This document shows positions 1 to 64,000 of a stretch of DNA of 64,000 nucleotides, piece by piece. The stretch's first letter is position 1. Every line of letters begins with the position of its first letter. Position numbers and translations under genes: made by a program. Source of the DNA: an uncultured Eubacteriales bacterium. Lineage in GTDB: Bacteria > Bacillota > Clostridia > Saccharofermentanales > UBA5734. The notes below the pieces were generated by a model. It searched no databases. It worked only from the letters and a program-made list of their open reading frames with translations, and was not told the origin of the DNA. The DNA is taken from contig CAILLO010000025.1 in NCBI GenBank assembly GCA_903835065.1, forward strand, positions 1 through 64,000. The letters run 5' to 3'.

Positions 1-56
1 ACGGCGCCCCGGATCCGCTCGATGCTTGCGATGTCGATGCCGCAGCGAAGTCCCAT
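1..56 (-). CDS. acpS: Holo-[acyl-carrier-protein] synthase, 5' fragment
   Basis: Only the first 18 codons lie in the window; the gene runs off the left edge. The minus-strand peptide starts MGLRCGIDIASIERIRGA. This matches the AcpS N-terminus, whose G-x-D-I-x-x-I-x-R-I motif carries a Mg-binding aspartate. AcpS moves phosphopantetheine from CoA to apo-ACP in the cytoplasm. The ATG is preceded by GGAGG four bases upstream, which supports the start. It is divergent from manA, and the two share a spacer of about 100 bp. The call rests on a very short peptide. Confidence 0.7.
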   Translation of the reverse strand, partial: MGLRCGIDIASIERIRGA

Positions 57-73
57 CCAACCTCCGGATATCG

Positions 74-79
74 TATAAT
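74..79 (+). promoter_or_regulatory. Consensus -10 box upstream of manA
   Basis: A perfect TATAAT sits in an AT-rich pocket of GC-rich DNA, giving a predicted transcript start near 86, about 78 nt ahead of the manA start. No good -35 hexamer is visible 16-18 bp upstream. The 11-mer TCGTATAATCG around it recurs exactly at the sortase promoter (17268-17278). Confidence 0.5.
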
Positions 80-163
80 CGGTGGCAGCACCGTCATTCT
101 ATCATGCCGCGGCCGAACGCGCCGCACCCCTGCCGCCCCCGACCCTCAGGAGGGCCTCCCGCC

Positions 164-1186
164 ATGGACTTCCCGCTCCGATTCCGTCCCATCTACAAGG
201 ATTATCTCTGGGGAGGGCGCCGCTTCGAGTCGTATCGTGGACCGGTCGCCTCGACCGGCCCGCTCGCCGAGTCCTGGGAACTGTCCTGCCACCCCCAGGG
301 TCCCTCCACGATCGAAGGCGGCCCCTTGGACGGCCTGACCCTCCCCGACGCCGTCGTCCGATACGGCTCCGCGCTGCTCGGGAACGCGATCGTGAAGACA
401 TGCGGGGACCATTTTCCACTGCTCCTGAAGCTCATCGACGCCCGCCTGCCCCTCTCGGTGCAGGTCCACCCCGACGACGCCACGGCGCTCGCCCGCGAGG
501 GGTGGGCGGCCGGGAAATCGGAAGCCTGGTACGTCGTCGCGGCGGAGGACGGGGCGGAACTCGTCGCCGGGCTGACGCCCGGCACGACGCGCGAGGCCCT
601 GGCCGCGGCGCTCGCCGCAGGCCACCCCGAGCCGTTCCTCCGGTCGGTGCGCGTGCACCCGGGCGACGTCGTCGACATTCCCGCCGGGCGTGTCCACGCA
701 ATCGGGGCCGGCCTCCTCCTCTACGAAATCCAGCAGAACAGCGACCTGACCTATCGGCTCTTCGACTACCACCGCCGAGACGCCGAAGGAAACCTCCGCC
801 CGCTGCACATCGAGAAGGCGCTCGACGCGATCGCCTTCGGCGACGACGCCGACGCGGTCCTTCCGGCCCGCCCTCCCCTCCCCGTGCGCGACGCCGGGGT
901 CTCGGGCGACGTTCGACGGCGGGCCCTGGTCTCGAACGACTTCTTCGAACTGGAGGAGTGGACGCTGGCGGACGGCGCGACCCGCTGCTTCGCCCCGGAC
1001 GACGGACGCTTCGAGGCCCTCACCTGCGTCGAGGGGGCCGGTCTCGTGCGCTGGACGGACGGAGAAGGAACCGAGGCGTCGCTCCGGCTCCGGACCTTCG
1101 AGACCGTGATGATTCCGGCCAGTCTCGGGGCCTACGCCCTCGCAGGGCCGGTCAAGGTGCTGCGGGCCCTTCCGGGCGCGGTCTAG
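164..1186 (+). CDS. manA: Mannose-6-phosphate isomerase, class I
   Basis: A 340-residue cytoplasmic enzyme that interconverts mannose-6-phosphate and fructose-6-phosphate. It starts MDFPLRFRPIYKDYLWGG, typical of the short bacterial type I family. Metal-site motifs are present: QVHPDD, and later the cupin strand HPGDVVDIPAGRVHAIG. The ATG at 164 is preferred over an in-frame ATG at 26 because AGGAGG lies at 148-153 and family similarity begins there. Its 3' end overlaps the convergent dnaI gene by 35 bp. In this window it would feed mannose released by the GH38 enzyme into glycolysis, once phosphorylated. Confidence 0.93.
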   Translation: MDFPLRFRPIYKDYLWGGRRFESYRGPVASTGPLAESWELSCHPQGPSTIEGGPLDGLTLPDAVVRYGSALLGNAIVKTCGDHFPLLLKLIDARLPLSVQVHPDDATALAREGWAAGKSEAWYVVAAEDGAELVAGLTPGTTREALAAALAAGHPEPFLRSVRVHPGDVVDIPAGRVHAIGAGLLLYEIQQNSDLTYRLFDYHRRDAEGNLRPLHIEKALDAIAFGDDADAVLPARPPLPVRDAGVSGDVRRRALVSNDFFELEEWTLADGATRCFAPDDGRFEALTCVEGAGLVRWTDGEGTEASLRLRTFETVMIPASLGAYALAGPVKVLRALPGAV

Positions 1187-2255
1187 CCGGCCGGGACGGC
1201 GCGCGCCGCAGGCGCTGCGTCTGCCGAAGGTCCTCCCCGAAGAAGCGGTAGATCGCGAAGCCGCCGTAGAGGCGGGACAGGACGCGTTCATCGTAGGTGT
1301 CCCGGATGATGTTCTTCGCCTCGAGGTTGGTCGCCACGATCGTGTGGCGGGCGGATCCGTGGCGCGGGCCCATGCGCGTGTTGAGCACCGTCAGCAGTTC
1401 GGGGATCCGGGAGGCCGTCGGCATCTCGGTGCCGAGGTCGTCGATGATCAGCAGTTCGCTCTCGAGTATCCTGTCGTACGTCTCGGCTGCGTGCTCGAGC
1501 CGGTCCTCGTCGGGCCGGAAGGACGCCGTCAGCGTCCGGTAGTTCGAGATCGCCTCGAACAGGCTCGGTGCGCTCAGATAGAGTACCGTGCGCGTCCGTT
1601 CGAGCATGCGGGCGGCGATCGCGCCGGCGAGGAAGGTCTTGCCGGTGCCGGGCCGCCCCACAAAGAGCAGGTCGCGCGTGCCGGGCTCCTCGAAAGCCTC
1701 GCAGAAGGCCTCGCAGGCCTTCCGGATGCCGAGGATGTTCTCGAGGGGCGACGCCTCGGACTGGTAGCGCTCCGGGTCGGGTTGGCCGGAGAAGAGCTTC
1801 GGGTCGAACTTCTCGAAGGTGAGGCCGTCCAGTTGGCCTAGGTTCGCGCGTTCGAACAGCATCGGGACCAGAATCGCGTCGTGGCAGCGGCAGCGCTGGT
1901 GGCGCCCCGTCGGGGGGTCGTCGTCGACGAGGCCGGTGTCGCGGCAGATCGGGCAGACCCAGTGCGGCCGGTCGAAGTCCTCCTCGACGCCCCGCTCGTC
2001 GAGGAAGGCGGCGCGCTGCGCGACGAATCGGCCCTTCTCGGACGCGAGCGCCGCAATCCGCGCGTCGGCCTCGTTCCCCGGAAGCAGTGTCGCGGACAGC
2101 ATCGAGGCGCCGGTGTCCGCGATCGCGCGGTCGAAGCGGGCGATCTCCGGGTAGGACGCGTGCACCTCCCGGGTGCGCTCCGAACACTCCCGCTCCGCCT
2201 TCTCCCGGCGGGCCGCGTAGACCGCGGCGACGCGTCGCTCCAGCCCGGTCTTCAC
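1152..2255 (-). CDS. dnaI: Primosomal protein DnaI / DnaC-like helicase loader ATPase
   Basis: A 367-residue AAA+ ATPase. The N-terminal third is helical, followed by a zinc-binding cysteine set (C101, C104, C122, C124). Walker A is GRPGTGKT at residues 200-207, Walker B is LLIIDDLGTE, and sensor 1 is VATNLEAKN. This layout matches Bacillus DnaI and DnaC-type loaders, which place the replicative helicase at origins. The start is GTG at 2255, overlapping the dnaD stop as GTGA, so translation is probably coupled. The 3' end overlaps manA by 35 bp. IstB-type transposition ATPases share the fold, but no transposase is nearby and the dnaD neighbour favours a replication role. Confidence 0.88.
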   Translation of the reverse strand: MKTGLERRVAAVYAARREKAERECSERTREVHASYPEIARFDRAIADTGASMLSATLLPGNEADARIAALASEKGRFVAQRAAFLDERGVEEDFDRPHWVCPICRDTGLVDDDPPTGRHQRCRCHDAILVPMLFERANLGQLDGLTFEKFDPKLFSGQPDPERYQSEASPLENILGIRKACEAFCEAFEEPGTRDLLFVGRPGTGKTFLAGAIAARMLERTRTVLYLSAPSLFEAISNYRTLTASFRPDEDRLEHAAETYDRILESELLIIDDLGTEMPTASRIPELLTVLNTRMGPRHGSARHTIVATNLEAKNIIRDTYDERVLSRLYGGFAIYRFFGEDLRQTQRLRRAPSRPARPRPEGPAAP

Positions 2256-3484
2256 GGCGCTTCCCGCTCAAGCTGGAAGAGGTCGAGCTGGCCCTGGAGG
2301 ACGTCCGACGGCGGTTCGGCCGTCCGGTGGTGCTCCTTCGGTTCGTGCGGAAGTTCCTGCGGCGCGTCGCCTTCGGTGGAGGCCGCCGAGGCAGGCCCTT
2401 CCGGCGCGCGCGCGGCGGCGAGCTCCTGCGGGTCGACGGCGGGGACTTCGTCATAGAGGCTGACCAGGAATTCGTCGGAATATTCGCGCTGGTCGAAGTT
2501 GCCGGCGTTGCGCGGCCGGTTGGGAGCGCCGGAGCCGAAGGGAGCGGACCCCGGCCCGACTCCGCCGCGGGCGGCCTGCCGCTCGGCGGACAGTCGCCGG
2601 GCGCGCTCGGTCTCGTAGCCTTCGATGTCCTCGGGCGTCTTCAGGCCGTTCGCGAACCATTCCTTGAGAATCTTGTCCACGTAGTCGAGGTTCGGGTTCT
2701 GCAGCTTCACGGTGCGCCGCAGGGCCAGCTCGATCACGTCGAAGTCGAAGCCCAGGCCCTCGACCCACTGCACGACCTTCTCCTCGTCGTATTCGGTCAT
2801 TCCCTTGTGCAGTTTCTTGCCGATGCGGCGTGAAATCCCGGTGACCTTCTCGCGCTGGGCGAAGTGGACGCTCAGGTCCTGGAAGGTCAGGATCCCGCGA
2901 GAAGCCCAGCCCTCGGCGACCTTCGCGATATAGCCCTTGCCGTCGAGCTTGCCCTTCCCCGCACAGTACTGGAAGAGGGCGTAGATCACTTCCGGCTCGA
3001 AATGGTAGCGTTCGAACCAGGTCTCGATTTCGTAGTACCAGGAGGGGGACATCAATCCCTGGAAGAAGGTCTTGGCGATGTCGCCGAGCAGCTTCTCGCG
3101 GGCGGCGCGGCGGGGGTCGACGGGCGTCGCGGGCCCGTCCGAGCCGTCGGCCGCGACGGGCGCGGGCGACGCCGACGTCCGGGGCCGGTAGATCTTGTCG
3201 ACTTCCGCCGCCTTGACGTCCACGATCTCGAACCCGCGCTCCTTCATCAGGACCAGGCCGACGGACGCCAACTGCGCCGTCGCGGCACGGACGGCGTCGG
3301 TCTCGGCGCCGAGGCGGCGCGCGATCTCGGCCTCCGTGAATGTGCGGCGGCTGCGCGCGGCGAACAGCGCGTAGAGGTAGAACTTGACGGCGAGGCCGTC
3401 GAGCGACGGGAGGTATTCGGTGATGAAGATATCCGGCACCAACGTGTCGGAGAACAGGAGCCTTCGGCTTTCGTCGATCTGCAT
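2252..3484 (-). CDS. dnaD: DnaD/DnaB-family replication initiation protein
   Basis: A 410-residue protein with an N-terminal winged-helix region (about residues 25-95), a linker, then two tandem DnaD-type (DDBH2) domains at roughly 135-210 and 220-300. Each ends in the family's Y-x3-I/V-x3-W signature: YIAKVAEGW and YVDKILKEW. The C-terminal 100 residues are low-complexity (Pro, Ala, Glu). Firmicute DnaD and DnaB remodel origin DNA and recruit the loader. A double DDBH2 layout is closer to B. subtilis DnaB than to DnaD. The ATG is preceded by GGGAGGA. It forms an operon with dnaI through a 4-bp overlap. Confidence 0.88.
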   Translation of the reverse strand: MQIDESRRLLFSDTLVPDIFITEYLPSLDGLAVKFYLYALFAARSRRTFTEAEIARRLGAETDAVRAATAQLASVGLVLMKERGFEIVDVKAAEVDKIYRPRTSASPAPVAADGSDGPATPVDPRRAAREKLLGDIAKTFFQGLMSPSWYYEIETWFERYHFEPEVIYALFQYCAGKGKLDGKGYIAKVAEGWASRGILTFQDLSVHFAQREKVTGISRRIGKKLHKGMTEYDEEKVVQWVEGLGFDFDVIELALRRTVKLQNPNLDYVDKILKEWFANGLKTPEDIEGYETERARRLSAERQAARGGVGPGSAPFGSGAPNRPRNAGNFDQREYSDEFLVSLYDEVPAVDPQELAAARAPEGPASAASTEGDAPQELPHEPKEHHRTAEPPSDVLQGQLDLFQLEREAP

Positions 3485-3541
3485 GTCGCGTTGTCCTCCC
3501 GAGGGGCTCCGGCGGGGAATCCTGCGAGGGAAAGTCCTTTG

Positions 3542-3570
3542 ATTATCCTCCAGGTCGGGACCGTGCGCAA
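3542..3570 (-). promoter_or_regulatory. Promoter of dnaD-dnaI
   Basis: On the minus strand TTGCGC (3570-3565) is separated by 17 bp from GATAAT (3547-3542). That is a good sigma-70-type match, with a start predicted about 45 nt before the dnaD ATG. It lies just after the hairpin that follows nifJ. Confidence 0.6.
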
Positions 3571-3581
3571 TGGAGGAGTCG

Positions 3582-3614
3582 AAGGCGCCCGCCCCCGGAG
3601 GGGACGGGCGCCTT
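3582..3614 (-). terminator. Hairpin downstream of nifJ
   Basis: A perfect 10-bp inverted repeat (AAGGCGCCCG at 3582-3591, CGGGCGCCTT at 3605-3614) whose loop holds further C/G complementarity. It starts 27 bp after the nifJ stop. No U-tract follows, so termination may need a factor or rest on the stem alone. Confidence 0.5.
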
Positions 3615-3641
3615 GCGGTCGGTCGCGGGCCTCGTGGGTCG

Positions 3642-6600
3642 TCAGTCGACGAAGGAAGCGAGGCGCTTGTAACTCCGGAGACGGTCCTTGGCGGCCATCT
3701 CGGCCGACTTGAACAGCATCTGGGCGCGTTCCGGGGCGCTGCGGGCGAGGGAGTTGTAGCGGACCTCGCTCATCAGGAACTCCTCGAAGGACGCGGTCGG
3801 GTCCTTGGACTCCAGCACGAACGGGTTCTTGCCCTGGAGCTTCAGGTCCGGGTTGTAGCGATAAAGGTGCCAGTATCCGGCCTCGACGGCCTTCTTCTCC
3901 TGCAGCTGGGAGACGCTCATGCCGCCCTTGATGCCGTGGTTGATGCAGGGGGAGTAGGCAATCACGAGCGACGGACCCTTGTAGGCCTCCGCCTCCGCGA
4001 GGACCTTGATCGTCTGGCTCTGGCTGGCGCCCATCGCGATCTGCGCGACGTAGACGTAGCCGTAGCTCATGGCCATCATGCCGAGGTCCTTCTTGCGGAT
4101 CGGCTTGCCGGCCGCGGCGAACTGGGCGATCGCGCCGGTCGGGGTCGACTTGGACGCCTGGCCGCCGGTGTTCGAGTAGACTTCGGTGTCGTAGACCAGG
4201 ACGTTGACGTCCTCGCCCGTCGACAAGACGTGGTCGAGTCCGCCGTACCCGATGTCGTAGGCCCAGCCGTCACCGCCGAAGATCCAGACGGAGCGCTTGA
4301 CGAGGTAGTCCTCCTTCTCGAGGATCTCGGCGAACACCGCCTTGACCGCCGCGTCGGAGCCGGCGTAGGACTTGACGGCCGCGACGAGGGCTTCGCTCGT
4401 GGTGCGGGTCGTCTTGCCGTCATCGATTGCGTCGAGCCAGGCCTTGAGGGCCGACTTGATGCTGTCGGTGACGTCGAGGGCGAGCGCCTGGTTCACGAGG
4501 TCGGCGAGCCTTGCGCGGATCTGCTGGATGCCGAGGTGGATGCCGAGGCCGTTCTCCGCGTTGTCCTCGAACAGCGAATTCGCCCACGCGGGGCCCTGGC
4601 CCTTCTCGTTCGGGCGATACGGCATCGCCGGCGCGGAGCCGCCCCAGATCGAGGAGCAGCCGGTCGCGTTGGAGATCACCATGCGGTCGCCGAAGAGCTG
4701 GGTCACGAGCTTGGCGTACGGGGTCTCGCCGCAACCGGCGCAGGCGCCGGAGAATTCGAAGAGCGGGGTCTCGAACTGGCTGCCCTTCACGGTCTCCTTG
4801 CTGGCGGGGTTGGTCTTCCGGGAGAGGGTCTGGGCGTACTCGAAGTTGGCGGCCTGGGCTACCTGCGACTCGAAGGGCTTCATGACGAGCGCCTTCTCCT
4901 TGGACGGGCAGACGTTGGCGCAGCTGCCGCAGCCGTAGCAGTCCAGGACCGAGCACTGGATGCGGAAGCCATACTGCTCGTAGGGCTTCATGCCGGGCTT
5001 GAGGACGAAGTCGGCGGGAGCCGACTGGGCTTCCTTCGCGTCGGCGAGGAACGGGCGGATCGCGGCGTGCGGGCAGACCAGCGAGCACTGGTTGCACTGG
5101 ATGCAGTTCTCGGGCTGCCACTCGGGCACGTCGACGGCGGTGCCGCGCTTCTCGTACTGGGCGGTGCCCTGCGGGAACGTGCCGTCCTCGCGGCCGGTAA
5201 AGGCGCTGACGGGGAGCTTGTCGCCCTCCATCGCGTTCATGACGTCGGCCACGCCGGAAATGAAGGCGGGGACCTTGCGTTCCGCCTTCGGGGAATCCTT
5301 CGAGGTCTTCCAGACGGCCGGGACGGTCACGGCGACGAGCTGGTCGATGCCGGCGTCGATCGCGGCGTCGTTCATCGCGACGACCTCGACGCCCTTCTTG
5401 CCGTAGGACTTGGCGTTCGCGGCCTTCATGTAGCCGACGGCCTCTTCGAGGGGGATGATCTTCGCGAGCTTGAAGAACGCAGCCTGCATGATCGTGTTGA
5501 TGCGGCCGCCGAGACCGAGCTCCTTGGCGATCCGGACGGCGTCGATCGTGTAGAACCGGATGCCGTTGTCGGCGATGAAGCGCTTCATGGCGGCGGGGAG
5601 GTGCGCGTCGAGCTCGGCCGCGTCCCACGGGCAGTTGAGGAGGAACGTGCCGTCCTTCTTCAGGTCGGGGAGCATGTCGTACTTGTCGACGTACGAGGCG
5701 TTCTGGCAGGAGAGGAAGTCGGCCTTCTTGATCAGGTAGGGCGACCGGATCGGGTTCGTGCCGAAGCGGAGGTCCGAGACCGAGACGCCGCCCGACTTCT
5801 TGGAGTCGTAGGAGAAGTAGGCCTGGGCGTACTTGTCGGTGTGGTCGCCGATGATCTTGATCGAGTTCTTGTTCGCGCCGACCGTGCCGTCCGAGCCGAA
5901 GCCCCAGAACTTGCAGCTGATCGTGCCCTCGGCGGTCATGTCGATCTCCTCGACGACGGGCAGCGAGTGGTGCGTCACGTCGTCCGTGATGCCGATCGTG
6001 AAGCCGTTCTTCGGCGCCGGCGAATCGAGGTTCGCGAACGCGGCCAGGATCTGGCCGGGCGTCGTGTCCTTGGAGCCGAGGCCGTAGCGGCCGCCGACGA
6101 TCGTCGGGCCGTTGCATTCGCTGGCGAAAGAGGCGCAGATATCCAGGTAGAGCGGCTCGCCGTGCGCGCCGGGCTCCTTGGTGCGGTCGAGGACGGCGAT
6201 CTTCGTCACCGACGCGGGGATCGCGGCGCGGAGGCGCTCGACGGAGAACGGACGGTAGAGGTGGACCTTCACGAGGCCGACCTTCTCGCCCTTCTTGTTC
6301 AGATAGTCGACGGTCTCCTCGGCGGTCTCGCAGACGGAGCCCATCGCGACGATCACGCGGGTGGCGTCCGGCGCGCCGTAGTACTGGAACGGCTTGTAGG
6401 TGCGGCCGGTGACCTTGCCGATCTCGTCCATGTAGTGCTCGATCACGGCCGGGAGGGCGTCGTAGAAGGGGTTGCAGGCTTCGCGGGCCTGGAAGAAGAT
6501 ATCCGGGTTCTGGGCGGTGCCGCGCAGCACGGGGTGGTTCGGGCTGAGGGCGCGGCCGCGGAAGGCCTTCACGGCGTCGCGGTCGAGCAGGCGGTCGAAT

Positions 6601-7175
6601 TCGGCGTAGTCGATCGATTCGATCTTCTGGACTTCGTGCGAGGTGCGGAAGCCGTCGAAGAAGTGCACGAAGGGCACGCGGCCCCGGATCGCGGAGAGGT
6701 GCGCCACGGCGGCGAGGTCCAGGGCCTCCTGGACGCTGTTGGAGGCGAGGAGGGCGAAGCCGGTCTGCCGGCAGGCCATCACGTCGGAGTGGTCGCCGAA
6801 GATCGAGAGGGCGTGGCTCGCGACGGCGCGGGCCGTGACGTGCAGGACGCCCGGGAGCAGTTCGCCGGCGATCTTGTACATGTTGGGGATCATCAGCAGC
6901 AGGCCCTGCGAAGCGGTGAAGGTCGTGGTCAGGGCGCCGGCGTTCAGGGAGCCGTGCACGACGGCGGCCGCGCCGCCTTCGGACTGCATCTCGACGAGCC
7001 GGACGGGCTGGCCGAACAGGTTCTTCTTGCCCTGCGACGACCACTGGTCCGCGATCTCGGCCATCGGGGACGACGGGGTGATCGGGTAGATGCCGGCCAC
7101 CTCGGTGAACGCGTAGGCCGTGTAGGCCGCCGCGCTGTTGCCGTCCACCGTCATGAACTTCTTGCTCTTCGCCAT
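3642..7175 (-). CDS. nifJ: Pyruvate:ferredoxin (flavodoxin) oxidoreductase
   Basis: A 1177-residue single-chain PFOR. It oxidatively decarboxylates pyruvate to acetyl-CoA and CO2 with thiamine diphosphate and three [4Fe-4S] clusters, passing electrons to ferredoxin. Domains in order: pyrimidine-binding domain with YPITPSSPMAEIAD near the N-terminus; transketolase-C-like and CoA domains; gamma domain; a two-cluster ferredoxin insert (CIQCNQCSLVCPH and CYGCGSCANVCP); and the TPP domain with CAGCGETPYAK, NATGCSSIWGG and the diphosphate motif GDGWAYDIGYGGLD. Length matches the clostridial/Desulfovibrio type. The start at 7175 gives the family N-terminus and has AAAGGAG upstream; the frame stays open further upstream without similarity. 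It indicates anaerobic metabolism. Confidence 0.97.
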   Translation of the reverse strand: MAKSKKFMTVDGNSAAAYTAYAFTEVAGIYPITPSSPMAEIADQWSSQGKKNLFGQPVRLVEMQSEGGAAAVVHGSLNAGALTTTFTASQGLLLMIPNMYKIAGELLPGVLHVTARAVASHALSIFGDHSDVMACRQTGFALLASNSVQEALDLAAVAHLSAIRGRVPFVHFFDGFRTSHEVQKIESIDYAEFDRLLDRDAVKAFRGRALSPNHPVLRGTAQNPDIFFQAREACNPFYDALPAVIEHYMDEIGKVTGRTYKPFQYYGAPDATRVIVAMGSVCETAEETVDYLNKKGEKVGLVKVHLYRPFSVERLRAAIPASVTKIAVLDRTKEPGAHGEPLYLDICASFASECNGPTIVGGRYGLGSKDTTPGQILAAFANLDSPAPKNGFTIGITDDVTHHSLPVVEEIDMTAEGTISCKFWGFGSDGTVGANKNSIKIIGDHTDKYAQAYFSYDSKKSGGVSVSDLRFGTNPIRSPYLIKKADFLSCQNASYVDKYDMLPDLKKDGTFLLNCPWDAAELDAHLPAAMKRFIADNGIRFYTIDAVRIAKELGLGGRINTIMQAAFFKLAKIIPLEEAVGYMKAANAKSYGKKGVEVVAMNDAAIDAGIDQLVAVTVPAVWKTSKDSPKAERKVPAFISGVADVMNAMEGDKLPVSAFTGREDGTFPQGTAQYEKRGTAVDVPEWQPENCIQCNQCSLVCPHAAIRPFLADAKEAQSAPADFVLKPGMKPYEQYGFRIQCSVLDCYGCGSCANVCPSKEKALVMKPFESQVAQAANFEYAQTLSRKTNPASKETVKGSQFETPLFEFSGACAGCGETPYAKLVTQLFGDRMVISNATGCSSIWGGSAPAMPYRPNEKGQGPAWANSLFEDNAENGLGIHLGIQQIRARLADLVNQALALDVTDSIKSALKAWLDAIDDGKTTRTTSEALVAAVKSYAGSDAAVKAVFAEILEKEDYLVKRSVWIFGGDGWAYDIGYGGLDHVLSTGEDVNVLVYDTEVYSNTGGQASKSTPTGAIAQFAAAGKPIRKKDLGMMAMSYGYVYVAQIAMGASQSQTIKVLAEAEAYKGPSLVIAYSPCINHGIKGGMSVSQLQEKKAVEAGYWHLYRYNPDLKLQGKNPFVLESKDPTASFEEFLMSEVRYNSLARSAPERAQMLFKSAEMAAKDRLRSYKRLASFVD

Positions 7176-7211
7176 ATCTCTTCTCCTTTGTATCGAATGA
7201 TTCGAGTCGGC

Positions 7212-7240
7212 TCTATCTTGAAACTTTTCCAAAAAGCCAA
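7212..7240 (-). promoter_or_regulatory. Possible nifJ promoter
   Basis: The 110-bp gap ahead of nifJ holds an AT-rich patch. The best-spaced minus-strand pair is TTGGCT (7240-7235), 17 bp, GATAGA (7217-7212). An alternative -10, TATACT (7250-7245), lacks a clear -35. The match is weak. Confidence 0.25.
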
Positions 7241-7285
7241 TAGGAGTATACCACAGGAGGGGGGGTGCCGCACGGTCCCGGCGGA

Positions 7286-8842
7286 TCACCGGACGAGCAG
7301 GCTCTCCCCGGTCATCTCGGCGGGTTTCGGGATTCCCATCGCGTCGAGCATCGTCGGCGCGAGGTCGGCCAGCCGCCCGTTCTTCAGGCCCACGCCCGGC
7401 AGCCCGGTCACGACGAGCGGCACCGGATTGGTCGTGTGTGCCGTGAAGGGTCCGCCCGACGCGGGGTCGATCATCTGCTCCGCGTTGCCGTGGTCGGCGG
7501 TCAAGAGGACGACGCCGCCCTGGGCGAGCACCGCGTCGACGACCTTGCCGGCGCACGCGTCCACCGCTTCGACGGCCTGGACGGCCGCGTCGAGGAAGCC
7601 GGTGTGCCCGACCATGTCGCAGTTCGCGAAGTTGAGGACAATCACGTCGTACGTGCCGGCCTCGATGCGCTTCACCGCCTCGTCGGCGACTTCGTAGGCG
7701 CTCATTTCGGGCTTCATCTCGTAGGTCGCGACCTTGGGCGACGGAACGAGGCACCGGTCCTCGCCGGCAACCTCCTTCTCGACGCCGCCGTTGAAGAAAA
7801 ACGTCACGTGGGCGTACTTCTCGGTCTCGGCGATGCGCAGCTGGCGCAGCCCGAGGTCGCCGACGACTTCGCCGAACGTGCGGTCGAGGTTCTCGGGCAG
7901 GTAGGCGAACGACAGGCCCGGATACGACGCGAAGGTGCGATCGTACTGGGTCATGCAGACGTAGCGTCCGGGGGTGTGCCCCGCGGCGCGCGGGAAGCCG
8001 TCGAACCCGGGCTGCAGGAAGGCGCGCGTGATCTCGCGGGCGCGGTCGGGGCGGAAGTTGAAGAAGACCACCGAGTCGCCGTCGTCGATCGTGGCGACGG
8101 GGCGCCCGCCCTCCTTCACGACGGTCGGCAGCACGAACTCGTCCTGCACGCCGGCCTCATAGGAATCCACGACGGCCTGCACCGGGTCCGCCGCCTCGAC
8201 GCCTTCGCCGAGGGCCATGGCGGCGTACGCCTTCTGGACGCGGTCCCAGCGGTTGTCGCGGTCCATCGCGTAATAGCGGCCCATCAGCGTGGCGATGCGC
8301 CCGCAGCCGATCTCGCCCATCTTCGCGACCAGCGCCTTCGTGAAGCCCAGCGCGGAGTCCGGCGGCACGTCGCGGCCGTCGAAGAACGCGTGGACGAAGG
8401 TGCGGCCCGCCATCCCCTCCTGCTTCGCGAGGCGCAGCAGGGCGTGGAGGTGCGTGTCGTGGCTGTGCACGCCGCCGTCGGACAGCAGGCCGAAGAAATG
8501 CAACTTGCCGCCGCCGGCCTTCGCCGCGGCGATCGCATCGAGGAACTCCTTCTTGAGGAAGAAGCCGCCCTCCTCGATCTCCTTGGTGATGCGCGTCAGT
8601 TCCTGGTACACGACGCGGCCTGCGCCGATGTTGGTGTGCCCCACTTCGCTGTTGCCCATCTGGCCGCGCGGCAGCCCGACGTCCATGCCGCTGGTGTTGA
8701 GCAGCGAGGAGGGCCAGGCGGCGACGATGCGGTCGAGGTTCGGCCGACGGGCCAGCGCGACGGCGTTGCCCTCCGTCTTCGGGCTGTAGCCGTAGCCGTC
8801 GAGAATCATCAGCAGCACGGGGCGGTTGGGGATTCGGGTCAT
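7286..8842 (-). CDS. gpmI: 2,3-bisphosphoglycerate-independent phosphoglycerate mutase
   Basis: A 518-residue member of the alkaline-phosphatase superfamily that interconverts 3- and 2-phosphoglycerate using two metal ions. The N-terminus has [12 protein letters not shown] with the first metal-binding Asp (D15). The phosphorylated serine is S65 in [14 protein letters not shown]. Late metal motifs NCDMVGHTG and [11 protein letters not shown] are intact. Length is standard. The ATG at 8842 has AAAGGAG just upstream, next to a GC-rich hairpin. It follows pgk-tpi in the same direction, so the two genes cover triose-phosphate to 2-phosphoglycerate. Confidence 0.97.
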
Positions 8843-8857
8843 CGGGGGCTCCTTTCC

Positions 8858-8881
8858 GACGCCGCGGACAGCCGCGGCGTC
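8858..8881 (-). repeat. Perfect hairpin beside the gpmI ribosome-binding site
   Basis: GACGCCGCGG, loop ACAG, CCGCGGCGTC: a perfect 10-bp GC stem in the leader immediately before the gpmI Shine-Dalgarno sequence (complement of 8849-8855). It could stabilise the 5' end, tune initiation or end read-through from pgk-tpi. Confidence 0.55.
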
Positions 8882-8894
8882 CCTTGCGCGCGGA

Positions 8895-8915
8895 AAGGCC
8901 GGGGGACCCGGCCTT
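8895..8915 (-). repeat. Perfect inverted repeat in the pgk-tpi/gpmI gap
   Basis: AAGGCCGGG, loop GGA, CCCGGCCTT: a perfect 9-bp stem with a 3-nt loop, the middle of three hairpins in this 132-bp gap. No U-run follows on the minus strand. Possible terminator or RNA-stability element. Confidence 0.5.
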
Positions 8916-8939
8916 CCTCGTCGAGGGGCTTCAATTCGG

Positions 8940-8963
8940 GCGTCCGTCCGCTCGCACGGACGC
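8940..8963 (-). terminator. Hairpin 11 bp after pgk-tpi
   Basis: GCGTCCGT, 8-nt loop, ACGGACGC: an 8-bp stem just past the pgk-tpi stop codon. The following minus-strand bases (CCGAATTGAAG) are not U-rich, so as a terminator it is imperfect. It may be an attenuator within a pgk-tpi-gpmI operon. Confidence 0.45.
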
Positions 8964-8974
8964 TTCGGCGGGAC

Positions 8975-10921
<1,947 letters not shown>

Positions 10922-10967
10922 GTTCTCCACACTCCTTGCATCCTCTTGTCTTTCGGGAACCGATGAT

Positions 10968-10997
10968 ATTATAGCCCCTCGCATGGGGCACGGGCAA
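10968..10997 (-). promoter_or_regulatory. Promoter of pgk-tpi
   Basis: Minus strand: TTGCCC (10997-10992), 18 bp, perfect TATAAT (10973-10968), with a predicted start about 40 nt before the ATG. It stands out as AT-rich in the 159-bp gap upstream of pgk-tpi. I see nothing else distinct in that gap. Confidence 0.6.
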
Positions 10998-11080
10998 TAC
11001 GCGGGCCGCCGTCGAAGCGACCGGAATCCGCAGGTGTCAGAGTACGAATCTTTGTTGGAAGCGCCGCAGGCGGCCGTCGC

Positions 11081-12265
11081 TCAGCGCAGCAGGCTGCGCT
11101 TCCCGTTCTCGTGGTCGATCAGGGCCCAGGTCGATTCGATCAGGTTCGAGAAGCGCGGGTCCTTCATGGCCTCGATGCGGAAGCTCTGTCGCGGCGAGTT
11201 GATGTCCTCGCCGCTCACCTCGAACATGGAGTTCCGCGCGCACAGGGCGCGTAGGCGGTCGAGCTGGGCGGCGGAGTTGCGCGTGGGCATGTAGGTGATG
11301 GCCCGCACCCCCCGCTCCCTGAGTGTCCGGAAGAGCAGGTCGAGGTTGTCGTCCTCGAATTTCTGCGCCTTCTTGTCGCCGGTCACCGAGGCGGTCACGT
11401 CGCCGAGGTAGGCGTAGCACAGGACCGCCCCCACGCGCTTCGCGAAGGCCACGAGGTCGCCGAGCGGCGGGCACTCGTCCGTCGCGGCGATATAGACCTG
11501 CGGGAGGAAGGCGCTCTTCAGGACGTTGAGCACGTCGTAGTCGTAGAAGGGCGAAGCCGCGTCGGACAGCTGGCGGACCTGGGCGTCGGACAGGACGGTG
11601 CCGAGCGAGGCGAGCAGGTCGACGAGCGGGGCGCCGCGGCCGGCCCGGGCCATCATGGCGCGGGCGAAGGCGAGGCACAGGTGGCGCTCGGTGACGGTGC
11701 CGCCCTCGGCGGCCATCGAGAGCGGCAGGACGTCGCGGTCGAAGTCGAGGGAGATGCCGGTGCCGCACTCGGCGAGCCGGTCGTCGAGGCACTGGACCAT
11801 CCTGCGGTTGCGCGCGTTCCGGCGCTCGCGGACGGGCGCGAAGAAGCGCTGGACGTCCTCGATCCGCGCGTGCGGCACGCCGTGCATCGCCATGTAGCTG
11901 ACGCCGACCTGGTCGGGGTTGTTCGTGCGCAGCGCCTCGAAGGCGGTGCCGGCCATTGAGACGCGGGTCTCGATGCCGACGGTCGTCGGGATGCCGGCGA
12001 TACGGCCCGCCTCGATGAACTCGAAGGCGCCCGCGATGCTGTCGTGGTCGACGATGCCGGCCGTGCACAGGCCCTCGGCGCGCGCCGCATAGACGGCCGC
12101 CGTGGGCGAGTAGGGCGAGAACGAGTAGGACGTGTGGATGTGGTTGTTGATCATGCGCGGGTCGGCGGGCGGGAACTTCGCGGCGGGCAGCAGCGATTCC
12201 AGCGCCTCCAGGCGTTCGGCGCACGTCGGCGCGTTGAGGCGGTCGAGAATGGTACGGTCGATCAT
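11081..12265 (-). CDS. PHP-domain metal-dependent hydrolase, substrate unknown
   Basis: A 394-residue protein. After about 40 helical residues comes a PHP-type metal-binding start, NNHIHTSYSFSPYSP, then GIVDHDSIAG, GIETRVS and other conserved acidic/His positions of the PHP phosphoesterase fold. The C-terminus keeps VSGEDINSPRQSF. It is the last gene of the rhamnose operon, 38 bp after the short-chain dehydrogenase, with AAGGAAA before the ATG. PHP proteins are usually phosphoesterases. Here the substrate could be a sugar phosphate of the pathway, but that is inference from position. It is unlike the nucleotide-type PHP at 55988. Confidence 0.78.
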   Translation of the reverse strand: MIDRTILDRLNAPTCAERLEALESLLPAAKFPPADPRMINNHIHTSYSFSPYSPTAAVYAARAEGLCTAGIVDHDSIAGAFEFIEAGRIAGIPTTVGIETRVSMAGTAFEALRTNNPDQVGVSYMAMHGVPHARIEDVQRFFAPVRERRNARNRRMVQCLDDRLAECGTGISLDFDRDVLPLSMAAEGGTVTERHLCLAFARAMMARAGRGAPLVDLLASLGTVLSDAQVRQLSDAASPFYDYDVLNVLKSAFLPQVYIAATDECPPLGDLVAFAKRVGAVLCYAYLGDVTASVTGDKKAQKFEDDNLDLLFRTLRERGVRAITYMPTRNSAAQLDRLRALCARNSMFEVSGEDINSPRQSFRIEAMKDPRFSNLIESTWALIDHENGKRSLLR

Positions 12266-12303
12266 GGTGCGTTTTCCTTCGTTTCCTTCCGGGTCATCCC
12301 GGA

Positions 12304-13179
12304 TCAGTTGAGCATGATCTGGCCGCCCGTCACCGGGATGGCCTGACCCGTCTCGTAGGACTGCTCGACGGCGTAGAGGATCGCCTTCGCGACGTCGGAC
12401 GGGAGGCACCCGCGGCCCATCGGGACCTGGGCCTCGTAGTAGCGCCGCACGTCGTCGACCGTCGTCGCGCCGGGGACCTTGCCGGCCTTCAGGTACTGGA
12501 CGAACAGCCCGCGCTCGGGGTCGGTCCACAGGGGTCCCTCGAGGAAATTGCCGGGGCAGACGGCGTTGACCTTGATGCGGTGCGGGACGAGCTCGAGCGC
12601 GAAGCTCTGGACCAGTCCGAGGCCGCCGAACTTGCTGCCCGCATAGGCGAAGTTCATCCTGCTGCCGGCGAGGCCGGACTTGGAGTTGACCTCGACGACG
12701 TCGCCGGTCCACGCGGGGTCGGCCGAGGCCTGCGCCTTCATGATCCGCGAGACGTACTTCACGCCCGTGAAAAAGGCGGTGTAGTTGACGGAGGTCACGA
12801 ACTCGAAGTCCTTCTTCTCGAGCTCGTCGAGCGAGCCGGCCTTGAGGACGCCGGCGTTGCTGACGAACAGGTCGATGCCGCCGAAGCGCTCGACGGCGAA
12901 GCGGACCATCCCGGCGACGCTCTCCTCGTCGGTCACGTCGGTGCGGACGGCGGCGGCCCGCTCCCCGAGCTCGGCGGCGACCTTCTCCGCGAGCGGTCCG
13001 TTGAGGTCCGCGAGCACGACGCGGGCGCCCGCCGCGAGGAGCTCCTCCGCGATGCCTCTCCCGAATCCCTGCGCGGCGCCGGTCACGACCGCGACCTTGC
13101 CGCCGAGACGCCCGGCGTCCCTGCGGCGGTTCTTCACCTGCTCCGAGGCGAGTCGTTCCCAATGCGTCAGGTCGATCAT
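12304..13179 (-). CDS. Short-chain dehydrogenase, likely lactaldehyde dehydrogenase-type partner of rhamnose aldolase
   Basis: A 291-residue NAD(P)-dependent SDR. The Rossmann motif is TGAAQGFGRG. The substrate-side motif is SNAGVLKAG. The catalytic Ser-Tyr-Lys lies in EVNSKSGLAGSRMNFAYAGS with YAGSK. Sorbitol-6-phosphate dehydrogenases look similar. In many bacteria the SDR domain is fused behind a class II aldolase (RhaE-RhaW type) that splits rhamnulose-1-phosphate and oxidises L-lactaldehyde. Here both parts are present as separate genes in one operon. The ATG overlaps the rhaB stop as ATGA, implying coupled translation. The reaction is inferred from context. Confidence 0.83.
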   Translation of the reverse strand: MIDLTHWERLASEQVKNRRRDAGRLGGKVAVVTGAAQGFGRGIAEELLAAGARVVLADLNGPLAEKVAAELGERAAAVRTDVTDEESVAGMVRFAVERFGGIDLFVSNAGVLKAGSLDELEKKDFEFVTSVNYTAFFTGVKYVSRIMKAQASADPAWTGDVVEVNSKSGLAGSRMNFAYAGSKFGGLGLVQSFALELVPHRIKVNAVCPGNFLEGPLWTDPERGLFVQYLKAGKVPGATTVDDVRRYYEAQVPMGRGCLPSDVAKAILYAVEQSYETGQAIPVTGGQIMLN

Positions 13180-14660
13180 GGCTGCACCTCCCGGGACATG
13201 TACCCGAGCAACCGGCCGTAGGCGTCCTCCCAGGCCGGGGTCGGGCGGGGTCCGTATTCCTCGACGTCGAACGAGCGGCGCACGACCTCGCGCGCTTCCG
13301 CGACGCCGGACAGTTCGCCGAGCGCGACGGCCTGCATCAGGAGGTTCCCGGCGCAGGCGCCCTCGACGGGGCCGGTGACGACGAGCCGGCCGGTCGCGTC
13401 CGCGGCCATCCGGTTCAGGATCCGGTGGTGGATTCCGCCGCCCACGATATGGAGCGTGCGCAGCGGGGCGCCCTTGATGCGCTCGAGGTGCTCGACGGCC
13501 CAGCGGTACTTCAGGGCGAGGCTCTCGAAGAAGCAGCGGGCGACTTCGCCTTCGGTCTCCGGCTCGGGCTGGTTGGTCCCGCGGCAGTAGCGGCGGATTT
13601 TGGCGTTCATGTCGCCCGGCGCGAAGAATGGCGCCCAATCCGGGTCGACGATCGAGCGGAAGGGCGCGGCGGCCTCGGCGGCGGCGGCGACTTCGTCCCA
13701 GGTCATCTTCCGGGCCGCGGCGGTCCACTCGCGGCGGCACTCCTGCAGCGGCCAGAGGCCCATGATGTTCTTCAGCGGCCGGAACCCGCCCTGCACGGTG
13801 CCCTCGTTCGAGAAGTTCGACGCGCACACGTCGTCGCTCAGCGCGGGGTCGTCGGTCTCGACGCCGAACAACGACCAGGTCCCCGAGGAGCAGAAGGCGA
13901 AGTCCCCGCGTCCGGGGACCGCGGCGACGGCCGACGCCGTGTCGTGCGTGCCGACGGCGGCGAAGGGCACGGCGCCGACGCCGAGTTCGGCGGCGACCGC
14001 GGGCGTCAGCGCGCCGCGCAGTCGTCCGGCCCTGTCGATCTCCGTGAAGATCCGCTCGGGGATGCCGAGGGCGCGGATCGTCGCCCGGTCCCAGTCCTTC
14101 GCGCGCGGGTCGTAGAGGTTGGTCGTCGTGACGTTGGTGTACTCGCTGCGCTTCTCGCCGGTCAGGAGATAGCCCAGGAGGTCCGGCATCAGCAGCAGCG
14201 TCTCCGCCTCCGCGAGGGCGGGGTCGGATTCGAGGCGGCGCCGGTAGAGCTGGTAAACGGTGTTGAAGTTCATGGCGGCGATGCCGGTCCGGTCGAAGAG
14301 GATTCGCCGGGGCACGACGTCCCACGCGCGGTGCATCGCGTCATCGGTGGAGTACCGGTAGGCGCGGGGCTGGGCGAGGAGCTTCCCGGCCGCGTCGAGC
14401 AGGCCGAAATCGACGCCCCAGGTGTCGATGCCGAACGCGGCGAGGTTCGCGCCGCCCTGCCGGCGATAGGCCGCGAATCCGGACTTCAGATGCCCGAGCA
14501 GGCCGTCGGCGTCCCAGGAGAGCACGCCGTCCAGCGTGACGTTCGCATTCTCGAAGCGGTGCAGTTCTTCGAGCGTAACGCGCTCGCCGTCGAAGCGGCC
14601 GAGCACGGCGCGTCCGTTGCTGGCGCCCAGGTCGAAGGCGAGCAGATCGAGGTTCTTCAT
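13176..14660 (-). CDS. rhaB: Rhamnulokinase
   Basis: A 494-residue FGGY-family kinase that phosphorylates L-rhamnulose at O1. It begins with the ATP-site strand LLAFDLGASNGRAVLG, characteristic of RhaB, and has GIDTWGVDFGLLD and the later GTHDTASAV and GGGIHH nucleotide motifs. Length matches E. coli RhaB (about 489). The ATG at 14660 has only a weak Shine-Dalgarno sequence (AAAGCGAG region). It lies between the aldolase and SDR genes. The 139-bp gap upstream holds a short CCGGCG/CGCCGG hairpin (14734-14748) and no recognisable gene. Confidence 0.93.
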   Translation of the reverse strand: MKNLDLLAFDLGASNGRAVLGRFDGERVTLEELHRFENANVTLDGVLSWDADGLLGHLKSGFAAYRRQGGANLAAFGIDTWGVDFGLLDAAGKLLAQPRAYRYSTDDAMHRAWDVVPRRILFDRTGIAAMNFNTVYQLYRRRLESDPALAEAETLLLMPDLLGYLLTGEKRSEYTNVTTTNLYDPRAKDWDRATIRALGIPERIFTEIDRAGRLRGALTPAVAAELGVGAVPFAAVGTHDTASAVAAVPGRGDFAFCSSGTWSLFGVETDDPALSDDVCASNFSNEGTVQGGFRPLKNIMGLWPLQECRREWTAAARKMTWDEVAAAAEAAAPFRSIVDPDWAPFFAPGDMNAKIRRYCRGTNQPEPETEGEVARCFFESLALKYRWAVEHLERIKGAPLRTLHIVGGGIHHRILNRMAADATGRLVVTGPVEGACAGNLLMQAVALGELSGVAEAREVVRRSFDVEEYGPRPTPAWEDAYGRLLGYMSREVQP

Positions 14661-14799
14661 GTGCGTCTCGCTTTCCGGATCCCTGGGGTCGCGAGGCTCT
14701 CCCAGGATGCGGTCTCCATGCCCCTAGGATACGCCGGCGCGACGCCGGACGCATCCCGGATTCTAGCCGGAATATGGCGGGATCTTCCGGAATTCCCGG

Positions 14800-15897
14800 C
14801 TACGGCTTCGCTTCGCCGAGCGACTTGCGGTATTTCTCGCTCTCCCAGTTCGCGATGAACTTCCGGGCGGCCTCGCCCATCGTCGACAGTTTGAGCCCGC
14901 GCGCCTTCGCGGTCTCGGCGATGAACAGGACGCAGGTCAGCGTCTGTTCGATCGTCAGCGCGGCGGCCTGGCCGAGGCGGTAGCGCACCACCCCCGCGGA
15001 CAGGTCCGCGAGGCAGGCGCCCTCCGCGGGCCGGCCGGTGCCGGCGTCGAAGGTGCCGACGAGGAAGACCATCTGGTCCGGGTAGAGCGGCGACTCGAGA
15101 AAGAAGGCGCGGTCGTAGCGCCCGGTCTTCAGCAGCGCCTGCAGGTAGGGCGTGGCGCTTTCGAAGAGGCCGTCGCCGGCGGGCTTCAGGGCGACCTGCG
15201 GGAACGACGTGTTCGTGAGTCCGAATGCGGCGGCGATGCGCGTGTTGGCGTCCTCGTGCAGCGCGAGGCAGCGGTCCGGGTCGTCCGCGTGGACGATCAG
15301 GCCGTGGTTCTGCATCAGGAGCACGGCGGGGCGGCGGCCGGTTTCCTTCGTGACGCGCGCGAGCTCGTCGCGGATGTGGAAGGTCAGGCGCGCGCCGGGG
15401 TCGACGTAGGGGACGAAGCCCCAGGAATAGTCGGCGCCGGCGAGGGCCTTGGCGAGGACTTCCCGGCCCTCGGCCACGCAGGTCGCGAGGTTGGCGTAGA
15501 CGCTATGGCTGTGCACGACGTAGCGGTCGAGCAGCGAGTGGAAGCCGGCTTCGACGGAGGGGCGCAGCGAGGGCAGGCCCTCGATGGCGAGCGTGTGCGC
15601 CTTGACGAAGTCCGAGCCCGCCTTCTCGACGTCCTCGAATTCCGTCTCCGCGTGCGACTCGAAGAAGCCGCGCACGGCCCTGCCGTCGAGCACGGCGTAG
15701 GCGGCGTCGGGTCGGATGTCGGAGAGGCGGAAGCCGGAGGCCTTGATCGCCATCCGGCCGTCCTCGAGCTTGGCCGACGTGTTGCCGCCGCCGCCCTGCA
15801 CGTAGTCCGGGCGGTCGCCGACGGCGCGGGACACCCGGGAGAACGCCGACAGGACCGCCAGGTCCTCGAGCCGGAACGAGCCCTGCCCCGCGCTCAT
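14800..15897 (-). CDS. Class II aldolase, probable rhamnulose-1-phosphate aldolase (stand-alone RhaE-like)
   Basis: A 365-residue class II aldolase/adducin-family protein. Motifs include QGGGGNTSAK (phosphate loop), the zinc histidines in VVHSHSVYANL, and MQNHGLIVHADDPD. It resembles the N-terminal half of the bifunctional rhamnulose-phosphate aldolase/dehydrogenase rather than E. coli RhaD (about 274 residues). The expected reaction is cleavage to dihydroxyacetone phosphate and L-lactaldehyde. It overlaps rhaA by ATGA at 15894-15897 and is followed by rhaB and the SDR that would complete the split bifunctional enzyme. Confidence 0.87.
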   Translation of the reverse strand: MSAGQGSFRLEDLAVLSAFSRVSRAVGDRPDYVQGGGGNTSAKLEDGRMAIKASGFRLSDIRPDAAYAVLDGRAVRGFFESHAETEFEDVEKAGSDFVKAHTLAIEGLPSLRPSVEAGFHSLLDRYVVHSHSVYANLATCVAEGREVLAKALAGADYSWGFVPYVDPGARLTFHIRDELARVTKETGRRPAVLLMQNHGLIVHADDPDRCLALHEDANTRIAAAFGLTNTSFPQVALKPAGDGLFESATPYLQALLKTGRYDRAFFLESPLYPDQMVFLVGTFDAGTGRPAEGACLADLSAGVVRYRLGQAAALTIEQTLTCVLFIAETAKARGLKLSTMGEAARKFIANWESEKYRKSLGEAKP

Positions 15898-17147
15898 CGC
15901 TTCGACAGCACGTCGCGCTCGTAGCGCGCGATCGTGTCCATGAATTCGACGGGGACGCCCCGCGTCAGGCAGTAGTGCTCCCAGACGGCGCCCAGCGGAA
16001 GCGTGCGGCGGTCCTCCTGCAGGGCGAGACGCAGGGTGTGGTTCCCCTCCCGCTCGGCACCGCGGATCGCGGCGGACGGCGCAAGGGCGGCGGACAGCAG
16101 CGCCTTGCGGGCGTTGCGGAGGCCGATGGCCCAGGCGGCGATGCGGTCGATCGAGGCGTCGAAGTAGTCGAGGCCGATGAAGACGCGCTTCTCGAACCCG
16201 TTCCAGAGAATCTCGTCCATGATGCGCTGCAGCTCGTCGTCGAAGGTGACGACGTGGTCGCTGTCCCAGCGGACGCCGCGGCTGACGTGCAGCTGGACCT
16301 GCCCGACGAACGCGAGCGTCGCGGACAGCTTGGCGCTGACGGTCTCCGTCGGGTGGAAGTGGCCGGAATCCAGCGTGTAGACCTTGTTGCGGGTGATCGC
16401 GTAGCCGAGGGCGTATTCGTGGCTCACGACGGTGTAGCTCTCGATGCCGACGCCGAACAGCTTGCTCTCGAGGGCGCACGGGACGAGCGTCTCGTCGACG
16501 GGAGCGGCGAAGATCTCGTCGAGGGAGGCGGTCATCCGCTCGCGGTGGGCGACGGTGTCGGCACAGGTGTCCTTGTAGCCGTCCGGCATCCAGAAGTTCA
16601 CGACCGAGGGCTTGCCGGTGCGCTTCGCGAAGTCGAGGGCGATCTCGCGGCTGCGCTTGCCGTGCTCGATCCAGAAGCGTCGGACCGCCGGGTCGAAGCT
16701 CGACAGCGAGAAGTTGCCGTCCATTTTCGGGTGCGAGAAGAAGGTCGGGTTGAAGTCGAGGCCGACGCCGCGACTTGCGGCCCAGGAGGCCCAGTTCTCG
16801 AAGTCGGCGGTCGTGTAGCCGTCGCGGTCGACGTCCGGCCGCGACTTCTCGGCATAGCAGGCGTGCAGGTTCAGCTTCGTCGCACCCGGAACGAGGCCCA
16901 TCGCGGTCTCGATGTCGGCGCGGAGTTCGGCCGGCGTGCGCGCGCGGCCCGGGAAATTGCCCGTCGCGGCGATGCCGCCCGACAGCGAGTCGGCGCCGTC
17001 GAATCCGACGACGTCGTCGCCCTGCCAGCAGTGCATGGAGACGGGCACCGCGTCGGCCCGGGCGACCGCGGCGTCCACGTCGACGCCGAGCGCGGCGTAG
17101 CGTTCCTTCGCGTAGTCGTATCCTCGGAGAATGGCCTTCTCGTCCAT
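15894..17147 (-). CDS. rhaA: L-rhamnose isomerase
   Basis: A 417-residue enzyme of the E. coli RhaA type that converts L-rhamnose to L-rhamnulose. The family hallmarks are VPVSMHCWQGDDVVGFDG and GGIAATGNFPG near the N-terminus, KLNLHACYAE, and metal-binding segments around LDSGHFHPTET and WDSDHVV. It is the first gene of the leftward rhamnose operon. The ATG at 17147 has GAGGAGG upstream. No rhamnose transporter or RhaS/RhaR homologue is adjacent in the operon; the AraC gene at 18377 is the nearest regulator candidate. Confidence 0.95.
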   Translation of the reverse strand: MDEKAILRGYDYAKERYAALGVDVDAAVARADAVPVSMHCWQGDDVVGFDGADSLSGGIAATGNFPGRARTPAELRADIETAMGLVPGATKLNLHACYAEKSRPDVDRDGYTTADFENWASWAASRGVGLDFNPTFFSHPKMDGNFSLSSFDPAVRRFWIEHGKRSREIALDFAKRTGKPSVVNFWMPDGYKDTCADTVAHRERMTASLDEIFAAPVDETLVPCALESKLFGVGIESYTVVSHEYALGYAITRNKVYTLDSGHFHPTETVSAKLSATLAFVGQVQLHVSRGVRWDSDHVVTFDDELQRIMDEILWNGFEKRVFIGLDYFDASIDRIAAWAIGLRNARKALLSAALAPSAAIRGAEREGNHTLRLALQEDRRTLPLGAVWEHYCLTRGVPVEFMDTIARYERDVLSKR

Positions 17148-17189
17148 CGGAAACCTCCTCGAAGCATCCTACCCTTACCTGTCGCCCTC

Positions 17190-17218
17190 ATTGTACCTGC
17201 GGACGCCGGCCGCGTCAT
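17190..17218 (-). promoter_or_regulatory. Promoter of the rhamnose operon
   Basis: Minus strand: ATGACG (17218-17213), 17 bp, TACAAT (17195-17190), about 40 nt before the rhaA start. A short GCCA/TGGC repeat (17219-17231) adjoins the -35. The divergent sortase promoter is about 30 bp away, so one regulator could affect both. Confidence 0.55.
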
Positions 17219-17248
17219 GCCACGGGATGGCCTTCGAATCGAACTATC

Positions 17249-17276
17249 TTGCGGTACGTGCGCGAAATCGTATAAT
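17249..17276 (+). promoter_or_regulatory. Sortase promoter giving a leaderless mRNA
   Basis: TTGCGG (17249-17254), 16 bp, perfect TATAAT (17271-17276). The sortase ATG is at 17283, six bases after the -10, where transcription would normally begin. No Shine-Dalgarno sequence precedes the ATG. Confidence 0.6.
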
Positions 17277-17282
17277 CGTCCT

Positions 17283-18350
17283 ATGAAGATTCGATTCAAT
17301 TGGAAGGCCCTGGACAGGAAAGAACGCATCCGGATCGTCCTCCGGACGCTCTCCCTCGTCGTGCTCGTCATCTCTCTCGGCGCCTTCGTCGTCCTCGAGG
17401 TCCAGGCGCTGCTCGCGGACAAGGCCTACCGCGACCTGCGCAACGAGCGCCCGACGGTGCCGGTCGACTCGCTCTTCGACACGCCCGGCGTCTCCGCCAC
17501 GCCTTCTGAAGGCACGCCGGAACCCACGCTCCCCTACGCCGTGATCCATTCCACCGACGAGCTCACGACGTCGGACGGCGTCCTGCCCGAGTACATCCTG
17601 CTTTACAAGAAGAACCCCCAGCTCGCCGGCTGGATCAATTTCCCCGGCTGGACCCGCTTCCCGATCGACTACCCCGTGATGTATTCCGGCGACAATTCCT
17701 TCTATCTCCGACGCGACTTCGAGAAGAAATACTCCGGCGCCGGCTGCCTGTTCTTCGACGGTGGCAACGACCCGACGTCTCTCAGCCGCAATTTCGTGAT
17801 CTACGGGCACGCCATGCAGGCCAAGCACATGTTCGGGAACCTCGGGAACTTCCCCTCGACTCCCGCAGCCTACAAGGCGACCCGCTTCATCTACGTCGAC
17901 CTGCTCTGGGCCCGCCTCAAGTACGAGGTCTTCTCCACGTACTACATCCCGGCGACTGGCGACTACCGCAGGACTTCGTTCGCGAACGACGACGAGCTCC
18001 TCCAGTACGCTGAGACGCTCAAGTCGCGGTCGGTCTACGACTACGGCGTGACCCTCTCCCCCGGTGACCGCATCCTCACGCTGTCGACCTGCCAGAACGA
18101 GACCGAGGGCATGCGGGTCGCCGTCCACGCCCGTCTCGTCGCCATGGTCGTCTACGACAAATCGTCTCTCTCCACCGCCGACATCACCGGCGTTCCCGAA
18201 GGGGTCACGGGTGCCGCGGTCCCCACGCGCTACGTCCTTCCGACTCACGTGCCGACCAAGGCGCCCGCCTCGCCGACACCCGGCGCGACCCCCAGGGCGA
18301 CGCCCGAAGTCACCGCAGAGCCGACGCCGATGCCCGATATCGCGGCCTGA
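17283..18350 (+). CDS. srtB: Class B sortase with C-terminal Pro/Thr-rich tail
   Basis: A 355-residue membrane-anchored cysteine transpeptidase that would attach LPXTG-like proteins to the cell wall. It has a cytoplasmic basic N-terminus, one membrane helix (about residues 20-42), a Pro/Thr linker, then the sortase fold. The catalytic triad is visible: His176 in YGHAMQ, Cys270 in LTLSTCQNE and Arg278 in MRVAVHAR. The order and spacing fit SrtB. After the catalytic domain is a tail of about 50 residues rich in Pro, Thr and Ala, unusual for sortases. No sorting-signal substrate is visible nearby. Translation seems leaderless. Confidence 0.9.
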   Translation: MKIRFNWKALDRKERIRIVLRTLSLVVLVISLGAFVVLEVQALLADKAYRDLRNERPTVPVDSLFDTPGVSATPSEGTPEPTLPYAVIHSTDELTTSDGVLPEYILLYKKNPQLAGWINFPGWTRFPIDYPVMYSGDNSFYLRRDFEKKYSGAGCLFFDGGNDPTSLSRNFVIYGHAMQAKHMFGNLGNFPSTPAAYKATRFIYVDLLWARLKYEVFSTYYIPATGDYRRTSFANDDELLQYAETLKSRSVYDYGVTLSPGDRILTLSTCQNETEGMRVAVHARLVAMVVYDKSSLSTADITGVPEGVTGAAVPTRYVLPTHVPTKAPASPTPGATPRATPEVTAEPTPMPDIAA

Positions 18351-18376
18351 CGTTTTTCTGCCCCGGAGGCGATGCC

Positions 18377-19249
18377 ATGAAGCTGCAGTTCATGATCGAC
18401 ATGGACAAGGAATCGGCCTGGCAGGTCGTCACCGCGGGCGGCAGCGCGAAAGCCAATCTGCCCTACGTGCAGGAGGCCGGCGACTTTCTGGCGCACGGCA
18501 AGTACTACACGACGCGCGAGGGGCTCCCCTCCTATCTGATCAAGTACACGGTCTCGGGCGAGGGCACCCTCGACTACGGCGGGCAGAGCGTCCGTCTGCC
18601 GGCCGGCCACTTCTTCTGGATCGACTGCATGAACCCGCAGTCCTACCGTACGAGCGACCCCGCGGGGAACTGGCGCGTCCTCTGGGTCCACTTCCACGGC
18701 GCCGGCTGCGCGTATTTCCTCGAGCAGTTCCTGTCTGCGACCGGCGGGCGGAGCGACGCGGTGCTTCCGGTCGACAGCCCGGTTCCGTCCCTGCTCCAGT
18801 CCATCCTGGAACTCTACGGGAAGGGCCGCCACGGTTCCGACGCCGACCTCCGCGCGGCGGCGCTGCTGACGTCCCTCATGTCCGAATGCGTGTCGGCCGC
18901 CTCCCGCAAGTCCGACGGCGCGGCGACCGGCGCCGTGCGCGAGGCGCGGGACTACCTGCTGCTCCACTACGCGGAGCCGGTCACGCTCGACGTCCTCGCC
19001 CGCGTCCTGTCTCTCAGCAAGTACCACCTGCAGAAGCTCTTCCGGCGCCAGGTCGGCCAGACGCCCAACGAATTCCTCAACGACCTGCGCCTCAACCACG
19101 CGAAGGAGTTCCTGCGCGCCACCGACGAGCCGGTCGCGCGCATCGCGGAGGCCGTGGGGTTCGAGAACGCGAGCTACTTCATCCGCCGCTTCAAGCGCCA
19201 CGAAGGCGTCACGCCGGCCGTGTACCGGCGCCGGTGGCAGCAGGAGTAG
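18377..19249 (+). CDS. AraC-family transcriptional regulator, cupin sensor type
   Basis: A 290-residue one-component regulator. The N-terminal half resembles the cupin-like AraC ligand-binding domain, including the YTVSGEGTLDYGGQSVRLP stretch. The last 100 residues form the double helix-turn-helix domain: VTLDVLARVLSLSKYHLQKL, then ARIAEAVGFENASYFIRRFK. The ATG has CGGAGG at 18364-18369. It sits 26 bp after the sortase gene and is probably co-transcribed. Its target is unknown; the divergent rhamnose operon or the glycan genes to the right are possible. Its last codons form half of a bidirectional terminator. Confidence 0.88.
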   Translation: MKLQFMIDMDKESAWQVVTAGGSAKANLPYVQEAGDFLAHGKYYTTREGLPSYLIKYTVSGEGTLDYGGQSVRLPAGHFFWIDCMNPQSYRTSDPAGNWRVLWVHFHGAGCAYFLEQFLSATGGRSDAVLPVDSPVPSLLQSILELYGKGRHGSDADLRAAALLTSLMSECVSAASRKSDGAATGAVREARDYLLLHYAEPVTLDVLARVLSLSKYHLQKLFRRQVGQTPNEFLNDLRLNHAKEFLRATDEPVARIAEAVGFENASYFIRRFKRHEGVTPAVYRRRWQQE

Positions 19250-19263
19250 CCCGCTACTCCTGC
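19240..19263. terminator. Bidirectional terminator made of two stop regions
   Basis: GCAGGAGTAG, loop CCCG, CTACTCCTGC: a perfect 10-bp stem. The arms are the final codons of the convergent araC and HIRAN genes, both ending CAG GAG TAG, so coding sequence doubles as terminator. The loop is the same CCCG as in the convergent terminator at 55952. Confidence 0.6.
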
Positions 19264-19688
19264 GGTGCGCTCCCCTTCGGATTCCTCTTCCGGGACCGGA
19301 ACGCTTCGGGCGGCAGCGGCCTGTCGTCGGAAGGCGGGCACTCGACGGCCCCGTCCTTCTGGAGAATCCTCGTGACCGTCAGTTCCTCGACGATGCCGGG
19401 CTCGAGGCGGGCGATCACCTCGCCGCGGGTGATGAAAATCACCCGGGCGAAGCACGCCTCGCCCATCGCGTCGTGGATCCGGCCCGCGCTCTGCGTGCCG
19501 CGCGCGACGGTGTTCGGGCTGTTCGCGACGTACCCGACCGTGCCGAGCCGGGGGACGAGAACGCGGACCGCCTCGCCGTCGACCTCGTTGTCCGGCTCCT
19601 TGGCAAGCAGGACGAGGTCGCCGACGGAATACGGCTTCTTGCCGAAGTAGTGGTCGATGCCGACGATCGTGACGTAGCGCTCTTCCAT
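19254..19688 (-). CDS. Stand-alone HIRAN-domain protein
   Basis: A 144-residue protein whose first 110 residues resemble a HIRAN domain: TIVGIDHYFGKKPYSVGD, LAKEPDNEVDGEAVRV, GTVGYVANSPNTVARG and ARVIFITRGEVIARL. HIRAN modules occur alone in bacteria or fused to helicases such as HLTF, where they bind 3' DNA ends. The function of small bacterial versions is not established. The tail is charged and Pro-rich. The ATG at 19688 has GGAGGG upstream. It is convergent with araC and upstream of no obvious partner. Confidence 0.75.
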   Translation of the reverse strand: MEERYVTIVGIDHYFGKKPYSVGDLVLLAKEPDNEVDGEAVRVLVPRLGTVGYVANSPNTVARGTQSAGRIHDAMGEACFARVIFITRGEVIARLEPGIVEELTVTRILQKDGAVECPPSDDRPLPPEAFRSRKRNPKGSAPQE

Positions 19689-19792
19689 GGCGATCCCTCC
19701 GTTTGCTTCCATCGTACCACGGCGGATTGCACGGAACGGGCAAAGGCGGGGACGCAAGGCCGGACCGGCGTGCGACGGATGGCCCGAGGAGC

Positions 19793-20863
19793 CTAGCCGA
19801 GGTGCTTCCGGAAGAACGCGGGGGCCTTCGAACCGACGAACGCGTGCCCGCCCTCGCCGACGTCCGCCTCGAGCAGGGCGCCGCAGCCGGCCGCCCGATA
19901 GATCCGCTCGACGCCGGCGTAGCCCTTCTGCAGGTCTTCGATAAAGAAGCACGTGTCCTTCTTCCCCATCTCGATCAGCAGCGGACGAGGGGCGATCAGC
20001 CCGGCGACATCGTGCGTGTCGAACCAGCGGTAGATGCCGGGGACGACCTGCGAGCCGCAGTAGTTGCCGCGGTCGAGTCCGAAGCCCGCCCAGGGATTGA
20101 CGTAGCCGATGATGTCGGCCGCCCGGATGCGCGGCTCGAGCGCCGCGGTGAACGTCGTCGTGGTGCCGCCCTGCGACAGGCCCATCATGCCGATGCGCGC
20201 GGGGTCGACCTCCGGCCGAGTCCCGAGGTAGTCGACGCAGCCCTTCATGTCGTGGACGATCAGGGTCAGCGGGTAGACGCCCAGCATCGAGCCCTTCACG
20301 TAGTTGAGGTCGCAAGCGTCGTGCCCCAGCGCCGCGTCGACGGGATCGTAGCGCTCGCCGAAGCCGCGGAGATCCGGGGCCATCGTGACGAAACCCTTCA
20401 GGGCCATCTGGGCGGCGTAGTCGTAGTTCATCGCGTCGATGTCGGCGACGTGCCCCGGCGTGTACCGGCGGCCCGCGACCGGGTCCTTCCCGTGATTTCC
20501 GTGACCGTGGCTGCACAGGATCGCGGCGTGCCGCTTCCCCGCCGGCAGGTCCCTGCGGCGCAGCACCCAGGCCGGCACCGACACGAACCGCTCCGTGTCG
20601 AACACGACGCGTTCGAGGAGCAGGTCGCCTTCCTCGACGATGGCCTCGACGCGGGGGTTCAGGGGCGCCTTCTCGGGGAACTCGCCCATGAGGTCGAGCA
20701 GCCGCGGCATCGCCTCGGCGCGCCAGGCCTCCCACTCCGCAAGGGTCGTGCCCTGGAACGAGAGCTTCGGCACGTGCCCGGCGTACCTGCGGATCCAGTA
20801 CTGCCGCATCGAGAATTCCGGCGGCATGCCGTTCTCGGCGGCCTTCACGCGGTCGTCCTGCAT
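19793..20863 (-). CDS. Alpha/beta hydrolase, acetyl-xylan-esterase-like
   Basis: A 356-residue serine hydrolase without a signal peptide. The nucleophile elbow is GMMGLSQGGTT. The late aspartate candidate is in EMGKKDTCFF and the histidine in GEGGHAF. The oxyanion strand ILCSHGHGNHG resembles the bacterial acetyl-xylan esterase/dienelactone hydrolase group (about 320-400 residues). Deacetylation of sugar esters is likely given the neighbouring sugar enzymes. It is last in the operon starting at 25333, four bases after the SIS gene. Sialate O-acetylesterase activity cannot be excluded. Confidence 0.78.
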   Translation of the reverse strand: MQDDRVKAAENGMPPEFSMRQYWIRRYAGHVPKLSFQGTTLAEWEAWRAEAMPRLLDLMGEFPEKAPLNPRVEAIVEEGDLLLERVVFDTERFVSVPAWVLRRRDLPAGKRHAAILCSHGHGNHGKDPVAGRRYTPGHVADIDAMNYDYAAQMALKGFVTMAPDLRGFGERYDPVDAALGHDACDLNYVKGSMLGVYPLTLIVHDMKGCVDYLGTRPEVDPARIGMMGLSQGGTTTTFTAALEPRIRAADIIGYVNPWAGFGLDRGNYCGSQVVPGIYRWFDTHDVAGLIAPRPLLIEMGKKDTCFFIEDLQKGYAGVERIYRAAGCGALLEADVGEGGHAFVGSKAPAFFRKHLG

Positions 20864-20867
20864 CGGT

Positions 20868-21575
20868 CTATCCTTTCGCGCCGGTGCCGCCCACCGGGAA
20901 GAACCTCGCCTCGAGCATCGCGCACAGCGCGTGGTACAGCGGCAGGTGGCACTCCTGGACCCGGTAGGTCTCGTGTTCGGGCGCGACCAGCGCGACATCG
21001 CAGAGGGGGGCCATCCGGCCGCCCGTCCCGCCGGTCAGGCCGACGACGCGGATGTCCAGCGCCCGCGCGACGCGGATGGCGTGCAGGATTCCGGCCGAAT
21101 TGCCGCTCGTGCTGATCGCGACCAGCGTGTCGCCGGCGCGGCCGTAGCCGAACAGCTGCTGGGCGAAGACGAGATCGGGGGCGACGTCGTTGGCGAAGGC
21201 GGTCGACAGGGACAGGCCGCCGGTCAGCGGAATCGCCGGCAGGGCGCCCTGGAGGTGCCCCGCGATGTGCTCGGCCGCCGCCCGGGCCGCCTCCGGGTCG
21301 CCGGGCGCGTTCGCCGCGTCGGCGAGGAGGCGATCGCGGAAGTCGCCGCCGACGGGCCTTCGCAGCAGGAAGCCCTTCATGAGCTCGCCCACGATGTGCT
21401 CAGCGTCGGAGGCGCTGCCGCCGTAACCGCACGTCAGCACCTTGCCTCCGCGTAGGTACGTCGCCTCCGCCAGGCCGTAGGCCCGCTCGAGGTCGGTGCG
21501 CAGCGGGGCGAGCGCGGGCTGGTCGACCATCAGGCGGTCGAGGATGCGCAGGGGTTCTCCTTCGATCACGGTCAT
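20868..21575 (-). CDS. SIS-domain sugar-phosphate isomerase, GmhA-like
   Basis: A 235-residue SIS protein. The motif CGYGGSASDAEHIVGELMKG matches sedoheptulose-7-phosphate isomerase (GmhA), and STSGNSAGILHAIRVAR is the phosphosugar-binding loop. The family interconverts aldose and ketose phosphates. No other heptose-pathway gene is nearby, so in this operon it may act on another phosphosugar made by the ROK kinase. The ATG has GGAGGA upstream, and the gap to the ROK gene is three bases. Confidence 0.82.
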   Translation of the reverse strand: MTVIEGEPLRILDRLMVDQPALAPLRTDLERAYGLAEATYLRGGKVLTCGYGGSASDAEHIVGELMKGFLLRRPVGGDFRDRLLADAANAPGDPEAARAAAEHIAGHLQGALPAIPLTGGLSLSTAFANDVAPDLVFAQQLFGYGRAGDTLVAISTSGNSAGILHAIRVARALDIRVVGLTGGTGGRMAPLCDVALVAPEHETYRVQECHLPLYHALCAMLEARFFPVGGTGAKG

Positions 21576-21578
21576 GTC

Positions 21579-22580
21579 CTAGTCCTCCGATTCCGCGACG
21601 GCGAGCGCCGCGAGGTCGCCGATGCGGCGGCCGAGGGCCGCCGGCACGACGTCGCAGCCGGCGAGGGCCTGCGGGAGGGCCTCGCGTTCCAGGACCGCCC
21701 GGGCCGCCGGCCAGAGGAGTCCCTGGCTGTGGGTGAAGATGCTGCCGATCACGATGCATTCGGGCGCGAGCAGGTCCACGAGGATCGAGAGGGCCTTGCC
21801 GAGCTGTTCGCCGCACTCGCGGTAGATCGAGAGGGCGAGCTCGTCGCCGGCGTCGGCCGCGTCCGCGACGGTGCGCGCGGTCAGGCGGTCGAGCTGCGAG
21901 GCGTCGGGGCACAGCGCCGGCTTCGCTCCGCGCTGCAGCTGCTCGAGGACGCGCGTGCGCGCGGTCTGGGCGAGGCCGCCGCCGCTGCAGAAGCCCTCGG
22001 CGGACCCGGCCTTGCCGTAGCCGACCGGCCCGTGCTCGGCGAGGCGGATGTGCCCGATCTCCCCGGCCGAGTCGGCGACGCCGCGGTACAGGCGCCCGTC
22101 CAGGATCAGGCCGGCGCCGAAGCCGGTTCCGAAGGTCAGGAACACGAGGCTTCCCGCGCCGCGCCCGGCGCCATAGCGCCACTCGGCGAGCGCGCCGGCG
22201 TTGGCGTCGTTCTCGAGCTTCACGCGGGTGACGCCGCGGTGCGCGAAGGCGCCCTGGAAGTAGGCGACGACCGGGACCCGGTCCCAGCCGAGCAGGTTCG
22301 GGGGTGACAGGACGAGCCCCCGGCGGCTGTCCAGCGGTCCGCCGCAGGAGATGCCGATGCGGACGCCGGTCCGGCCTTCCGGTCCGGCCTCGGAGAGCTC
22401 TCCCTCCAGCGCGTCGCGCAGCCGGTCCAGCATCGCGCCGGGCCCGCCGTCGAACGCGGTCGGAAACTCGCGGCGCCCGAGCACGACGGGTTCCCCGCCT
22501 GCCATGGCTGCGGGCCGCGCGAGCACGACGGCGCACTTGGTGCCGCCGATGTCGACCCCGGCCAGCAGCCCGACGCTCAC
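21579..22580 (-). CDS. ROK-family sugar kinase-like protein lacking the usual zinc cluster
   Basis: A 333-residue ROK protein. The ATP phosphate loop is VDIGGTKCAVVLAR, the catalytic region is LENDANAGALAEW, and GTGFGAGLI follows. The zinc motif normally reads C-x-C-G-x-x-G-C-x-E; here the region is VGYGKAGSAEGFCSGGGLAQ, so the cysteine set is lost. The preceding GEIGHIRL histidine remains. It starts at GTG 22580, overlapping the epimerase stop as GTGA. It lacks an N-terminal HTH, so it is a kinase-type ROK rather than a repressor. A hexose or ManNAc-type substrate is inferred. Confidence 0.83.
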   Translation of the reverse strand: MSVGLLAGVDIGGTKCAVVLARPAAMAGGEPVVLGRREFPTAFDGGPGAMLDRLRDALEGELSEAGPEGRTGVRIGISCGGPLDSRRGLVLSPPNLLGWDRVPVVAYFQGAFAHRGVTRVKLENDANAGALAEWRYGAGRGAGSLVFLTFGTGFGAGLILDGRLYRGVADSAGEIGHIRLAEHGPVGYGKAGSAEGFCSGGGLAQTARTRVLEQLQRGAKPALCPDASQLDRLTARTVADAADAGDELALSIYRECGEQLGKALSILVDLLAPECIVIGSIFTHSQGLLWPAARAVLEREALPQALAGCDVVPAALGRRIGDLAALAVAESED

Positions 22581-23782
22581 TTCGACGCGCCTCCGGCCTT
22601 CGCGAGGTGTACGGACAGCCGCGCCTCGACGAGGTGCAGCGCGCGCGGGACGTGGAACGGGCCCTTCCACATCGACCCCTTGAGGGTCGTGGAGGGCGTG
22701 CCGTCCCGGTGCAGGTAGCCGTAGAATTCCCCGAACTCGCGGTCGGGGAAGTGCGAGAAGAAGTAGTCGTGGACCTTGTCGAACCAGGCGAGGTACTTCT
22801 CGTCTCCGGTCGTCAGATAGGCGAGCATCGTGGCGTAGAGGGCCTCGGTGTGCGGCCACCACATCTTCATGTCCCATTCGAGCGGTTCCGGAGGACGGCC
22901 CTCGACGTCGATGAACGACAGCAGGCCGCCGTGCGCTTCGTCCCAGCCCCAGGCGAGCGAGTCGTCGAGGACCTGCAGCGCGGCCTTCTTCCAGTCCTCG
23001 CGCCCCTGGGCCTCCGCTTCGTGCAGCAGGAACCAGGACGTCTCGATCGCGTGCCCCGGGTTGACGCTGCGGCCCTGAGGAGAGTCGAGGCGCTCGCCGT
23101 CCGGTCCGACGACCTCGTGCATCGCGTGCTCCTCGGGCTTCCAGAAATCGTTCAGCACGGTCGTCGCGAAGCCCGCCGCGAGGTTGTCGTAGCGGCCGCG
23201 CTCGGGGGCCGGCGAGGCCTCGCGCAGCGTCTGCGTGGTGGCGAGCAGGATCATCGGGACGGCGAGCCCCCTGGTCCGCCGCGTGCGCGGGTCGATCTTG
23301 GCAGGGGACTTCTCGGGGTGCGCGTACAGGTCGAGCATCGTCGCGTAGACGCGCCGCGCGTCGTCCAGCGCCTCGCGGTCGCCGAAGGCGTGCACGTACT
23401 CGGCGTTGCCCACGACGGCGAAGGACTCGCTGTACAGGTATCGGCGCTTCTGCAGCGGGCGGCCGTCGGTCGTCACCGTGAAGAACATGCGGCCGTCGTC
23501 GTCGAAGCAGTGGTCCATCAGGAACCTGCGCGACAGGTCGGCGGCCTCGCGCCACTCGGGGCGCTCGCCGTAGGCGCGGCACATCCGGGAGAAGGTCCAC
23601 AGGGCGCGGCCCTGGAACCACACCGACTTGTCGGTGTTGTAGAGCCGGCCTTCGCGGTCGAGGCAGGTGTGGAAGCCGCCGTGCTGGCGGTCCGGGCCGT
23701 GCTTCGCCCAGAAGGGCAGGCAGTCGTCGAGCAGCCGGGACCTGTAGAAGTCGCGCAGCGTGGTCAGGCGGGCGTCGTCCAT
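22577..23782 (-). CDS. AGE-family sugar 2-epimerase
   Basis: A 401-residue (alpha/alpha)6-barrel protein of the N-acylglucosamine 2-epimerase family, which also includes mannose and cellobiose 2-epimerases. Visible motifs are WFQGRALWTFSRM, GHAIETSWFLL and MKMWWPHTEALYATM, carrying the usual active-site Arg and His residues. The ATG at 23782 is preferred because GGGAGGG lies upstream; a methionine nine codons earlier has no such site. A TACAAT (23813-23808) with no clear -35 precedes it. Whether it acts on ManNAc, mannose or a disaccharide cannot be decided. Confidence 0.85.
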   Translation of the reverse strand: MDDARLTTLRDFYRSRLLDDCLPFWAKHGPDRQHGGFHTCLDREGRLYNTDKSVWFQGRALWTFSRMCRAYGERPEWREAADLSRRFLMDHCFDDDGRMFFTVTTDGRPLQKRRYLYSESFAVVGNAEYVHAFGDREALDDARRVYATMLDLYAHPEKSPAKIDPRTRRTRGLAVPMILLATTQTLREASPAPERGRYDNLAAGFATTVLNDFWKPEEHAMHEVVGPDGERLDSPQGRSVNPGHAIETSWFLLHEAEAQGREDWKKAALQVLDDSLAWGWDEAHGGLLSFIDVEGRPPEPLEWDMKMWWPHTEALYATMLAYLTTGDEKYLAWFDKVHDYFFSHFPDREFGEFYGYLHRDGTPSTTLKGSMWKGPFHVPRALHLVEARLSVHLAKAGGASK

Positions 23783-23848
23783 GTCGGTTCCCTCCCCATC
23801 GGTTCCCATTGTACCCCCGCGGGGGCGATCCGGCGCGTCTTCCGAGGT

Positions 23849-25333
23849 CTAGAGGAAGGCGGCGTCGCGGCTCAGCTGGACCTGCTCGACGATCTCCTCG
23901 GCGGGCCGGTACGGATTCCAGGCCACCTCGGCGAAGATCGCGGCGGCCGCGTAGGGCTTCTCCTCCCAGGCGCAGTCCTCGACCAGCGCGGACAACAGCG
24001 GCCAGTCGCGCTTCCGGGCGCCGGCGCGGTCGGTCCCCTCGAGCGCGGCGCGCGCGACGGCGAGCACGGGGTCGAGGTTGCGGATCCAGTAGGTCTGGGC
24101 GTACTTCCAGATGAACTCCTTGTCGGCCGCGATGCGCTTCACCTGGTTCTCGTCGGTCTCGCCGAGCACGAACGGGCCCTTCTGGTGCTCGAAGTCCGGC
24201 CAGGAGAGCATGGTGAGGCCCTTGAGGACGGCGCCCCAGGACTCGGCGGAGCCGCGCAGTCCGGCCGTGCGGTCGGTCAGTGCGACCGCGTCCGCGATTC
24301 CCTCGACCTTCTTCGGGTCGTGGTGGTACGGGAAGCAGCCCGCGTCCTCCCAGACGATCGAGATGCGCGGGTCGATCACGGTGAATTCCTCGAGGTGCTT
24401 CTGCACGGCCGTCGCGTGGAGGCCGAAGTGGATCGGCAGGTCGGGGTGGCGCTCGAGCAGCGAGCACGCGATATGGTTGACCCAGTCGACGGCCCAGGCC
24501 GCCGAGGAGCGCCCGCCGACCTCCTCGCCGATGTGCTCGGTGAAGGTCTGGAAGTAGATGCCGTCGACGCCGAGCGGCGCGTAGTCGCGTTCGTACGTCT
24601 CGACGACCTTCATGCGCCAGCGCTCCATGTCCACGAGGTCGGTCGGGTCGACCTTCACGCCCCAGCACCACGAGAAGCCCCAGACGACCTGGATGCCGCG
24701 ACGGTGCGCATAGTCGATCACGACCTTCGCGTTGACCGGCACGAAGTCGTTCCACAGGGTCAGGACGTTGAGCTTCCACAGGGTCATGTGGTCGATGTAG
24801 CGGCGGTAGTCCCAGACGACGTGCCCCCAGGTCCAGAAGCCGCGCATCGGGTAGGCCGGCGCATCGCGCAGCGTGAAGGCGGGCAGCGTGTCGGGACTCT
24901 GGAAGACCTCGGTCGGCTTGTTGTAGACGGCGACGGGCCCGTAGCGCATCGGATCGGCGTAGCGGTGGAAAAAGTCCCGGACGCCGTACAGGGCGCCCTC
25001 GTCGTCGGCGCCGCAGATCACGGCGAGCGTGCGTTCCGGGTTCAGGGGGCTCGGACCCACGTGGATCGCGAAGCCCTGGTCTCGGAGCTCGGGCTCGAAG
25101 ACGCCCGCGGCGGCGTACTGCGCGAGCCGGCGGTTGCCCTTCGTCGTGCCGAGCACGAGCAGGTTGTGCAGGGTCAGGTCCTCGTCCGGCGTCGAGTCGG
25201 GAAGGACGGTCAGGATATAGGGCACGTGCGGCGTGACCGCCCGGACGAGCGCTTCGAGCGCGAACCCCGCGACCCCGTCGAGCGTGCCGTGGACGATCGT
25301 CCACCTCTTGTCTCCATGGTTCTTGCGGTCCAT
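23849..25333 (-). CDS. Glycoside-hydrolase-like protein of unknown specificity
   Basis: A 494-residue cytoplasmic protein. Residues 1-130 resemble the small alpha/beta domain that precedes the barrel in GH20/GH67-type enzymes (NLLVLGTTKGNRRLAQY, AVICGADDEGALYGVRDF). The rest looks like a TIM barrel with GFWTWGHVVWDYRRYID, WKLNVLTLWNDF and HRRGIQVVWGFSWCWG. Acidic residues in QTFTEHIGEE and SIVWEDAG are candidate catalytic groups. I cannot assign a CAZy family. It is first in an operon with the epimerase, ROK protein, SIS isomerase and esterase. The ATG has AGGAGGG upstream. Confidence 0.7.
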   Translation of the reverse strand: MDRKNHGDKRWTIVHGTLDGVAGFALEALVRAVTPHVPYILTVLPDSTPDEDLTLHNLLVLGTTKGNRRLAQYAAAGVFEPELRDQGFAIHVGPSPLNPERTLAVICGADDEGALYGVRDFFHRYADPMRYGPVAVYNKPTEVFQSPDTLPAFTLRDAPAYPMRGFWTWGHVVWDYRRYIDHMTLWKLNVLTLWNDFVPVNAKVVIDYAHRRGIQVVWGFSWCWGVKVDPTDLVDMERWRMKVVETYERDYAPLGVDGIYFQTFTEHIGEEVGGRSSAAWAVDWVNHIACSLLERHPDLPIHFGLHATAVQKHLEEFTVIDPRISIVWEDAGCFPYHHDPKKVEGIADAVALTDRTAGLRGSAESWGAVLKGLTMLSWPDFEHQKGPFVLGETDENQVKRIAADKEFIWKYAQTYWIRNLDPVLAVARAALEGTDRAGARKRDWPLLSALVEDCAWEEKPYAAAAIFAEVAWNPYRPAEEIVEQVQLSRDAAFL

Positions 25334-25450
25334 CCGGGTCTCCCTCCTGGCGGCGCGCTTTCCGCACGCCGTTCTCGAACAGCTCCTCGACGTCCGTGCC
25401 GGCGAGGTCCGGGGTTCTCTCCCGCAGTCCGGCACCTCTCCTTCCGCTCC

Positions 25451-25488
25451 AGTATCGAAGTCGGGACGCACCATGGACAAGAGTCCAT
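25451..25488 (-). promoter_or_regulatory. Promoter with overlapping palindrome, GH-like operon
   Basis: Minus strand: TTGTCC (25480-25475), 18 bp, GATACT (25456-25451). The -35 lies inside a perfect inverted repeat, ATGGAC-AAGA-GTCCAT (25473-25488), a plausible operator. Read on the plus strand the same repeat is followed by TTTTT. The rest of this 258-bp divergent gap holds ATCG-T7-CGAT (25503-25517) and a weak TAGAAT (25567-25572) before the plus-strand glycosidase. Confidence 0.45.
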
Positions 25489-25591
25489 TTTTCCTTTGCC
25501 GCATCGTTTTTTTCGATAGGGGCCGAAGGGGCCCGCGGCGCCCTTCCCCTGGGAGAAGGCTTCGCATAGAATCGAGGGGAGGTGAAACGCC

Positions 25592-27097
25592 ATGTACGAC
25601 AAGAAGGTGGAGAACCCGCTCGTCGCGGGGAATCCGTATCTGCGCCCGACGACGCCCCCCGGACCCCTTCCGGACCTCTCCCAGGCCCATGATATCCTCC
25701 CCGTCCCGCGATGGGAAGGGCACGACGACGAGCTGCGCTGCTACCGGCGCGTCTGGGAGCTCGGCCTGTCGAACCTGAAGCGACCCGAAAGCGGCACCGG
25801 GTTCGTCGCCCCCTTCCTCGACGCCGCCTTCAACGGCTGCATCTTCCTCTGGGACTCCGTGTTCATGCTCGACTTCGCGCGCTACGGCCGTCGTCTCGTC
25901 GACTTCCAGCGCACGCTCGACAACTTCTACGCGAAGCAGCACGTGGACGGCTTCATCTGCCGCGAGATCGACGAGGCGACCGGCGCCGACGCCTTCCACT
26001 ACCACGACCCGGACGCGACGGGGCCGAACCTCTTCGCCTGGAGCGAGTGGGAGCACTACCTCGCCACCGGCGACCTCGCCCGCCTCACGAGGGTCTACGT
26101 CCCCGTCCTGGCCTACCACCAGTGGACGCGCGCGTACCGGAGGTGGCCGGACGGCGGCTACTGGACGTCGGGCTGGGGCTGCGGGATGGACGGGCAGCAG
26201 CGCCTCGACCCGCGCGACCCGTACGGCGACCCGTACCACTACCATGGCCGGATGACGTGGGTGTGCGCGACGGCGCAGGCCGCGCTGTCCGCGAGATGCC
26301 TTCTGAAGATGGCCCGCGAGATCGGGACCGACCTGGGCGTCGCCCAGCTCGAGTCCGACATCGCCGAGGTGACCGCGTACGTCAACGGGAAGCTCTGGGA
26401 CGAGGCGACGGGCTACTACTACGACCGCTGGGCGGACGGGACGCTGTCGGGGTACAAGACGATCGCCTCGTACTGGACGCTGCTCGCCGGGCTCGTGCCG
26501 CCGGAGCGGGCCGACCGCTTCATCGCGCACCTCGAGGACGAGCGCGAGTTCAAGCGCCCGCACCGCGTGCCCGCGCTGTCGGCCGACTCGCCGGGCTACG
26601 AGGCGACCGGCGGCTATTGGCGCGGCTCGATCTGGCCGTCGACCGAGTCGATGGTCCTGAAGGCGCTGACCGCGGCCGGACGCCGCGACCTCGCGCACGA
26701 GATCGCCTGCAACCACCTGGAGAACGTCACGGAGGTGTTCCGGAAGACCGGCACCGTGTTCGAGAACTACGCGCCCGAATCCGCTTCGCAGGGGAAGCCC
26801 GCCGTGAGCGACTTCGTCGGCTGGGGCGGCACCGGGCCGGTCGCCGTGCTGTTCGAGCACGTGTTCGGACTGCGCTACGAGGCCGCGGCGAACGTGCTCC
26901 ACTGGGATGTGCGGCGCACCGAGGCGCACGGCGTCGACCGCTTCCCGGTCGGCGGAAAAGGCGCGGCCCGCCTTTCGAGCGGGCCGCGGAACCGTGCGGA
27001 GGATGCGCCGGACGTGACGGTCGAGGCCGACGCGCCGCTGCGGGTCCGGCTGACCTGGCCGGGCGGCGGCGTGCGGGAGTTCACAGTCGGTCCATGA
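25592..27097 (+). CDS. GH63/GH37-like alpha-glycosidase
   Basis: A 501-residue (alpha/alpha)6-barrel glycosidase of the trehalase/GH63 type. Motifs are FIFLWDSVFMLDFARYG-like (here CIFLWDSVFMLDFARYG), SGWGCGMDGQQRLD, GGYWRGSIWPSTES and the C-terminal FENYAPES and DFVGWGGTGP. No signal peptide is present, so it acts inside the cell. GH63 members include alpha-glucosidases and mannosylglycerate or glucosylglycerate hydrolases, so the substrate is open. The ATG has GGGGAGG upstream. It is convergent with nagA, overlapping it by 17 bp. Confidence 0.82.
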   Translation: MYDKKVENPLVAGNPYLRPTTPPGPLPDLSQAHDILPVPRWEGHDDELRCYRRVWELGLSNLKRPESGTGFVAPFLDAAFNGCIFLWDSVFMLDFARYGRRLVDFQRTLDNFYAKQHVDGFICREIDEATGADAFHYHDPDATGPNLFAWSEWEHYLATGDLARLTRVYVPVLAYHQWTRAYRRWPDGGYWTSGWGCGMDGQQRLDPRDPYGDPYHYHGRMTWVCATAQAALSARCLLKMAREIGTDLGVAQLESDIAEVTAYVNGKLWDEATGYYYDRWADGTLSGYKTIASYWTLLAGLVPPERADRFIAHLEDEREFKRPHRVPALSADSPGYEATGGYWRGSIWPSTESMVLKALTAAGRRDLAHEIACNHLENVTEVFRKTGTVFENYAPESASQGKPAVSDFVGWGGTGPVAVLFEHVFGLRYEAAANVLHWDVRRTEAHGVDRFPVGGKGAARLSSGPRNRAEDAPDVTVEADAPLRVRLTWPGGGVREFTVGP

Positions 27098-28319
27098 GCC
27101 TCCCGCCGACATACACGTCGACGACGTGCCATTCCGCATTGAAGACGGCGAGGTCGGCGAGGCACCCCTCCCCGATCCGCCCGAGGTCCTTGCGGCCGAG
27201 CAGTTCGGCGGGCGTGGTCGCGAGCATGCGGGCCACGTCGACGAGCGGGATGCCGGCGGCCAGCAGGGCGGTTCGCAGCAGGCGGTCGCCGGTCGCGACG
27301 CTGCCGGCGAAGGCCGAGCGGTCGGGCAGCCAGGCGACGCCGTCGTAGACCTGGACCTCCTGGCCCCCCTTGAGGCCGCCGAGGCGGTAGGTCCCGTCGG
27401 GCATGCCGGCGGCGCGCATCGAGTCGGTGACGAGGCAGACGCGGCCCGCGCCCTTGATCTTCCAGATCATCTTCAGCATCAGCGGCGGCAGGTGGATGCC
27501 GTCCCCGATCGTCTCGACGTACATGCCGTCGAGCAGATAGGCCGCCTCGACGATGCCGCCGCGGCGGTAGCCGTCGATGCGGCGCACGGTCGACATGGCC
27601 GAGTAGAGGTGCGTCGTCGATGCGAAGCCGCTCTCGTACGCGGCGATCGCGTCCTCCATGAGCGCGTCCGAGTGGGCGATCGAGGGCAGCACGCCACGCG
27701 CCCGGATCGTCTTCGCGAACTCGCGGGCGCCTTCCACTTCGGGGGCGGCGCTCCAGCGGAGGATGTCGGGGCAGCGGTCGAGCACCGCGAGGTACTCGTC
27801 GGGGTCGGGCCTGCGGATGTGGGCGGGGTCCTGGGCGCCGCGCTGGCTCATCGCGAAGTACGGGCCCTCGAGGTGGAGTCCCAGCAGGCGGGCGCCGGCG
27901 GACGCGCCGTTCCCTGCCGCGTGGGCAGCGTCGGAGGCGCGCTTGGCGGCGCTGAAGACGTCGAGCGACTCGAGCAGGGATTCCCGCGTGCTCGCGAGCG
28001 TCGTCGGCAGGACGGTCGTCGTGCCGTGCGCGGCGTGCATGCGCGCGGCGCCGACGAAGGCGTCGACCGTGCCGTCCATGAAGTCGTGGCCGCCGCCGCC
28101 GTGGGAGTGGATCTCGACGAAGCCGGGCAGCACGGTCGCGCCGCACAGGTCGCGCACGTCGGCCGCGCCGTCCGCGAAGCCGTCCGGGAGGCGTCCGTCG
28201 CCGGGCGCCTCCAGCACGCGGGCGATGCGGCCGTCCGCAAGGCAGAGGGTCGCGTCCTCGAGGACGCGGTCCGGAAGCACGGTGCGGGCGTGGCGCAGGA
28301 CCCGGCGGTCGTTCGGCAT
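27081..28319 (-). CDS. nagA: N-acetylglucosamine-6-phosphate deacetylase
   Basis: A 412-residue amidohydrolase-superfamily enzyme that turns GlcNAc-6-P into GlcN-6-P and acetate. Metal and catalytic motifs are present: GFVEIHSHGGGG, LHLEGPYF, SIAHSDA, TTHLYSAM and LVTDSM (catalytic Asp). Length is slightly above the usual 380-400. The ATG has GAGGAG upstream. It is the last gene of the long leftward glycan operon and matches the GH20 hexosaminidase upstream. The next enzyme, NagB, exists in this window only as a remnant (47323-47651). Confidence 0.93.
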   Translation of the reverse strand: MPNDRRVLRHARTVLPDRVLEDATLCLADGRIARVLEAPGDGRLPDGFADGAADVRDLCGATVLPGFVEIHSHGGGGHDFMDGTVDAFVGAARMHAAHGTTTVLPTTLASTRESLLESLDVFSAAKRASDAAHAAGNGASAGARLLGLHLEGPYFAMSQRGAQDPAHIRRPDPDEYLAVLDRCPDILRWSAAPEVEGAREFAKTIRARGVLPSIAHSDALMEDAIAAYESGFASTTHLYSAMSTVRRIDGYRRGGIVEAAYLLDGMYVETIGDGIHLPPLMLKMIWKIKGAGRVCLVTDSMRAAGMPDGTYRLGGLKGGQEVQVYDGVAWLPDRSAFAGSVATGDRLLRTALLAAGIPLVDVARMLATTPAELLGRKDLGRIGEGCLADLAVFNAEWHVVDVYVGGRLMDRL

Positions 28320-28335
28320 GTCGTCTCCTCTTCCC

Positions 28336-29562
28336 TTACGGGAGAAGTTCGTCGATGCGCACGGGGCGCTTCTCGCGGATGCTGATGTTGCCGGCGACGC
28401 CGACGAGGATCGAGCGGGCGCCGTCGCCGCTGTTGGCGGCGTGCTTGAGCGGGTCGGCCATGCCGCCGCGGAAGGTCATCTCGAGCAGGCGCTGGTCGCC
28501 GCCGCCGTGTCCGCCGCTGGCTTCGGGGACCTTGATCGTGATCTCCTCGTTGCGGCGGTTGTAGAGGCGCAGGCGCCACACGGACTGCTTCGCGAACGCG
28601 CCGACGCTGCCGTGGAAGTCCTCGGCCTCGAGGCGGCCCTCGGTGCCGTTGATCACGAGGCGGAAGCCCTCGTACGGCGCATAGGCGGTCAGCGTGTAGC
28701 TCATCAGCGCGCCGCGCTTGTACTTGACCTGGACGCTCATCGTGTCCTCGATGTCGATCTTCTCGTCGTACACGCAGCCGTCGCGGTGGTAGCCGTCTTC
28801 CTTCTCGTTGTCGAGGTAGTATTCGATCATCACGGGCTCGGTCCGCATGTCCCAGTAGAAGGCGCATTCCTTCGCGTGTGCGCAGCCGAGGCAGCGCTCG
28901 CCGCGGAACGGGCCGTTCTTGCCGTAGTAGCGCAGGTCGCCGAACGCGTTGACGACTTCCGGCTGGTCGTCGATCCACCAGTTGACGAGGTCGAAGTGGT
29001 GCGTGGACTTGTGGACGAGCAGGCCGCCGGAGTTCTTCTTCTGGCGGTGCCAGCGGCGGAAGTAGTCCGCGCCGTGGCTCGTGTCGAGCATCCACTCGAA
29101 GTGGACGGACAGCGGGGTGCCGATCCGGCCTTCCTTGATCAGCTCGCGGATGCGCGTGTTGAAGGGGGCGAACCGGTAGTTGAACGTGACGGTGACCTTG
29201 CGTCCGCTGCGCTTCTCGGCGGCGAGGATCTCCTTGGCCTTGTCCTGGTCGATGGTCATCGGCTTCTCGGTGACGACGTCGCAGCCGTAGTCGAGCGAGC
29301 GGATGATGTACTCGTGGTGGTAGCGGTCGACCGTCGTGACGATCACGAGGTCGGGCTTCGCGGTCTTCATCATCGCGTCGAAATCAGCGAACACCGGGAC
29401 GTCGATGCCGCACTTGCGGCCCAGCAGGCGGCAGCGCCCCTGGTTCACGTCGTAGACGCCGACGAACTCGACGACGTCCTGGAAATCCCTGGCGAGCGGC
29501 TCCGCGTACATGATCACGGCGCGCGCGCTGGCCCCTGCGAATGCGATCCTCTTCCTAGCCAT
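28336..29562 (-). CDS. Gfo/Idh/MocA-family oxidoreductase
   Basis: A 408-residue NAD(P)-dependent oxidoreductase with an N-terminal Rossmann region (RIAFAGASARAVIM) and the family signature VTEKPMTIDQDKAKEIL. HKSTHHFDLVNWW supplies the typical active-site histidines. The C-terminal beta-sheet domain contains four cysteines in ECAFYW/GCAHAKEC-like order (28845-28900), unusual for the family. The substrate is probably a sugar or inositol-like compound from the glycan. The ATG has AGGAGG upstream. A TAGAAT box (29594-29589) lies in the 63-bp gap before it, possibly an internal promoter. Confidence 0.88.
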   Translation of the reverse strand: MARKRIAFAGASARAVIMYAEPLARDFQDVVEFVGVYDVNQGRCRLLGRKCGIDVPVFADFDAMMKTAKPDLVIVTTVDRYHHEYIIRSLDYGCDVVTEKPMTIDQDKAKEILAAEKRSGRKVTVTFNYRFAPFNTRIRELIKEGRIGTPLSVHFEWMLDTSHGADYFRRWHRQKKNSGGLLVHKSTHHFDLVNWWIDDQPEVVNAFGDLRYYGKNGPFRGERCLGCAHAKECAFYWDMRTEPVMIEYYLDNEKEDGYHRDGCVYDEKIDIEDTMSVQVKYKRGALMSYTLTAYAPYEGFRLVINGTEGRLEAEDFHGSVGAFAKQSVWRLRLYNRRNEEITIKVPEASGGHGGGDQRLLEMTFRGGMADPLKHAANSGDGARSILVGVAGNISIREKRPVRIDELLP

Positions 29563-29625
29563 TCCCTCGATCCTCCTGATCCTTCTTCATTCTACCCTTG
29601 CGGGCGTTGCGGCGGTATGGATTCC

Positions 29626-31632
29626 CTACAGTTCCTCGGGGGCGTAGGGCTTCATCGTGACGAGCGCCTGCAGCTGGCGGTCCTTGTCGAGCAGGTCGGC
29701 GAAGCCCTCCATGTAGCGGACGGCGGCCGGGTCGAACCGGAACTCCAGGTGCGTCGGCAACGCCTCCTTAACCGAGGTGCGGCCCAGCAGCTCCGTCGCG
29801 ACGGCCTTGACGCGGTCCCATTCCGCCAGCGTCGCGCGCAGCTCTGCGGCGGCGGCGCGGCGGGCGGGGGCCTCGTCCGGCAGCGGGTACTTCAGCAGCC
29901 GGACGGCCTCGCCCAGCGCGAGACCCATGCGGCACTTGAGGTGCTGCGAGTCCGCGGCCATCCCGAGCAGCGCGTAGACGTCCGGGTGGCCCTTCACGCG
30001 GGGGGCGGCCTCGTCCAGGATCTTCCGCGCCTCGAGGGCGTCGGCCAGCGACTTCCTCATCTGCTTGTCCGCGCCGTCGGCGAACTCCTGCTCGGTGTAG
30101 TGCTTGAGCAGCATGGAGAAGTCCTTCCCGCTCCAGTCGAAGCGGTCCAGCCAGTCGGGCATCCAGCCCTCGCCGATCTCGTTGTAGGGAGCCGACCAGA
30201 ACTGGTTCTGCATCTCCTTCTTGCGCAGCGTGGTCTCGGACAGGAGCTGGAAGTAGCGGTCGGTGCCCGCGATCGCGGTGCCGAACCAGATGCGCGAGAA
30301 GGTCTCCGTGAAGCGAGCCTGGTCGGCGTCGAGGCTCCAGGCGAGGTGAGCGCCGTAGGCCAGGGCGACGAGGCCGGACTCGATGGGCGTGAGCTTGGAC
30401 CAGTTGGTGACGATGGTGCCGGCGAGCTGCGCGCGGCGCACCTCGGAGGCCATCAGCGAGTTGTTGCGCATGGCCTTCTTGTAGAGGAACATGTGGTCGC
30501 TGCAGCGCGCGAAGAACGCCGCGGGGCCGGCGATCACGGTGCGGCCGGGGCGCAGGAAGGACTCGAGGACGTAGGGGCGCCAGTCGACCATGTCGTAGTT
30601 CCAGAAGTGGATCGCGACGTCCGGGTCGATCACGTCGAGGATGTCGGGGTGGTCCTCGCAGATGTCGCCCCAGACGATGGGCGTCACGCCCTGCGCCCGC
30701 AGCGCCCGCGAGACGGCGTTGACGTGGTCGCCGTACAGCGCCCCCATCCCCTGCTCCGCGACCTTCTTCCTGCATCGCGGGCACACGCCGAGCCGGCGGG
30801 ACTCGTCGCCGCCGATGTGGAACATCTTCGGGCGGAAGGCATCGAGGACCTCCTGGATCAGGTCGAGGTAGAACGCGCGCGCGTCATCGTTGGTCGGGCA
30901 GTACTGCTGCGTCGTCCGGGGCATCTCGCGCAGGTGGGCGTATTCGCGGTGGCGCAGGACGTGGTAGGCGTGTCCGAGGCTCTGGACGAGCGGGATGACC
31001 TGCACGTACAGGCGTTCGCACAGTAGGCGGAGCTCCTCGATCTGCGCCGGCGTGAAGGCGTTGGCGTTGCCGATCTTCGGGTGGCGGCGGTACGGGAACA
31101 TGCCCTCGAATTCGATCAGCACGGCGTTCATCTTGAGGTGCGCGAAGTCCTCGACCATGGTGAGCAGGGTCGCGAAATCGGGGCCCAGCATGGGCATCCA
31201 GGGCTCGACGACGTGGTAGCAGACGTTGAAGCCGCGCAGCTTCTGGTCCGGCCAGTCCTCGACGAGATAGGGCGGATGCTCGCCCTCGGGCAGCGTGGCG
31301 AGCATCTGCGCCGCGGTCTGGCAGGCGTAGAAGCGGGCGGCGTCGGAGTCGGCGCCGATGCGGACGAGGCCGTCGGACAGCTGGAGACGGTAGCCCTCCT
31401 CGCGGTCGAAGCCCTCGGGGACGCGCTCGCCGAGCGTGCGGGCGAAGGCGTCGAGGCCGACCGACTCGAACGCCAGACCGAAGCGGGCGCGGACGGCATC
31501 GGGGCCCTCCGCGAGCGTTCGGGCGACGTCCTTCGGCAGCAGGTCCGCCGCCCAGGTGCGGCGCGCGCCGGCTCCGTCGCGGAGCACGAGGCGCTGCGGG
31601 GCGGGACTCAGGTGAAATCGTTCGTGGACCAT
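29626..31632 (-). CDS. GH20 beta-N-acetylhexosaminidase
   Basis: A 668-residue cytoplasmic glycosidase expected to release terminal GlcNAc or GalNAc from imported oligosaccharides. Residues 1-125 form the small GH20b-like domain (LVRIGADSDAARFYACQT). The barrel starts at about 132 (KLRGFNVCYH). The catalytic Asp-Glu pair of substrate-assisted GH20 enzymes is D276-E277 in MFHIGGDES. A cysteine pair (VCPRCRKK) follows at once. About 170 C-terminal residues are helical. The ATG has AGAGGTG upstream. It sits five bases after a URO-D gene and shares the operon with nagA. Confidence 0.92.
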   Translation of the reverse strand: MVHERFHLSPAPQRLVLRDGAGARRTWAADLLPKDVARTLAEGPDAVRARFGLAFESVGLDAFARTLGERVPEGFDREEGYRLQLSDGLVRIGADSDAARFYACQTAAQMLATLPEGEHPPYLVEDWPDQKLRGFNVCYHVVEPWMPMLGPDFATLLTMVEDFAHLKMNAVLIEFEGMFPYRRHPKIGNANAFTPAQIEELRLLCERLYVQVIPLVQSLGHAYHVLRHREYAHLREMPRTTQQYCPTNDDARAFYLDLIQEVLDAFRPKMFHIGGDESRRLGVCPRCRKKVAEQGMGALYGDHVNAVSRALRAQGVTPIVWGDICEDHPDILDVIDPDVAIHFWNYDMVDWRPYVLESFLRPGRTVIAGPAAFFARCSDHMFLYKKAMRNNSLMASEVRRAQLAGTIVTNWSKLTPIESGLVALAYGAHLAWSLDADQARFTETFSRIWFGTAIAGTDRYFQLLSETTLRKKEMQNQFWSAPYNEIGEGWMPDWLDRFDWSGKDFSMLLKHYTEQEFADGADKQMRKSLADALEARKILDEAAPRVKGHPDVYALLGMAADSQHLKCRMGLALGEAVRLLKYPLPDEAPARRAAAAELRATLAEWDRVKAVATELLGRTSVKEALPTHLEFRFDPAAVRYMEGFADLLDKDRQLQALVTMKPYAPEEL

Positions 31633-31637
31633 GCGGG

Positions 31638-32738
31638 TCACCTCTTTCCTTCTTGCGGGCCACCGGGCGGCGCGGGCGGGTCGGACGGGTCGTCGGGCAG
31701 CGGGTAGACGCCCTCCCGGACGAACACACCGCGGCCCCAGTCGGCCCACTCCTGCTTCACGTCGACCGAGGCCCAGTCGGTGTAGTCGGCGCCGATGTAG
31801 CCGCCGCCCTTCGCGCCGAACGCGCGGATCATCCTCCGCGCCTCGGCCTCGATCCGGGCGCGGTCGCCGGTGGGCATCACGTGCTGGATGTCGACCGGAC
31901 ACCAGAAGGCCACGCGGCCGCCGTACTTGCGGGACAGGGTCTCGACGCCCACGAGGGTCGGCTGGTCGAACTGGAGGACGTCGACGCCGGCCTCGATCCA
32001 GTCCTCGATGATCTCGTCCACGAAGCCGCAGGAATGGACGAGAAAGTGCATGCCGTGGGAATGCGCGCGGTCGGCCACCGCGGCGAAGGCGGGCTTGAAG
32101 AGCCGGCGCCAGCGGTCGGGCGCGACGAGCAGCGCGGTCTGCGTGCCCCAGTCCTCGCCGGCGTAGACGCCGTCCGCGCCGAGCGCGGCGTACGCGTCGA
32201 CGATGCCGAGCAGCAGCGGGACGATGCGGTCGCGCAGGGCGACGACGTTCTCCTCCTCGAGCATCACGTCGGTGAGGAAGCCCTCCATGCCGCGCATCAG
32301 GCGCATGATGGAGAACGGCATCCCGGGCAGCATGCCCATCCGGTACAGGTCGGGCTTCCGGGCGATTGCGGCGGCGATCTCCTCCCGTCCCTCCCCTTCG
32401 AACGACGGCAGGACGTAGTCCTCGAGGGCCTCCCAGCCCTCCTCGATCACGCCGAGGATGCACTCGCCCTTCGTCCGCTCCTCGAGACGGCCCCAGACGT
32501 TGCCGAACACGTCCTGGCGGACCTGCCCGTGGAAGCGGGGCACCTTGGCGAGCAGCTCCGGGTCGCGTCCGAAGTTCCAGTACCCGGGATCCTGGTAGAC
32601 CGGGTGATGCATCCGGAACGATGGCAGGACGAGGATGTCGTCGGGCCACCCGTCGGCCAGCAGGCGCAGGCCGATGCGGGGCGGGTCGCGGAACTCGACC
32701 GCCCGTCGGACGATCTCGCGCGGCGTCATCTCCCCCAT
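31638..32738 (-). CDS. URO-D-family protein with MtaA-like zinc motif (copy 1)
   Basis: A 366-residue protein of the uroporphyrinogen decarboxylase/methyltransferase fold. It keeps the H-x-C...C zinc set of corrinoid methyltransferases such as MtaA: His235 and Cys237 in FLVHSCGFVDE, and Cys280 in AFWCPVDIQHV. VYAGEDWGTQTALL is another family motif. Haem synthesis is unlikely: other haem genes are absent and the neighbours are a hexosaminidase and an SIS enzyme. The C-terminal 20 residues are Pro-rich. A methyl-transfer role on methylated sugars is only a hypothesis. The ATG is 11 bases after GGAGGAG. Confidence 0.82.
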   Translation of the reverse strand: MGEMTPREIVRRAVEFRDPPRIGLRLLADGWPDDILVLPSFRMHHPVYQDPGYWNFGRDPELLAKVPRFHGQVRQDVFGNVWGRLEERTKGECILGVIEEGWEALEDYVLPSFEGEGREEIAAAIARKPDLYRMGMLPGMPFSIMRLMRGMEGFLTDVMLEEENVVALRDRIVPLLLGIVDAYAALGADGVYAGEDWGTQTALLVAPDRWRRLFKPAFAAVADRAHSHGMHFLVHSCGFVDEIIEDWIEAGVDVLQFDQPTLVGVETLSRKYGGRVAFWCPVDIQHVMPTGDRARIEAEARRMIRAFGAKGGGYIGADYTDWASVDVKQEWADWGRGVFVREGVYPLPDDPSDPPAPPGGPQEGKR

Positions 32739-32741
32739 CGC

Positions 32742-33788
32742 CTAGAACTCCTCCTTCGTGACCTTGGACGACCAGCGGAAGACGCCGGGCGTGAAGCCCC
32801 GCTCCTTCGCGAAGTGCGCGGCGTGCAGCTGGACCGGCAGGATCTCGAGCAGCGGCGAAAGGAGTCCGGGCACGGCGGGTAGCGTCACCACGAGGGGCGG
32901 GCGGCCGCCTTCCGGCGTCTGGAACGTCCGGTCGGTCACGAGGACGCAGCGGCCCCCGCAGGCGGAGATGCGGCGGGCGAGCCCGTGGCCGAGCGCGGCG
33001 GCGGGGCCGTCGGGCGCGAACACGATGCCGCGGAAGGTCTCGTCGACCATCTCGATCGGCCCGTGGCGGAATTCGCCGCCGTCGAAGTCGACCGCGGGAA
33101 ACTTGGCGACTTCGCGGTAGAACAGCGCGCCCGCCTGGACGGACGACAGCGAATACCCGCGACCGATCAGGCTGATCGAGGCCGGGCCGTCGAAATAGCG
33201 AGAAATGCGCTCCGCGAGGTCGGCGTTCTCTGCGAGGAAGCGGTCCATCCCGTCGAGCGCGACGTGCACCGCCCGCTCGGCGCCGGCGTCGAACGAGCCG
33301 GCGAGGTGCTGGGCGAGGACGTCGAGGAGCAGCACGGACGCGAGGTACGTGCGCGTCGTCACGGAGACCTCGGGCCGCACGTGCAGGAATAGCGGGAAGT
33401 CGGCGCGCCGGGCGAGCGCGCTGCCGGGGAAGTCGGTGACGCCGACGACGAGGCAGCCCTCCGGCACGCGGTCGAGCAGCTGGACGACCTCGGTGCTCTC
33501 GCCGGACTGGGAGACCAGCACCAGCAGCGTGCGGTCGTCGAGCAGCGCGGTCTCGTAGTGCAGCAGCTCGCCGCACGACAGGACCGTGCAGGAGTAGCCG
33601 GCGGACTCGAGGACGATCGCGGCGCCGCGCCCGCAGAAGTGCGAGCTGCCCATGCCGGTGAACACGACCTTGCGGCGGCCGGTCGCGGAGATCCGCTCCG
33701 CCGCGGACCGCACGTCCGGAAGGAAGGCGGCGAGCGCGCCGCGCAGGTCGGACGGCTGGTCGAGGACGTCCTGCAGGTAGTCGTTCAC
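32742..33788 (-). CDS. Double-SIS protein, GlmS-isomerase-like; candidate GlcN-6-P deaminase (NagB-II type)
   Basis: A 348-residue protein with two SIS domains and no glutaminase domain. Motifs: TGMGSSHFCGRGAA and SQSGESTEVVQLL in domain 1; IGRGYSLSSVQAGALFYREV and GGEFRHGPIEMV in domain 2, the latter as in the GlmS isomerase domain. AgaS and NagB-II proteins have this size and layout and deaminate amino-sugar phosphates. With NagA in the same operon and nagB decayed at 47323, a NagB-II role is attractive but unproven. The start is GTG at 33788, overlapping the upstream URO-D stop as GTGA. Confidence 0.82.
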   Translation of the reverse strand: MNDYLQDVLDQPSDLRGALAAFLPDVRSAAERISATGRRKVVFTGMGSSHFCGRGAAIVLESAGYSCTVLSCGELLHYETALLDDRTLLVLVSQSGESTEVVQLLDRVPEGCLVVGVTDFPGSALARRADFPLFLHVRPEVSVTTRTYLASVLLLDVLAQHLAGSFDAGAERAVHVALDGMDRFLAENADLAERISRYFDGPASISLIGRGYSLSSVQAGALFYREVAKFPAVDFDGGEFRHGPIEMVDETFRGIVFAPDGPAAALGHGLARRISACGGRCVLVTDRTFQTPEGGRPPLVVTLPAVPGLLSPLLEILPVQLHAAHFAKERGFTPGVFRWSSKVTKEEF

Positions 33789-34750
33789 GCGAGCCTCCCG
33801 GCCTTGAGATCTTCGAAGGCCTCCGTGATCGCCTCGTAGTTCGCGGCGCTCATGCCGATGCTGGAATATTCCTCGATATACCCGAAGTAGCCGCCCTCAG
33901 GCCCGCCGAGCGTCTCGTACAGGCGCTTCACGTAGGCGCGGATCTCGTCGCGGTTCCCGTGGATGGCGACGGTCTGGTGGTCGACGGGGCAGTTGAAGCA
34001 CACGCGTCCCTTGAACGTCGCGAGGGCCTCGATGCCGAAGATGTCGGGCTGGTTGAGGTTCAGCACGTCGGCGCCGATCTCGACGAGGTCCGGCAGGATC
34101 TCCGAGATCTGGCCGCAGCAGTGGAAGTAGACGTGCTTGCCGGCGGCGTGCACGCGCGCGAACTGCCGCTCGTAGCGCGGCTTGATGAACTCGCGCCACA
34201 GCGCGGGCGACATCAGCAGGCTCTGCTGCGAGCCGAAGTCGTCGCCGTAGTAGATCGCGTCGACGCCGTGCGCGAGGAAGTGGTCCGCGATGCGCGACTC
34301 GTACGCGAAGACCATGTCCAGTAGGCGCTCGAAGTTCTCGGGCTCCAGGACCATGTCCACCATGGTGTTCTCGAATCCGCGGATGAAGGTCACGATGTTG
34401 AAGCCGGTGATCACGAGGTCGCCGATCAGGTACTTGTCCCGGTTCTTCCCGATCAGCGCCGGCAACGCCTCGAAGCGGCCGGGCGCGTCCGGGTCGGGCG
34501 GGACGAAGGCATCGAAGTCGTCCCAGCTCTTCAGCGGGTGGTCCTTGGGCTGGCCCATCGTGCCGTCGATCTTCTCCCAGACATAGCCCCATTCGGTGAC
34601 CTCGGGGTCCGGGTCGTGGAACGAGTCGGCCTTGCCGAACGGCAGCAGGACGACGTCCGAGAGCTCCTTGTCCTTGTTGAAGTAGAGCAGCGGCACCCGG
34701 TCGGGGCTCGCGAAGTCGATCGTGCGGCACACGCGTTCCTTGCTGGTCAT
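33785..34750 (-). CDS. URO-D-family protein with MtaA-like zinc motif (copy 2)
   Basis: A 321-residue paralogue of the protein at 31638. It has YGDDFGSQQSLLMSP in the position of EDWGTQ, and zinc-motif residues His210 and Cys212 in VYFHCCGQISEIL with Cys254 in VCFNCPVDHQTV. These fit the H-x-C...C metal site of methyltransferase-type members rather than decarboxylases. Translation is coupled on both sides: ATGA with the GH38 stop and GTGA with the SIS start. The strict coupling implies a job in the glycan pathway. No corrinoid protein or partner methyltransferase is visible nearby. Confidence 0.83.
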   Translation of the reverse strand: MTSKERVCRTIDFASPDRVPLLYFNKDKELSDVVLLPFGKADSFHDPDPEVTEWGYVWEKIDGTMGQPKDHPLKSWDDFDAFVPPDPDAPGRFEALPALIGKNRDKYLIGDLVITGFNIVTFIRGFENTMVDMVLEPENFERLLDMVFAYESRIADHFLAHGVDAIYYGDDFGSQQSLLMSPALWREFIKPRYERQFARVHAAGKHVYFHCCGQISEILPDLVEIGADVLNLNQPDIFGIEALATFKGRVCFNCPVDHQTVAIHGNRDEIRAYVKRLYETLGGPEGGYFGYIEEYSSIGMSAANYEAITEAFEDLKAGRLA

Positions 34751-37335
34751 GCGGGGTTCCTCCTTGGTGGCACGGAGGGGACGGTCGGGAATTCGAGCAG
34801 GTCCACGGGCTGGACCGGAAGGGCCGGGTCATCGGGCACGAGCCAGCTCCGGATGCCGAACGGCGGCAGGTCGACGGCCAGCGTGCGCGGCGGATCCGAA
34901 AGGGCGAGACCGCCGGCGACGCCGACGCCGTCGGTCTCGTGGCAGCGGACGACCCGCCCGGTGCCGTCCTCGGCGCGCTTCACGGCCGTGACGCAGATGT
35001 CGGGATCGCTCGTCTCGATTCCAGCATGGGACAGCGGCAGCGGACCGCCGTGGAACGCCCCGAGCACCTGCGGAACCGGCGCGCCGACCTGCATGGCGGA
35101 ACGGAAGGCGACGGACGGGGCGAGGGGGCCGGCGTGGGGCTGCAGGCGGTAGCGGGTCTCGTGGACGCCGAGGTCCATGTACTCGCTGAAGTCGTCGAGC
35201 ACGCCTTCATAAGAGGCGTACGGGGCGCTACGCACGAGGGTGACGCGCAGGTCTCCGCCTTCGCAGCTGAAGGAGCTGCGATCGGCGGACACGAGCGTCA
35301 GGCCGGCCGTCGCTTCGGACGCGCCGGGCAGGCGCCCCGACACGTCGACCCAGCGCTGGCCGGCGGTCTCGTCGCCGTCCGCGGGGCGCTCGACGAAGCC
35401 GTAGGGGATCTCGACGGAGAAGCGGGGCGCCTCGACGCCGACAGGGAACGACAGGGCGAGGCGCTTCCACTCCTCGGCCCACGTGATGCGCGCGTCGACT
35501 TCCAGGAAGTCCGCGCCCTCGTCGAGGTGGAAGTCCTGGCGCAGGACCGACCGGCCCCAACGGGAGGTGACGCGCACCGTCCGGCGGACCGGACCGCTCT
35601 CGAGCCAGCGGACCGAGACGTCGCCGTCCTCGCCGAAGCGGCCGAGGTCCTCGCGGTAGCGGTGGACCTCGTTGCGGTGGGACTTCATGTCGTGGCCCCA
35701 CGTGTCGCACCCTGCGTCCTCCACCACGACGGCGGAGGCGGGGCCGGCGAGCACGGAGGCGCCGGTGGCGAGCACGCGCAGGCCGCAGAGCCCGCCGCGC
35801 GCCGGATCGAAATCGGCCGCGAGGATCCCGTTCGACAGCGTCCGCGAACCGAGGACGGACTCGGGCGCGAAGGCCGGGGCGACGGGCGGCGCCGGCTCGG
35901 GGCTCGAAGGGCTGGGCTGCGCGTCGGCCGAGGAGATCCAGAAAGTCTGGTAGCCGAGCGCGGGCACGGGCACGCGGACGAGCGTCTCCCACCGGTCGGC
36001 GGCGTTCATGCGTTCGCCGCGCACGACCTGGACGGGCAGCTCGCGGCCGTCGGGAAGCGCGACGCGGGACAGTCTGCGACCCACGCGGACCGTCGTCTCG
36101 AGGGGGAAGGCCGTCGGATTGAAGACGAGCAGCGGGGCGCCCTTCCCCGCCTTCTCCCATAGCACCCAGTCGCGGTCGCGGCTGAGGGCCGGAGGCGGCG
36201 CGCCTTCGGACGTGTCGACGTTCCAGGCGATCTTCTGGACGGCCTGGTTGAGGCTCTCCGACGCGAGCGTCAGCGCCTGTCCGTAGAGCTCGTGCAGATC
36301 GGCGATCGCGGCGGAGGAGCCGCACCCGCCGAGCGCGTCGTGGAACTGGTTGAACAGGACCTTCTCCCACCCGGTGCGCAGGGCGTCGGCCGGGTACTCC
36401 GCCCCGAGCAGCGACGTCGCGAGCGTGCAGGCCGCCTCGGCCGCGAGCAGGCGCGCTTCGGCGCGGCGGTTGTCGCGCTTCGTTCCGCTGTGGGCGGAAT
36501 AGCATCCCGCCGCGTGGTGGTGCAATCCGCCGCGGAAGACCGGCAGCGTCGGCGCCAGCGCACGCACGTCGTCGAAGTAGCGGTCGGGGTCGGAGAACAC
36601 GAGTTCGGGCGAGAAGCCGCCGTCGCGCAGGGCCTCGAGGGCCTTGACGCTGCGGATGGTCGGGCCGCCGCCGTGGTTGCCCACGCCGTAGAAGACCATC
36701 AGCGGAGTGCCCTCCTCGAGGGCGAGCTTCCGGCCGAGCTCGACCTTCTCGAGGGCCGGCTCTTCCTCGCCCCACCAGCTCGCATAGTTCATCGAGATCC
36801 GGTGCGCGGGGACGCGGGACCCGTCGGCGCCCTCCCAGAGGAACAGGTGCGCGGGCAGCGGCAGCTCGTGCTCCTGCGGGCGCAGGAAAACGTAGCCGTC
36901 CATGCCGCTCTGCAGCAGAATCTGCGGCAGCATCGCGTTGTGGCCGAAGGAGTCGACGTTGTATCCGGTGCGGGCCATCCTCCCGAAGCGGGAGAGGAAC
37001 CAGCGCTGGGCGAGCAGGCCGTGGCGGGCGAAGGACTCGCCGCCCGGCAGGTTGCAGTCGGGCTGGACCCACCAGCCGCCGACGACGGCCCAGCGGCCCT
37101 CGCGGACGCGTTCCGCGATTTCGCGGAACATGCCGGGGTCGTTCTCCTCGACCCACCGGTAGGCGGAAGCGCCGGCCGCCGTGAAGACGAAGCCCGGGAA
37201 CTCCCGGAGACGGTCCAGCGCCGACCGGAAGGTCGCCTGCGTTTCGGCGTACCCTTCCTGCCAGCGCCAGAGCCACACGGGGTCGATATGGGCGTTGCCC
37301 ACGAGGTGGAGCCGGATCGGTGCGGAATCCGTCAT
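34747..37335 (-). CDS. GH38 alpha-mannosidase
   Basis: An 862-residue cytoplasmic retaining alpha-mannosidase. The zinc-binding motif is LHLVGNAHIDPVWLWRW (His16, Asp18). The nucleophile is Asp128 in YNVDSFGHNAML. Further GH38 motifs are FYGVGNHGGGP and LFNQFHDALGGCGS, followed by the beta-sandwich domains over the last 450 residues. It lacks a signal peptide and would trim mannose from imported oligosaccharides. AAGGAGG precedes the ATG. It is followed with ATGA overlap by a URO-D gene. Linkage specificity cannot be read from the sequence. Confidence 0.94.
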   Translation of the reverse strand: MTDSAPIRLHLVGNAHIDPVWLWRWQEGYAETQATFRSALDRLREFPGFVFTAAGASAYRWVEENDPGMFREIAERVREGRWAVVGGWWVQPDCNLPGGESFARHGLLAQRWFLSRFGRMARTGYNVDSFGHNAMLPQILLQSGMDGYVFLRPQEHELPLPAHLFLWEGADGSRVPAHRISMNYASWWGEEEPALEKVELGRKLALEEGTPLMVFYGVGNHGGGPTIRSVKALEALRDGGFSPELVFSDPDRYFDDVRALAPTLPVFRGGLHHHAAGCYSAHSGTKRDNRRAEARLLAAEAACTLATSLLGAEYPADALRTGWEKVLFNQFHDALGGCGSSAAIADLHELYGQALTLASESLNQAVQKIAWNVDTSEGAPPPALSRDRDWVLWEKAGKGAPLLVFNPTAFPLETTVRVGRRLSRVALPDGRELPVQVVRGERMNAADRWETLVRVPVPALGYQTFWISSADAQPSPSSPEPAPPVAPAFAPESVLGSRTLSNGILAADFDPARGGLCGLRVLATGASVLAGPASAVVVEDAGCDTWGHDMKSHRNEVHRYREDLGRFGEDGDVSVRWLESGPVRRTVRVTSRWGRSVLRQDFHLDEGADFLEVDARITWAEEWKRLALSFPVGVEAPRFSVEIPYGFVERPADGDETAGQRWVDVSGRLPGASEATAGLTLVSADRSSFSCEGGDLRVTLVRSAPYASYEGVLDDFSEYMDLGVHETRYRLQPHAGPLAPSVAFRSAMQVGAPVPQVLGAFHGGPLPLSHAGIETSDPDICVTAVKRAEDGTGRVVRCHETDGVGVAGGLALSDPPRTLAVDLPPFGIRSWLVPDDPALPVQPVDLLEFPTVPSVPPRRNPA

Positions 37336-37370
37336 CGTGCCGTCCTCCTTGTCCAGGTGCACCCCGGAGG

Positions 37371-38690
37371 TCAGGAGAAGAAACGCGGGAGCATCGACCT
37401 GTCGATCTGCAGCAGCTCGTCGATCAGGCGCTTCCGTTCCTCGACAGTCAGAGTATAGCACATGGGATCCAGAGAAAGCGCCTCGAGAAGGGCCTTGCGG
37501 CTGCCTTCCACGGCTCCCTGCAGCACCAGGTTCTGCACCGCTCCGTGCAGGTTGTGGAGGGCCGCGATGCCCTGCGGCAGCTCGCCGATGCAGACGCCCT
37601 GCCAGCCGCCCTGGTCCACGACCACGGGCACGCCGACGGCGATGTCGGGGCTGAGGTTGGAGATGCAACCGCGGTTCGTGACGTTGGCGTACATGTTGAA
37701 CGGGCGGTTGAAGGTCGTCGCGTCGACGATGGCCCCGAGCTTCTCGGAGATCTTCTCCTTGACGATGTCGGACAGCGGAATCTTCCCGGCGATGAAGTCC
37801 TCGGCCTTCTTCCACTGGGTCTCCTTGTCGGCGATGCGGAGGGCGACGTCGTTGTATGTCTGGTTCCAGTCCTCGAGGCGCATTCCCTTGCGGATGTAGT
37901 ACGGGAGGAACTCGATGACGTGGATGTCGTGGTTGGACGGCCAGACGCCGAAGATCTTGTAGAGTTCCAGGGTGATCGACTCGCCGGTGTACTCGAGCTT
38001 CGCGTCGGCCTCGAGTTTCTCGATGAACCGCGGGAAGAGGTCCTTGCCCTCGTATTCCATGCGGATCACGGCTTCGAAGTGGTTGACGCCGCCCGCAGTC
38101 CAGCTGATCTGGTCCATCGGGATGCCGAGGCGGCCCGCGATCTTCTCGATCGTGTGGTCGAGGCCGTGGCACAGGCCGACGGACTTGAGCCGCGGGACGA
38201 AGCGCTGGATCGCGAGGATGTTGAGCTGCATGGGATTCGCGAAGTTGAGCAGCCAGGCGTCCGGGCACAACCGCGTCATGCGCTGGGCGAGGTCGATGAC
38301 GAACGGGATCTGCTTGAGTCCCATCATCATGCCGCCCGGCCCGACCGACATGCCCTTGGGGTGCTCGATGCCGTACGACCGGATGAGGTCGAGCTCCGTC
38401 TTCCAGACGCCCTGGCTGCCGACGAGCACCGTGTTGACGACGTAGTCGGCACCCTCGAGAGCCGTGTCGTAGTCGGTCGTGGTCACGATCCGCATCTCCT
38501 GGCTTCGGTCGGCGAAGAGCTTCTTCGCGAACCGGGCGATGCCCTCGAGGCTCCGGGCGTCCAGGTCGTACAGGAAGAGCGCCCCGCCCCGCGCGGCCTC
38601 GCTCGTGCAGAGGTCCTTGAGGAACACGGGGCCCCAGCTGATGCTGCCGCCGCCGATGATGGCGATCTTCACGGGTCTCCTCGGGGTCAT
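37371..38690 (-). CDS. GH4-family NAD-dependent glycosidase
   Basis: A 439-residue GH4 enzyme, which cleaves glycosides by a redox elimination mechanism using NAD and a divalent metal. The Rossmann start is KIAIIGGGSISWGP, followed by NFANPMQLN. The metal-binding Cys174-His175 lie in VGLCHGLDHT and His204 in AGGVNHFEA. The closest GH4 types by motif are alpha-galactosidase (MelA) and alpha-glucuronidase; 6-phospho-glycosidases differ in the N-terminal loop. With GH38 next door and an ABC importer, unphosphorylated substrates are more likely. AAGGAG precedes the ATG at 38690. Confidence 0.9.
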   Translation of the reverse strand: MTPRRPVKIAIIGGGSISWGPVFLKDLCTSEAARGGALFLYDLDARSLEGIARFAKKLFADRSQEMRIVTTTDYDTALEGADYVVNTVLVGSQGVWKTELDLIRSYGIEHPKGMSVGPGGMMMGLKQIPFVIDLAQRMTRLCPDAWLLNFANPMQLNILAIQRFVPRLKSVGLCHGLDHTIEKIAGRLGIPMDQISWTAGGVNHFEAVIRMEYEGKDLFPRFIEKLEADAKLEYTGESITLELYKIFGVWPSNHDIHVIEFLPYYIRKGMRLEDWNQTYNDVALRIADKETQWKKAEDFIAGKIPLSDIVKEKISEKLGAIVDATTFNRPFNMYANVTNRGCISNLSPDIAVGVPVVVDQGGWQGVCIGELPQGIAALHNLHGAVQNLVLQGAVEGSRKALLEALSLDPMCYTLTVEERKRLIDELLQIDRSMLPRFFS

Positions 38691-38734
38691 GGCTTCTCCT
38701 TGTCCTTCCGGCGAATCGGCCGGCCGACATGAAT

Positions 38735-38768
38735 CTGGAGGACGCGGGTCCTCCCCGCGATCCTCCAG
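38735..38768 (-). terminator. Strong hairpin between permease and GH4 genes
   Basis: CTGGAGGACGCGGG pairs with CCCGCG-A-TCCTCCAG: a 14-bp stem with a one-base bulge and a short loop, in the 103-bp gap after the last transporter gene. No U-tract follows on the minus strand. It may partly end transcription or protect the transporter mRNA. Confidence 0.5.
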
Positions 38769-38793
38769 TTCCATCCGCGAGAGGGGGCCCGGG

Positions 38794-39690
38794 CTATTCC
38801 TTGATGGCGCCCATCATGCTGCCCTGGACGAAGTACTTCTGGAGGACCGGGTACATGGCGACGATCGGGATGATCGAGACGACGATCGTCGAGTACCTCA
38901 GCTGATAGGCGACCGACATGGACAGCGATGGATCGGCGCTGGCGGCATTGAGCGCCTTGGCATCCGGGGAGTTGGCGATCAGGATGCGTTGCAGGTAGAC
39001 CTGCAGCGGCTGGTAGCGGACATCCGGAACGTAGAGCAGAGCGGTCGTGTAGACGTTCCAGAAGATGACGATGTTGTAGATCACGATGACCGAGACGATC
39101 GGCAGCGAGAGCGGCAGCACGACCCGGGCCAGGATCCGGAGTTCGCTGGCGCCGTCGATGCGGGAGGCCTCGACCAGACTGTCCGGAATCGTGGACTGGA
39201 AGAAGATGCGGGCCATGATGACGAGCATCGGGGACATCATGGACGGGATGATGATGGCCCACCGGGTGTCGAAGAGGCCGAGGCGCAGGACCAGGATGAA
39301 CGACGGGATCATGTTCACGCTGCCGCCGATGAACATCGGGACGGCCATGAAGAGCATGATCGCGCTGCGGCCGTAGAAGTCCTTGCGGGAGAGCGGGAAG
39401 GCGAACACGACGGTCATCACGACGTTGACGAGAACGCCGACCACCGTGTACCAGAGGGTGTTGTAGTAGGCGAGCCACAGGTCCGAGGAATGCATCAGGT
39501 ACCCGTAGCTGTTCAGCGAGAATCCGATCGGAAGGAGCGTGACGTGGCCCGCGATCAGGTCGAGCGGATTGCTGACGGAGGCGCTGAGAAGAAAGATGAA
39601 GGGATAGATCGTGACGAACCCCATGCAGAGCAGCAGGAATCCGATGAAGGAATCGATGATCACGGTGCCGACGGATTTCTTCATTGCCAT
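38794..39690 (-). CDS. Sugar ABC transporter permease, LplC/YtcP type
   Basis: A 298-residue inner-membrane permease with six predicted helices. The cytoplasmic coupling loop is EASRIDGASELRILARVVLP, the EAA motif that contacts the ATPase. It belongs to the carbohydrate uptake-1 permeases that work with LplB and LplA partners. No ATPase gene is in the operon; such systems often use a shared MsmK-type ATPase encoded elsewhere. The ATG has AGGAGGA upstream. Confidence 0.93.
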   Translation of the reverse strand: MAMKKSVGTVIIDSFIGFLLLCMGFVTIYPFIFLLSASVSNPLDLIAGHVTLLPIGFSLNSYGYLMHSSDLWLAYYNTLWYTVVGVLVNVVMTVVFAFPLSRKDFYGRSAIMLFMAVPMFIGGSVNMIPSFILVLRLGLFDTRWAIIIPSMMSPMLVIMARIFFQSTIPDSLVEASRIDGASELRILARVVLPLSLPIVSVIVIYNIVIFWNVYTTALLYVPDVRYQPLQVYLQRILIANSPDAKALNAASADPSLSMSVAYQLRYSTIVVSIIPIVAMYPVLQKYFVQGSMMGAIKE

Positions 39691-39709
39691 TGTTCTCTTC
39701 CTCCTCGCC

Positions 39710-40672
39710 CTACCATAGGGAAGTTTCGTTGAACTTCTTGCTCAGGGTGTTGGCGATGAAGAGGAACACGATGTTGATGGCGGAATTGAAGAGGCCGACG
39801 GCGGTCGCGAAGCTGAAGTTCCCGTTCAGGATGCCGGTGCGGTACACGTAGGTGGAGATGACGTCGGAGGTCTCATAGGTGGCCGGGTTGCCGAGCAGGT
39901 ACGCCTTCTCGAAGCCGACGTCGACGATCGAGCCCATGCGCAGGATCAGGAGGGTCAGGACGGTCGGGAGGATGGAGGGAAGGGTGATGCTCCAGACCTG
40001 CTGCCAGCGGTTCGCGCCGTCCATCCGGGACGACTCGTAGAGCTGCGGGTCGACGGACGACAGCGCCGCCAGGAACATGATCGAGTTCCAACCGAAGGTC
40101 TGCCAGATGTCCGTGATGATATAGATGGGCCGGAACCACTTGGGGTCGGCCAGAAGCGTCGCGCTTGTCGGCGTGAAGAAGTTGACGATCACCCAGAGGA
40201 TGCCGGATCCGGGCTGGAGGAAGGTGACAGTCATGCCGATGATGATGACGGTCGAGATGAAGTGCGGGAGATAAGAGACGGACTGGATCGTCCGCTTGAA
40301 GATTTTTCCTTTCATCTCGTTCAGGAGCAGCGCGAAGAAGACGGGGAAGGGGAATCCGAAGAGCACGGCGTAGAAGCCAAGCAGGGCCGTGTTGCGCAGC
40401 AGGCGCCAGAAGAAGATGGACTGGAAGAACTGTCCGAACCACTGCAGGCCTACGAAGGGGGCCTGGAAGAAGCCCAGGCCGATCTTGTAGTCCGTGAAGG
40501 CCACGGAGATCCCGATCATGGGGATGTAGTAGAAGATGGCGACGAAGGCGATGCCGGGCAGGACGAGGATCCAGAGATAGAGGTTCCGCGAGAACATCCT
40601 GTACTGCTTCTTGAAGAAGCCGGAGATGCCGCGCCGGTTCATTCCCGGTAGAAGCGTCGCTTTGGGGTCCAA
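39710..40672 (-). CDS. Sugar ABC transporter permease, LplB type
   Basis: A 320-residue permease with six predicted membrane helices and the EAA-like loop ESSRMDGANRWQQVWSITLP. It pairs with the LplC-type protein 19 bp downstream. The start chosen is TTG at 40672 because GAGGAG lies nine bases upstream. The first ATG (40642, MNRRGISGFF) is ten codons later without a good ribosome-binding site, but it is a possible alternative. A large hairpin separates it from the binding-protein gene. Confidence 0.92.
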   Translation of the reverse strand: MDPKATLLPGMNRRGISGFFKKQYRMFSRNLYLWILVLPGIAFVAIFYYIPMIGISVAFTDYKIGLGFFQAPFVGLQWFGQFFQSIFFWRLLRNTALLGFYAVLFGFPFPVFFALLLNEMKGKIFKRTIQSVSYLPHFISTVIIIGMTVTFLQPGSGILWVIVNFFTPTSATLLADPKWFRPIYIITDIWQTFGWNSIMFLAALSSVDPQLYESSRMDGANRWQQVWSITLPSILPTVLTLLILRMGSIVDVGFEKAYLLGNPATYETSDVISTYVYRTGILNGNFSFATAVGLFNSAINIVFLFIANTLSKKFNETSLW

Positions 40673-40721
40673 TGCCTTGTTCTCCTCTCGTCCGGCCTTT
40701 CAGGAGCCGTTGGAATCCTGG

Positions 40722-40752
40722 CCTCGCGCCTGCCCCGGGGGCAGGCGCGAGG
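40722..40752 (-). repeat. Intra-operon hairpin between binding protein and permeases
   Basis: A near-perfect 31-nt palindrome with a 14-bp stem (CCTCGCGCCTGCCC / GGGCAGGCGCGAGG) and loop CGG. It lies 42 bases after the solute-binding-protein stop. No U-run follows. Such hairpins between binding-protein and permease genes commonly slow 3' decay or attenuate, giving more binding protein than permease. Confidence 0.6.
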
Positions 40753-40793
40753 GTGGATCCGTCAGGTATCGGTCAGTTGGATTCGGAGAGGAA

Positions 40794-42554
40794 TCAGCCG
40801 GCGGTGTACACGGCGTACTGGGTCGTCTTGACGTTCTTCACGGTGTCGATGCCGGCAGCCTTGATCTGGCTGACGAGGCTCGCGTAGTCCGTGTCGACGT
40901 TGTAGGTGCCGCGGATGAAGCCGACGAGGTAGGTGGAGACAAGGGTGTTGATGTCGCTGGCCTTGGTTCCGATCTGGGCGACCTGGTCAGAGGTGTAGGG
41001 GATCGAGGGGAAGAACACGCGGAAGGCCTTGAGATTGGTCTGGAGCTGCGTGAGGAAGGTCGCCATGCGGCCCGTCGCGCCGTTCCAGCCGCTCAGCTGG
41101 GCATTCTGGTCATACAGCTGAACCATCGGGAGGCGGGAGGAACCTTCGGCGGCGAGGTAGGCGAAGGCGCCGCCAGTGGCCTTGAGAACCGTGTCGGTGA
41201 ACACGGGCTTGCCATCGACGAGGGTGTAGTCGGTGCCCTGGATGCCGTAGTTCATGAGGGTCTGGCCCTGCTTGGTGCCGAACAGGAAGTCAAGGTACTT
41301 GACGACGAGCGCGGGATCCTTCGCGGTGCCGGAGACGACCCAGCGGACGTAGTTGAGCAGCGGGTAGCCTTCATAGCCGGGAGCCGCGACATAGGGCGTT
41401 CCGTCGGCCTTGTTGGCGATCGCGGCCTGGGCAAGGGACCAATGCTGGGTGTAGGTGTCGTGGGTGCTGTCGGTCGGGACCTTTTCGTTGGTGTAGCCCT
41501 TCGCGACGCCCATGGCGTTCGGGGTGTTGGTGTTCCAGTAGGAGGCGTAGCCGGTCCACTCGCAGTCGACGCCTGCGCGGTTGTCATACACGTAGGACTC
41601 GATGTCGAGGTTGAGGCCGTACTGCGGGTCGAGCAGGCCACTCTTGTACCAGGAGTTCATCTGCTTCAGGAAGGCCTTCATGTTGTCCTGCTGATCGGTC
41701 CAGTCGTAGACGACGGCGCCGTTCACGGTGGAGAACCAGTCGGACTGTTCGGACAGGCCGTAGGAGACGGCGATGCCGTTCAGTTTGTTCATGTGCCAGA
41801 GCTCGAAGGGGATGATCTTGTCGACATTGCCGTTCGCCTTGTTGTAGGCGGTCGGACCGCCGGCGACGTCGCCGTAGGTCTTGAACGCGGTCAGCATGGC
41901 GGTCCAGTCGTCGATGGTCTTGGGAGCGCTGCCGCTATCGGAGAACTTCAGGTCGTTCGCGGCGATGAGGGCGTCGACCCAGTCCTGACGATACATGTTG
42001 AGGAGGACGTCGAACTGCTGGTCGCGGAGCTGGCCGGGGAACGCGTAGATGATGGAATTGGTGGTCAGCGCGTTCTTCAGGGAGGCGTCCTTCGCCATCA
42101 TGGCGACGAGGTTCGGGGCGTCGGCGGCGATCAGGGTGTTGAGGGCCTGGATCGTGCCGGAGGACTGCAGGGACGAGAAGTCATACGAGCGCTGGTCGCA
42201 GACGAACATGTCGGGGAGGTTGTACTTCGCCGACAGGCGCGCGCTGAGGATCTGACCGTACGCGGTGGAGGAATAGGATTCCATGGCGAGCTTGACGTTG
42301 GTGATCTTCTGGACGGCGTCGAGAATCGGGAAGTCGTCCTTCGACCAGTCCTTGCCGCCTTCATTGTTGGAGATCAGGGCGGTGATGGTGGTCAGGGTGT
42401 CGGCCAGCGGAACCATGAGGCCGTTTCCGGCGTCGGTCTTGGCGGCGGAGGTCGGGGCGACCGTCGCGGTCGGGGTCGCAGACTGGCAGCCCGTCGCGAG
42501 GACGGCAAGGGCGAGAACCAGGACGGCGAGGATGGACAGAGTCTTCCTGTACAT
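40794..42554 (-). CDS. Sugar-binding lipoprotein of the LplA family
   Basis: A 586-residue extracellular solute-binding protein. The signal peptide (about residues 4-20) ends in the lipobox LATGC, so Cys23 would be lipidated and the protein held at the outer face of the membrane. A Thr/Ala/Pro linker follows. Length and aromatic-rich composition match LplA/YtcQ-type receptors for complex oligosaccharides. The ATG has AAAGGAGG upstream. A well-spaced promoter and direct repeats precede it, and the sensor-regulator gene lies just upstream. Confidence 0.93.
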   Translation of the reverse strand: MYRKTLSILAVLVLALAVLATGCQSATPTATVAPTSAAKTDAGNGLMVPLADTLTTITALISNNEGGKDWSKDDFPILDAVQKITNVKLAMESYSSTAYGQILSARLSAKYNLPDMFVCDQRSYDFSSLQSSGTIQALNTLIAADAPNLVAMMAKDASLKNALTTNSIIYAFPGQLRDQQFDVLLNMYRQDWVDALIAANDLKFSDSGSAPKTIDDWTAMLTAFKTYGDVAGGPTAYNKANGNVDKIIPFELWHMNKLNGIAVSYGLSEQSDWFSTVNGAVVYDWTDQQDNMKAFLKQMNSWYKSGLLDPQYGLNLDIESYVYDNRAGVDCEWTGYASYWNTNTPNAMGVAKGYTNEKVPTDSTHDTYTQHWSLAQAAIANKADGTPYVAAPGYEGYPLLNYVRWVVSGTAKDPALVVKYLDFLFGTKQGQTLMNYGIQGTDYTLVDGKPVFTDTVLKATGGAFAYLAAEGSSRLPMVQLYDQNAQLSGWNGATGRMATFLTQLQTNLKAFRVFFPSIPYTSDQVAQIGTKASDINTLVSTYLVGFIRGTYNVDTDYASLVSQIKAAGIDTVKNVKTTQYAVYTAG

Positions 42555-42640
42555 TTAGTACCTCCTTTGGGTTCTTGGACGATGCATCTGAATCGGCCGG
42601 CCCACAGCTATTCCCTGACCGCGGGCTTTGTACAATGTGA

Positions 42641-42669
42641 ACTATCGTCCTCGGCACTGTCCGTGACAA
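42641..42669 (-). promoter_or_regulatory. Promoter of the transporter/glycosidase operon
   Basis: Minus strand: TTGTCA (42669-42664), 17 bp, GATAGT (42646-42641), start predicted near 42634, leaving a leader of about 80 nt. This is the only clear promoter between the sensor gene and the eleven genes running to nagA. Confidence 0.6.
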
Positions 42670-42690
42670 GAACGACTATTTCAACAAGGG

Positions 42691-42752
42691 TTCGGATTTT
42701 TCCGGGCGGCGCGAACGATGACAATCGTTTTCTATCGGAGGATTCGGATTTT
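42691..42752 (-). promoter_or_regulatory. Direct repeats, candidate AraC-sensor binding sites
   Basis: TTCGGATTTT occurs at 42691-42700 and again at 42743-42752, 52 bp apart, about five helical turns, on the same face of DNA upstream of the -35. Between them lies the inverted repeat AACGAT-GACA-ATCGTT (42714-42729). The distal repeat overlaps the stop codon of the sensor gene. Confidence 0.45.
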
Positions 42753-45102
42753 ACGGTCGGGCGCCGGAAACCGGCTTCCTGGGTGCATCGCGGAAATCGC
42801 CCGGCGTGACTCCCTCGACCTTCCGGAATGCCCGTCGGAAGGTCAGCGGGTTCGAATACCCGACTTTCCGGCCGATCTCCTCGATCGACTGGGCGGTCGT
42901 GGACAGGAGCGTCTTCGCGAACGCGACCCGCTTGCGGGCGATGTAGTCGACGAAGTTCTCGCCCGTCTGGTCCTTGATGAACTTGCTGAGGTACGGGACG
43001 GAGACGTCGAACCGGTCGGCCAGCGCCGCCAGGGTCAGGTTCTCGTCGGTGAGGTTCTGCTCCATGTAGTCGAGGATGTCGGTGCGGTTGCGCAGCCGGC
43101 GGCCCTCGCGCTGCGTTTCCACGGACTCGCAGATGCGGGCGTAGAGTTCGTGGATGAAGCGCTTCATGTCCGGGACGCTCTCCATGAGGAAGAAATGGCG
43201 TTCGTTCGCGAGACCCAGGATCGGCAGGCCCGATTCGGAGATGACCTTGAGCGCGGTCGAGAGAAGGTCGTAGTAGAAGCAGTGGGCCGTGAAGAGCGAC
43301 GAACCCAGGGACTTGAGGTTCATCTCCTCCAGCTCGTCGAGGATCTCCAGGGCTCGCGTGCAGTCGCCCATGCGGAGACGGTTGCGCAGTTCGTCCTCCA
43401 ACGCGCTGGGGACGTTGTATTCCAGCTTCCCGTCCTGGTTGATCTCGGCGAAGAAGACCGGTCTCGGGTCGTCCCGGCGGGTGATGCGGGCATAGTGGGT
43501 GGCCATGACGGCTTCGCGGTAGGAGGCCCCGATCTCGCGCAGGGAGGCGCAGGGGGTCCCGACGCCCACGAGCATGGGCTGGCCCGAACCTTCGCGGAAG
43601 GTGGCGCGCAGGCGTTCGACGACCTGCAGGACGACCTTCTCGTCGTCGCTGAAGATGAGGGCGGCGACACGGCCCTGGTCGGTCTCGACCGTGTAGACCG
43701 GAGTCTGGTCGCCCGTCTCCCACTGGGAGATCTTGCGGCGGAGGCCGCTGGAGAGGCGCTCCTCCATGTCGACCTGCGCGATTACAGCGACGGTCCACGG
43801 ACCGCTGTCCATGCCGATGCCGAGCGTGTTCTCGATGATGTCGATCTCTTCCGTGGGCAGGTTCCCGAACAGCAGCTTGACGAAGAAGCCGTGGATCGCG
43901 AGCGGGACGAACCGGCCCATCTTGGTCTCGAGGTCGCCCCGGTTCTTCGCCAGGCGGTCGATGGCCGTCCCGATCCGGTCGTATTCGTCGGCGGTCTCGC
44001 TCTGCGCCTCGTCGCCCTCGACCGACCGCACGCGGTCCAGGATCGTGGACAGCGGCTTGTAGTTGCGGCGGAACAGCCCGTAACTGATGAGGAGTCCGAG
44101 CAGGAGGCTGGCGCCGAGCAGGGCGAGCGTGAAGTAGAGGATCGCGTTCGAATCCTTCAGCACGGCGCTTTCGGGGATCAGGGCCACGTAGCTCCAGGGG
44201 CTCTGCTGCGCCGTCGGGTCGGAGCGGAAGAGGAGCAGGCGTTGCCCGTCGTCGGTGTCCACGTAGTCCTGCTTCTTGAGCGTGCGGCCCACGAGGACCT
44301 TCGCCAGGGCATCGTTGACATCCTCGTCCGTGCTGTTGCTCATCACGATCCGGTTGGCCTTGTCGACGACGTAGACCTTCGCGGATTCGATGCCGGAGAT
44401 CGGCGTCAGGAGCGACAGCATCGTGTCGTACCGGATCGAGACCAGGAGCGTGGCGCTCGGCCTGGCCAGCAGCAGGGGGACGGTGTGGATGTAGGTGAGC
44501 AGCTTCGAGTGGCTGGCCAGCGGGATGGTCTCGGTCGTGACGTCGTCGATGGACAGCATCGCGCCGTTGGTGAAGACGTTGAACATGCGGTTGAAATCGC
44601 TCTCCGAATAGGTCGAGGAGTGGTAGATCTGGTTGAAGAAGGTGGAGACGTCGTAGACCTTTCCGCCCGACATCACGGTGTCCTTGTTGTTGAAGACCAG
44701 CGTGATGCTGTCGTAGAAGGGATTGATGGACAGGTAGTTGTTGACTTCGGTCGCGTCGGCGGACAGCTGGATGCGGCTGACCCGGGCCGGATCGATCGTG
44801 TCGCCGGGCAGGTTCACGATCTCGGTGACCCAGGTCGTGTACGAGAGCGTGAAGGCCAGCTGGTCGATGCCGTGGAGGTTCTGCTCGATGCGGTCCTGCA
44901 TCTGGTTGAGCAGCAGGTCGTACCGCGTGTAGGCCTCGTCTCGCACGATCCGAACCGACCAGAAATAGCAGAAGATGCCGACGACGAACGAGACGAGCAG
45001 GACCATGAGGTACGACGTGAACATGCGCCCCTTCACGGAGTGGGAGCGGGCCGGTCTGCGGGAGCGGGAACGGGAGCGCGGCGGCCTGGTCCTGTCCTTC
45101 AT
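42751..45102 (-). CDS. Membrane-bound AraC-family sensor-regulator
   Basis: A 783-residue protein joining an extracellular sensor to a DNA-binding domain. It has an Arg/Ser-rich N-terminus, membrane helix 1 (about 28-50), an extracytoplasmic cache-like region of about 260 residues, membrane helix 2 (ILYFTLALLGASLLLGLLIS), a linker domain, and a C-terminal AraC double HTH (LTLAALADRFDVSVPYLSKF and IEEIGRKVGYSNPLTFRRAF). This layout is typical beside LplABC transporters in Gram-positives. It has no kinase or receiver domain, so ligand sensing must pass directly through the membrane. The ATG overlaps the URO-D stop as ATGA. Confidence 0.92.
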   Translation of the reverse strand: MKDRTRPPRSRSRSRRPARSHSVKGRMFTSYLMVLLVSFVVGIFCYFWSVRIVRDEAYTRYDLLLNQMQDRIEQNLHGIDQLAFTLSYTTWVTEIVNLPGDTIDPARVSRIQLSADATEVNNYLSINPFYDSITLVFNNKDTVMSGGKVYDVSTFFNQIYHSSTYSESDFNRMFNVFTNGAMLSIDDVTTETIPLASHSKLLTYIHTVPLLLARPSATLLVSIRYDTMLSLLTPISGIESAKVYVVDKANRIVMSNSTDEDVNDALAKVLVGRTLKKQDYVDTDDGQRLLLFRSDPTAQQSPWSYVALIPESAVLKDSNAILYFTLALLGASLLLGLLISYGLFRRNYKPLSTILDRVRSVEGDEAQSETADEYDRIGTAIDRLAKNRGDLETKMGRFVPLAIHGFFVKLLFGNLPTEEIDIIENTLGIGMDSGPWTVAVIAQVDMEERLSSGLRRKISQWETGDQTPVYTVETDQGRVAALIFSDDEKVVLQVVERLRATFREGSGQPMLVGVGTPCASLREIGASYREAVMATHYARITRRDDPRPVFFAEINQDGKLEYNVPSALEDELRNRLRMGDCTRALEILDELEEMNLKSLGSSLFTAHCFYYDLLSTALKVISESGLPILGLANERHFFLMESVPDMKRFIHELYARICESVETQREGRRLRNRTDILDYMEQNLTDENLTLAALADRFDVSVPYLSKFIKDQTGENFVDYIARKRVAFAKTLLSTTAQSIEEIGRKVGYSNPLTFRRAFRKVEGVTPGDFRDAPRKPVSGARP

Positions 45103-46118
45103 CGGTAGATCCCCTCCTCGTGCAGGACGCGGAGGATGAGCTCGTATCGCTCGAGCGGCATCCCCGTGAAGATGCAGTTGCTCGTCGAGAAGATGTAGCC
45201 GCCGCCGGTCCTGCCGTTGCGCAGGGCGTAGCGGGCGGACTCCACGACCTCCTCTTCGGTGCCGGTCTGCATCAGGCCGCAGTTGACGTTGCCGACGAGG
45301 CACAGGCGGTCGCCGTAGCGGCGCTTGATGTCGGCGATGTCGACGCCGGCCTGCGGGTCGAGGGAGTGAAGGGCGTGCGGGTTGGCCTCGACGAGCTGGT
45401 CGACGATCGGGAGGATGTTGCCGTCGGTGTGCTTGATCGTGTAGAACCCCATCTTGCGGTACCCGGCGATCAGGCGCGCGAGGAAGGGGGAGACGAACTC
45501 GCCGAACATGGAGGGGCTCAGGAACGGCCCGGTGTTGAGGCAGTAGTCGGACGTGAGGACGAAGCCGTCAAGCAGGCCCTGCTTCGCGAGGGCGGCGCCG
45601 CGGACGAGCGCTCGGTCCACCCGGGCGGTCGCCTCGGCGAGCAGGCCGTCGGGGTCGTCGACGAGGCGATAGCTGAATTCCTGCATGCCGGTCCCGCCCG
45701 GGATCTTGAAGGTCGCGTCTCCGGGCAGGAGCAGGAAGTAGCGGTCCCCGGAGCGCGTGCGCACGGTCTCGACGAGGCGGAGCGTCTCCTCGAGGGACTC
45801 GGGGTTGGGGTGCAGGAGGATCGCGTCGTGCCCGAAGCGCTCCGCCGTAGCGACGTAGACGTCGGCCATGTCCTCGCGGTGGCGCTGACGTTCGGTCTCG
45901 GTCATCTGGAACCACTGGGCGTAGTAGCGGTGCGACGGGTGGACCTTGCCGAAGGACTCCATGGTCAGGAAGTAGACGAGCTCGAAGTGCGGCACGCGCC
46001 CGACGGGCGGTCGGCGGTCGAGGGCGAGGCGGAAGCGCTCGCGCGGGGTCACCGAGGCTCCCGCGAGCTCCCAGGCGCGGTCGAGGGCGAGGACGTCGGT
46101 TCCGTTGGACAGCGTCAT
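45099..46118 (-). CDS. URO-D-family protein, zinc motif altered (copy 3)
   Basis: A 339-residue paralogue of the two URO-D proteins further left. The family core is present (LPGDATFKIPGG, TSDYCLNTGPFLSPSMF), but the first metal site reads TIKHTDGNILP instead of H-x-C, while NVNCGLMQ retains a later cysteine. It may bind metal differently or act on another compound. Two ATGs lie close together. The one at 46118 is preferred because GGAGG lies six bases upstream, whereas the ATG at 46124 directly abuts it. It is coupled to the sensor gene by ATGA. Confidence 0.82.
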   Translation of the reverse strand: MTLSNGTDVLALDRAWELAGASVTPRERFRLALDRRPPVGRVPHFELVYFLTMESFGKVHPSHRYYAQWFQMTETERQRHREDMADVYVATAERFGHDAILLHPNPESLEETLRLVETVRTRSGDRYFLLLPGDATFKIPGGTGMQEFSYRLVDDPDGLLAEATARVDRALVRGAALAKQGLLDGFVLTSDYCLNTGPFLSPSMFGEFVSPFLARLIAGYRKMGFYTIKHTDGNILPIVDQLVEANPHALHSLDPQAGVDIADIKRRYGDRLCLVGNVNCGLMQTGTEEEVVESARYALRNGRTGGGYIFSTSNCIFTGMPLERYELILRVLHEEGIYR

Positions 46119-46148
46119 GTGCATCCTCCGTGGGTCGCCGACTCTTCG

Positions 46149-47300
46149 TCAGCGGCCGCGCTGCGCGGCGACCGCCCCGACGAGCTCGTCGTAGGTGGCG
46201 CTGCGCCCTTGCTCCACATAGAACCCCGAGGCGGCGGTCGCCGTTTCGAGGCGGTTCCCCATCGGCAGGCCGGCGAGGAGCCCGAGGCAGTAGCCGGCGT
46301 TGAAGTTGTCCCCGCCGCCCGTGCTGATGCGCGGCCGGTCGACCCTGCGTCCCGCGACGCGGACGGTCCCCGCGGCGTCGGCGCCGACGGCGTAGTCGAG
46401 TCCGTGCACGACGACCTCGCCGATGCCGGCGGACTCGCGCACCGCGCGCGCGTCGGCCTCGGGACCCGCGGCCGAGAGGGACTCGGCGCCGGTGAGGGCG
46501 GACGCGGCGGCGGCGGCCTCCTTCTCGTTGAGGCCGAGCGCGACGCGGTGGCGCGGTGCGATGCGGCCGAGGCGGAGGAGGAAGGCGCGGAGCTCTCCGG
46601 GGGAACGGGTGGTCGGGTCGGCGAGGTCGAAGAAGAGCGACGTGCCGCGGGCACCGGCCGGGTCCCGGTCGAGTTCGCGCTCGATGCCGTCGAGGATGTC
46701 GCCGAGGCGGTCGAGGTAGCTCCAGTCGACGACGGCGACGAGGTCGGCTCCACGGAGACGGGCGCCGAACGCGCCGGGACCGGCCGCGGCCTCCACGGCC
46801 GCCCAGTCCAGGGTGTGCAGGGACTTCGCGTCGCCGAACATGAGCTTGCCGTCCTCGAACTCGAACGCGGTCGAACGGGCGGGCGCACCGAGGTTCACGA
46901 CGTCGCACGCCGCGGCCAGTCCGTGGAAGGCGGGTTCGGCGCCGCGGGCGCCGAGCGGCGCGGCGCAGGCGCAGCCGACGCCGAGGACGGCCAGTGCGAG
47001 GGCGAGCAGCGGGGCGTTGCCGCCCAGGCGTTCCTCCTGCAGGACGATCTCGAGGTCGCCGCTGCGGCCGGCGGACGTCTTGAGGTGGTCGGCGAACTCG
47101 GAGATCGTGCGGAAGAAGACGGGGATGCCGGCGGCGTCCTTGAAGCGGACCGGCCGGTAGATCGCGTCGACAAAGGCGTCGAAGCCGACGACGGCGGAGC
47201 GCGAACGGCAGGACGGCGCGGCGGCGGCGAGGAGAGCGGCCGCGGAGTCCGTTGGAGTCCTGTCGATGTCCACGCCGGGGTTCCTTGCATCCGCTGGCAT
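46149..47300 (-). CDS. PfkB-family carbohydrate kinase
   Basis: A 383-residue ribokinase-fold protein. The substrate-side start is VVGFDAFVDAIYRPV and LGGNAPLLALALAVLG. The catalytic motif STGGGDNFNAGYCLG is a variant of the usual G-A-G-D, with the aspartate intact. The substrate is unknown; with uxaE in the operon a ketodeoxyuronate-type sugar is possible, but the N-terminal region is not that of typical KDG kinases. The ATG at 47300 has GAGGAG upstream, unlike the ATG at 47321. A TAGAAT lies over the stop of the nagB remnant. Confidence 0.85.
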   Translation of the reverse strand: MPADARNPGVDIDRTPTDSAAALLAAAAPSCRSRSAVVGFDAFVDAIYRPVRFKDAAGIPVFFRTISEFADHLKTSAGRSGDLEIVLQEERLGGNAPLLALALAVLGVGCACAAPLGARGAEPAFHGLAAACDVVNLGAPARSTAFEFEDGKLMFGDAKSLHTLDWAAVEAAAGPGAFGARLRGADLVAVVDWSYLDRLGDILDGIERELDRDPAGARGTSLFFDLADPTTRSPGELRAFLLRLGRIAPRHRVALGLNEKEAAAAASALTGAESLSAAGPEADARAVRESAGIGEVVVHGLDYAVGADAAGTVRVAGRRVDRPRISTGGGDNFNAGYCLGLLAGLPMGNRLETATAASGFYVEQGRSATYDELVGAVAAQRGR

Positions 47301-47322
47301 CCCGTTCTCCTCTTCTTCCATT

Positions 47323-47651
47323 CTACTTGAAAATGGCGATCACGGCCGGGTCCGTCAGGGAGGCGGACGCCGCGTCCAGGTGGACCGTCGCGTCCGCGTG
47401 CGTCTCGAGGACCGTGGCGGGCACCGCGGCCGCCTTGGCGGCGTGCGGGACGGCGCACAGGATCGTCCGGCTCCGGAGAATCGCGTGCAGGCTCATCGTG
47501 ATGGCCCGGGTCGGGACGTCCTCGAGCCGCGGGAACCACCCCTCGCCGAACTGCTGCCGGCGGGAAGTCTCGTCGATGCCGACGACGAAGAAGGGACCGC
47601 GGCGACGGAACGGCCGACGGAGCGGGCATCGGGGTGGACGACGACCTTCAT
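47323..47651 (-). pseudogene. nagB: nagB remnant with internal deletion and frameshift
   Basis: The minus strand starts MKVVVHPDARSVGRSVAA, a NagB/6-phosphogluconolactonase-family N-terminus, in ATGA overlap with uxaE. That frame then decays to Ser/Arg-rich nonsense and stops. A second frame, shifted by one base, runs to a stop at 47323 and contains FFVVGIDETSRRQQFGEGWF, RAITMSLHAILRS and VPHAAKAAAV, which match the C-terminal third of the family. The central part, about 130-150 residues including the catalytic region, is missing. What remains cannot be active. An assembly error is the main alternative. Confidence 0.75.
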
Positions 47652-49135
47652 GCGCCCCTCCGCAGACCGAGTCCGTCGGTGTGGCGCTTCAGGTGGCGGG
47701 CGATCCCGGCCGCGTACTCCGGCTCGAGACGGTCGAGCGCGGCGTGGAGGCGGTCGCCGAGGGTGCCGCCGTCGGGCTCCGCGGTGCGAAGGACGTGGCC
47801 GTAGGTGATGTGGAGGATCTGGCGGGCGTCGTCCTGGTCGAGCAGGCCGGGCAGCTGCGCGTCGGCGAGGCTCGCCTCGGGCGCGACGTTCTCCGCGACG
47901 CCGGAGATGTGGTAGAAGTTCCGCGCGTCCGGAAGCGACGCCAGCGCGACGCGGAGGATCTCGCGGAACATCGCGGGCTCGTGGGCGGACAGGACCCGGA
48001 GGGCCTCCAGCCAGTGCGTGCCGGCGGTCTTGAGGTGGAACCCCTCGGGCGCCTCCTTCCCGACGATGGGGAACACGAGGAACTTGTCGCTGCCCGAGTG
48101 GACGCTGACGCGGTAGCCGAGGCGACGGGCGATCGCGGCGTGCGCAGCGAATTCCACCTGGAACTGCGCGAGGTCGCCGCGGTAGTCGACGCCCTTCTGG
48201 AACTCCCCGCAGAAGCGGGGCGCGATGCTCATGGGGCGGACGCCGCGGCGGAGCAGCTCCAGCGCGACGAAGACGTGGTCGGCGGGGGAGGTGACCGTGG
48301 CGGTCTCGTCGATCGAGACCTCGAAGTCGAGTTTCCGGTCGGACTTCGCGATGCGCGTGGCATACATGTCGACCGAGTGGGCGATCGCGCCGCGGTAGGT
48401 CAGGACGCGCCGCTCGAATCCCGGGCGGTCCATGGAGACGCCGAGCTCCGCGAGCCGGGGCTCGCCGCCGGCGAGGTACCGGGCCTCGAGGTCCTCGCGC
48501 TCCGGCGCAGGGAGCAGGAGGTAGCGGGCGTGGATCTCGGCGTCGGGCAGGGTCGCGAGCGCCTTGTCGATGTGGTCCGAGCAGTCCAGCGTGATCATGG
48601 TGAAGCCGCATCCGAGGGCATAGTCCAGCTCCTCGCCGGTCTTCAGGTGGTCGCCGTCCGCTCCGAACCCGTCCTTCCAGCCGGTCTCGAGGACCGCCCA
48701 CGTCGCGGCGGCGAGGACCTCCTCGTACGTGCGGCCCGTCAAGCGCAGTTCGCGCATGGACTGCTGGGCGAGCACGGGAAACACGGGCAGTCCCGCGAGC
48801 GCCTGGAGGTGTCCGGAGGCGGCCTTGCCGAGGCGGTCTCCGAGACCGATCGAGTTCGAGCGGCCGGGGTTCGCGGTCGGCGCCAGGTGCGGGAACGCAC
48901 GGCGCATCCAGGCCGAATTCGCGGGCGTCAGGGGGCAGACCGCGGGGCAGGCGCCGCCCTGGGAGGTTTCGGTCTCGAGGCCGTCCGGCGTCCTGCCGTC
49001 GGGCGTCTCGACCAGCAACCGCTTCTTGCCGTCCACGCGGGCGAGTTCGAAGACTGCCCGGTCTTTCACGAGGCGCGAGGCGGGGTAGCGGCGGTCGATC
49101 CGGGGGGCGGCTCCTGGGGTCGCGGATGCGGTCAT
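47648..49135 (-). CDS. uxaE: Tagaturonate/fructuronate epimerase, UxaE family
   Basis: A 495-residue protein of the UxaE family, first defined in Thermotoga, which interconverts D-tagaturonate and D-fructuronate in uronate breakdown. Recognisable segments are SIGLGDRLGKAASGHL, CGFTMITLDCSDHID, FEVSIDETATVTSP and VHSGSDKFLVFPIVGK. An early cysteine pair (GGACPAVCPLT) is present. It is coupled to lacI by ATGA at its start and to the nagB remnant at its stop. It suggests galacturonate- or glucuronate-containing substrates, although no uronate isomerase or reductase is in the window. Confidence 0.82.
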   Translation of the reverse strand: MTASATPGAAPRIDRRYPASRLVKDRAVFELARVDGKKRLLVETPDGRTPDGLETETSQGGACPAVCPLTPANSAWMRRAFPHLAPTANPGRSNSIGLGDRLGKAASGHLQALAGLPVFPVLAQQSMRELRLTGRTYEEVLAAATWAVLETGWKDGFGADGDHLKTGEELDYALGCGFTMITLDCSDHIDKALATLPDAEIHARYLLLPAPEREDLEARYLAGGEPRLAELGVSMDRPGFERRVLTYRGAIAHSVDMYATRIAKSDRKLDFEVSIDETATVTSPADHVFVALELLRRGVRPMSIAPRFCGEFQKGVDYRGDLAQFQVEFAAHAAIARRLGYRVSVHSGSDKFLVFPIVGKEAPEGFHLKTAGTHWLEALRVLSAHEPAMFREILRVALASLPDARNFYHISGVAENVAPEASLADAQLPGLLDQDDARQILHITYGHVLRTAEPDGGTLGDRLHAALDRLEPEYAAGIARHLKRHTDGLGLRRGA

Positions 49136-50265
49136 GGGGCGATCCTCCTGTACTTGCTGTCCGAAGCGGTCCTCGCGTCGGGAGTCCCGGTCGCGGCTCC
49201 GGAGGCCGGGGCGTCGGAGCCCCTCCTTCGGACGCTGGCGCGCGGAACGAGGCGGGGGGCGAATTTCTGGACCGAAATCCGGTCGCGGTCCTTGAGCGTC
49301 TCGGCGAGCAGTCGCATCGCCATCGCCCCGGTCTCGAAGGCGGGGTGGGCGATCGTGGACAGCGCCGGGGTGACCCAGGCGCTGAAGGGCAGGTCGTCGA
49401 ATCCCAGGACCGACACGTCCTCCGGCACCCGGATGCCGCGGGCCGTCAGGCCCTGGATCACGCCGAACGCGGTGATGTCGTTGGCGGCGAAGACGGCGGT
49501 GGGAAGCCTTCCCGAGTCCGCGAGACCGGCGGCGAGGAGGCGTCCGTTCTCGACCTCGTACCCTTCGGTGCCCTCCGACTCGATCCCCCCGAGCAGGCAT
49601 CGGTCGGCGCCGTCCGGGATGCCGTGGCGCTCGAGTCCCTCGAGGAAGCCGGCGCGCAGGGCGACGCGGCTGGGGCGGTCGATGGGCGAGGAGACGAAGA
49701 CGAGGTCGCGGTGCCCCTGCTCCACGAGGTGGTCGACGGCGAGCAGGCCGGCGGCCTCGAAGTCGAACTCGACGCGGCTGCATTGGAGACCCTCGACCTT
49801 CTGGTCGAACGTGACGAAGCCGACGCCGCCCGCCTGCAGCTCGCGCAGCAGCGCCGCATCCGGCCGCGTGAGGGAGACGATCGCCCCGGCGACCTGCTTG
49901 GTCGCGAGCATGCGCAGCGCGCGCGCCTCGATGTCGGGGTCGCGGAAGGAGCTGCTGAGCAGGACGTTGTATCCGAGCCGGTGCGCCTCGGTCTCGAGTC
50001 CGAGGAGGACGGACGTGAAGTAGGGGTTCGAGAGGTTCGGGAGGACGACGCCGATGTCCATGCTCTCGCGCCGGCGGAGCATCCGGCCCACGGCGTTGGG
50101 CGTGTAGCCGAGTTCCTTGGCGGCGGCCTCGATCGAGGCGCGCACGGGAGCGGACACGGGATATCCGCTGTTGGAGAGGGCGCGCGAGACCGTGGCGCCG
50201 GAGACGCCGCACTTCCTGGCGATGTCGTAGATCGTGGGCTTGCGCCCGTGCGGGGCGAGGGCCAT
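49132..50265 (-). CDS. LacI-family transcriptional repressor
   Basis: A 377-residue repressor. The HTH and hinge helix are at residues 10-60 (TIYDIARKCGVSGATVSRAL, AAKELGYTPNAVGRML), followed by a periplasmic-binding-protein-like sensor domain (VVLPNLSNPYF, VSVLGFDDLPFSAWVTPAL). The last 35 residues are a basic, low-complexity tail. The ATG at 50265 is five bases after AGGAGG. It heads the operon containing uxaE, the kinase and the AraC sensor. A perfect palindrome over its own promoter implies autoregulation. Confidence 0.93.
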   Translation of the reverse strand: MALAPHGRKPTIYDIARKCGVSGATVSRALSNSGYPVSAPVRASIEAAAKELGYTPNAVGRMLRRRESMDIGVVLPNLSNPYFTSVLLGLETEAHRLGYNVLLSSSFRDPDIEARALRMLATKQVAGAIVSLTRPDAALLRELQAGGVGFVTFDQKVEGLQCSRVEFDFEAAGLLAVDHLVEQGHRDLVFVSSPIDRPSRVALRAGFLEGLERHGIPDGADRCLLGGIESEGTEGYEVENGRLLAAGLADSGRLPTAVFAANDITAFGVIQGLTARGIRVPEDVSVLGFDDLPFSAWVTPALSTIAHPAFETGAMAMRLLAETLKDRDRISVQKFAPRLVPRASVRRRGSDAPASGAATGTPDARTASDSKYRRIAP

Positions 50266-50289
50266 CGCATCCTCCTGCAGGTCGAGATG

Positions 50290-50318
50290 GATAGTAATCG
50301 ATTACTATCGTATCACAA
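50290..50318 (-). promoter_or_regulatory. lacI-operon promoter with a perfect 20-bp operator
   Basis: Minus strand: TTGTGA (50318-50313), 16 bp, TACTAT (50296-50291). The palindrome GATAGTAATCGATTACTATC (50290-50309) covers the -10 and most of the spacer. Its centre, AATCGATT, carries the CG step typical of LacI-family operators, so binding would block RNA polymerase. Confidence 0.75.
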
Positions 50319-50372
50319 ACCGCGTCGCGTGCAAGAGGGATTCCCGGGACGGCGCGAAGCCCGGCGGAGCTA

Positions 50373-50381
50373 TGGTAGAAT
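50373..50381 (+). promoter_or_regulatory. Extended -10 before the GT2 gene
   Basis: TGG-TAGAAT forms an extended -10 element with no good -35, about 45 nt ahead of the predicted transcript's start codon at 50432. It would drive the GT2/GT-C operon, divergent from lacI. Confidence 0.45.
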
Positions 50382-50431
50382 GGATTCCGGACCAGACGGC
50401 GCCCCGCTCCCGAACGCCTCCGGAGGACCCC

Positions 50432-51361
50432 ATGAAGATCTCCGTCCTCATTCCCTTCTACAACGAGGAGAAGCAGGTCCCGATCACGCTCGCCGCCCTC
50501 CGCCCGATCCTCGATTCGCTCGGCTGCGACTACGAGGCGGTGCTCGTCGACGACGGCTCCACGGACGGGACCTGGGACGCGCTGCGCTCCGCCTCCGCAC
50601 AGGACGCCCGGATCCGTTCCCTGCGCTTCTCCCGCAACTTCGGCAAGGAGGCCGCCCTGTGCGCGGCCCTCGAGGCGGCCGACGGGGACGCCTGCATCGT
50701 GATGGACGGCGACCTGCAGCACCCGCCCGAAGTGATTCCCGAGATGATCCACCTGTGGCGCGAGGAGGGGTTCGAGGTCGTCGAGGGCGTGAAGTCCTCC
50801 CGTGGGCACGAGAGCCTCGCCAGCCGCTTCAACGCCACCCTCTTCTACGGCCTCTTCCGCCGGCTGTCCGGCTTCGACCTCGAGAACGCGTCCGACTTCA
50901 AGCTCCTCGACCGCCGCGTCGTCGCGGAATGGCGCCGCCTGGGAGAGCACGACACCTTCTTCCGCGGACTGTCGGCCTGGCTCGGGTTCCGCCGCTGCAA
51001 GGTCCCCTTCGACGTCGCGGAGCGCAAGGCCGGCCGCAGCAAGTGGTCCCCGTTCAAACTGGTGCGCCTGAGCCTCAACGCGATCACCTCCTTCTCCGCC
51101 CTGCCCCTCCAGCTCGTCTCGCTGCTCGGCGCGGTCCTGCTCGTGCTGTCCCTCGCGCTCGGGGTCCAGACCCTGGTGCGCTTCCTCCAGGGCAACGCGG
51201 CCGACGGCTTCACCACCGTGATCCTTCTCGTGCTGCTGATCGGCGGCTGCATCATGCTGAGCCTCGGGCTGATCGGCCTCTACCTCGCGCGGATCTTCGA
51301 CGAGGTCAAGGGGCGCCCGCGCTTCATCGTTTCGGAAGACACCCGCCGGAGGTCCCGCTGA
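50432..51361 (+). CDS. GT2 polyprenyl-phosphate glycosyltransferase, CsbB/GtrB/DPM1-like
   Basis: A 309-residue membrane-associated glycosyltransferase. The GT2 core has SVLIPFYNEE, LVDDGSTDGTWDAL and the metal site VMDGDLQHPPEV. DVAERKAGRSKWSPFKLVRL is the usual amphipathic segment before two C-terminal membrane helices (about 225-247 and 260-285). CsbB and GtrB enzymes move a sugar onto undecaprenyl phosphate on the cytoplasmic face. It is followed at once (TGATG overlap) by two GT-C-like proteins that could be the outer-face transferases. CGGAGG lies before the ATG. Confidence 0.9.
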   Translation: MKISVLIPFYNEEKQVPITLAALRPILDSLGCDYEAVLVDDGSTDGTWDALRSASAQDARIRSLRFSRNFGKEAALCAALEAADGDACIVMDGDLQHPPEVIPEMIHLWREEGFEVVEGVKSSRGHESLASRFNATLFYGLFRRLSGFDLENASDFKLLDRRVVAEWRRLGEHDTFFRGLSAWLGFRRCKVPFDVAERKAGRSKWSPFKLVRLSLNAITSFSALPLQLVSLLGAVLLVLSLALGVQTLVRFLQGNAADGFTTVILLVLLIGGCIMLSLGLIGLYLARIFDEVKGRPRFIVSEDTRRRSR

Positions 51362-53811
51362 TGCTTGGGTTCTGGAACATCCCCGGATTTCTCGGCCTGC
51401 TCGCCTTCTTCTACCTCGCCGTCTGCTACGCCTTCGGGCGCGCCCTCCGGGACCGCCTGCTGCCGCCGGCCGGACGCCTCTTCGATGCCGTGGCCGGCGT
51501 CCGCTCCGTCGACGGGCAGGAGCCCCATGGCGGACGCCCCGGCCCGCGACCGCCCGCCTGGGTCTTCGACATCCCCGCCTCCTTCGTGATCGGCGGCATC
51601 CTCGTCACGTCCCTGGTCTATCTGCTCGCCTACGGCTTCGACGCCGTGCTGCCCGACCCCAGCGCGATCCACCCCCTGCTCCCGGCGAACCTCGTCGGGA
51701 TGGCCGCCGCGCTGCTCGGCACGCGCTGGCTCCGTCGCGGGCGCCTCGGCGCCGACCGCCAGCTCGGGCTCGACGCCCTGGGCGGGACTCGGTTCGAGGA
51801 TGCCCTCGAACGGCTCCTCCGCGGAATCCAGAAGGCCTGGCTGACCTTCTGCGCATCCCCCTTCTACGCGATTTCGGCGGTCCTGCTACTGATCCTCGGA
51901 CTCTTCATCATGGGCTACGTCTTCTACGTCCGCGACGGCCTCCTGTACTCCGGCGTCACGGCGTTCAGCGACTTCTCCCCCCACACGGCCCTGATCCGGT
52001 CCTTCTCGCACGGCCGCAACTTTCCGACCGAATATCCCCATTTCGCCGACGACGGAATCCGCTACCACTTCATGTTCCTCTTCTTCACGGCGAATCTCGA
52101 ATTCCTCGGCCTGCGCATGGACCTCGCCTTCAACCTGCTCGGCACCCTGGCGCTCGTCGGGTTCTGCCTCCTCCTCGGGTCCCTCGGCGTCCTGCTGACC
52201 GGCCGCCGCGGCGTCTTCCTCCTCGGCCCGATGCTCCTCTTCTTCCGGGCCTCCACCTCCTTCGTCCCCTTCCTGGCCGGCCTCGTGAAGTCGTCCGCGG
52301 GCAGCGTCGCGACCTTCTTCTCCCTCCTCTTCTCCCAGAAGGACTTCATCGGCAGCACACCCTACGACGGTTGGGGCATCTGGACCTACAACGTCTTCGG
52401 CAACCAGCGGCACCTCCTCTGGGGGGCTTCCGTCCTCCTCCTCGTCCTGTTCGTCTTCATCCCGTTCGTGCGTCGGCAGATGGCCGCGTTCGACGCGGCG
52501 CGGCACCGGATCCGGCACGTTCCCACGCTGGAGGACCGCCAGCTCACGACCGACGAACTGCTCGACCTCGCCGACGCTCCCGGGACCGCGGTTCCCGCGG
52601 TGCCCCCGGGCTTCCTCCAGCGCGCTAAGCCCGTCCTGACCGCCCTCTTCTTCCGCAGGGAGGCCTGGTTCCCGCAGCGCGACGAGATCGCGCCCCTGGC
52701 CCTCGTGATCGGGATGCTCTTCCTGCTGCCGTACTGGCACGGCTCCGTCCTGATCGCCACGCTCGTGATCCTCTTCCTGCTCGCCTTCTTCTCGGAGGCC
52801 CGTCTCGCCTACATCGCGGCGGCCGTCCTCGCCCTCGCCGGCTCCTTCCTGCAGACCGCGTTCTTCGCGGGCGTCGGCAAGAGCGTCGCCGAGACGTCCT
52901 TCTTCTTCGGGTTCGTGGCCGAGACCAAGACCCTCGCCGGCGTCTTCGACTACAGCTTCGTCGCCTTCGGCCTGACCTTCGTCCTGATGATCCTCCTCTT
53001 CTTCTATCTGCGCAGGACCCAGGTGGTCCTCCTGACGGCGTTCGTCATGCCGTTCATCCTCGCCTTCACGGTCTCGTTCCTCCCGAAGGTCCTCAGCTCC
53101 CAGACCTCCTACTACATCCTCGTCAACCACAAGTTCATCGTCCTTGCGTTCTCCCTGGTCAACCTCTATATCGCCGGCCTGCTCTGCGACCTTTGGGCCT
53201 CCAAGGTCCCGCGCCCCCTCGCGCCCGGCCTCGTCGGCGAGGACGAGCCCGAGGAGCCGCCCGTCCGCTCCGCCCACCCGTTCCTCCCGACGCTCCTCCA
53301 GCGGACCCTCGCGGTGCTGCTCGGCGTCGCGCTGATGACGACCGGCGCCATCGACACCATCGTGTACTTCAACCGCAACAAGCAGGCCGTCCCGCTCGAC
53401 CTGAACTCGCCGATGGTCGCCTGGATCGAGAAGCACACGTCGACCGACGCCGTCTTCCTGACCTCTCCGTCGTACGCCTACAACACCTTCTTCCTTTCCG
53501 GCCGCATGGTGTATTTCGGGTGGCCCTACTTCGCCGGTTCCGCCGGGCACGACACGAGCACGCGCGGCGCGGAGACGGTGCTGCTTTTCGAGGGATGCAG
53601 CGGGGACGTCGTCGCGTTCCGCGCCCACGTGAAGGCCGACGACATCTCCTTCGTGATCGTCGACGACCTCGCCCGCCAGTACACGGACTTCACCGTGGAC
53701 GAGGCCTTCTTCCAGAAGTACTTCCCGGTCGTGGCGACCTTCCCCGACAGCGGCAACATGGTGATCTACGACGTCCGGGCCGACCCGCTCGGCCTCAAGT
53801 CCGTCCCGTAG
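51361..53811 (+). CDS. Large polytopic membrane protein, GT-C-like (paralogue 1)
   Basis: An 816-residue protein with many predicted membrane helices. Its first large external loop reads FSDFSPHTALIRSFSHGRN then FPTEYPHF; a loop with acidic and His residues after an early helix is the GT-C glycosyltransferase pattern. Ends carry soluble segments, and the last 130 residues look extracytoplasmic (TDAVFLTSPSYAYNTFF, VIVDDLARQYTDF). Its position behind a CsbB-like GT2 recalls the CsbB-YfhO pair that glycosylates lipoteichoic acid. Similarity to YfhO itself is not obvious by eye. GGAGGT precedes the ATG. Confidence 0.78.
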   Translation: MLGFWNIPGFLGLLAFFYLAVCYAFGRALRDRLLPPAGRLFDAVAGVRSVDGQEPHGGRPGPRPPAWVFDIPASFVIGGILVTSLVYLLAYGFDAVLPDPSAIHPLLPANLVGMAAALLGTRWLRRGRLGADRQLGLDALGGTRFEDALERLLRGIQKAWLTFCASPFYAISAVLLLILGLFIMGYVFYVRDGLLYSGVTAFSDFSPHTALIRSFSHGRNFPTEYPHFADDGIRYHFMFLFFTANLEFLGLRMDLAFNLLGTLALVGFCLLLGSLGVLLTGRRGVFLLGPMLLFFRASTSFVPFLAGLVKSSAGSVATFFSLLFSQKDFIGSTPYDGWGIWTYNVFGNQRHLLWGASVLLLVLFVFIPFVRRQMAAFDAARHRIRHVPTLEDRQLTTDELLDLADAPGTAVPAVPPGFLQRAKPVLTALFFRREAWFPQRDEIAPLALVIGMLFLLPYWHGSVLIATLVILFLLAFFSEARLAYIAAAVLALAGSFLQTAFFAGVGKSVAETSFFFGFVAETKTLAGVFDYSFVAFGLTFVLMILLFFYLRRTQVVLLTAFVMPFILAFTVSFLPKVLSSQTSYYILVNHKFIVLAFSLVNLYIAGLLCDLWASKVPRPLAPGLVGEDEPEEPPVRSAHPFLPTLLQRTLAVLLGVALMTTGAIDTIVYFNRNKQAVPLDLNSPMVAWIEKHTSTDAVFLTSPSYAYNTFFLSGRMVYFGWPYFAGSAGHDTSTRGAETVLLFEGCSGDVVAFRAHVKADDISFVIVDDLARQYTDFTVDEAFFQKYFPVVATFPDSGNMVIYDVRADPLGLKSVP

Positions 53812-53823
53812 CGCCGGATCCGC

Positions 53824-55947
53824 ATGGCCGCTCCGATCTTCCTGGTGCTCGCCTATCTGTTCGGCGACCGGCTGCGCCGGCTCCTGTTCCCCGACACGCT
53901 GCGCCTGTTCGAGGACATAACGGGTCCGTCCGCCGCCGATGCGTCCGGCGCGCCGCCCTGGCGTCCGCTCCCGCCCCGCTGGGCGTTCGAGGTCCCGGCC
54001 TCCCTCCTGCTCGGCGTCCTGCCGCTGACCTGGGCCGTCTATCTCGCGGCCTGCCTCTTCGACGCCCTCCTGCCCCTCGACGCGACGATGAACGTGCTGC
54101 TTCCAGCGAACGCCCTCGTCGGCGCCCTGGTCGTCCTTGTCCTGGGCTTCTTCGCCGTGCGCGGGCTCCGCGGCCGCCGGATCCGCCCCGCGGACGCCGC
54201 CCGCTCGCTGCGCGCCCTCCCCCGGCGCGGGTACGCGCGCGTCGTCGCCTTCTTCACCCGGATGCCCTCCGTCTATCTCGTCGGGCTCGTCCTCTTCTTC
54301 TGCGTCGGCTGGTATCTGATGGCCTCCGTTTTCTACGTGAAGGGCGGCATGCTCTACGCCGGCGCAACCGTGTTCAGCGATTTCGGGCCGCACACCGCGC
54401 TGATCCGTTCCTTCTCCCACGGCCGCAACTATCCGACGGAGTACCCGATGTTCTCCGGGGACGGCATCCGGTACCACTTCCTGTTCCTGTTCCTCACCGG
54501 CGACCTCGAGTTCCTCGGCTTCCGGATCGACCTCGCCTTCAACCTGCTCGGGACGCTCGGGCTCGTGGCCTTCTGCCTGCTGCTCGGGACGCTCGCGGTG
54601 CTGCTCGTCCGCCGCCGCTCGGTCTTCCTCCTCGCCCCGATGCTGCTGTTCCTGCGCAGTTCGCTCGCGTTCCTGACCCACCTCGTCAAGGTCTGGAACG
54701 AGACCCACGGCGACTTCGTCGGCGTGCTGGTCGGCCTGCTCTACAATCGCGTCTTCATCGGCGACACGCCCTACGAGGACTGGGGCCTGTGGGCGGTCAA
54801 CGTCTACAGCAACCAGCGGCACCTGCTCTGGGGCTTCGCCGCGATGATCCTCGCCCTCTTCCTCCTGCTCCCCCTGTGGCGGAGACAGCCGCAGCCCCGG
54901 CTCCTGTCCCGCGCGGCCTGGATTCCCGACGACTTCCGTCCCGCCGTCGCCGCCGCGATCCTCCTGTCCGCCCTCCCGTACTTCCACGGGTCCGTCCTCG
55001 TCGCGGCGTTCCTGGTCCTCGGATTCCTCGCGCTCTTCTCGGCCGGCCGGCTCGCCTTCGTCGTCGCACTGGTCCCCGCCGCGCTCTCGACCCTGCTGCA
55101 GACGGCCGTCTTCTCCGGCGGCGCGGCGAACGCCGCGACTCCGAAGATCCTCCTCGGCTTCGTCGCCGACGACAAGTCCCTGGCCGGCATCTTCGTCTAC
55201 TGCGCGTTCGCCTTCGGCGTCGCCTTCCTGCTGCTGCCCTTCCTGCCCTTCCTCTACCCGCGTCGCCACGCGCTGCTCTGGCTGGCGTTCCTCCTGCCGG
55301 GCCTCTTCGCCTTCACCGTCTCGCTCACGCCCGACGTCGTCGTCAATCACAAGTTCATCCTGATGACCTTCGGCCTCGAGAACCTCTTCATCGCCGGGTT
55401 CCTCGCCCGCCTCGCGCGCCCGGGGCCGGCCGCCGGCAAGGTCCGGAAGCGGATCTACCGGTTCATCGCGGTCGTCCTCGCGGTCTTCCTCACGACGACG
55501 GGATTCATCGACACGACGACCTTCTTCACCGCCAACCGCGTCACGGCCAGCATCGACCTCCACTCGGGGTTCGCGGCCTGGATCGAGGCGGAGACGTCGC
55601 CCGACGCCGTGTTCCTCACGCCGCGCTACTACTACGACGACTTCTTCCTGGCGGGACGCCGGTCCTTCCTCGGCTGGCCCTACTACGCGTGGTCGGCCGG
55701 ATACGACACGTACACGCGCATGGACCAGGTCACCTGGCTCTACGGCGGCGCCGGCGGGGACCTCGCGGCCTTCCGCGCGTTCTGCGCGAAGAACCGCATC
55801 GTCTATGCGGTCGTCGACGACACCGTGCGCGACGATCCGGACACCTACGGCCTCGACGAGGCGTTCTTCGAGGACGACCTCGTGCGCGTCGCGTCGTTCC
55901 CCGGCGAGGGGAACCTCGTGGTCTACCGGATCCCCGCGGAGCCGTAG
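53824..55947 (+). CDS. Large polytopic membrane protein, GT-C-like (paralogue 2)
   Basis: A 707-residue tandem paralogue of the preceding protein. Shared blocks include FSDFGPHTALIRSFSHGRN, YPMFSGDGIRYHFLFLFLTG, DLAFNLLGTL, NVYSNQRHLLWGF and a similar C-terminal domain (SPDAVFLTPRYYYDDFFLAG). It is shorter by about 110 residues, mostly in the central loop. The ATG at 53824 lies 12 bases after the previous stop without a clear Shine-Dalgarno sequence, suggesting reinitiation. The two copies may move different sugars or the same sugar to different acceptors. It ends just before a strong convergent terminator. Confidence 0.77.
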   Translation: MAAPIFLVLAYLFGDRLRRLLFPDTLRLFEDITGPSAADASGAPPWRPLPPRWAFEVPASLLLGVLPLTWAVYLAACLFDALLPLDATMNVLLPANALVGALVVLVLGFFAVRGLRGRRIRPADAARSLRALPRRGYARVVAFFTRMPSVYLVGLVLFFCVGWYLMASVFYVKGGMLYAGATVFSDFGPHTALIRSFSHGRNYPTEYPMFSGDGIRYHFLFLFLTGDLEFLGFRIDLAFNLLGTLGLVAFCLLLGTLAVLLVRRRSVFLLAPMLLFLRSSLAFLTHLVKVWNETHGDFVGVLVGLLYNRVFIGDTPYEDWGLWAVNVYSNQRHLLWGFAAMILALFLLLPLWRRQPQPRLLSRAAWIPDDFRPAVAAAILLSALPYFHGSVLVAAFLVLGFLALFSAGRLAFVVALVPAALSTLLQTAVFSGGAANAATPKILLGFVADDKSLAGIFVYCAFAFGVAFLLLPFLPFLYPRRHALLWLAFLLPGLFAFTVSLTPDVVVNHKFILMTFGLENLFIAGFLARLARPGPAAGKVRKRIYRFIAVVLAVFLTTTGFIDTTTFFTANRVTASIDLHSGFAAWIEAETSPDAVFLTPRYYYDDFFLAGRRSFLGWPYYAWSAGYDTYTRMDQVTWLYGGAGGDLAAFRAFCAKNRIVYAVVDDTVRDDPDTYGLDEAFFEDDLVRVASFPGEGNLVVYRIPAEP

Positions 55948-55951
55948 ACGG

Positions 55952-55981
55952 GAAGAGCGGACGCCCCGGCGTCCGCTCTTC
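55952..55981. terminator. Bidirectional terminator, 13-bp perfect stem
   Basis: GAAGAGCGGACGC, loop CCCG, GCGTCCGCTCTTC fills the 40-bp gap between convergent genes. It should work in both directions. The tetraloop is the same as in the terminator at 19240. Confidence 0.75.
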
Positions 55982-55987
55982 TTCCGT

Positions 55988-57307
55988 TCAGTCCCGGAAC
56001 CGGCCCGCGAGCCGGTCCGCCACGGGATAGTCCGCCGGGCACAGCGGCAGTCGGTCGAGTTCGTCGACGGGCACCCAGCGCGTCTCGCTGTGGGCGGTCA
56101 GGACGAACCCGTCGGCGCGGCCGAGCGTGGTGTCGAGGCAGGTCAATCGAACGGTCCGGTCCTCGTAGGCGTGCTCGACGACGATCAGCGGCTCCCCCGG
56201 CGAGGAATCCACGCCGAGTTCCTCCCGCAGCTCCCGCACGAGCGCCTGCTCCAGGCTCTCGTGCCGGTCGGCCTTGCCGCCCGGGAATTCCCAGAATCCG
56301 GCCAGCGACCGCTCGCCCGACCGCCGCGCCACCAGCACTTCGGTCCGTCCGTCCGCCCCGGCGCGCCGCACGATCGCGGCGGCCACGCGCAGCACGGTCC
56401 GCTTCGGCGTGCCGTCGGGCCAGGCCCGCGCCACCGAGGCCGCGTACATCCCCGTCCGCACCGGACTTCGGGTCATCCCGTGGAAATCGCTGCCGCGCGT
56501 CGGGATCAGGCCGACGAGTTCCGCCGCCCGGGCCAGCACCGCGACCTGACGGGCGAGCGCCTCCCCGTGGTGCGATTCGACGCCGCCGAGGCCCTGGGCC
56601 TTGAGTTCGCCGAGGCGCCGCACGAGCGTCGCCGGAAGACCCTCCGTCCGTTCCCGGTCCTCGAGCCAGCCGTACAGCACGGGGTGCGCGAGCACGGGCA
56701 CGCCGCCCGCCGCTCGGACCGCGGCGCAGCCGGCGGCGGCGTCCGGCCGCTCCCGCTCGACGTAGCCCGGTCGCCCGAAGGCCAGATACCGGTCGAAGGC
56801 CTCGCGCACCGAGCGGACCGCGCCCTTGCGCACCAACAGGCGGGCGGCGTGCAGGCGCCCGATCGTGCCGTCGCCCTCCGCGTCGAGTTCCTCCAGCGTG
56901 AGGGGAAGCCCGAGCGACCGCAGCGCGTCGACCATCGTCGCGTTGCGCCGGCGGCGCAGCGCGCGCTGCCGCTCGAGATACGGCTCGAGGGCCTCCTGGC
57001 CGCCCAGCGGGAAATAGCCGAGCAGGTGGAGCTCCCGCTCCTCCTGGATGCTCAACTCGATGCCCGGGAGGAAGCGGACGTCCGGCAGGTGCCGCGTCGC
57101 GTGCTCGAACGCGCATCGCGCCTCCGGCAGGCCGTCCAGCGTGTCGTGGTCGGTCAGCGCGACGGCGCGCAGACCGCGGGAGACCGCCTCCTCGACGACG
57201 TCGGAGGGGCGCTTCGTCCCGTCGGACGCGGTGGAATGGAGGTGCAGGTCGACCGGACCGGAGGCCAGGAGTTCCCGGAGCGCTTCCTCGGCGGCATTTT
57301 CGTGCAT
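55988..57307 (-). CDS. PHP phosphoesterase fused to a Nudix hydrolase
   Basis: A 439-residue two-domain protein. Residues 18 to about 285 are a PHP domain of the YciV/RNase AM type: VDLHLHSTASDGTKRPS, ALTDHDTLDGLPEA, GIELSIQ and the late TRGSDFHG. From about 300 to the end is a Nudix domain with the complete box: GGKADRHESLEQALVREL continuing REELGV. PHP members of this group hydrolyse nucleoside 3',5'-bisphosphates or RNA 5' ends; Nudix proteins like this clean oxidised dNTPs. Joining them suggests linked nucleotide housekeeping, which is inference. GGAGGGGAGAAGG precedes the ATG. Confidence 0.88.
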   Translation of the reverse strand: MHENAAEEALRELLASGPVDLHLHSTASDGTKRPSDVVEEAVSRGLRAVALTDHDTLDGLPEARCAFEHATRHLPDVRFLPGIELSIQEERELHLLGYFPLGGQEALEPYLERQRALRRRRNATMVDALRSLGLPLTLEELDAEGDGTIGRLHAARLLVRKGAVRSVREAFDRYLAFGRPGYVERERPDAAAGCAAVRAAGGVPVLAHPVLYGWLEDRERTEGLPATLVRRLGELKAQGLGGVESHHGEALARQVAVLARAAELVGLIPTRGSDFHGMTRSPVRTGMYAASVARAWPDGTPKRTVLRVAAAIVRRAGADGRTEVLVARRSGERSLAGFWEFPGGKADRHESLEQALVRELREELGVDSSPGEPLIVVEHAYEDRTVRLTCLDTTLGRADGFVLTAHSETRWVPVDELDRLPLCPADYPVADRLAGRFRD

Positions 57308-57337
57308 TCCTTCTCCCCTCCCCCTCTGGACGGGGAA

Positions 57338-57361
57338 GGCCCCGCCGCAACCGACGGGGCC
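57338..57361 (-). terminator. Hairpin after the EF-G paralogue
   Basis: GGCCCCGCCG, loop CAAC, CGACGGGGCC: a 7-bp outer stem, one C-A mismatch and two more pairs, in the 98-bp gap between the EF-G paralogue and the PHP-Nudix gene. No U-tract. Confidence 0.4.
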
Positions 57362-57405
57362 CCTCGGGTTTCCGTTCCGGACCGGTCCGTCGCGCAGGAG
57401 AGGAT

Positions 57406-59493
57406 CTACTCCTCTTCCACTTCTTCCTTCATGTGCGCCTTCGCGTCGGCAATCACCTTGTCGGCGACGATCTGCGGCGCCGTGTCGTAGCGTGCGAACG
57501 AGATCCTGTACCAGCCGCGCCCCTGGGTCATCGAGCGGAGGTCGTTGGCGTACTTGGCCATCTCGCTCTGCGGCACCTCGGCCACGACCTGCTGGCCGCC
57601 GTCGACGGGGTTGACGCCCATGATCCGGCCGCGGCGCTTGTTCATGTCGCCCATGATGTCGCCGAGGTTCGCGTCGGGGATGTAGACCTCGACGGTGCAG
57701 ATCGGCTCGAGCAGCACGGGGCCGGCCTGCGGGATGCCGGCCTTGTAGGCGAGGCGCGCGGCGATCTTGAAGGCCATTTCGGACGAGTCGACGTCGTGGT
57801 AGGAGCCGTCGACGAGCGTCGCCTTGAGGTGGACCATCGGGTAGCCCGCGAGCACGCCCTTCTTGATCGCGTCCTGCAGGCCCTTCTCGACGCCGGGGTG
57901 GTACTGCTTCGGGACGGAGCCGCCGAAGATGTTCTCGGTGAAGGTCAGGCCCTCGTCCGGGCCCGGCTCGAACTCGACCCAGACGTGGCCGAACTGGCCG
58001 TGGCCACCGCTCTGCTTCTTGTGCTTGCCTTCGACGCGGACCTTCTTGCGGATCGTCTCGCGGTACGGCACGCGGGGCTCGACCAGCACGCCCTCGACGT
58101 TGAACTTGGCCTTGAGCTTGGACATCAGGACGTCCAGGTGCTGTTCGCCGATGCCGGACAGCAACAGCTGGTGCGTTTCGCCGTTGTAGCCCATCGTGAA
58201 GACGGGGTCCTCGTCCTTGAGCTTGTGGAGGCCGGCGCTGATCTTCTCGTCGTCGCCCTTGGCCTTCCCCTCCACGGCCATCGAGAGGCAGGGGGTCGGG
58301 AACGAGGTGCGCGGCAGCAGGACGGGCTTCGCCTTGTCGCACATCGTGTCGTTGGTCCCGGTGTACACCAGCTTGGTCACGGCGCCCATGTCGCCGGCGG
58401 CGACCTGCTCGACCTGGACCTGCTTCTTGCCGATCATGAGGAACAGGGAGCCGATGCGCTCCTCCTTCTCGTTGGCGGGGTTGTAGATCGTGGAGTTCGC
58501 CTTCAGCACGCCCGAGTAGACGCGGAACATCGAGATGCGGCCGACGAAGGGGTCGGCGATCGTCTTGAACACGATCGCGGCGAGAGGGCCCGCCGGGTCG
58601 ACCTTCACGGTCGTGTCGGAGCCGTCGGGCTTCTTGGCCGGGACGGAGGCGGTGGCGTTGGCGGCGGGGAGCAGGGCGACGAGACGGTCCATCGTGCTGC
58701 GGATCGCCCAGTTCGAGCTGGCGGCGCCGCAGAAGACTGGGTAGACGGACCCGGCGTGGATGCTCTCGCCGAGGCCCTTCATCATTTCCTCGTTCGTGAA
58801 TTCCTCGCCGGCGAAGAACTTCTCCATCAGGGCCTCGTCGCTCTCGGCGGCGTGCTCCTTCAGGGCTTCGAGGGCGGCGGCGGCCTCCGCGGCCATGCCG
58901 GCGGGGACGGGCGCTTCGGTCGTGGCGCCGTTGGCGCCGTTCATGTAGGCCTTCTGGGACAGGACGTCGACGAATCCCTTCGTCTTGCCGCCTTCGAGGA
59001 TCGGGAGCGCGAAGGGCCTGGCCTGGGAGCCGAAGTGGGAGACGATCTGGCCGAGGGTGCGCTCGAAGTTGGCGTTCTCCTCGTCCATCTTGCTGATGAA
59101 GAAGACGACGGGCAGGCCGCGCTCCTTCGAATAGGCGACCGACTTCTCGGTGCCGACGGCCACGCCGTCCTTGGCGGGGACGAGCACGACGGCGGCGTCC
59201 GCCACGCGCAGGCCCTGGAAGACCTCGCCCACGAAGTCGAAATAGCCGGGCGTGTCGAGCAGGTTGATCTTGCAGTCGTTCCACTCGAAGGCGGCGAGGG
59301 CGGTGTTGATCGAGAACTTGCGCCGGATCTCCTCCGGATCGAAGTCCATCGTCGTGTTTCCGTCGGCCACCTTGCCGAAGCGATCGGTCGCCTTGGCATC
59401 GAACAGGACGGCTTCGGAGAACGTGGTCTTCCCCGAGCCGCCATGACCCATCAGGGCGATGTTGCGGATCTTCACAGCCGGATAGTCTTTCAT
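57406..59493 (-). CDS. Elongation factor G-like GTPase (EF-G paralogue)
   Basis: A 695-residue translational GTPase with the five-domain EF-G layout. G1 is GHGGSGKTT and G3 is DTPGYFDF. G4 reads SKMDEEN rather than N-K-x-D, and switch regions are divergent (NTTMDFDPEEIRRKFSI). Domain IV retains SGGHGQFGHVWVEFEP. These features fit the secondary EF-G-like group rather than canonical FusA, which is normally beside rpsL/rpsG. Its role may be in recycling or stress, but that is not readable here. The ATG at 59493 has GAGGGG upstream; upstream in-frame residues look non-coding. Confidence 0.9.
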   Translation of the reverse strand: MKDYPAVKIRNIALMGHGGSGKTTFSEAVLFDAKATDRFGKVADGNTTMDFDPEEIRRKFSINTALAAFEWNDCKINLLDTPGYFDFVGEVFQGLRVADAAVVLVPAKDGVAVGTEKSVAYSKERGLPVVFFISKMDEENANFERTLGQIVSHFGSQARPFALPILEGGKTKGFVDVLSQKAYMNGANGATTEAPVPAGMAAEAAAALEALKEHAAESDEALMEKFFAGEEFTNEEMMKGLGESIHAGSVYPVFCGAASSNWAIRSTMDRLVALLPAANATASVPAKKPDGSDTTVKVDPAGPLAAIVFKTIADPFVGRISMFRVYSGVLKANSTIYNPANEKEERIGSLFLMIGKKQVQVEQVAAGDMGAVTKLVYTGTNDTMCDKAKPVLLPRTSFPTPCLSMAVEGKAKGDDEKISAGLHKLKDEDPVFTMGYNGETHQLLLSGIGEQHLDVLMSKLKAKFNVEGVLVEPRVPYRETIRKKVRVEGKHKKQSGGHGQFGHVWVEFEPGPDEGLTFTENIFGGSVPKQYHPGVEKGLQDAIKKGVLAGYPMVHLKATLVDGSYHDVDSSEMAFKIAARLAYKAGIPQAGPVLLEPICTVEVYIPDANLGDIMGDMNKRRGRIMGVNPVDGGQQVVAEVPQSEMAKYANDLRSMTQGRGWYRISFARYDTAPQIVADKVIADAKAHMKEEVEEE

Positions 59494-59557
59494 GATCCAA
59501 CCCCCTCGCAGGCGCCGCCTCCAAGCAGGAACGGTCCGCCTAAACGCACCTTGTGCA

Positions 59558-59586
59558 ATTATACAATGAGACCCACTGCCTGTCAC
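59558..59586 (-). promoter_or_regulatory. Promoter of the EF-G paralogue
   Basis: Minus strand: GTGACA (59586-59581), 17 bp, perfect TATAAT (59563-59558), one of the best sigma-70-type matches in the window. The predicted leader is about 58 nt. Confidence 0.7.
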
Positions 59587-59588
59587 CC

Positions 59589-59605
59589 GCGGAATTGCAT
59601 TCCGC
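59589..59605 (-). terminator. Hairpin six bases after dusB
   Basis: GCGGAAT, loop TGC, ATTCCGC: a perfect 7-bp stem between the dusB stop and the EF-G promoter. No U-tract, so a weak or factor-assisted terminator. Confidence 0.4.
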
Positions 59606-59610
59606 CCGCA

Positions 59611-60648
59611 TCATTCCTCGGCCCGCAGCAGACGGCGGTACCGCGCGAAGACGGCCGCGAAATCGGCCCGGCTGGCGGCGTGCACGGCGATGCCCCGAAG
59701 CGTGGCCGTCCCGCGCGTGCCCTTCAGGTACCACGCGGCCTGCTTGCGGAATTCCTTGACCGCCGTCTCCTCGCCATATCGGGCGACCGCGAGGTCGAGG
59801 TGGCGGAGCATCAGGGCGATCCGCGCATCGGGCGAGGGTTCGCCGGGGACGGTGGGCCACTCCGGATTCCTCGGCGCCTGCGGGTCGAGTCCCGCCCGGA
59901 TCCGGTCGAAGACCCACGGGTCGCCCAGCGCCGCGCGGCCGATCATGACGCCGTCGCAGCCCGTCGCCCGGAGCAGCCGGCACGCGTCGTCCGCGGTGCG
60001 CACGTCGCCGTTGCCGAAGACCGGGATGCCGACGGCCTCCTTCACGTGGGCGACGACCCGCCAATCGGCCTCGCCGGCGTACATCTGGTCGCGCGTCCGC
60101 GCGTGCACCGCGACCATCGCGGCGCCCTCCGCCTCGCAGGCACGGGCGACCTCGACGGCGTTGACCGACGATGCGTCCCAGCCCGAGCGGGTCTTGACGG
60201 TCACGGGCCGGTCGGAGACCGCGACCATCGCCCGGACGGCCGCGGCGGCCATCCGTACGTCCTTCATCAGGGCGGATCCGTCGCCGGCCTTCACGACCTT
60301 CAGGACGGGGCAGCCCATGTTCAGGTCGAAGAACGTGCAGCGGGACAGCACCGGGTGCTGCTGCGCCACGCGCACCGCATCCGCGAGGTCCTCGGGGTCG
60401 GAGCCGAAGAACTGGATGGCGACCGGCGCCTCGGCCGGGTCGATTTCGAGGAAGCGCCAGGTCCGGCGCAGGTCGGGGTCGTGCCGCATGCCGCGTGCGC
60501 TCGCGAGTTCGGTGCACACGAGATCGGCGCCCAACCCGCGGCAGAGCAGGCGGAAGGGCAGGTCGGTCGCGCCGGCCATGGGGGCGAGTGCGAGGTTGCC
60601 CGGCAGGACGACGCCGCCGATGGTCACGGGATGCAGCAGGATCTCCAT
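59611..60648 (-). CDS. dusB: tRNA-dihydrouridine synthase, DusB type
   Basis: A 345-residue FMN-dependent enzyme that reduces uridines in tRNA D-loops. TIM-barrel motifs: LALAPMAGATDLPFR, CTELASARG, the catalytic cysteine segment DLNMGCPVLKVVKAGDGSA, VKTRSGWD, VHARTRDQMYAG and FGNGDVRTADDA. The C-terminal helical domain (VKEFRKQAAWYLKGT) fits DusB. It follows the Nramp gene by seven bases, and its Shine-Dalgarno sequence is weak (AGGGCGG). In many Firmicutes dusB sits beside nifR3-like or folate genes; here its neighbours are unrelated. Confidence 0.92.
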   Translation of the reverse strand: MEILLHPVTIGGVVLPGNLALAPMAGATDLPFRLLCRGLGADLVCTELASARGMRHDPDLRRTWRFLEIDPAEAPVAIQFFGSDPEDLADAVRVAQQHPVLSRCTFFDLNMGCPVLKVVKAGDGSALMKDVRMAAAAVRAMVAVSDRPVTVKTRSGWDASSVNAVEVARACEAEGAAMVAVHARTRDQMYAGEADWRVVAHVKEAVGIPVFGNGDVRTADDACRLLRATGCDGVMIGRAALGDPWVFDRIRAGLDPQAPRNPEWPTVPGEPSPDARIALMLRHLDLAVARYGEETAVKEFRKQAAWYLKGTRGTATLRGIAVHAASRADFAAVFARYRRLLRAEE

Positions 60649-60655
60649 CGCCGCC

Positions 60656-61918
60656 CTACAGCAGCGACGTCACGAGCAGCGCGACCGACAGGACCGTGAG
60701 CACGACGATGGTCGCCCAGCCGATGAAGTTCGCGAGCGGCTTGTTGACGTGCGGACCCATGATCCCCCTGTCGTTCACGAGGCGCATCATGAAGACCAGG
60801 ACGACCGGCAGCAGGATGCCGTTGATGCGCTGCGACCAGAGCGAGATGCCGATCAGGGGGGCGTTCGGGATCAGGATCACGCCGGCGCCGACGAGGATGA
60901 TGAGCGTGTAGAGCCAATAGAACTGCGGCGCCTCCTTCCACTTCCGGTCGAGGCCCGCTTCGAAGCCGAAGGCCTCGCAGACGAAGAAGGCGGTCGCGAC
61001 CGGGAGGATCGTGGCGCTGAAGATCGACGCGATGAAGAGGCCGAACGCGAAGACCTCGGAGGCGAACTGACCGGCGAGGGGCGCGAGCGATTCGGCGGCG
61101 TCGGCCGCGGTCGAGATCGTGTGGCCGTTCACGTGCAACGTGGCGGCGCAGGCGACGATGATGAAGAAGGCGACCGCGATCGTGGCGACGCAGCCGACGA
61201 GGACGTCGAGCACCGTGAACTTGTAGTTCTTCATGGTCAGCCCCTTCTCGATGATCGAGGACTGCATGTAGAACTGCATCCAGGGGGCGATCGTCGTGCC
61301 GACGATGCCGATCACGGTCGCATAGGTGGTCGCGTCGTATCCGGTGAAATCGGGGTGGACGATCGAGGCGCCGATCTCGCCCCACTGGGGGTGCCCCAGC
61401 AGCGCCGACACGATATAGGTCAGCAGGGCCAGGCTGAACACCAGGAACACGCGTTCGGCGATCCGGTACGTCCCCTTCACGACGAGGATCCAGACGGCGA
61501 AGGCGACGAGCGGGACCGAGAGGTACTTCGAGACGCCGAAGATCGCGAGGCTCCCGGCGACGCCGGCGAACTCGGTGTTGGTGTTGAGGATGTTGGTGAC
61601 GAGCAGCCCCGCGAACAGGAAGAAGGTGATCTTGACGCCCGCGTTCTCGCGGATCAGGTCGGCGAGACCCTTGCCGGTCGCGAGGCCCATCCGGGCGTTC
61701 ATCTCCTGGACCACGAAGAGCACGACGAAGGACGGGATCAGCGTCCAGAGCAGCTTGTAGCCGTAGACGGCCCCCGCGACGGAGTACGTCGTGATGCCGC
61801 CGACGTCGTTGTCGACGCTGCCGGTGATGATGCCCGGGCCGAGCACGGCGAGGAACAGCAGCAGGTTCGCGAAGAAGGCCTTCCGGCGGGAGCGCGCGGG
61901 GGACGCGAGGGCCGTCAT
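60656..61918 (-). CDS. Nramp-related metal transporter with Mg-type (NRMT-like) signature
   Basis: A 420-residue integral membrane protein with about 11 helices of the LeuT-like SLC11 fold. In canonical Nramps helix 1 has D-P-G-N and helix 6 has M-P-H. Here helix 1 reads GPGIITGSVDNDVGGITTYS (D36, N37, D38) and helix 6 reads GTTIAPWMQFY, so Met becomes Ala211 and His becomes Trp213. Loss of that methionine marks the Nramp-related magnesium transporters. The gene seven bases upstream encodes an MgtE-type magnesium sensor, supporting Mg2+ as substrate. GGAGGT precedes the ATG. Confidence 0.85.
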   Translation of the reverse strand: MTALASPARSRRKAFFANLLLFLAVLGPGIITGSVDNDVGGITTYSVAGAVYGYKLLWTLIPSFVVLFVVQEMNARMGLATGKGLADLIRENAGVKITFFLFAGLLVTNILNTNTEFAGVAGSLAIFGVSKYLSVPLVAFAVWILVVKGTYRIAERVFLVFSLALLTYIVSALLGHPQWGEIGASIVHPDFTGYDATTYATVIGIVGTTIAPWMQFYMQSSIIEKGLTMKNYKFTVLDVLVGCVATIAVAFFIIVACAATLHVNGHTISTAADAAESLAPLAGQFASEVFAFGLFIASIFSATILPVATAFFVCEAFGFEAGLDRKWKEAPQFYWLYTLIILVGAGVILIPNAPLIGISLWSQRINGILLPVVLVFMMRLVNDRGIMGPHVNKPLANFIGWATIVVLTVLSVALLVTSLL

Positions 61919-61925
61919 GCGGCGG

Positions 61926-63173
61926 CTACCTCCGGCGGCGGGCGCGCATCAGCCCGTAGACGACGTCGTTGATGATCACGACGCCCGAGAGCTTCTTCTG
62001 GTCGTCGACGACGGGGACGGCCAGGAGGTTGTACTTGTCGATGATCTCCACGATCGCCTCGATCCGGTCCGTGTCGAGCACCGACTGGACCTTCTCGTTC
62101 ATCACCGCGCTCAGGCGCGTCAAGGGATCGGAGACGATCAGGTCGCGCAGGGAGACGGTGGCGATCAGCACGCCGGCGTTGTCGAGGATGTACAGGTAGT
62201 AGATCGAGTCGGACTCCGGCCGGATCCGTCGCAGCGTCTCGAACACGTCCTCCACCGTCTGGTACTCGTTGAAGGCGAAGTAGTCCTTGGACATCACGCT
62301 GCCGACCGTGCCGTCCTCGTATTCCATCAGTTCGCGGACTTCGTCGGACGCCTCGTCCTCCATTTCGTTCAGGAGGGCCTCCGCCTTCTCGTCGTTCAGG
62401 CCGTCGAGGATGTCGGCGACTTCGTCCGAGGGCATCGCCTCCAGCAGGTCTGCCGCGTGCTCGAGGGGGAGGTTCGAGAGGAGGGTCGCCTGCGTCTCGG
62501 GCTCGAGTTCCTCGAGGACGTCCGCGGCCTTCTCCTGGTCGAGGGAGGCGAACACGGCGATCTGCGCGTTGCGGTCGAGGCTGTCGATGATGTCGGCGAC
62601 GTCGGAGGGGTGCAGCCGGCCGATGCTCGAGGCGCGGGAGGAGAGGCGGAGACCCGCGTTGCCCGCGTCCACCGTCTGCACTTCGTCCCACAGGATCAGG
62701 TGGTTCGGGACCGCGATGTGGAACGGGCGCAGCAGCCGGCCGACCGGCCGGGCCACGCCGAGCCTGCGCAGCAGGCCCTCCATGCCCACGTCGACGGCGA
62801 CGAGGAAGGTCCCGTCCTCCAGGACGGCGAGGCGAAGGTCGTTCACCCGCTCGACCTTCCGGCCGTCGATGTCGACGATCTGCTTGTCCATCATCGTCCT
62901 GCGCAGCAGGATGCAGCACGTCTCGTCGTGCACGAAGGGGACAGGCTCCGAGCAGACCAGCGAATAGCGGCCCTTCTCCTTCTCGACGCGGAACTTCGCG
63001 TAGTCGAGGAGGACGGGTCCCTTCGCCGTATGGACGCGGATCGCGACGACCCGGGGGCGCACCGCGCCGACGTCGACCAGGACGTCCTTGATCCGTCCGA
63101 GCTTCAGGCCGATTTCGGAATAGAGGGGGGTGTCGAGGATCCGGCTGAGATAGAAGGTTCGGATCGCGGCCAT
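61926..63173 (-). CDS. MgtE-like cytosolic Mg sensor (PRC-barrel, MgtE_N, CBS pair) without a membrane domain
   Basis: A 415-residue soluble protein. Residues 1-165 contain PRC-barrel-like repeats (SRILDTPLYSEIGLKLGRIK). About 185-290 is an MgtE N-domain of acidic helical repeats (LHPSDVADIIDSL, LPLEHAADLLEAM, MPSDEVADILDGL). About 295-410 is a CBS pair (VGSVMSKDYFAFNEYQTVED, LLAVPVVDDQKKLSGVVIIN). In MgtE these domains bind Mg2+ and gate the attached channel. Here the five-helix membrane domain is missing and the Nramp-related transporter follows seven bases later. The ATG at 63173 has AAGGAGG upstream. Confidence 0.9.
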   Translation of the reverse strand: MAAIRTFYLSRILDTPLYSEIGLKLGRIKDVLVDVGAVRPRVVAIRVHTAKGPVLLDYAKFRVEKEKGRYSLVCSEPVPFVHDETCCILLRRTMMDKQIVDIDGRKVERVNDLRLAVLEDGTFLVAVDVGMEGLLRRLGVARPVGRLLRPFHIAVPNHLILWDEVQTVDAGNAGLRLSSRASSIGRLHPSDVADIIDSLDRNAQIAVFASLDQEKAADVLEELEPETQATLLSNLPLEHAADLLEAMPSDEVADILDGLNDEKAEALLNEMEDEASDEVRELMEYEDGTVGSVMSKDYFAFNEYQTVEDVFETLRRIRPESDSIYYLYILDNAGVLIATVSLRDLIVSDPLTRLSAVMNEKVQSVLDTDRIEAIVEIIDKYNLLAVPVVDDQKKLSGVVIINDVVYGLMRARRRR

Positions 63174-63227
63174 CGGAGTGCCCTCCTTGCATGTCGAGGG
63201 TGTCGGGCCAGTCGGTCCGTTCACCCC

Positions 63228-63256
63228 ATGATATCGAAGGGACGGAGGAGCGTCAA
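63228..63256 (-). promoter_or_regulatory. Promoter of the MgtE-like/Nramp operon
   Basis: Minus strand: TTGACG (63256-63251), 17 bp, TATCAT (63233-63228). The leader is about 48 nt, too short for an M-box magnesium riboswitch, and none is visible. Confidence 0.65.
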
Positions 63257-63263
63257 TGGATTG

Positions 63264-64000
63264 CTATAACAGGCTCTGGGAGCGGCACAGGCCCGCGTAC
63301 ACGCCGTCCCTGGCGAGCAGCTCCTCGTGCTTCCCCTGCTCCGCGATGCGCCCGTTCTCCAGCACGAGGATCGTGTCGGCGAGCCGCACGGTCGACAGGC
63401 GGTGGGCGATGACGACCAGCGTGCGCGTGCCGGCGATCCGCTGGATGGCCTTCTGGATCTCGGACTCGGTCTCGGTGTCGACGGCCGACGTCGCCTCGTC
63501 GAGAATCAGGATCGGCGCGTCGCGCAGGATCGAGCGGGCGATCGAGATGCGCTGCTTCTGGCCGCCGGAGAGTCGCACGCCGCGCTCGCCGACCAGGGTC
63601 GCGTACTTCTCGGGCAGCCCGTCGATGAAGTCGTGGATGCAGGCCGCGCGCGCCGCCCGCTCGATCGCCTCCGGCGTCGTGTCGTCCGACCCGTAGGCGA
63701 TGTTCTCCGCGATGGTCCCGTTGAAGAGGAAGACGTCCTGCAGTACCAGACTCAGCTGGTCGCGGAGACTCTCGAGGGTCAACTCCCGGATGTCGATGCC
63801 GTCCATCGCGATCCGGCCGGCCTTCGGGTCGTAGAAGCGGGCGATCAGCGCGGAGACGGTCGTCTTGCCGACGCCGGTCGGTCCGACCAGCGCGATCATC
63901 TTCCCGGCCTCGACGCGGAAGCTGACGTCCTCGAGGACCGGCAGCCCGTCGTTGTACGAGAAATCGACGTGATCGAAGGAGAGCTGCCCCGACAGGCGTC
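63264..64000 (-). CDS. ABC exporter (membrane-ATPase half-transporter), C-terminal nucleotide-binding domain
   Basis: A partial gene; the 5' part lies beyond the right edge. The visible 244 residues are an ATPase domain of the MsbA/LmrA exporter type: Walker A VGPTGVGKTT, Q-loop VLQDVFLFNGTI, signature VRLSGGQKQRI, Walker B ILILDEATSAVD and H-loop IAHRLSTV. The segment before Walker A (FDHVDFSYNDGLPVLEDVSF) is complete, so the membrane domain should follow upstream. Substrate unknown. It precedes the MgtE-like gene in the same direction but with a separate promoter between. Confidence 0.93.
   Translation of the reverse strand, partial: RLSGQLSFDHVDFSYNDGLPVLEDVSFRVEAGKMIALVGPTGVGKTTVSALIARFYDPKAGRIAMDGIDIRELTLESLRDQLSLVLQDVFLFNGTIAENIAYGSDDTTPEAIERAARAACIHDFIDGLPEKYATLVGERGVRLSGGQKQRISIARSILRDAPILILDEATSAVDTETESEIQKAIQRIAGTRTLVVIAHRLSTVRLADTILVLENGRIAEQGKHEELLARDGVYAGLCRSQSLL

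Follow-up and report, generated by a model that had tools for sequence, protein, structure and literature searches.

The window, i.e. the whole 64,000-nucleotide stretch of DNA analyzed here, carries on its (-) strand a gene for a 415-amino acid protein (61926..63173; ATG at 63173, stop at 61926), referred to below as the sensor, followed by a gene for a 420-amino acid NRMT-type Nramp transporter (60656..61918; ATG at 61918, stop at 60656). The open reading frames place 7 bases between the sensor stop and the transporter ATG on the same strand, which confirms the spacing given in the initial annotation of this DNA. An alternative sensor start is possible (GTG at 63224, 51 bases upstream of the ATG); we favor the ATG at 63173 because the homologues align from it. 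The two flanking genes lie on this strand as well: an ABC transporter gene, whose end is 90 bases upstream of the sensor, and, downstream of the NRMT-type transporter, a gene for a dihydrouridine synthase. A weak sigma-70-like promoter candidate (TTGACG-17-TATCAT; 63228..63256, (-) strand) is located 55 bases before the sensor. No Rfam family, and hence no M-box riboswitch, was detected in the window, and the contig to position 75000 gave tRNA only; an M-box for the window pair was also rejected on the grounds that the 90-base gap to the preceding gene is too small. Elsewhere in the window, a single open frame (55988-57409, (-) strand) combines a PHP phosphoesterase with a NUDIX domain.

The sensor consists, in order, of a tandem PRC-barrel (residues ~1-170), a flexible linker (168-181), an MgtE N domain (187-287), a CBS pair (~290-406), and a short basic C-terminal helix (401-415; RARRRR), which stands where MgtE has its plug helix. 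Pfam matched PRC at residues 6-64, MgtE_N at residues 187-287 (E 8e-27), and two CBS stretches. Taken with the alignment and the structure model, the tandem PRC-barrel region extends over residues 1-176 (62646..63173, (-) strand), and Pfam together with the MgtE alignment assigns residues 187-406 (61956..62615, (-) strand) to the MgtE N domain and CBS pair. The structure model (mean pLDDT 89) contains two beta-barrel repeats, a linker, the helical repeat of the N domain, the CBS pair, and the basic C-terminal helix. We found no membrane helix in the sensor, either as a hydrophobicity maximum reaching the membrane threshold or in the structure model, and the MgtE channel domain (PF01769) was absent from the sensor and from the whole genome in the Pfam search. 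Consistent with this architecture, the mgtE equivalog model scores the sensor at 153, under its cut-off of 233. Pfam, hydrophobicity, and the model thus agree with the original description of a 415-residue MgtE-type sensor with an N domain and CBS pair and no membrane helix. Some Acidobacteriota sensors (L164 and L165) lie in open frames of 645-685 amino acids, with ~220-260 extra residues ahead of the PRC region.

The N-CBS half of the sensor matches the cytoplasmic domain of MgtE (2yvy) with a TM-score of 0.86 over the MgtE chain. We mapped the Mg2+ sites listed for Thermus thermophilus MgtE (TtMgtE; PMC5882242) onto the sensors, with TtMgtE letters 25-250 taken from the alignment. In the window sensor, TtMgtE E59, D91, D95, and D247 are kept as D218, D250, D254, and D403, respectively. 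Across the 94 aligned sensors, the acidic residues of Mg4 are kept in 85/94 (D91) and 85/94 (D247), the Mg6 residue D95 is kept in 94/94, and the Mg7 residue E59 is Asp or Glu in 85/94, whereas Mg2 and Mg3, the sites of the plug helix, are lost, as is Mg5. Phe227 of MgtE stacks on ATP (PMC5529423); its equivalent is Leu in the window sensor and in 80 of the 94 sensors, and the equivalents of Arg187 and Asp188 are retained in the window. Because Mg2, Mg3, and Mg5 are lost and Phe227 is mostly Leu, gating by the sensor cannot mirror that of MgtE in detail. By sequence, the remaining sites of the N-CBS half are kept, from which we infer that the sensor binds Mg2+.

The transporter belongs to the Nramp family (Pfam, E 5e-93). 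Aligned in register with the GPG motif, helix 1 has D38-V-G-G41 (DVGG, 38-41) where canonical Nramps have DPGN; the initial annotation had set DND against DPGN, which is a misalignment, as DND occupies residues 36-38. Helix 6 was read correctly as having A-P-W instead of M-P-H: it carries TTIA-PW at residues 208-213 (T208-T-I-A211) as opposed to the AxxM-PH of canonical Nramps, and in helix 6b W213 replaces the first of the two proton-path histidines, with no His at the second position. The Gln of helix 10 (Q363) and the Glu of helix 3 (within TEFAGV) are retained. DxxG/TxxA is the binding-site signature of the NRMT magnesium transporters, in which TxxA or TxxT in helix 6 replaces A/CxxM (PMC8806188). 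EleNRMT (7qia) was the top solved relative (E 3e-112), with MntH structures far behind. A tree of 144 sequences groups the window transporter with that of L061 (support 0.98), a Clostridiales bin whose operon has an M-box upstream; the two fall in a clade of Bacillota and Bacteroidota made up of M-box-linked members. The wider clade takes in EleNRMT (support 0.94) and leaves out the DPGN Nramps. The proposed likeness to Nramp-related Mg transporters is therefore borne out by the signature, the best solved relative, and the tree. We consider the window transporter to be NRMT-type and predict from its sequence that it is selective for Mg2+; a transporter of this type would be expected to carry Mg2+ without proton coupling.

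To define how tightly sensor and transporter are associated, we used a sample of 596 genomes, comprising 299 of the phylum of the window (Bacillota), 149 Acidobacteriota, and 148 Nitrospirota, the latter two phyla being named after the record titles of the loci that led to them. Core NRMTs were defined by 46% identity with the window transporter for Bacillota and by 330 profile bits for Acidobacteriota and Nitrospirota, both cuts being set at gaps in the score lists. Over the three phyla, every core NRMT genome had a sensor (120/120), and 120 of the 124 sensor genomes had an NRMT. In Bacillota, core NRMT occurred in 27/299 genomes and the sensor in 27/27 of these, and a sensor was also seen at the end of a contig in one further genome; in Acidobacteriota, NRMT and sensor were present in the same 41/149 genomes; and in Nitrospirota, NRMT occurred in 52/148 genomes, all 52 with a sensor, and three genomes had a sensor without NRMT. 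The corresponding Fisher values (~1e-37 each) ignore shared descent and are to be read as "no exception" and not as probabilities. The conservation expected from the initial annotation thus holds, in that core NRMT never occurs without a sensor in these genomes. The sensor of one sampled Bacillota genome is identical to that of Desulfosporosinus acididurans. Exceptions lie beyond the core: a few more distant Nramps of similar signature, such as L194 in G158, come from genomes without a detected sensor. The motifs of L194, and of the likewise distant Nramp relatives L188 and L189, are TTIA-PW and either DAGG or DAGA.

Among 80 NRMT loci on GTDB contigs, the sensor lay within the locus in 69 of the 75 that had enough context, and in the remaining 6/75 it was present elsewhere in all six genomes; in one of these six (G302, locus L139), the sensor adjoins a second, more distant Nramp relative. 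In these loci, the sensor is usually the first gene of the pair, and the median distance between the two genes is 7 bases. Further, at least nine Acidobacteriota genomes have sensor and NRMT unlinked or on separate contigs. We conclude that the adjacency of sensor and transporter is not due to chance, as it recurs in many phyla. Among ~100 adjacent pairs, we found no fusion of sensor and NRMT genes. Acidobacteriota contain long open frames, of up to 935 amino acids, but these proved to be overlapping frames or extended N termini and were rejected as fusions.

Some genomes contain unusual sensor copies. In a Desulfosporosinus-type genome (G003), a second sensor (L045:6022-9408) shares 83% identity with the NRMT-linked copy of that genome; it has no M-box and is followed, after 186 bases, by a KimA-like potassium transporter, which could reflect a chance neighbor or a change of partner. 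We rejected the KimA-like transporter as a second sensor partner because the 186-base gap contains a promoter-like stretch, and it is probably a chance neighbor. Genome G155 has a third sensor without an adjoining transporter (L046:6131-7432), its two other sensors being linked to NRMTs. In G124, a frame change separates the PRC part of the sensor from its MgtE part upstream of an intact NRMT (L048:2551-3850), which parallels a case reported for Clostridium acetobutylicum.

M-boxes precede the pair in 14/19 loci of one set and in further loci of a second set, including the operons of the nearest relatives of the window (L061, L063, and L073). In Peptococcaceae bacterium CEB3, sensor and NRMT are unlinked, and both come with an M-box of their own (L099 and L138). 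In the window genome, the sole M-box precedes corA (L003, G000:C47:42685-43926) and not the sensor-NRMT pair; this genome has no MgtE channels and two CorA proteins, one of them behind the M-box.

The part of the sensor that sets it apart from MgtE is the PRC-barrel region. The second PRC repeat holds the top conserved motif of the sensor family, with the consensus LDKQIVDxxGxKVVRVNDxxLA followed by GLLRRLG; the window version is MDKQIVDIDGRKVERVNDLRLA. The PRC block was found 31 times in the 299 genomes, each time in a sensor of the window type and never on an MgtE channel, the base for comparison being MgtE-like matches in some 180 further genomes. Among the papers covered by our search, none links the PRC-barrel with MgtE. 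The PRC region thus appears to be the NRMT-specific part of the sensor and a reasonable docking candidate. This role had been suggested in the initial annotation, and it gains from the absence of the region from MgtE channels and from its being the most conserved part of the sensor; docking itself is a prediction.

We also modeled sensor and transporter as one chain, using a read-through of the in-frame L061 pair in which the stop was read as Gly and an alignment of 22 true pairs plus single rows. The chain gave a pTM of 0.78 and a mean pLDDT of 90, to be read as scores alone from an artificial tether without a mismatched control. The sensor alone had a pTM of 0.54, close to the share taken up by its larger block (N-CBS) and thus a value to be expected if the two sensor blocks are not fixed to each other. 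In the fused chain, the transporter accounts for ~0.49 of the residues, 0.69 with the PRC region and 0.76 with the N-CBS block; compared with these shares, the pTM of 0.78 suggests that the model positions at least part of the sensor against the transporter. As a prediction of the complex, the model is a hint only, and it suggests that the sensor docks on NRMT.

The pairing itself is already known. Shin et al. (2014; PMC4072509) reported that most NrmT genes adjoin a gene for a homologue of the MgtE N-terminal domain and speculated about cytoplasmic feedback or a chaperone role, leaving the function open. In the same work, C. acetobutylicum NRMTs restored Mg uptake in B. subtilis without the sensor, and the NRMT of Acidobacterium capsulatum rescued a Mn uptake mutant, indicating Mn transport (PMC4072509). 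EleNRMT alone transports Mg2+ in vitro and also carries Mn2+ in vitro (PMC8806188). As the C. acetobutylicum NRMTs and EleNRMT work alone, the sensor is not needed for transport as such. Co-expression with the fragment has been tested in a single published case, that of A. capsulatum, and Mg rescue was no better for it (PMC4072509); this null result is compatible with a feedback inhibitor, from which better rescue would not be expected.

Overall, we consider it likely that the sensor is an obligate, detached Mg2+-sensing regulatory subunit of an NRMT-type importer, the two proteins forming one functional unit. The N domain and CBS pair of the sensor would bind Mg2+ between them, as in MgtE, and the tandem PRC-barrel, judging by its conservation and the fused-chain model, would anchor the sensor at the cytoplasmic face of NRMT. 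As cytosolic Mg2+ rises, the N-CBS module would close and, having no plug helix, may act via the PRC region or the basic tail to slow NRMT. By analogy to MgtE, the effect of the sensor is probably negative feedback. An MgtE module acting in trans, as the initial annotation had it, is thus the best reading, of which direct binding and control of transport are the predicted parts. More broadly, the balance tips slightly toward the view that two unrelated transporter folds share one Mg2+-sensing module: it forms part of the MgtE channel in one case, and in the other it is present, in many phyla, as a detached, obligate, PRC-docked subunit that gates an Nramp-fold carrier.

Of the other explanations, we regard as unlikely that the sensor serves as a subunit for the stability, assembly, or membrane targeting of NRMT, binding it through the PRC-barrels and being needed in the cell, with an MgtE-like part that does not gate. 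The obligate co-occurrence and the fused-chain model argue for contact and not for gating, and the plug-helix sites are missing; however, the strong conservation of the acidic Mg4, Mg6, and Mg7 sites (D95 in 94/94) is hard to explain if the sensor is purely structural, and the C. acetobutylicum NRMTs function in B. subtilis without it (PMC4072509). Somewhat more doubtful still is that the sensor responds to Mn2+ or an adenine nucleotide and not to Mg2+, with NRMT carrying Mn2+ in some lineages. In favor of this are the rescue of the Mn uptake mutant by A. capsulatum NRMT (PMC4072509), the frequent binding of nucleotides by CBS pairs, and the retained Arg187/Asp188 equivalents in the window; but Mg2+-sensing M-boxes precede many pair operons (L061, L063, and L073 included), the transporter signature is that of proven Mg carriers (PMC8806188), and the adenine-stacking Phe227 is Leu in the window and 80/94. 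Further, because EleNRMT also carries Mn2+ in vitro (PMC8806188), the Mn rescue does not exclude Mg. It is very improbable that the sensor acts in the cytoplasm as a Mg2+ buffer or as a metal chaperone taking ions from the transporter, a role named by Shin et al. (PMC4072509) and in keeping with the acidic N domain, as cytosolic Mg2+ is millimolar and the cytoplasmic sites of MgtE saturate at a few millimolar (PMC5882242), which is unsuited to a chaperone. Finally, we give hardly any credence to operon hitch-hiking of two general Mg homeostasis genes without physical contact, with which the short intergenic gap and the shared riboswitch are also compatible, since the pair persists in genomes where the genes are unlinked, core NRMT is never alone, and full MgtE channels, which lack the PRC block, occur without NRMT in most genomes.

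To our knowledge, and within the part of the literature available to us, no separate regulatory subunit is known for transporters of the Nramp fold. If the sensor gates the transporter, then the work done so far on NRMTs alone has left out half of the machinery, and a gating module has been transferred across unrelated folds. The kept Mg sites, the PRC motif, and the pairs that are unlinked yet inseparable make the role of the sensor readily testable.

The closest known system is the NrmT-associated "MgtE-like fragment" (the Ca_c0685 operon; Acp2976/Acp2977), which, like the window sensor, is a soluble homologue of the MgtE cytoplasmic domain beside an NRMT. Many operons of this kind have an M-box, which is not a required feature, and the window pair has none. 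PRC-barrels go unmentioned in the main text of the 2014 paper (PMC4072509), which also did not cover whether unlinked copies co-occur; new compared with 2014 are the inseparability including unlinked copies, the kept Mg4/Mg6/Mg7 sites, the conservation of the second PRC repeat, and the fused-chain model, to which the window adds a pair without riboswitch control in a genome without MgtE channels. The canonical Nramp/MntH type, represented by the other Nramp of the genome (G000:C77), shares its fold family with the window transporter but has DPGN and AxxM-P and no adjoining sensor. EleNRMT (7qia; eLife 2022, PMC8806188) shares DxxG-TxxA, a Trp at the position of the first helix 6b His, and the helix 10 Gln with the window transporter; its structure was studied without any sensor, and Mg2+ transport by the window transporter is a prediction. 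The cytoplasmic domain of the MgtE channel (2yvy, 2zy9, and 5x9g) resembles the sensor in its N domain and CBS pair (35% identity), and both have the acidic residues of Mg4, Mg6, and Mg7. Unlike the MgtE channel, the sensor is without the plug helix, the channel, and the Mg2, Mg3, and Mg5 sites, and it has an additional N-terminal tandem PRC-barrel.
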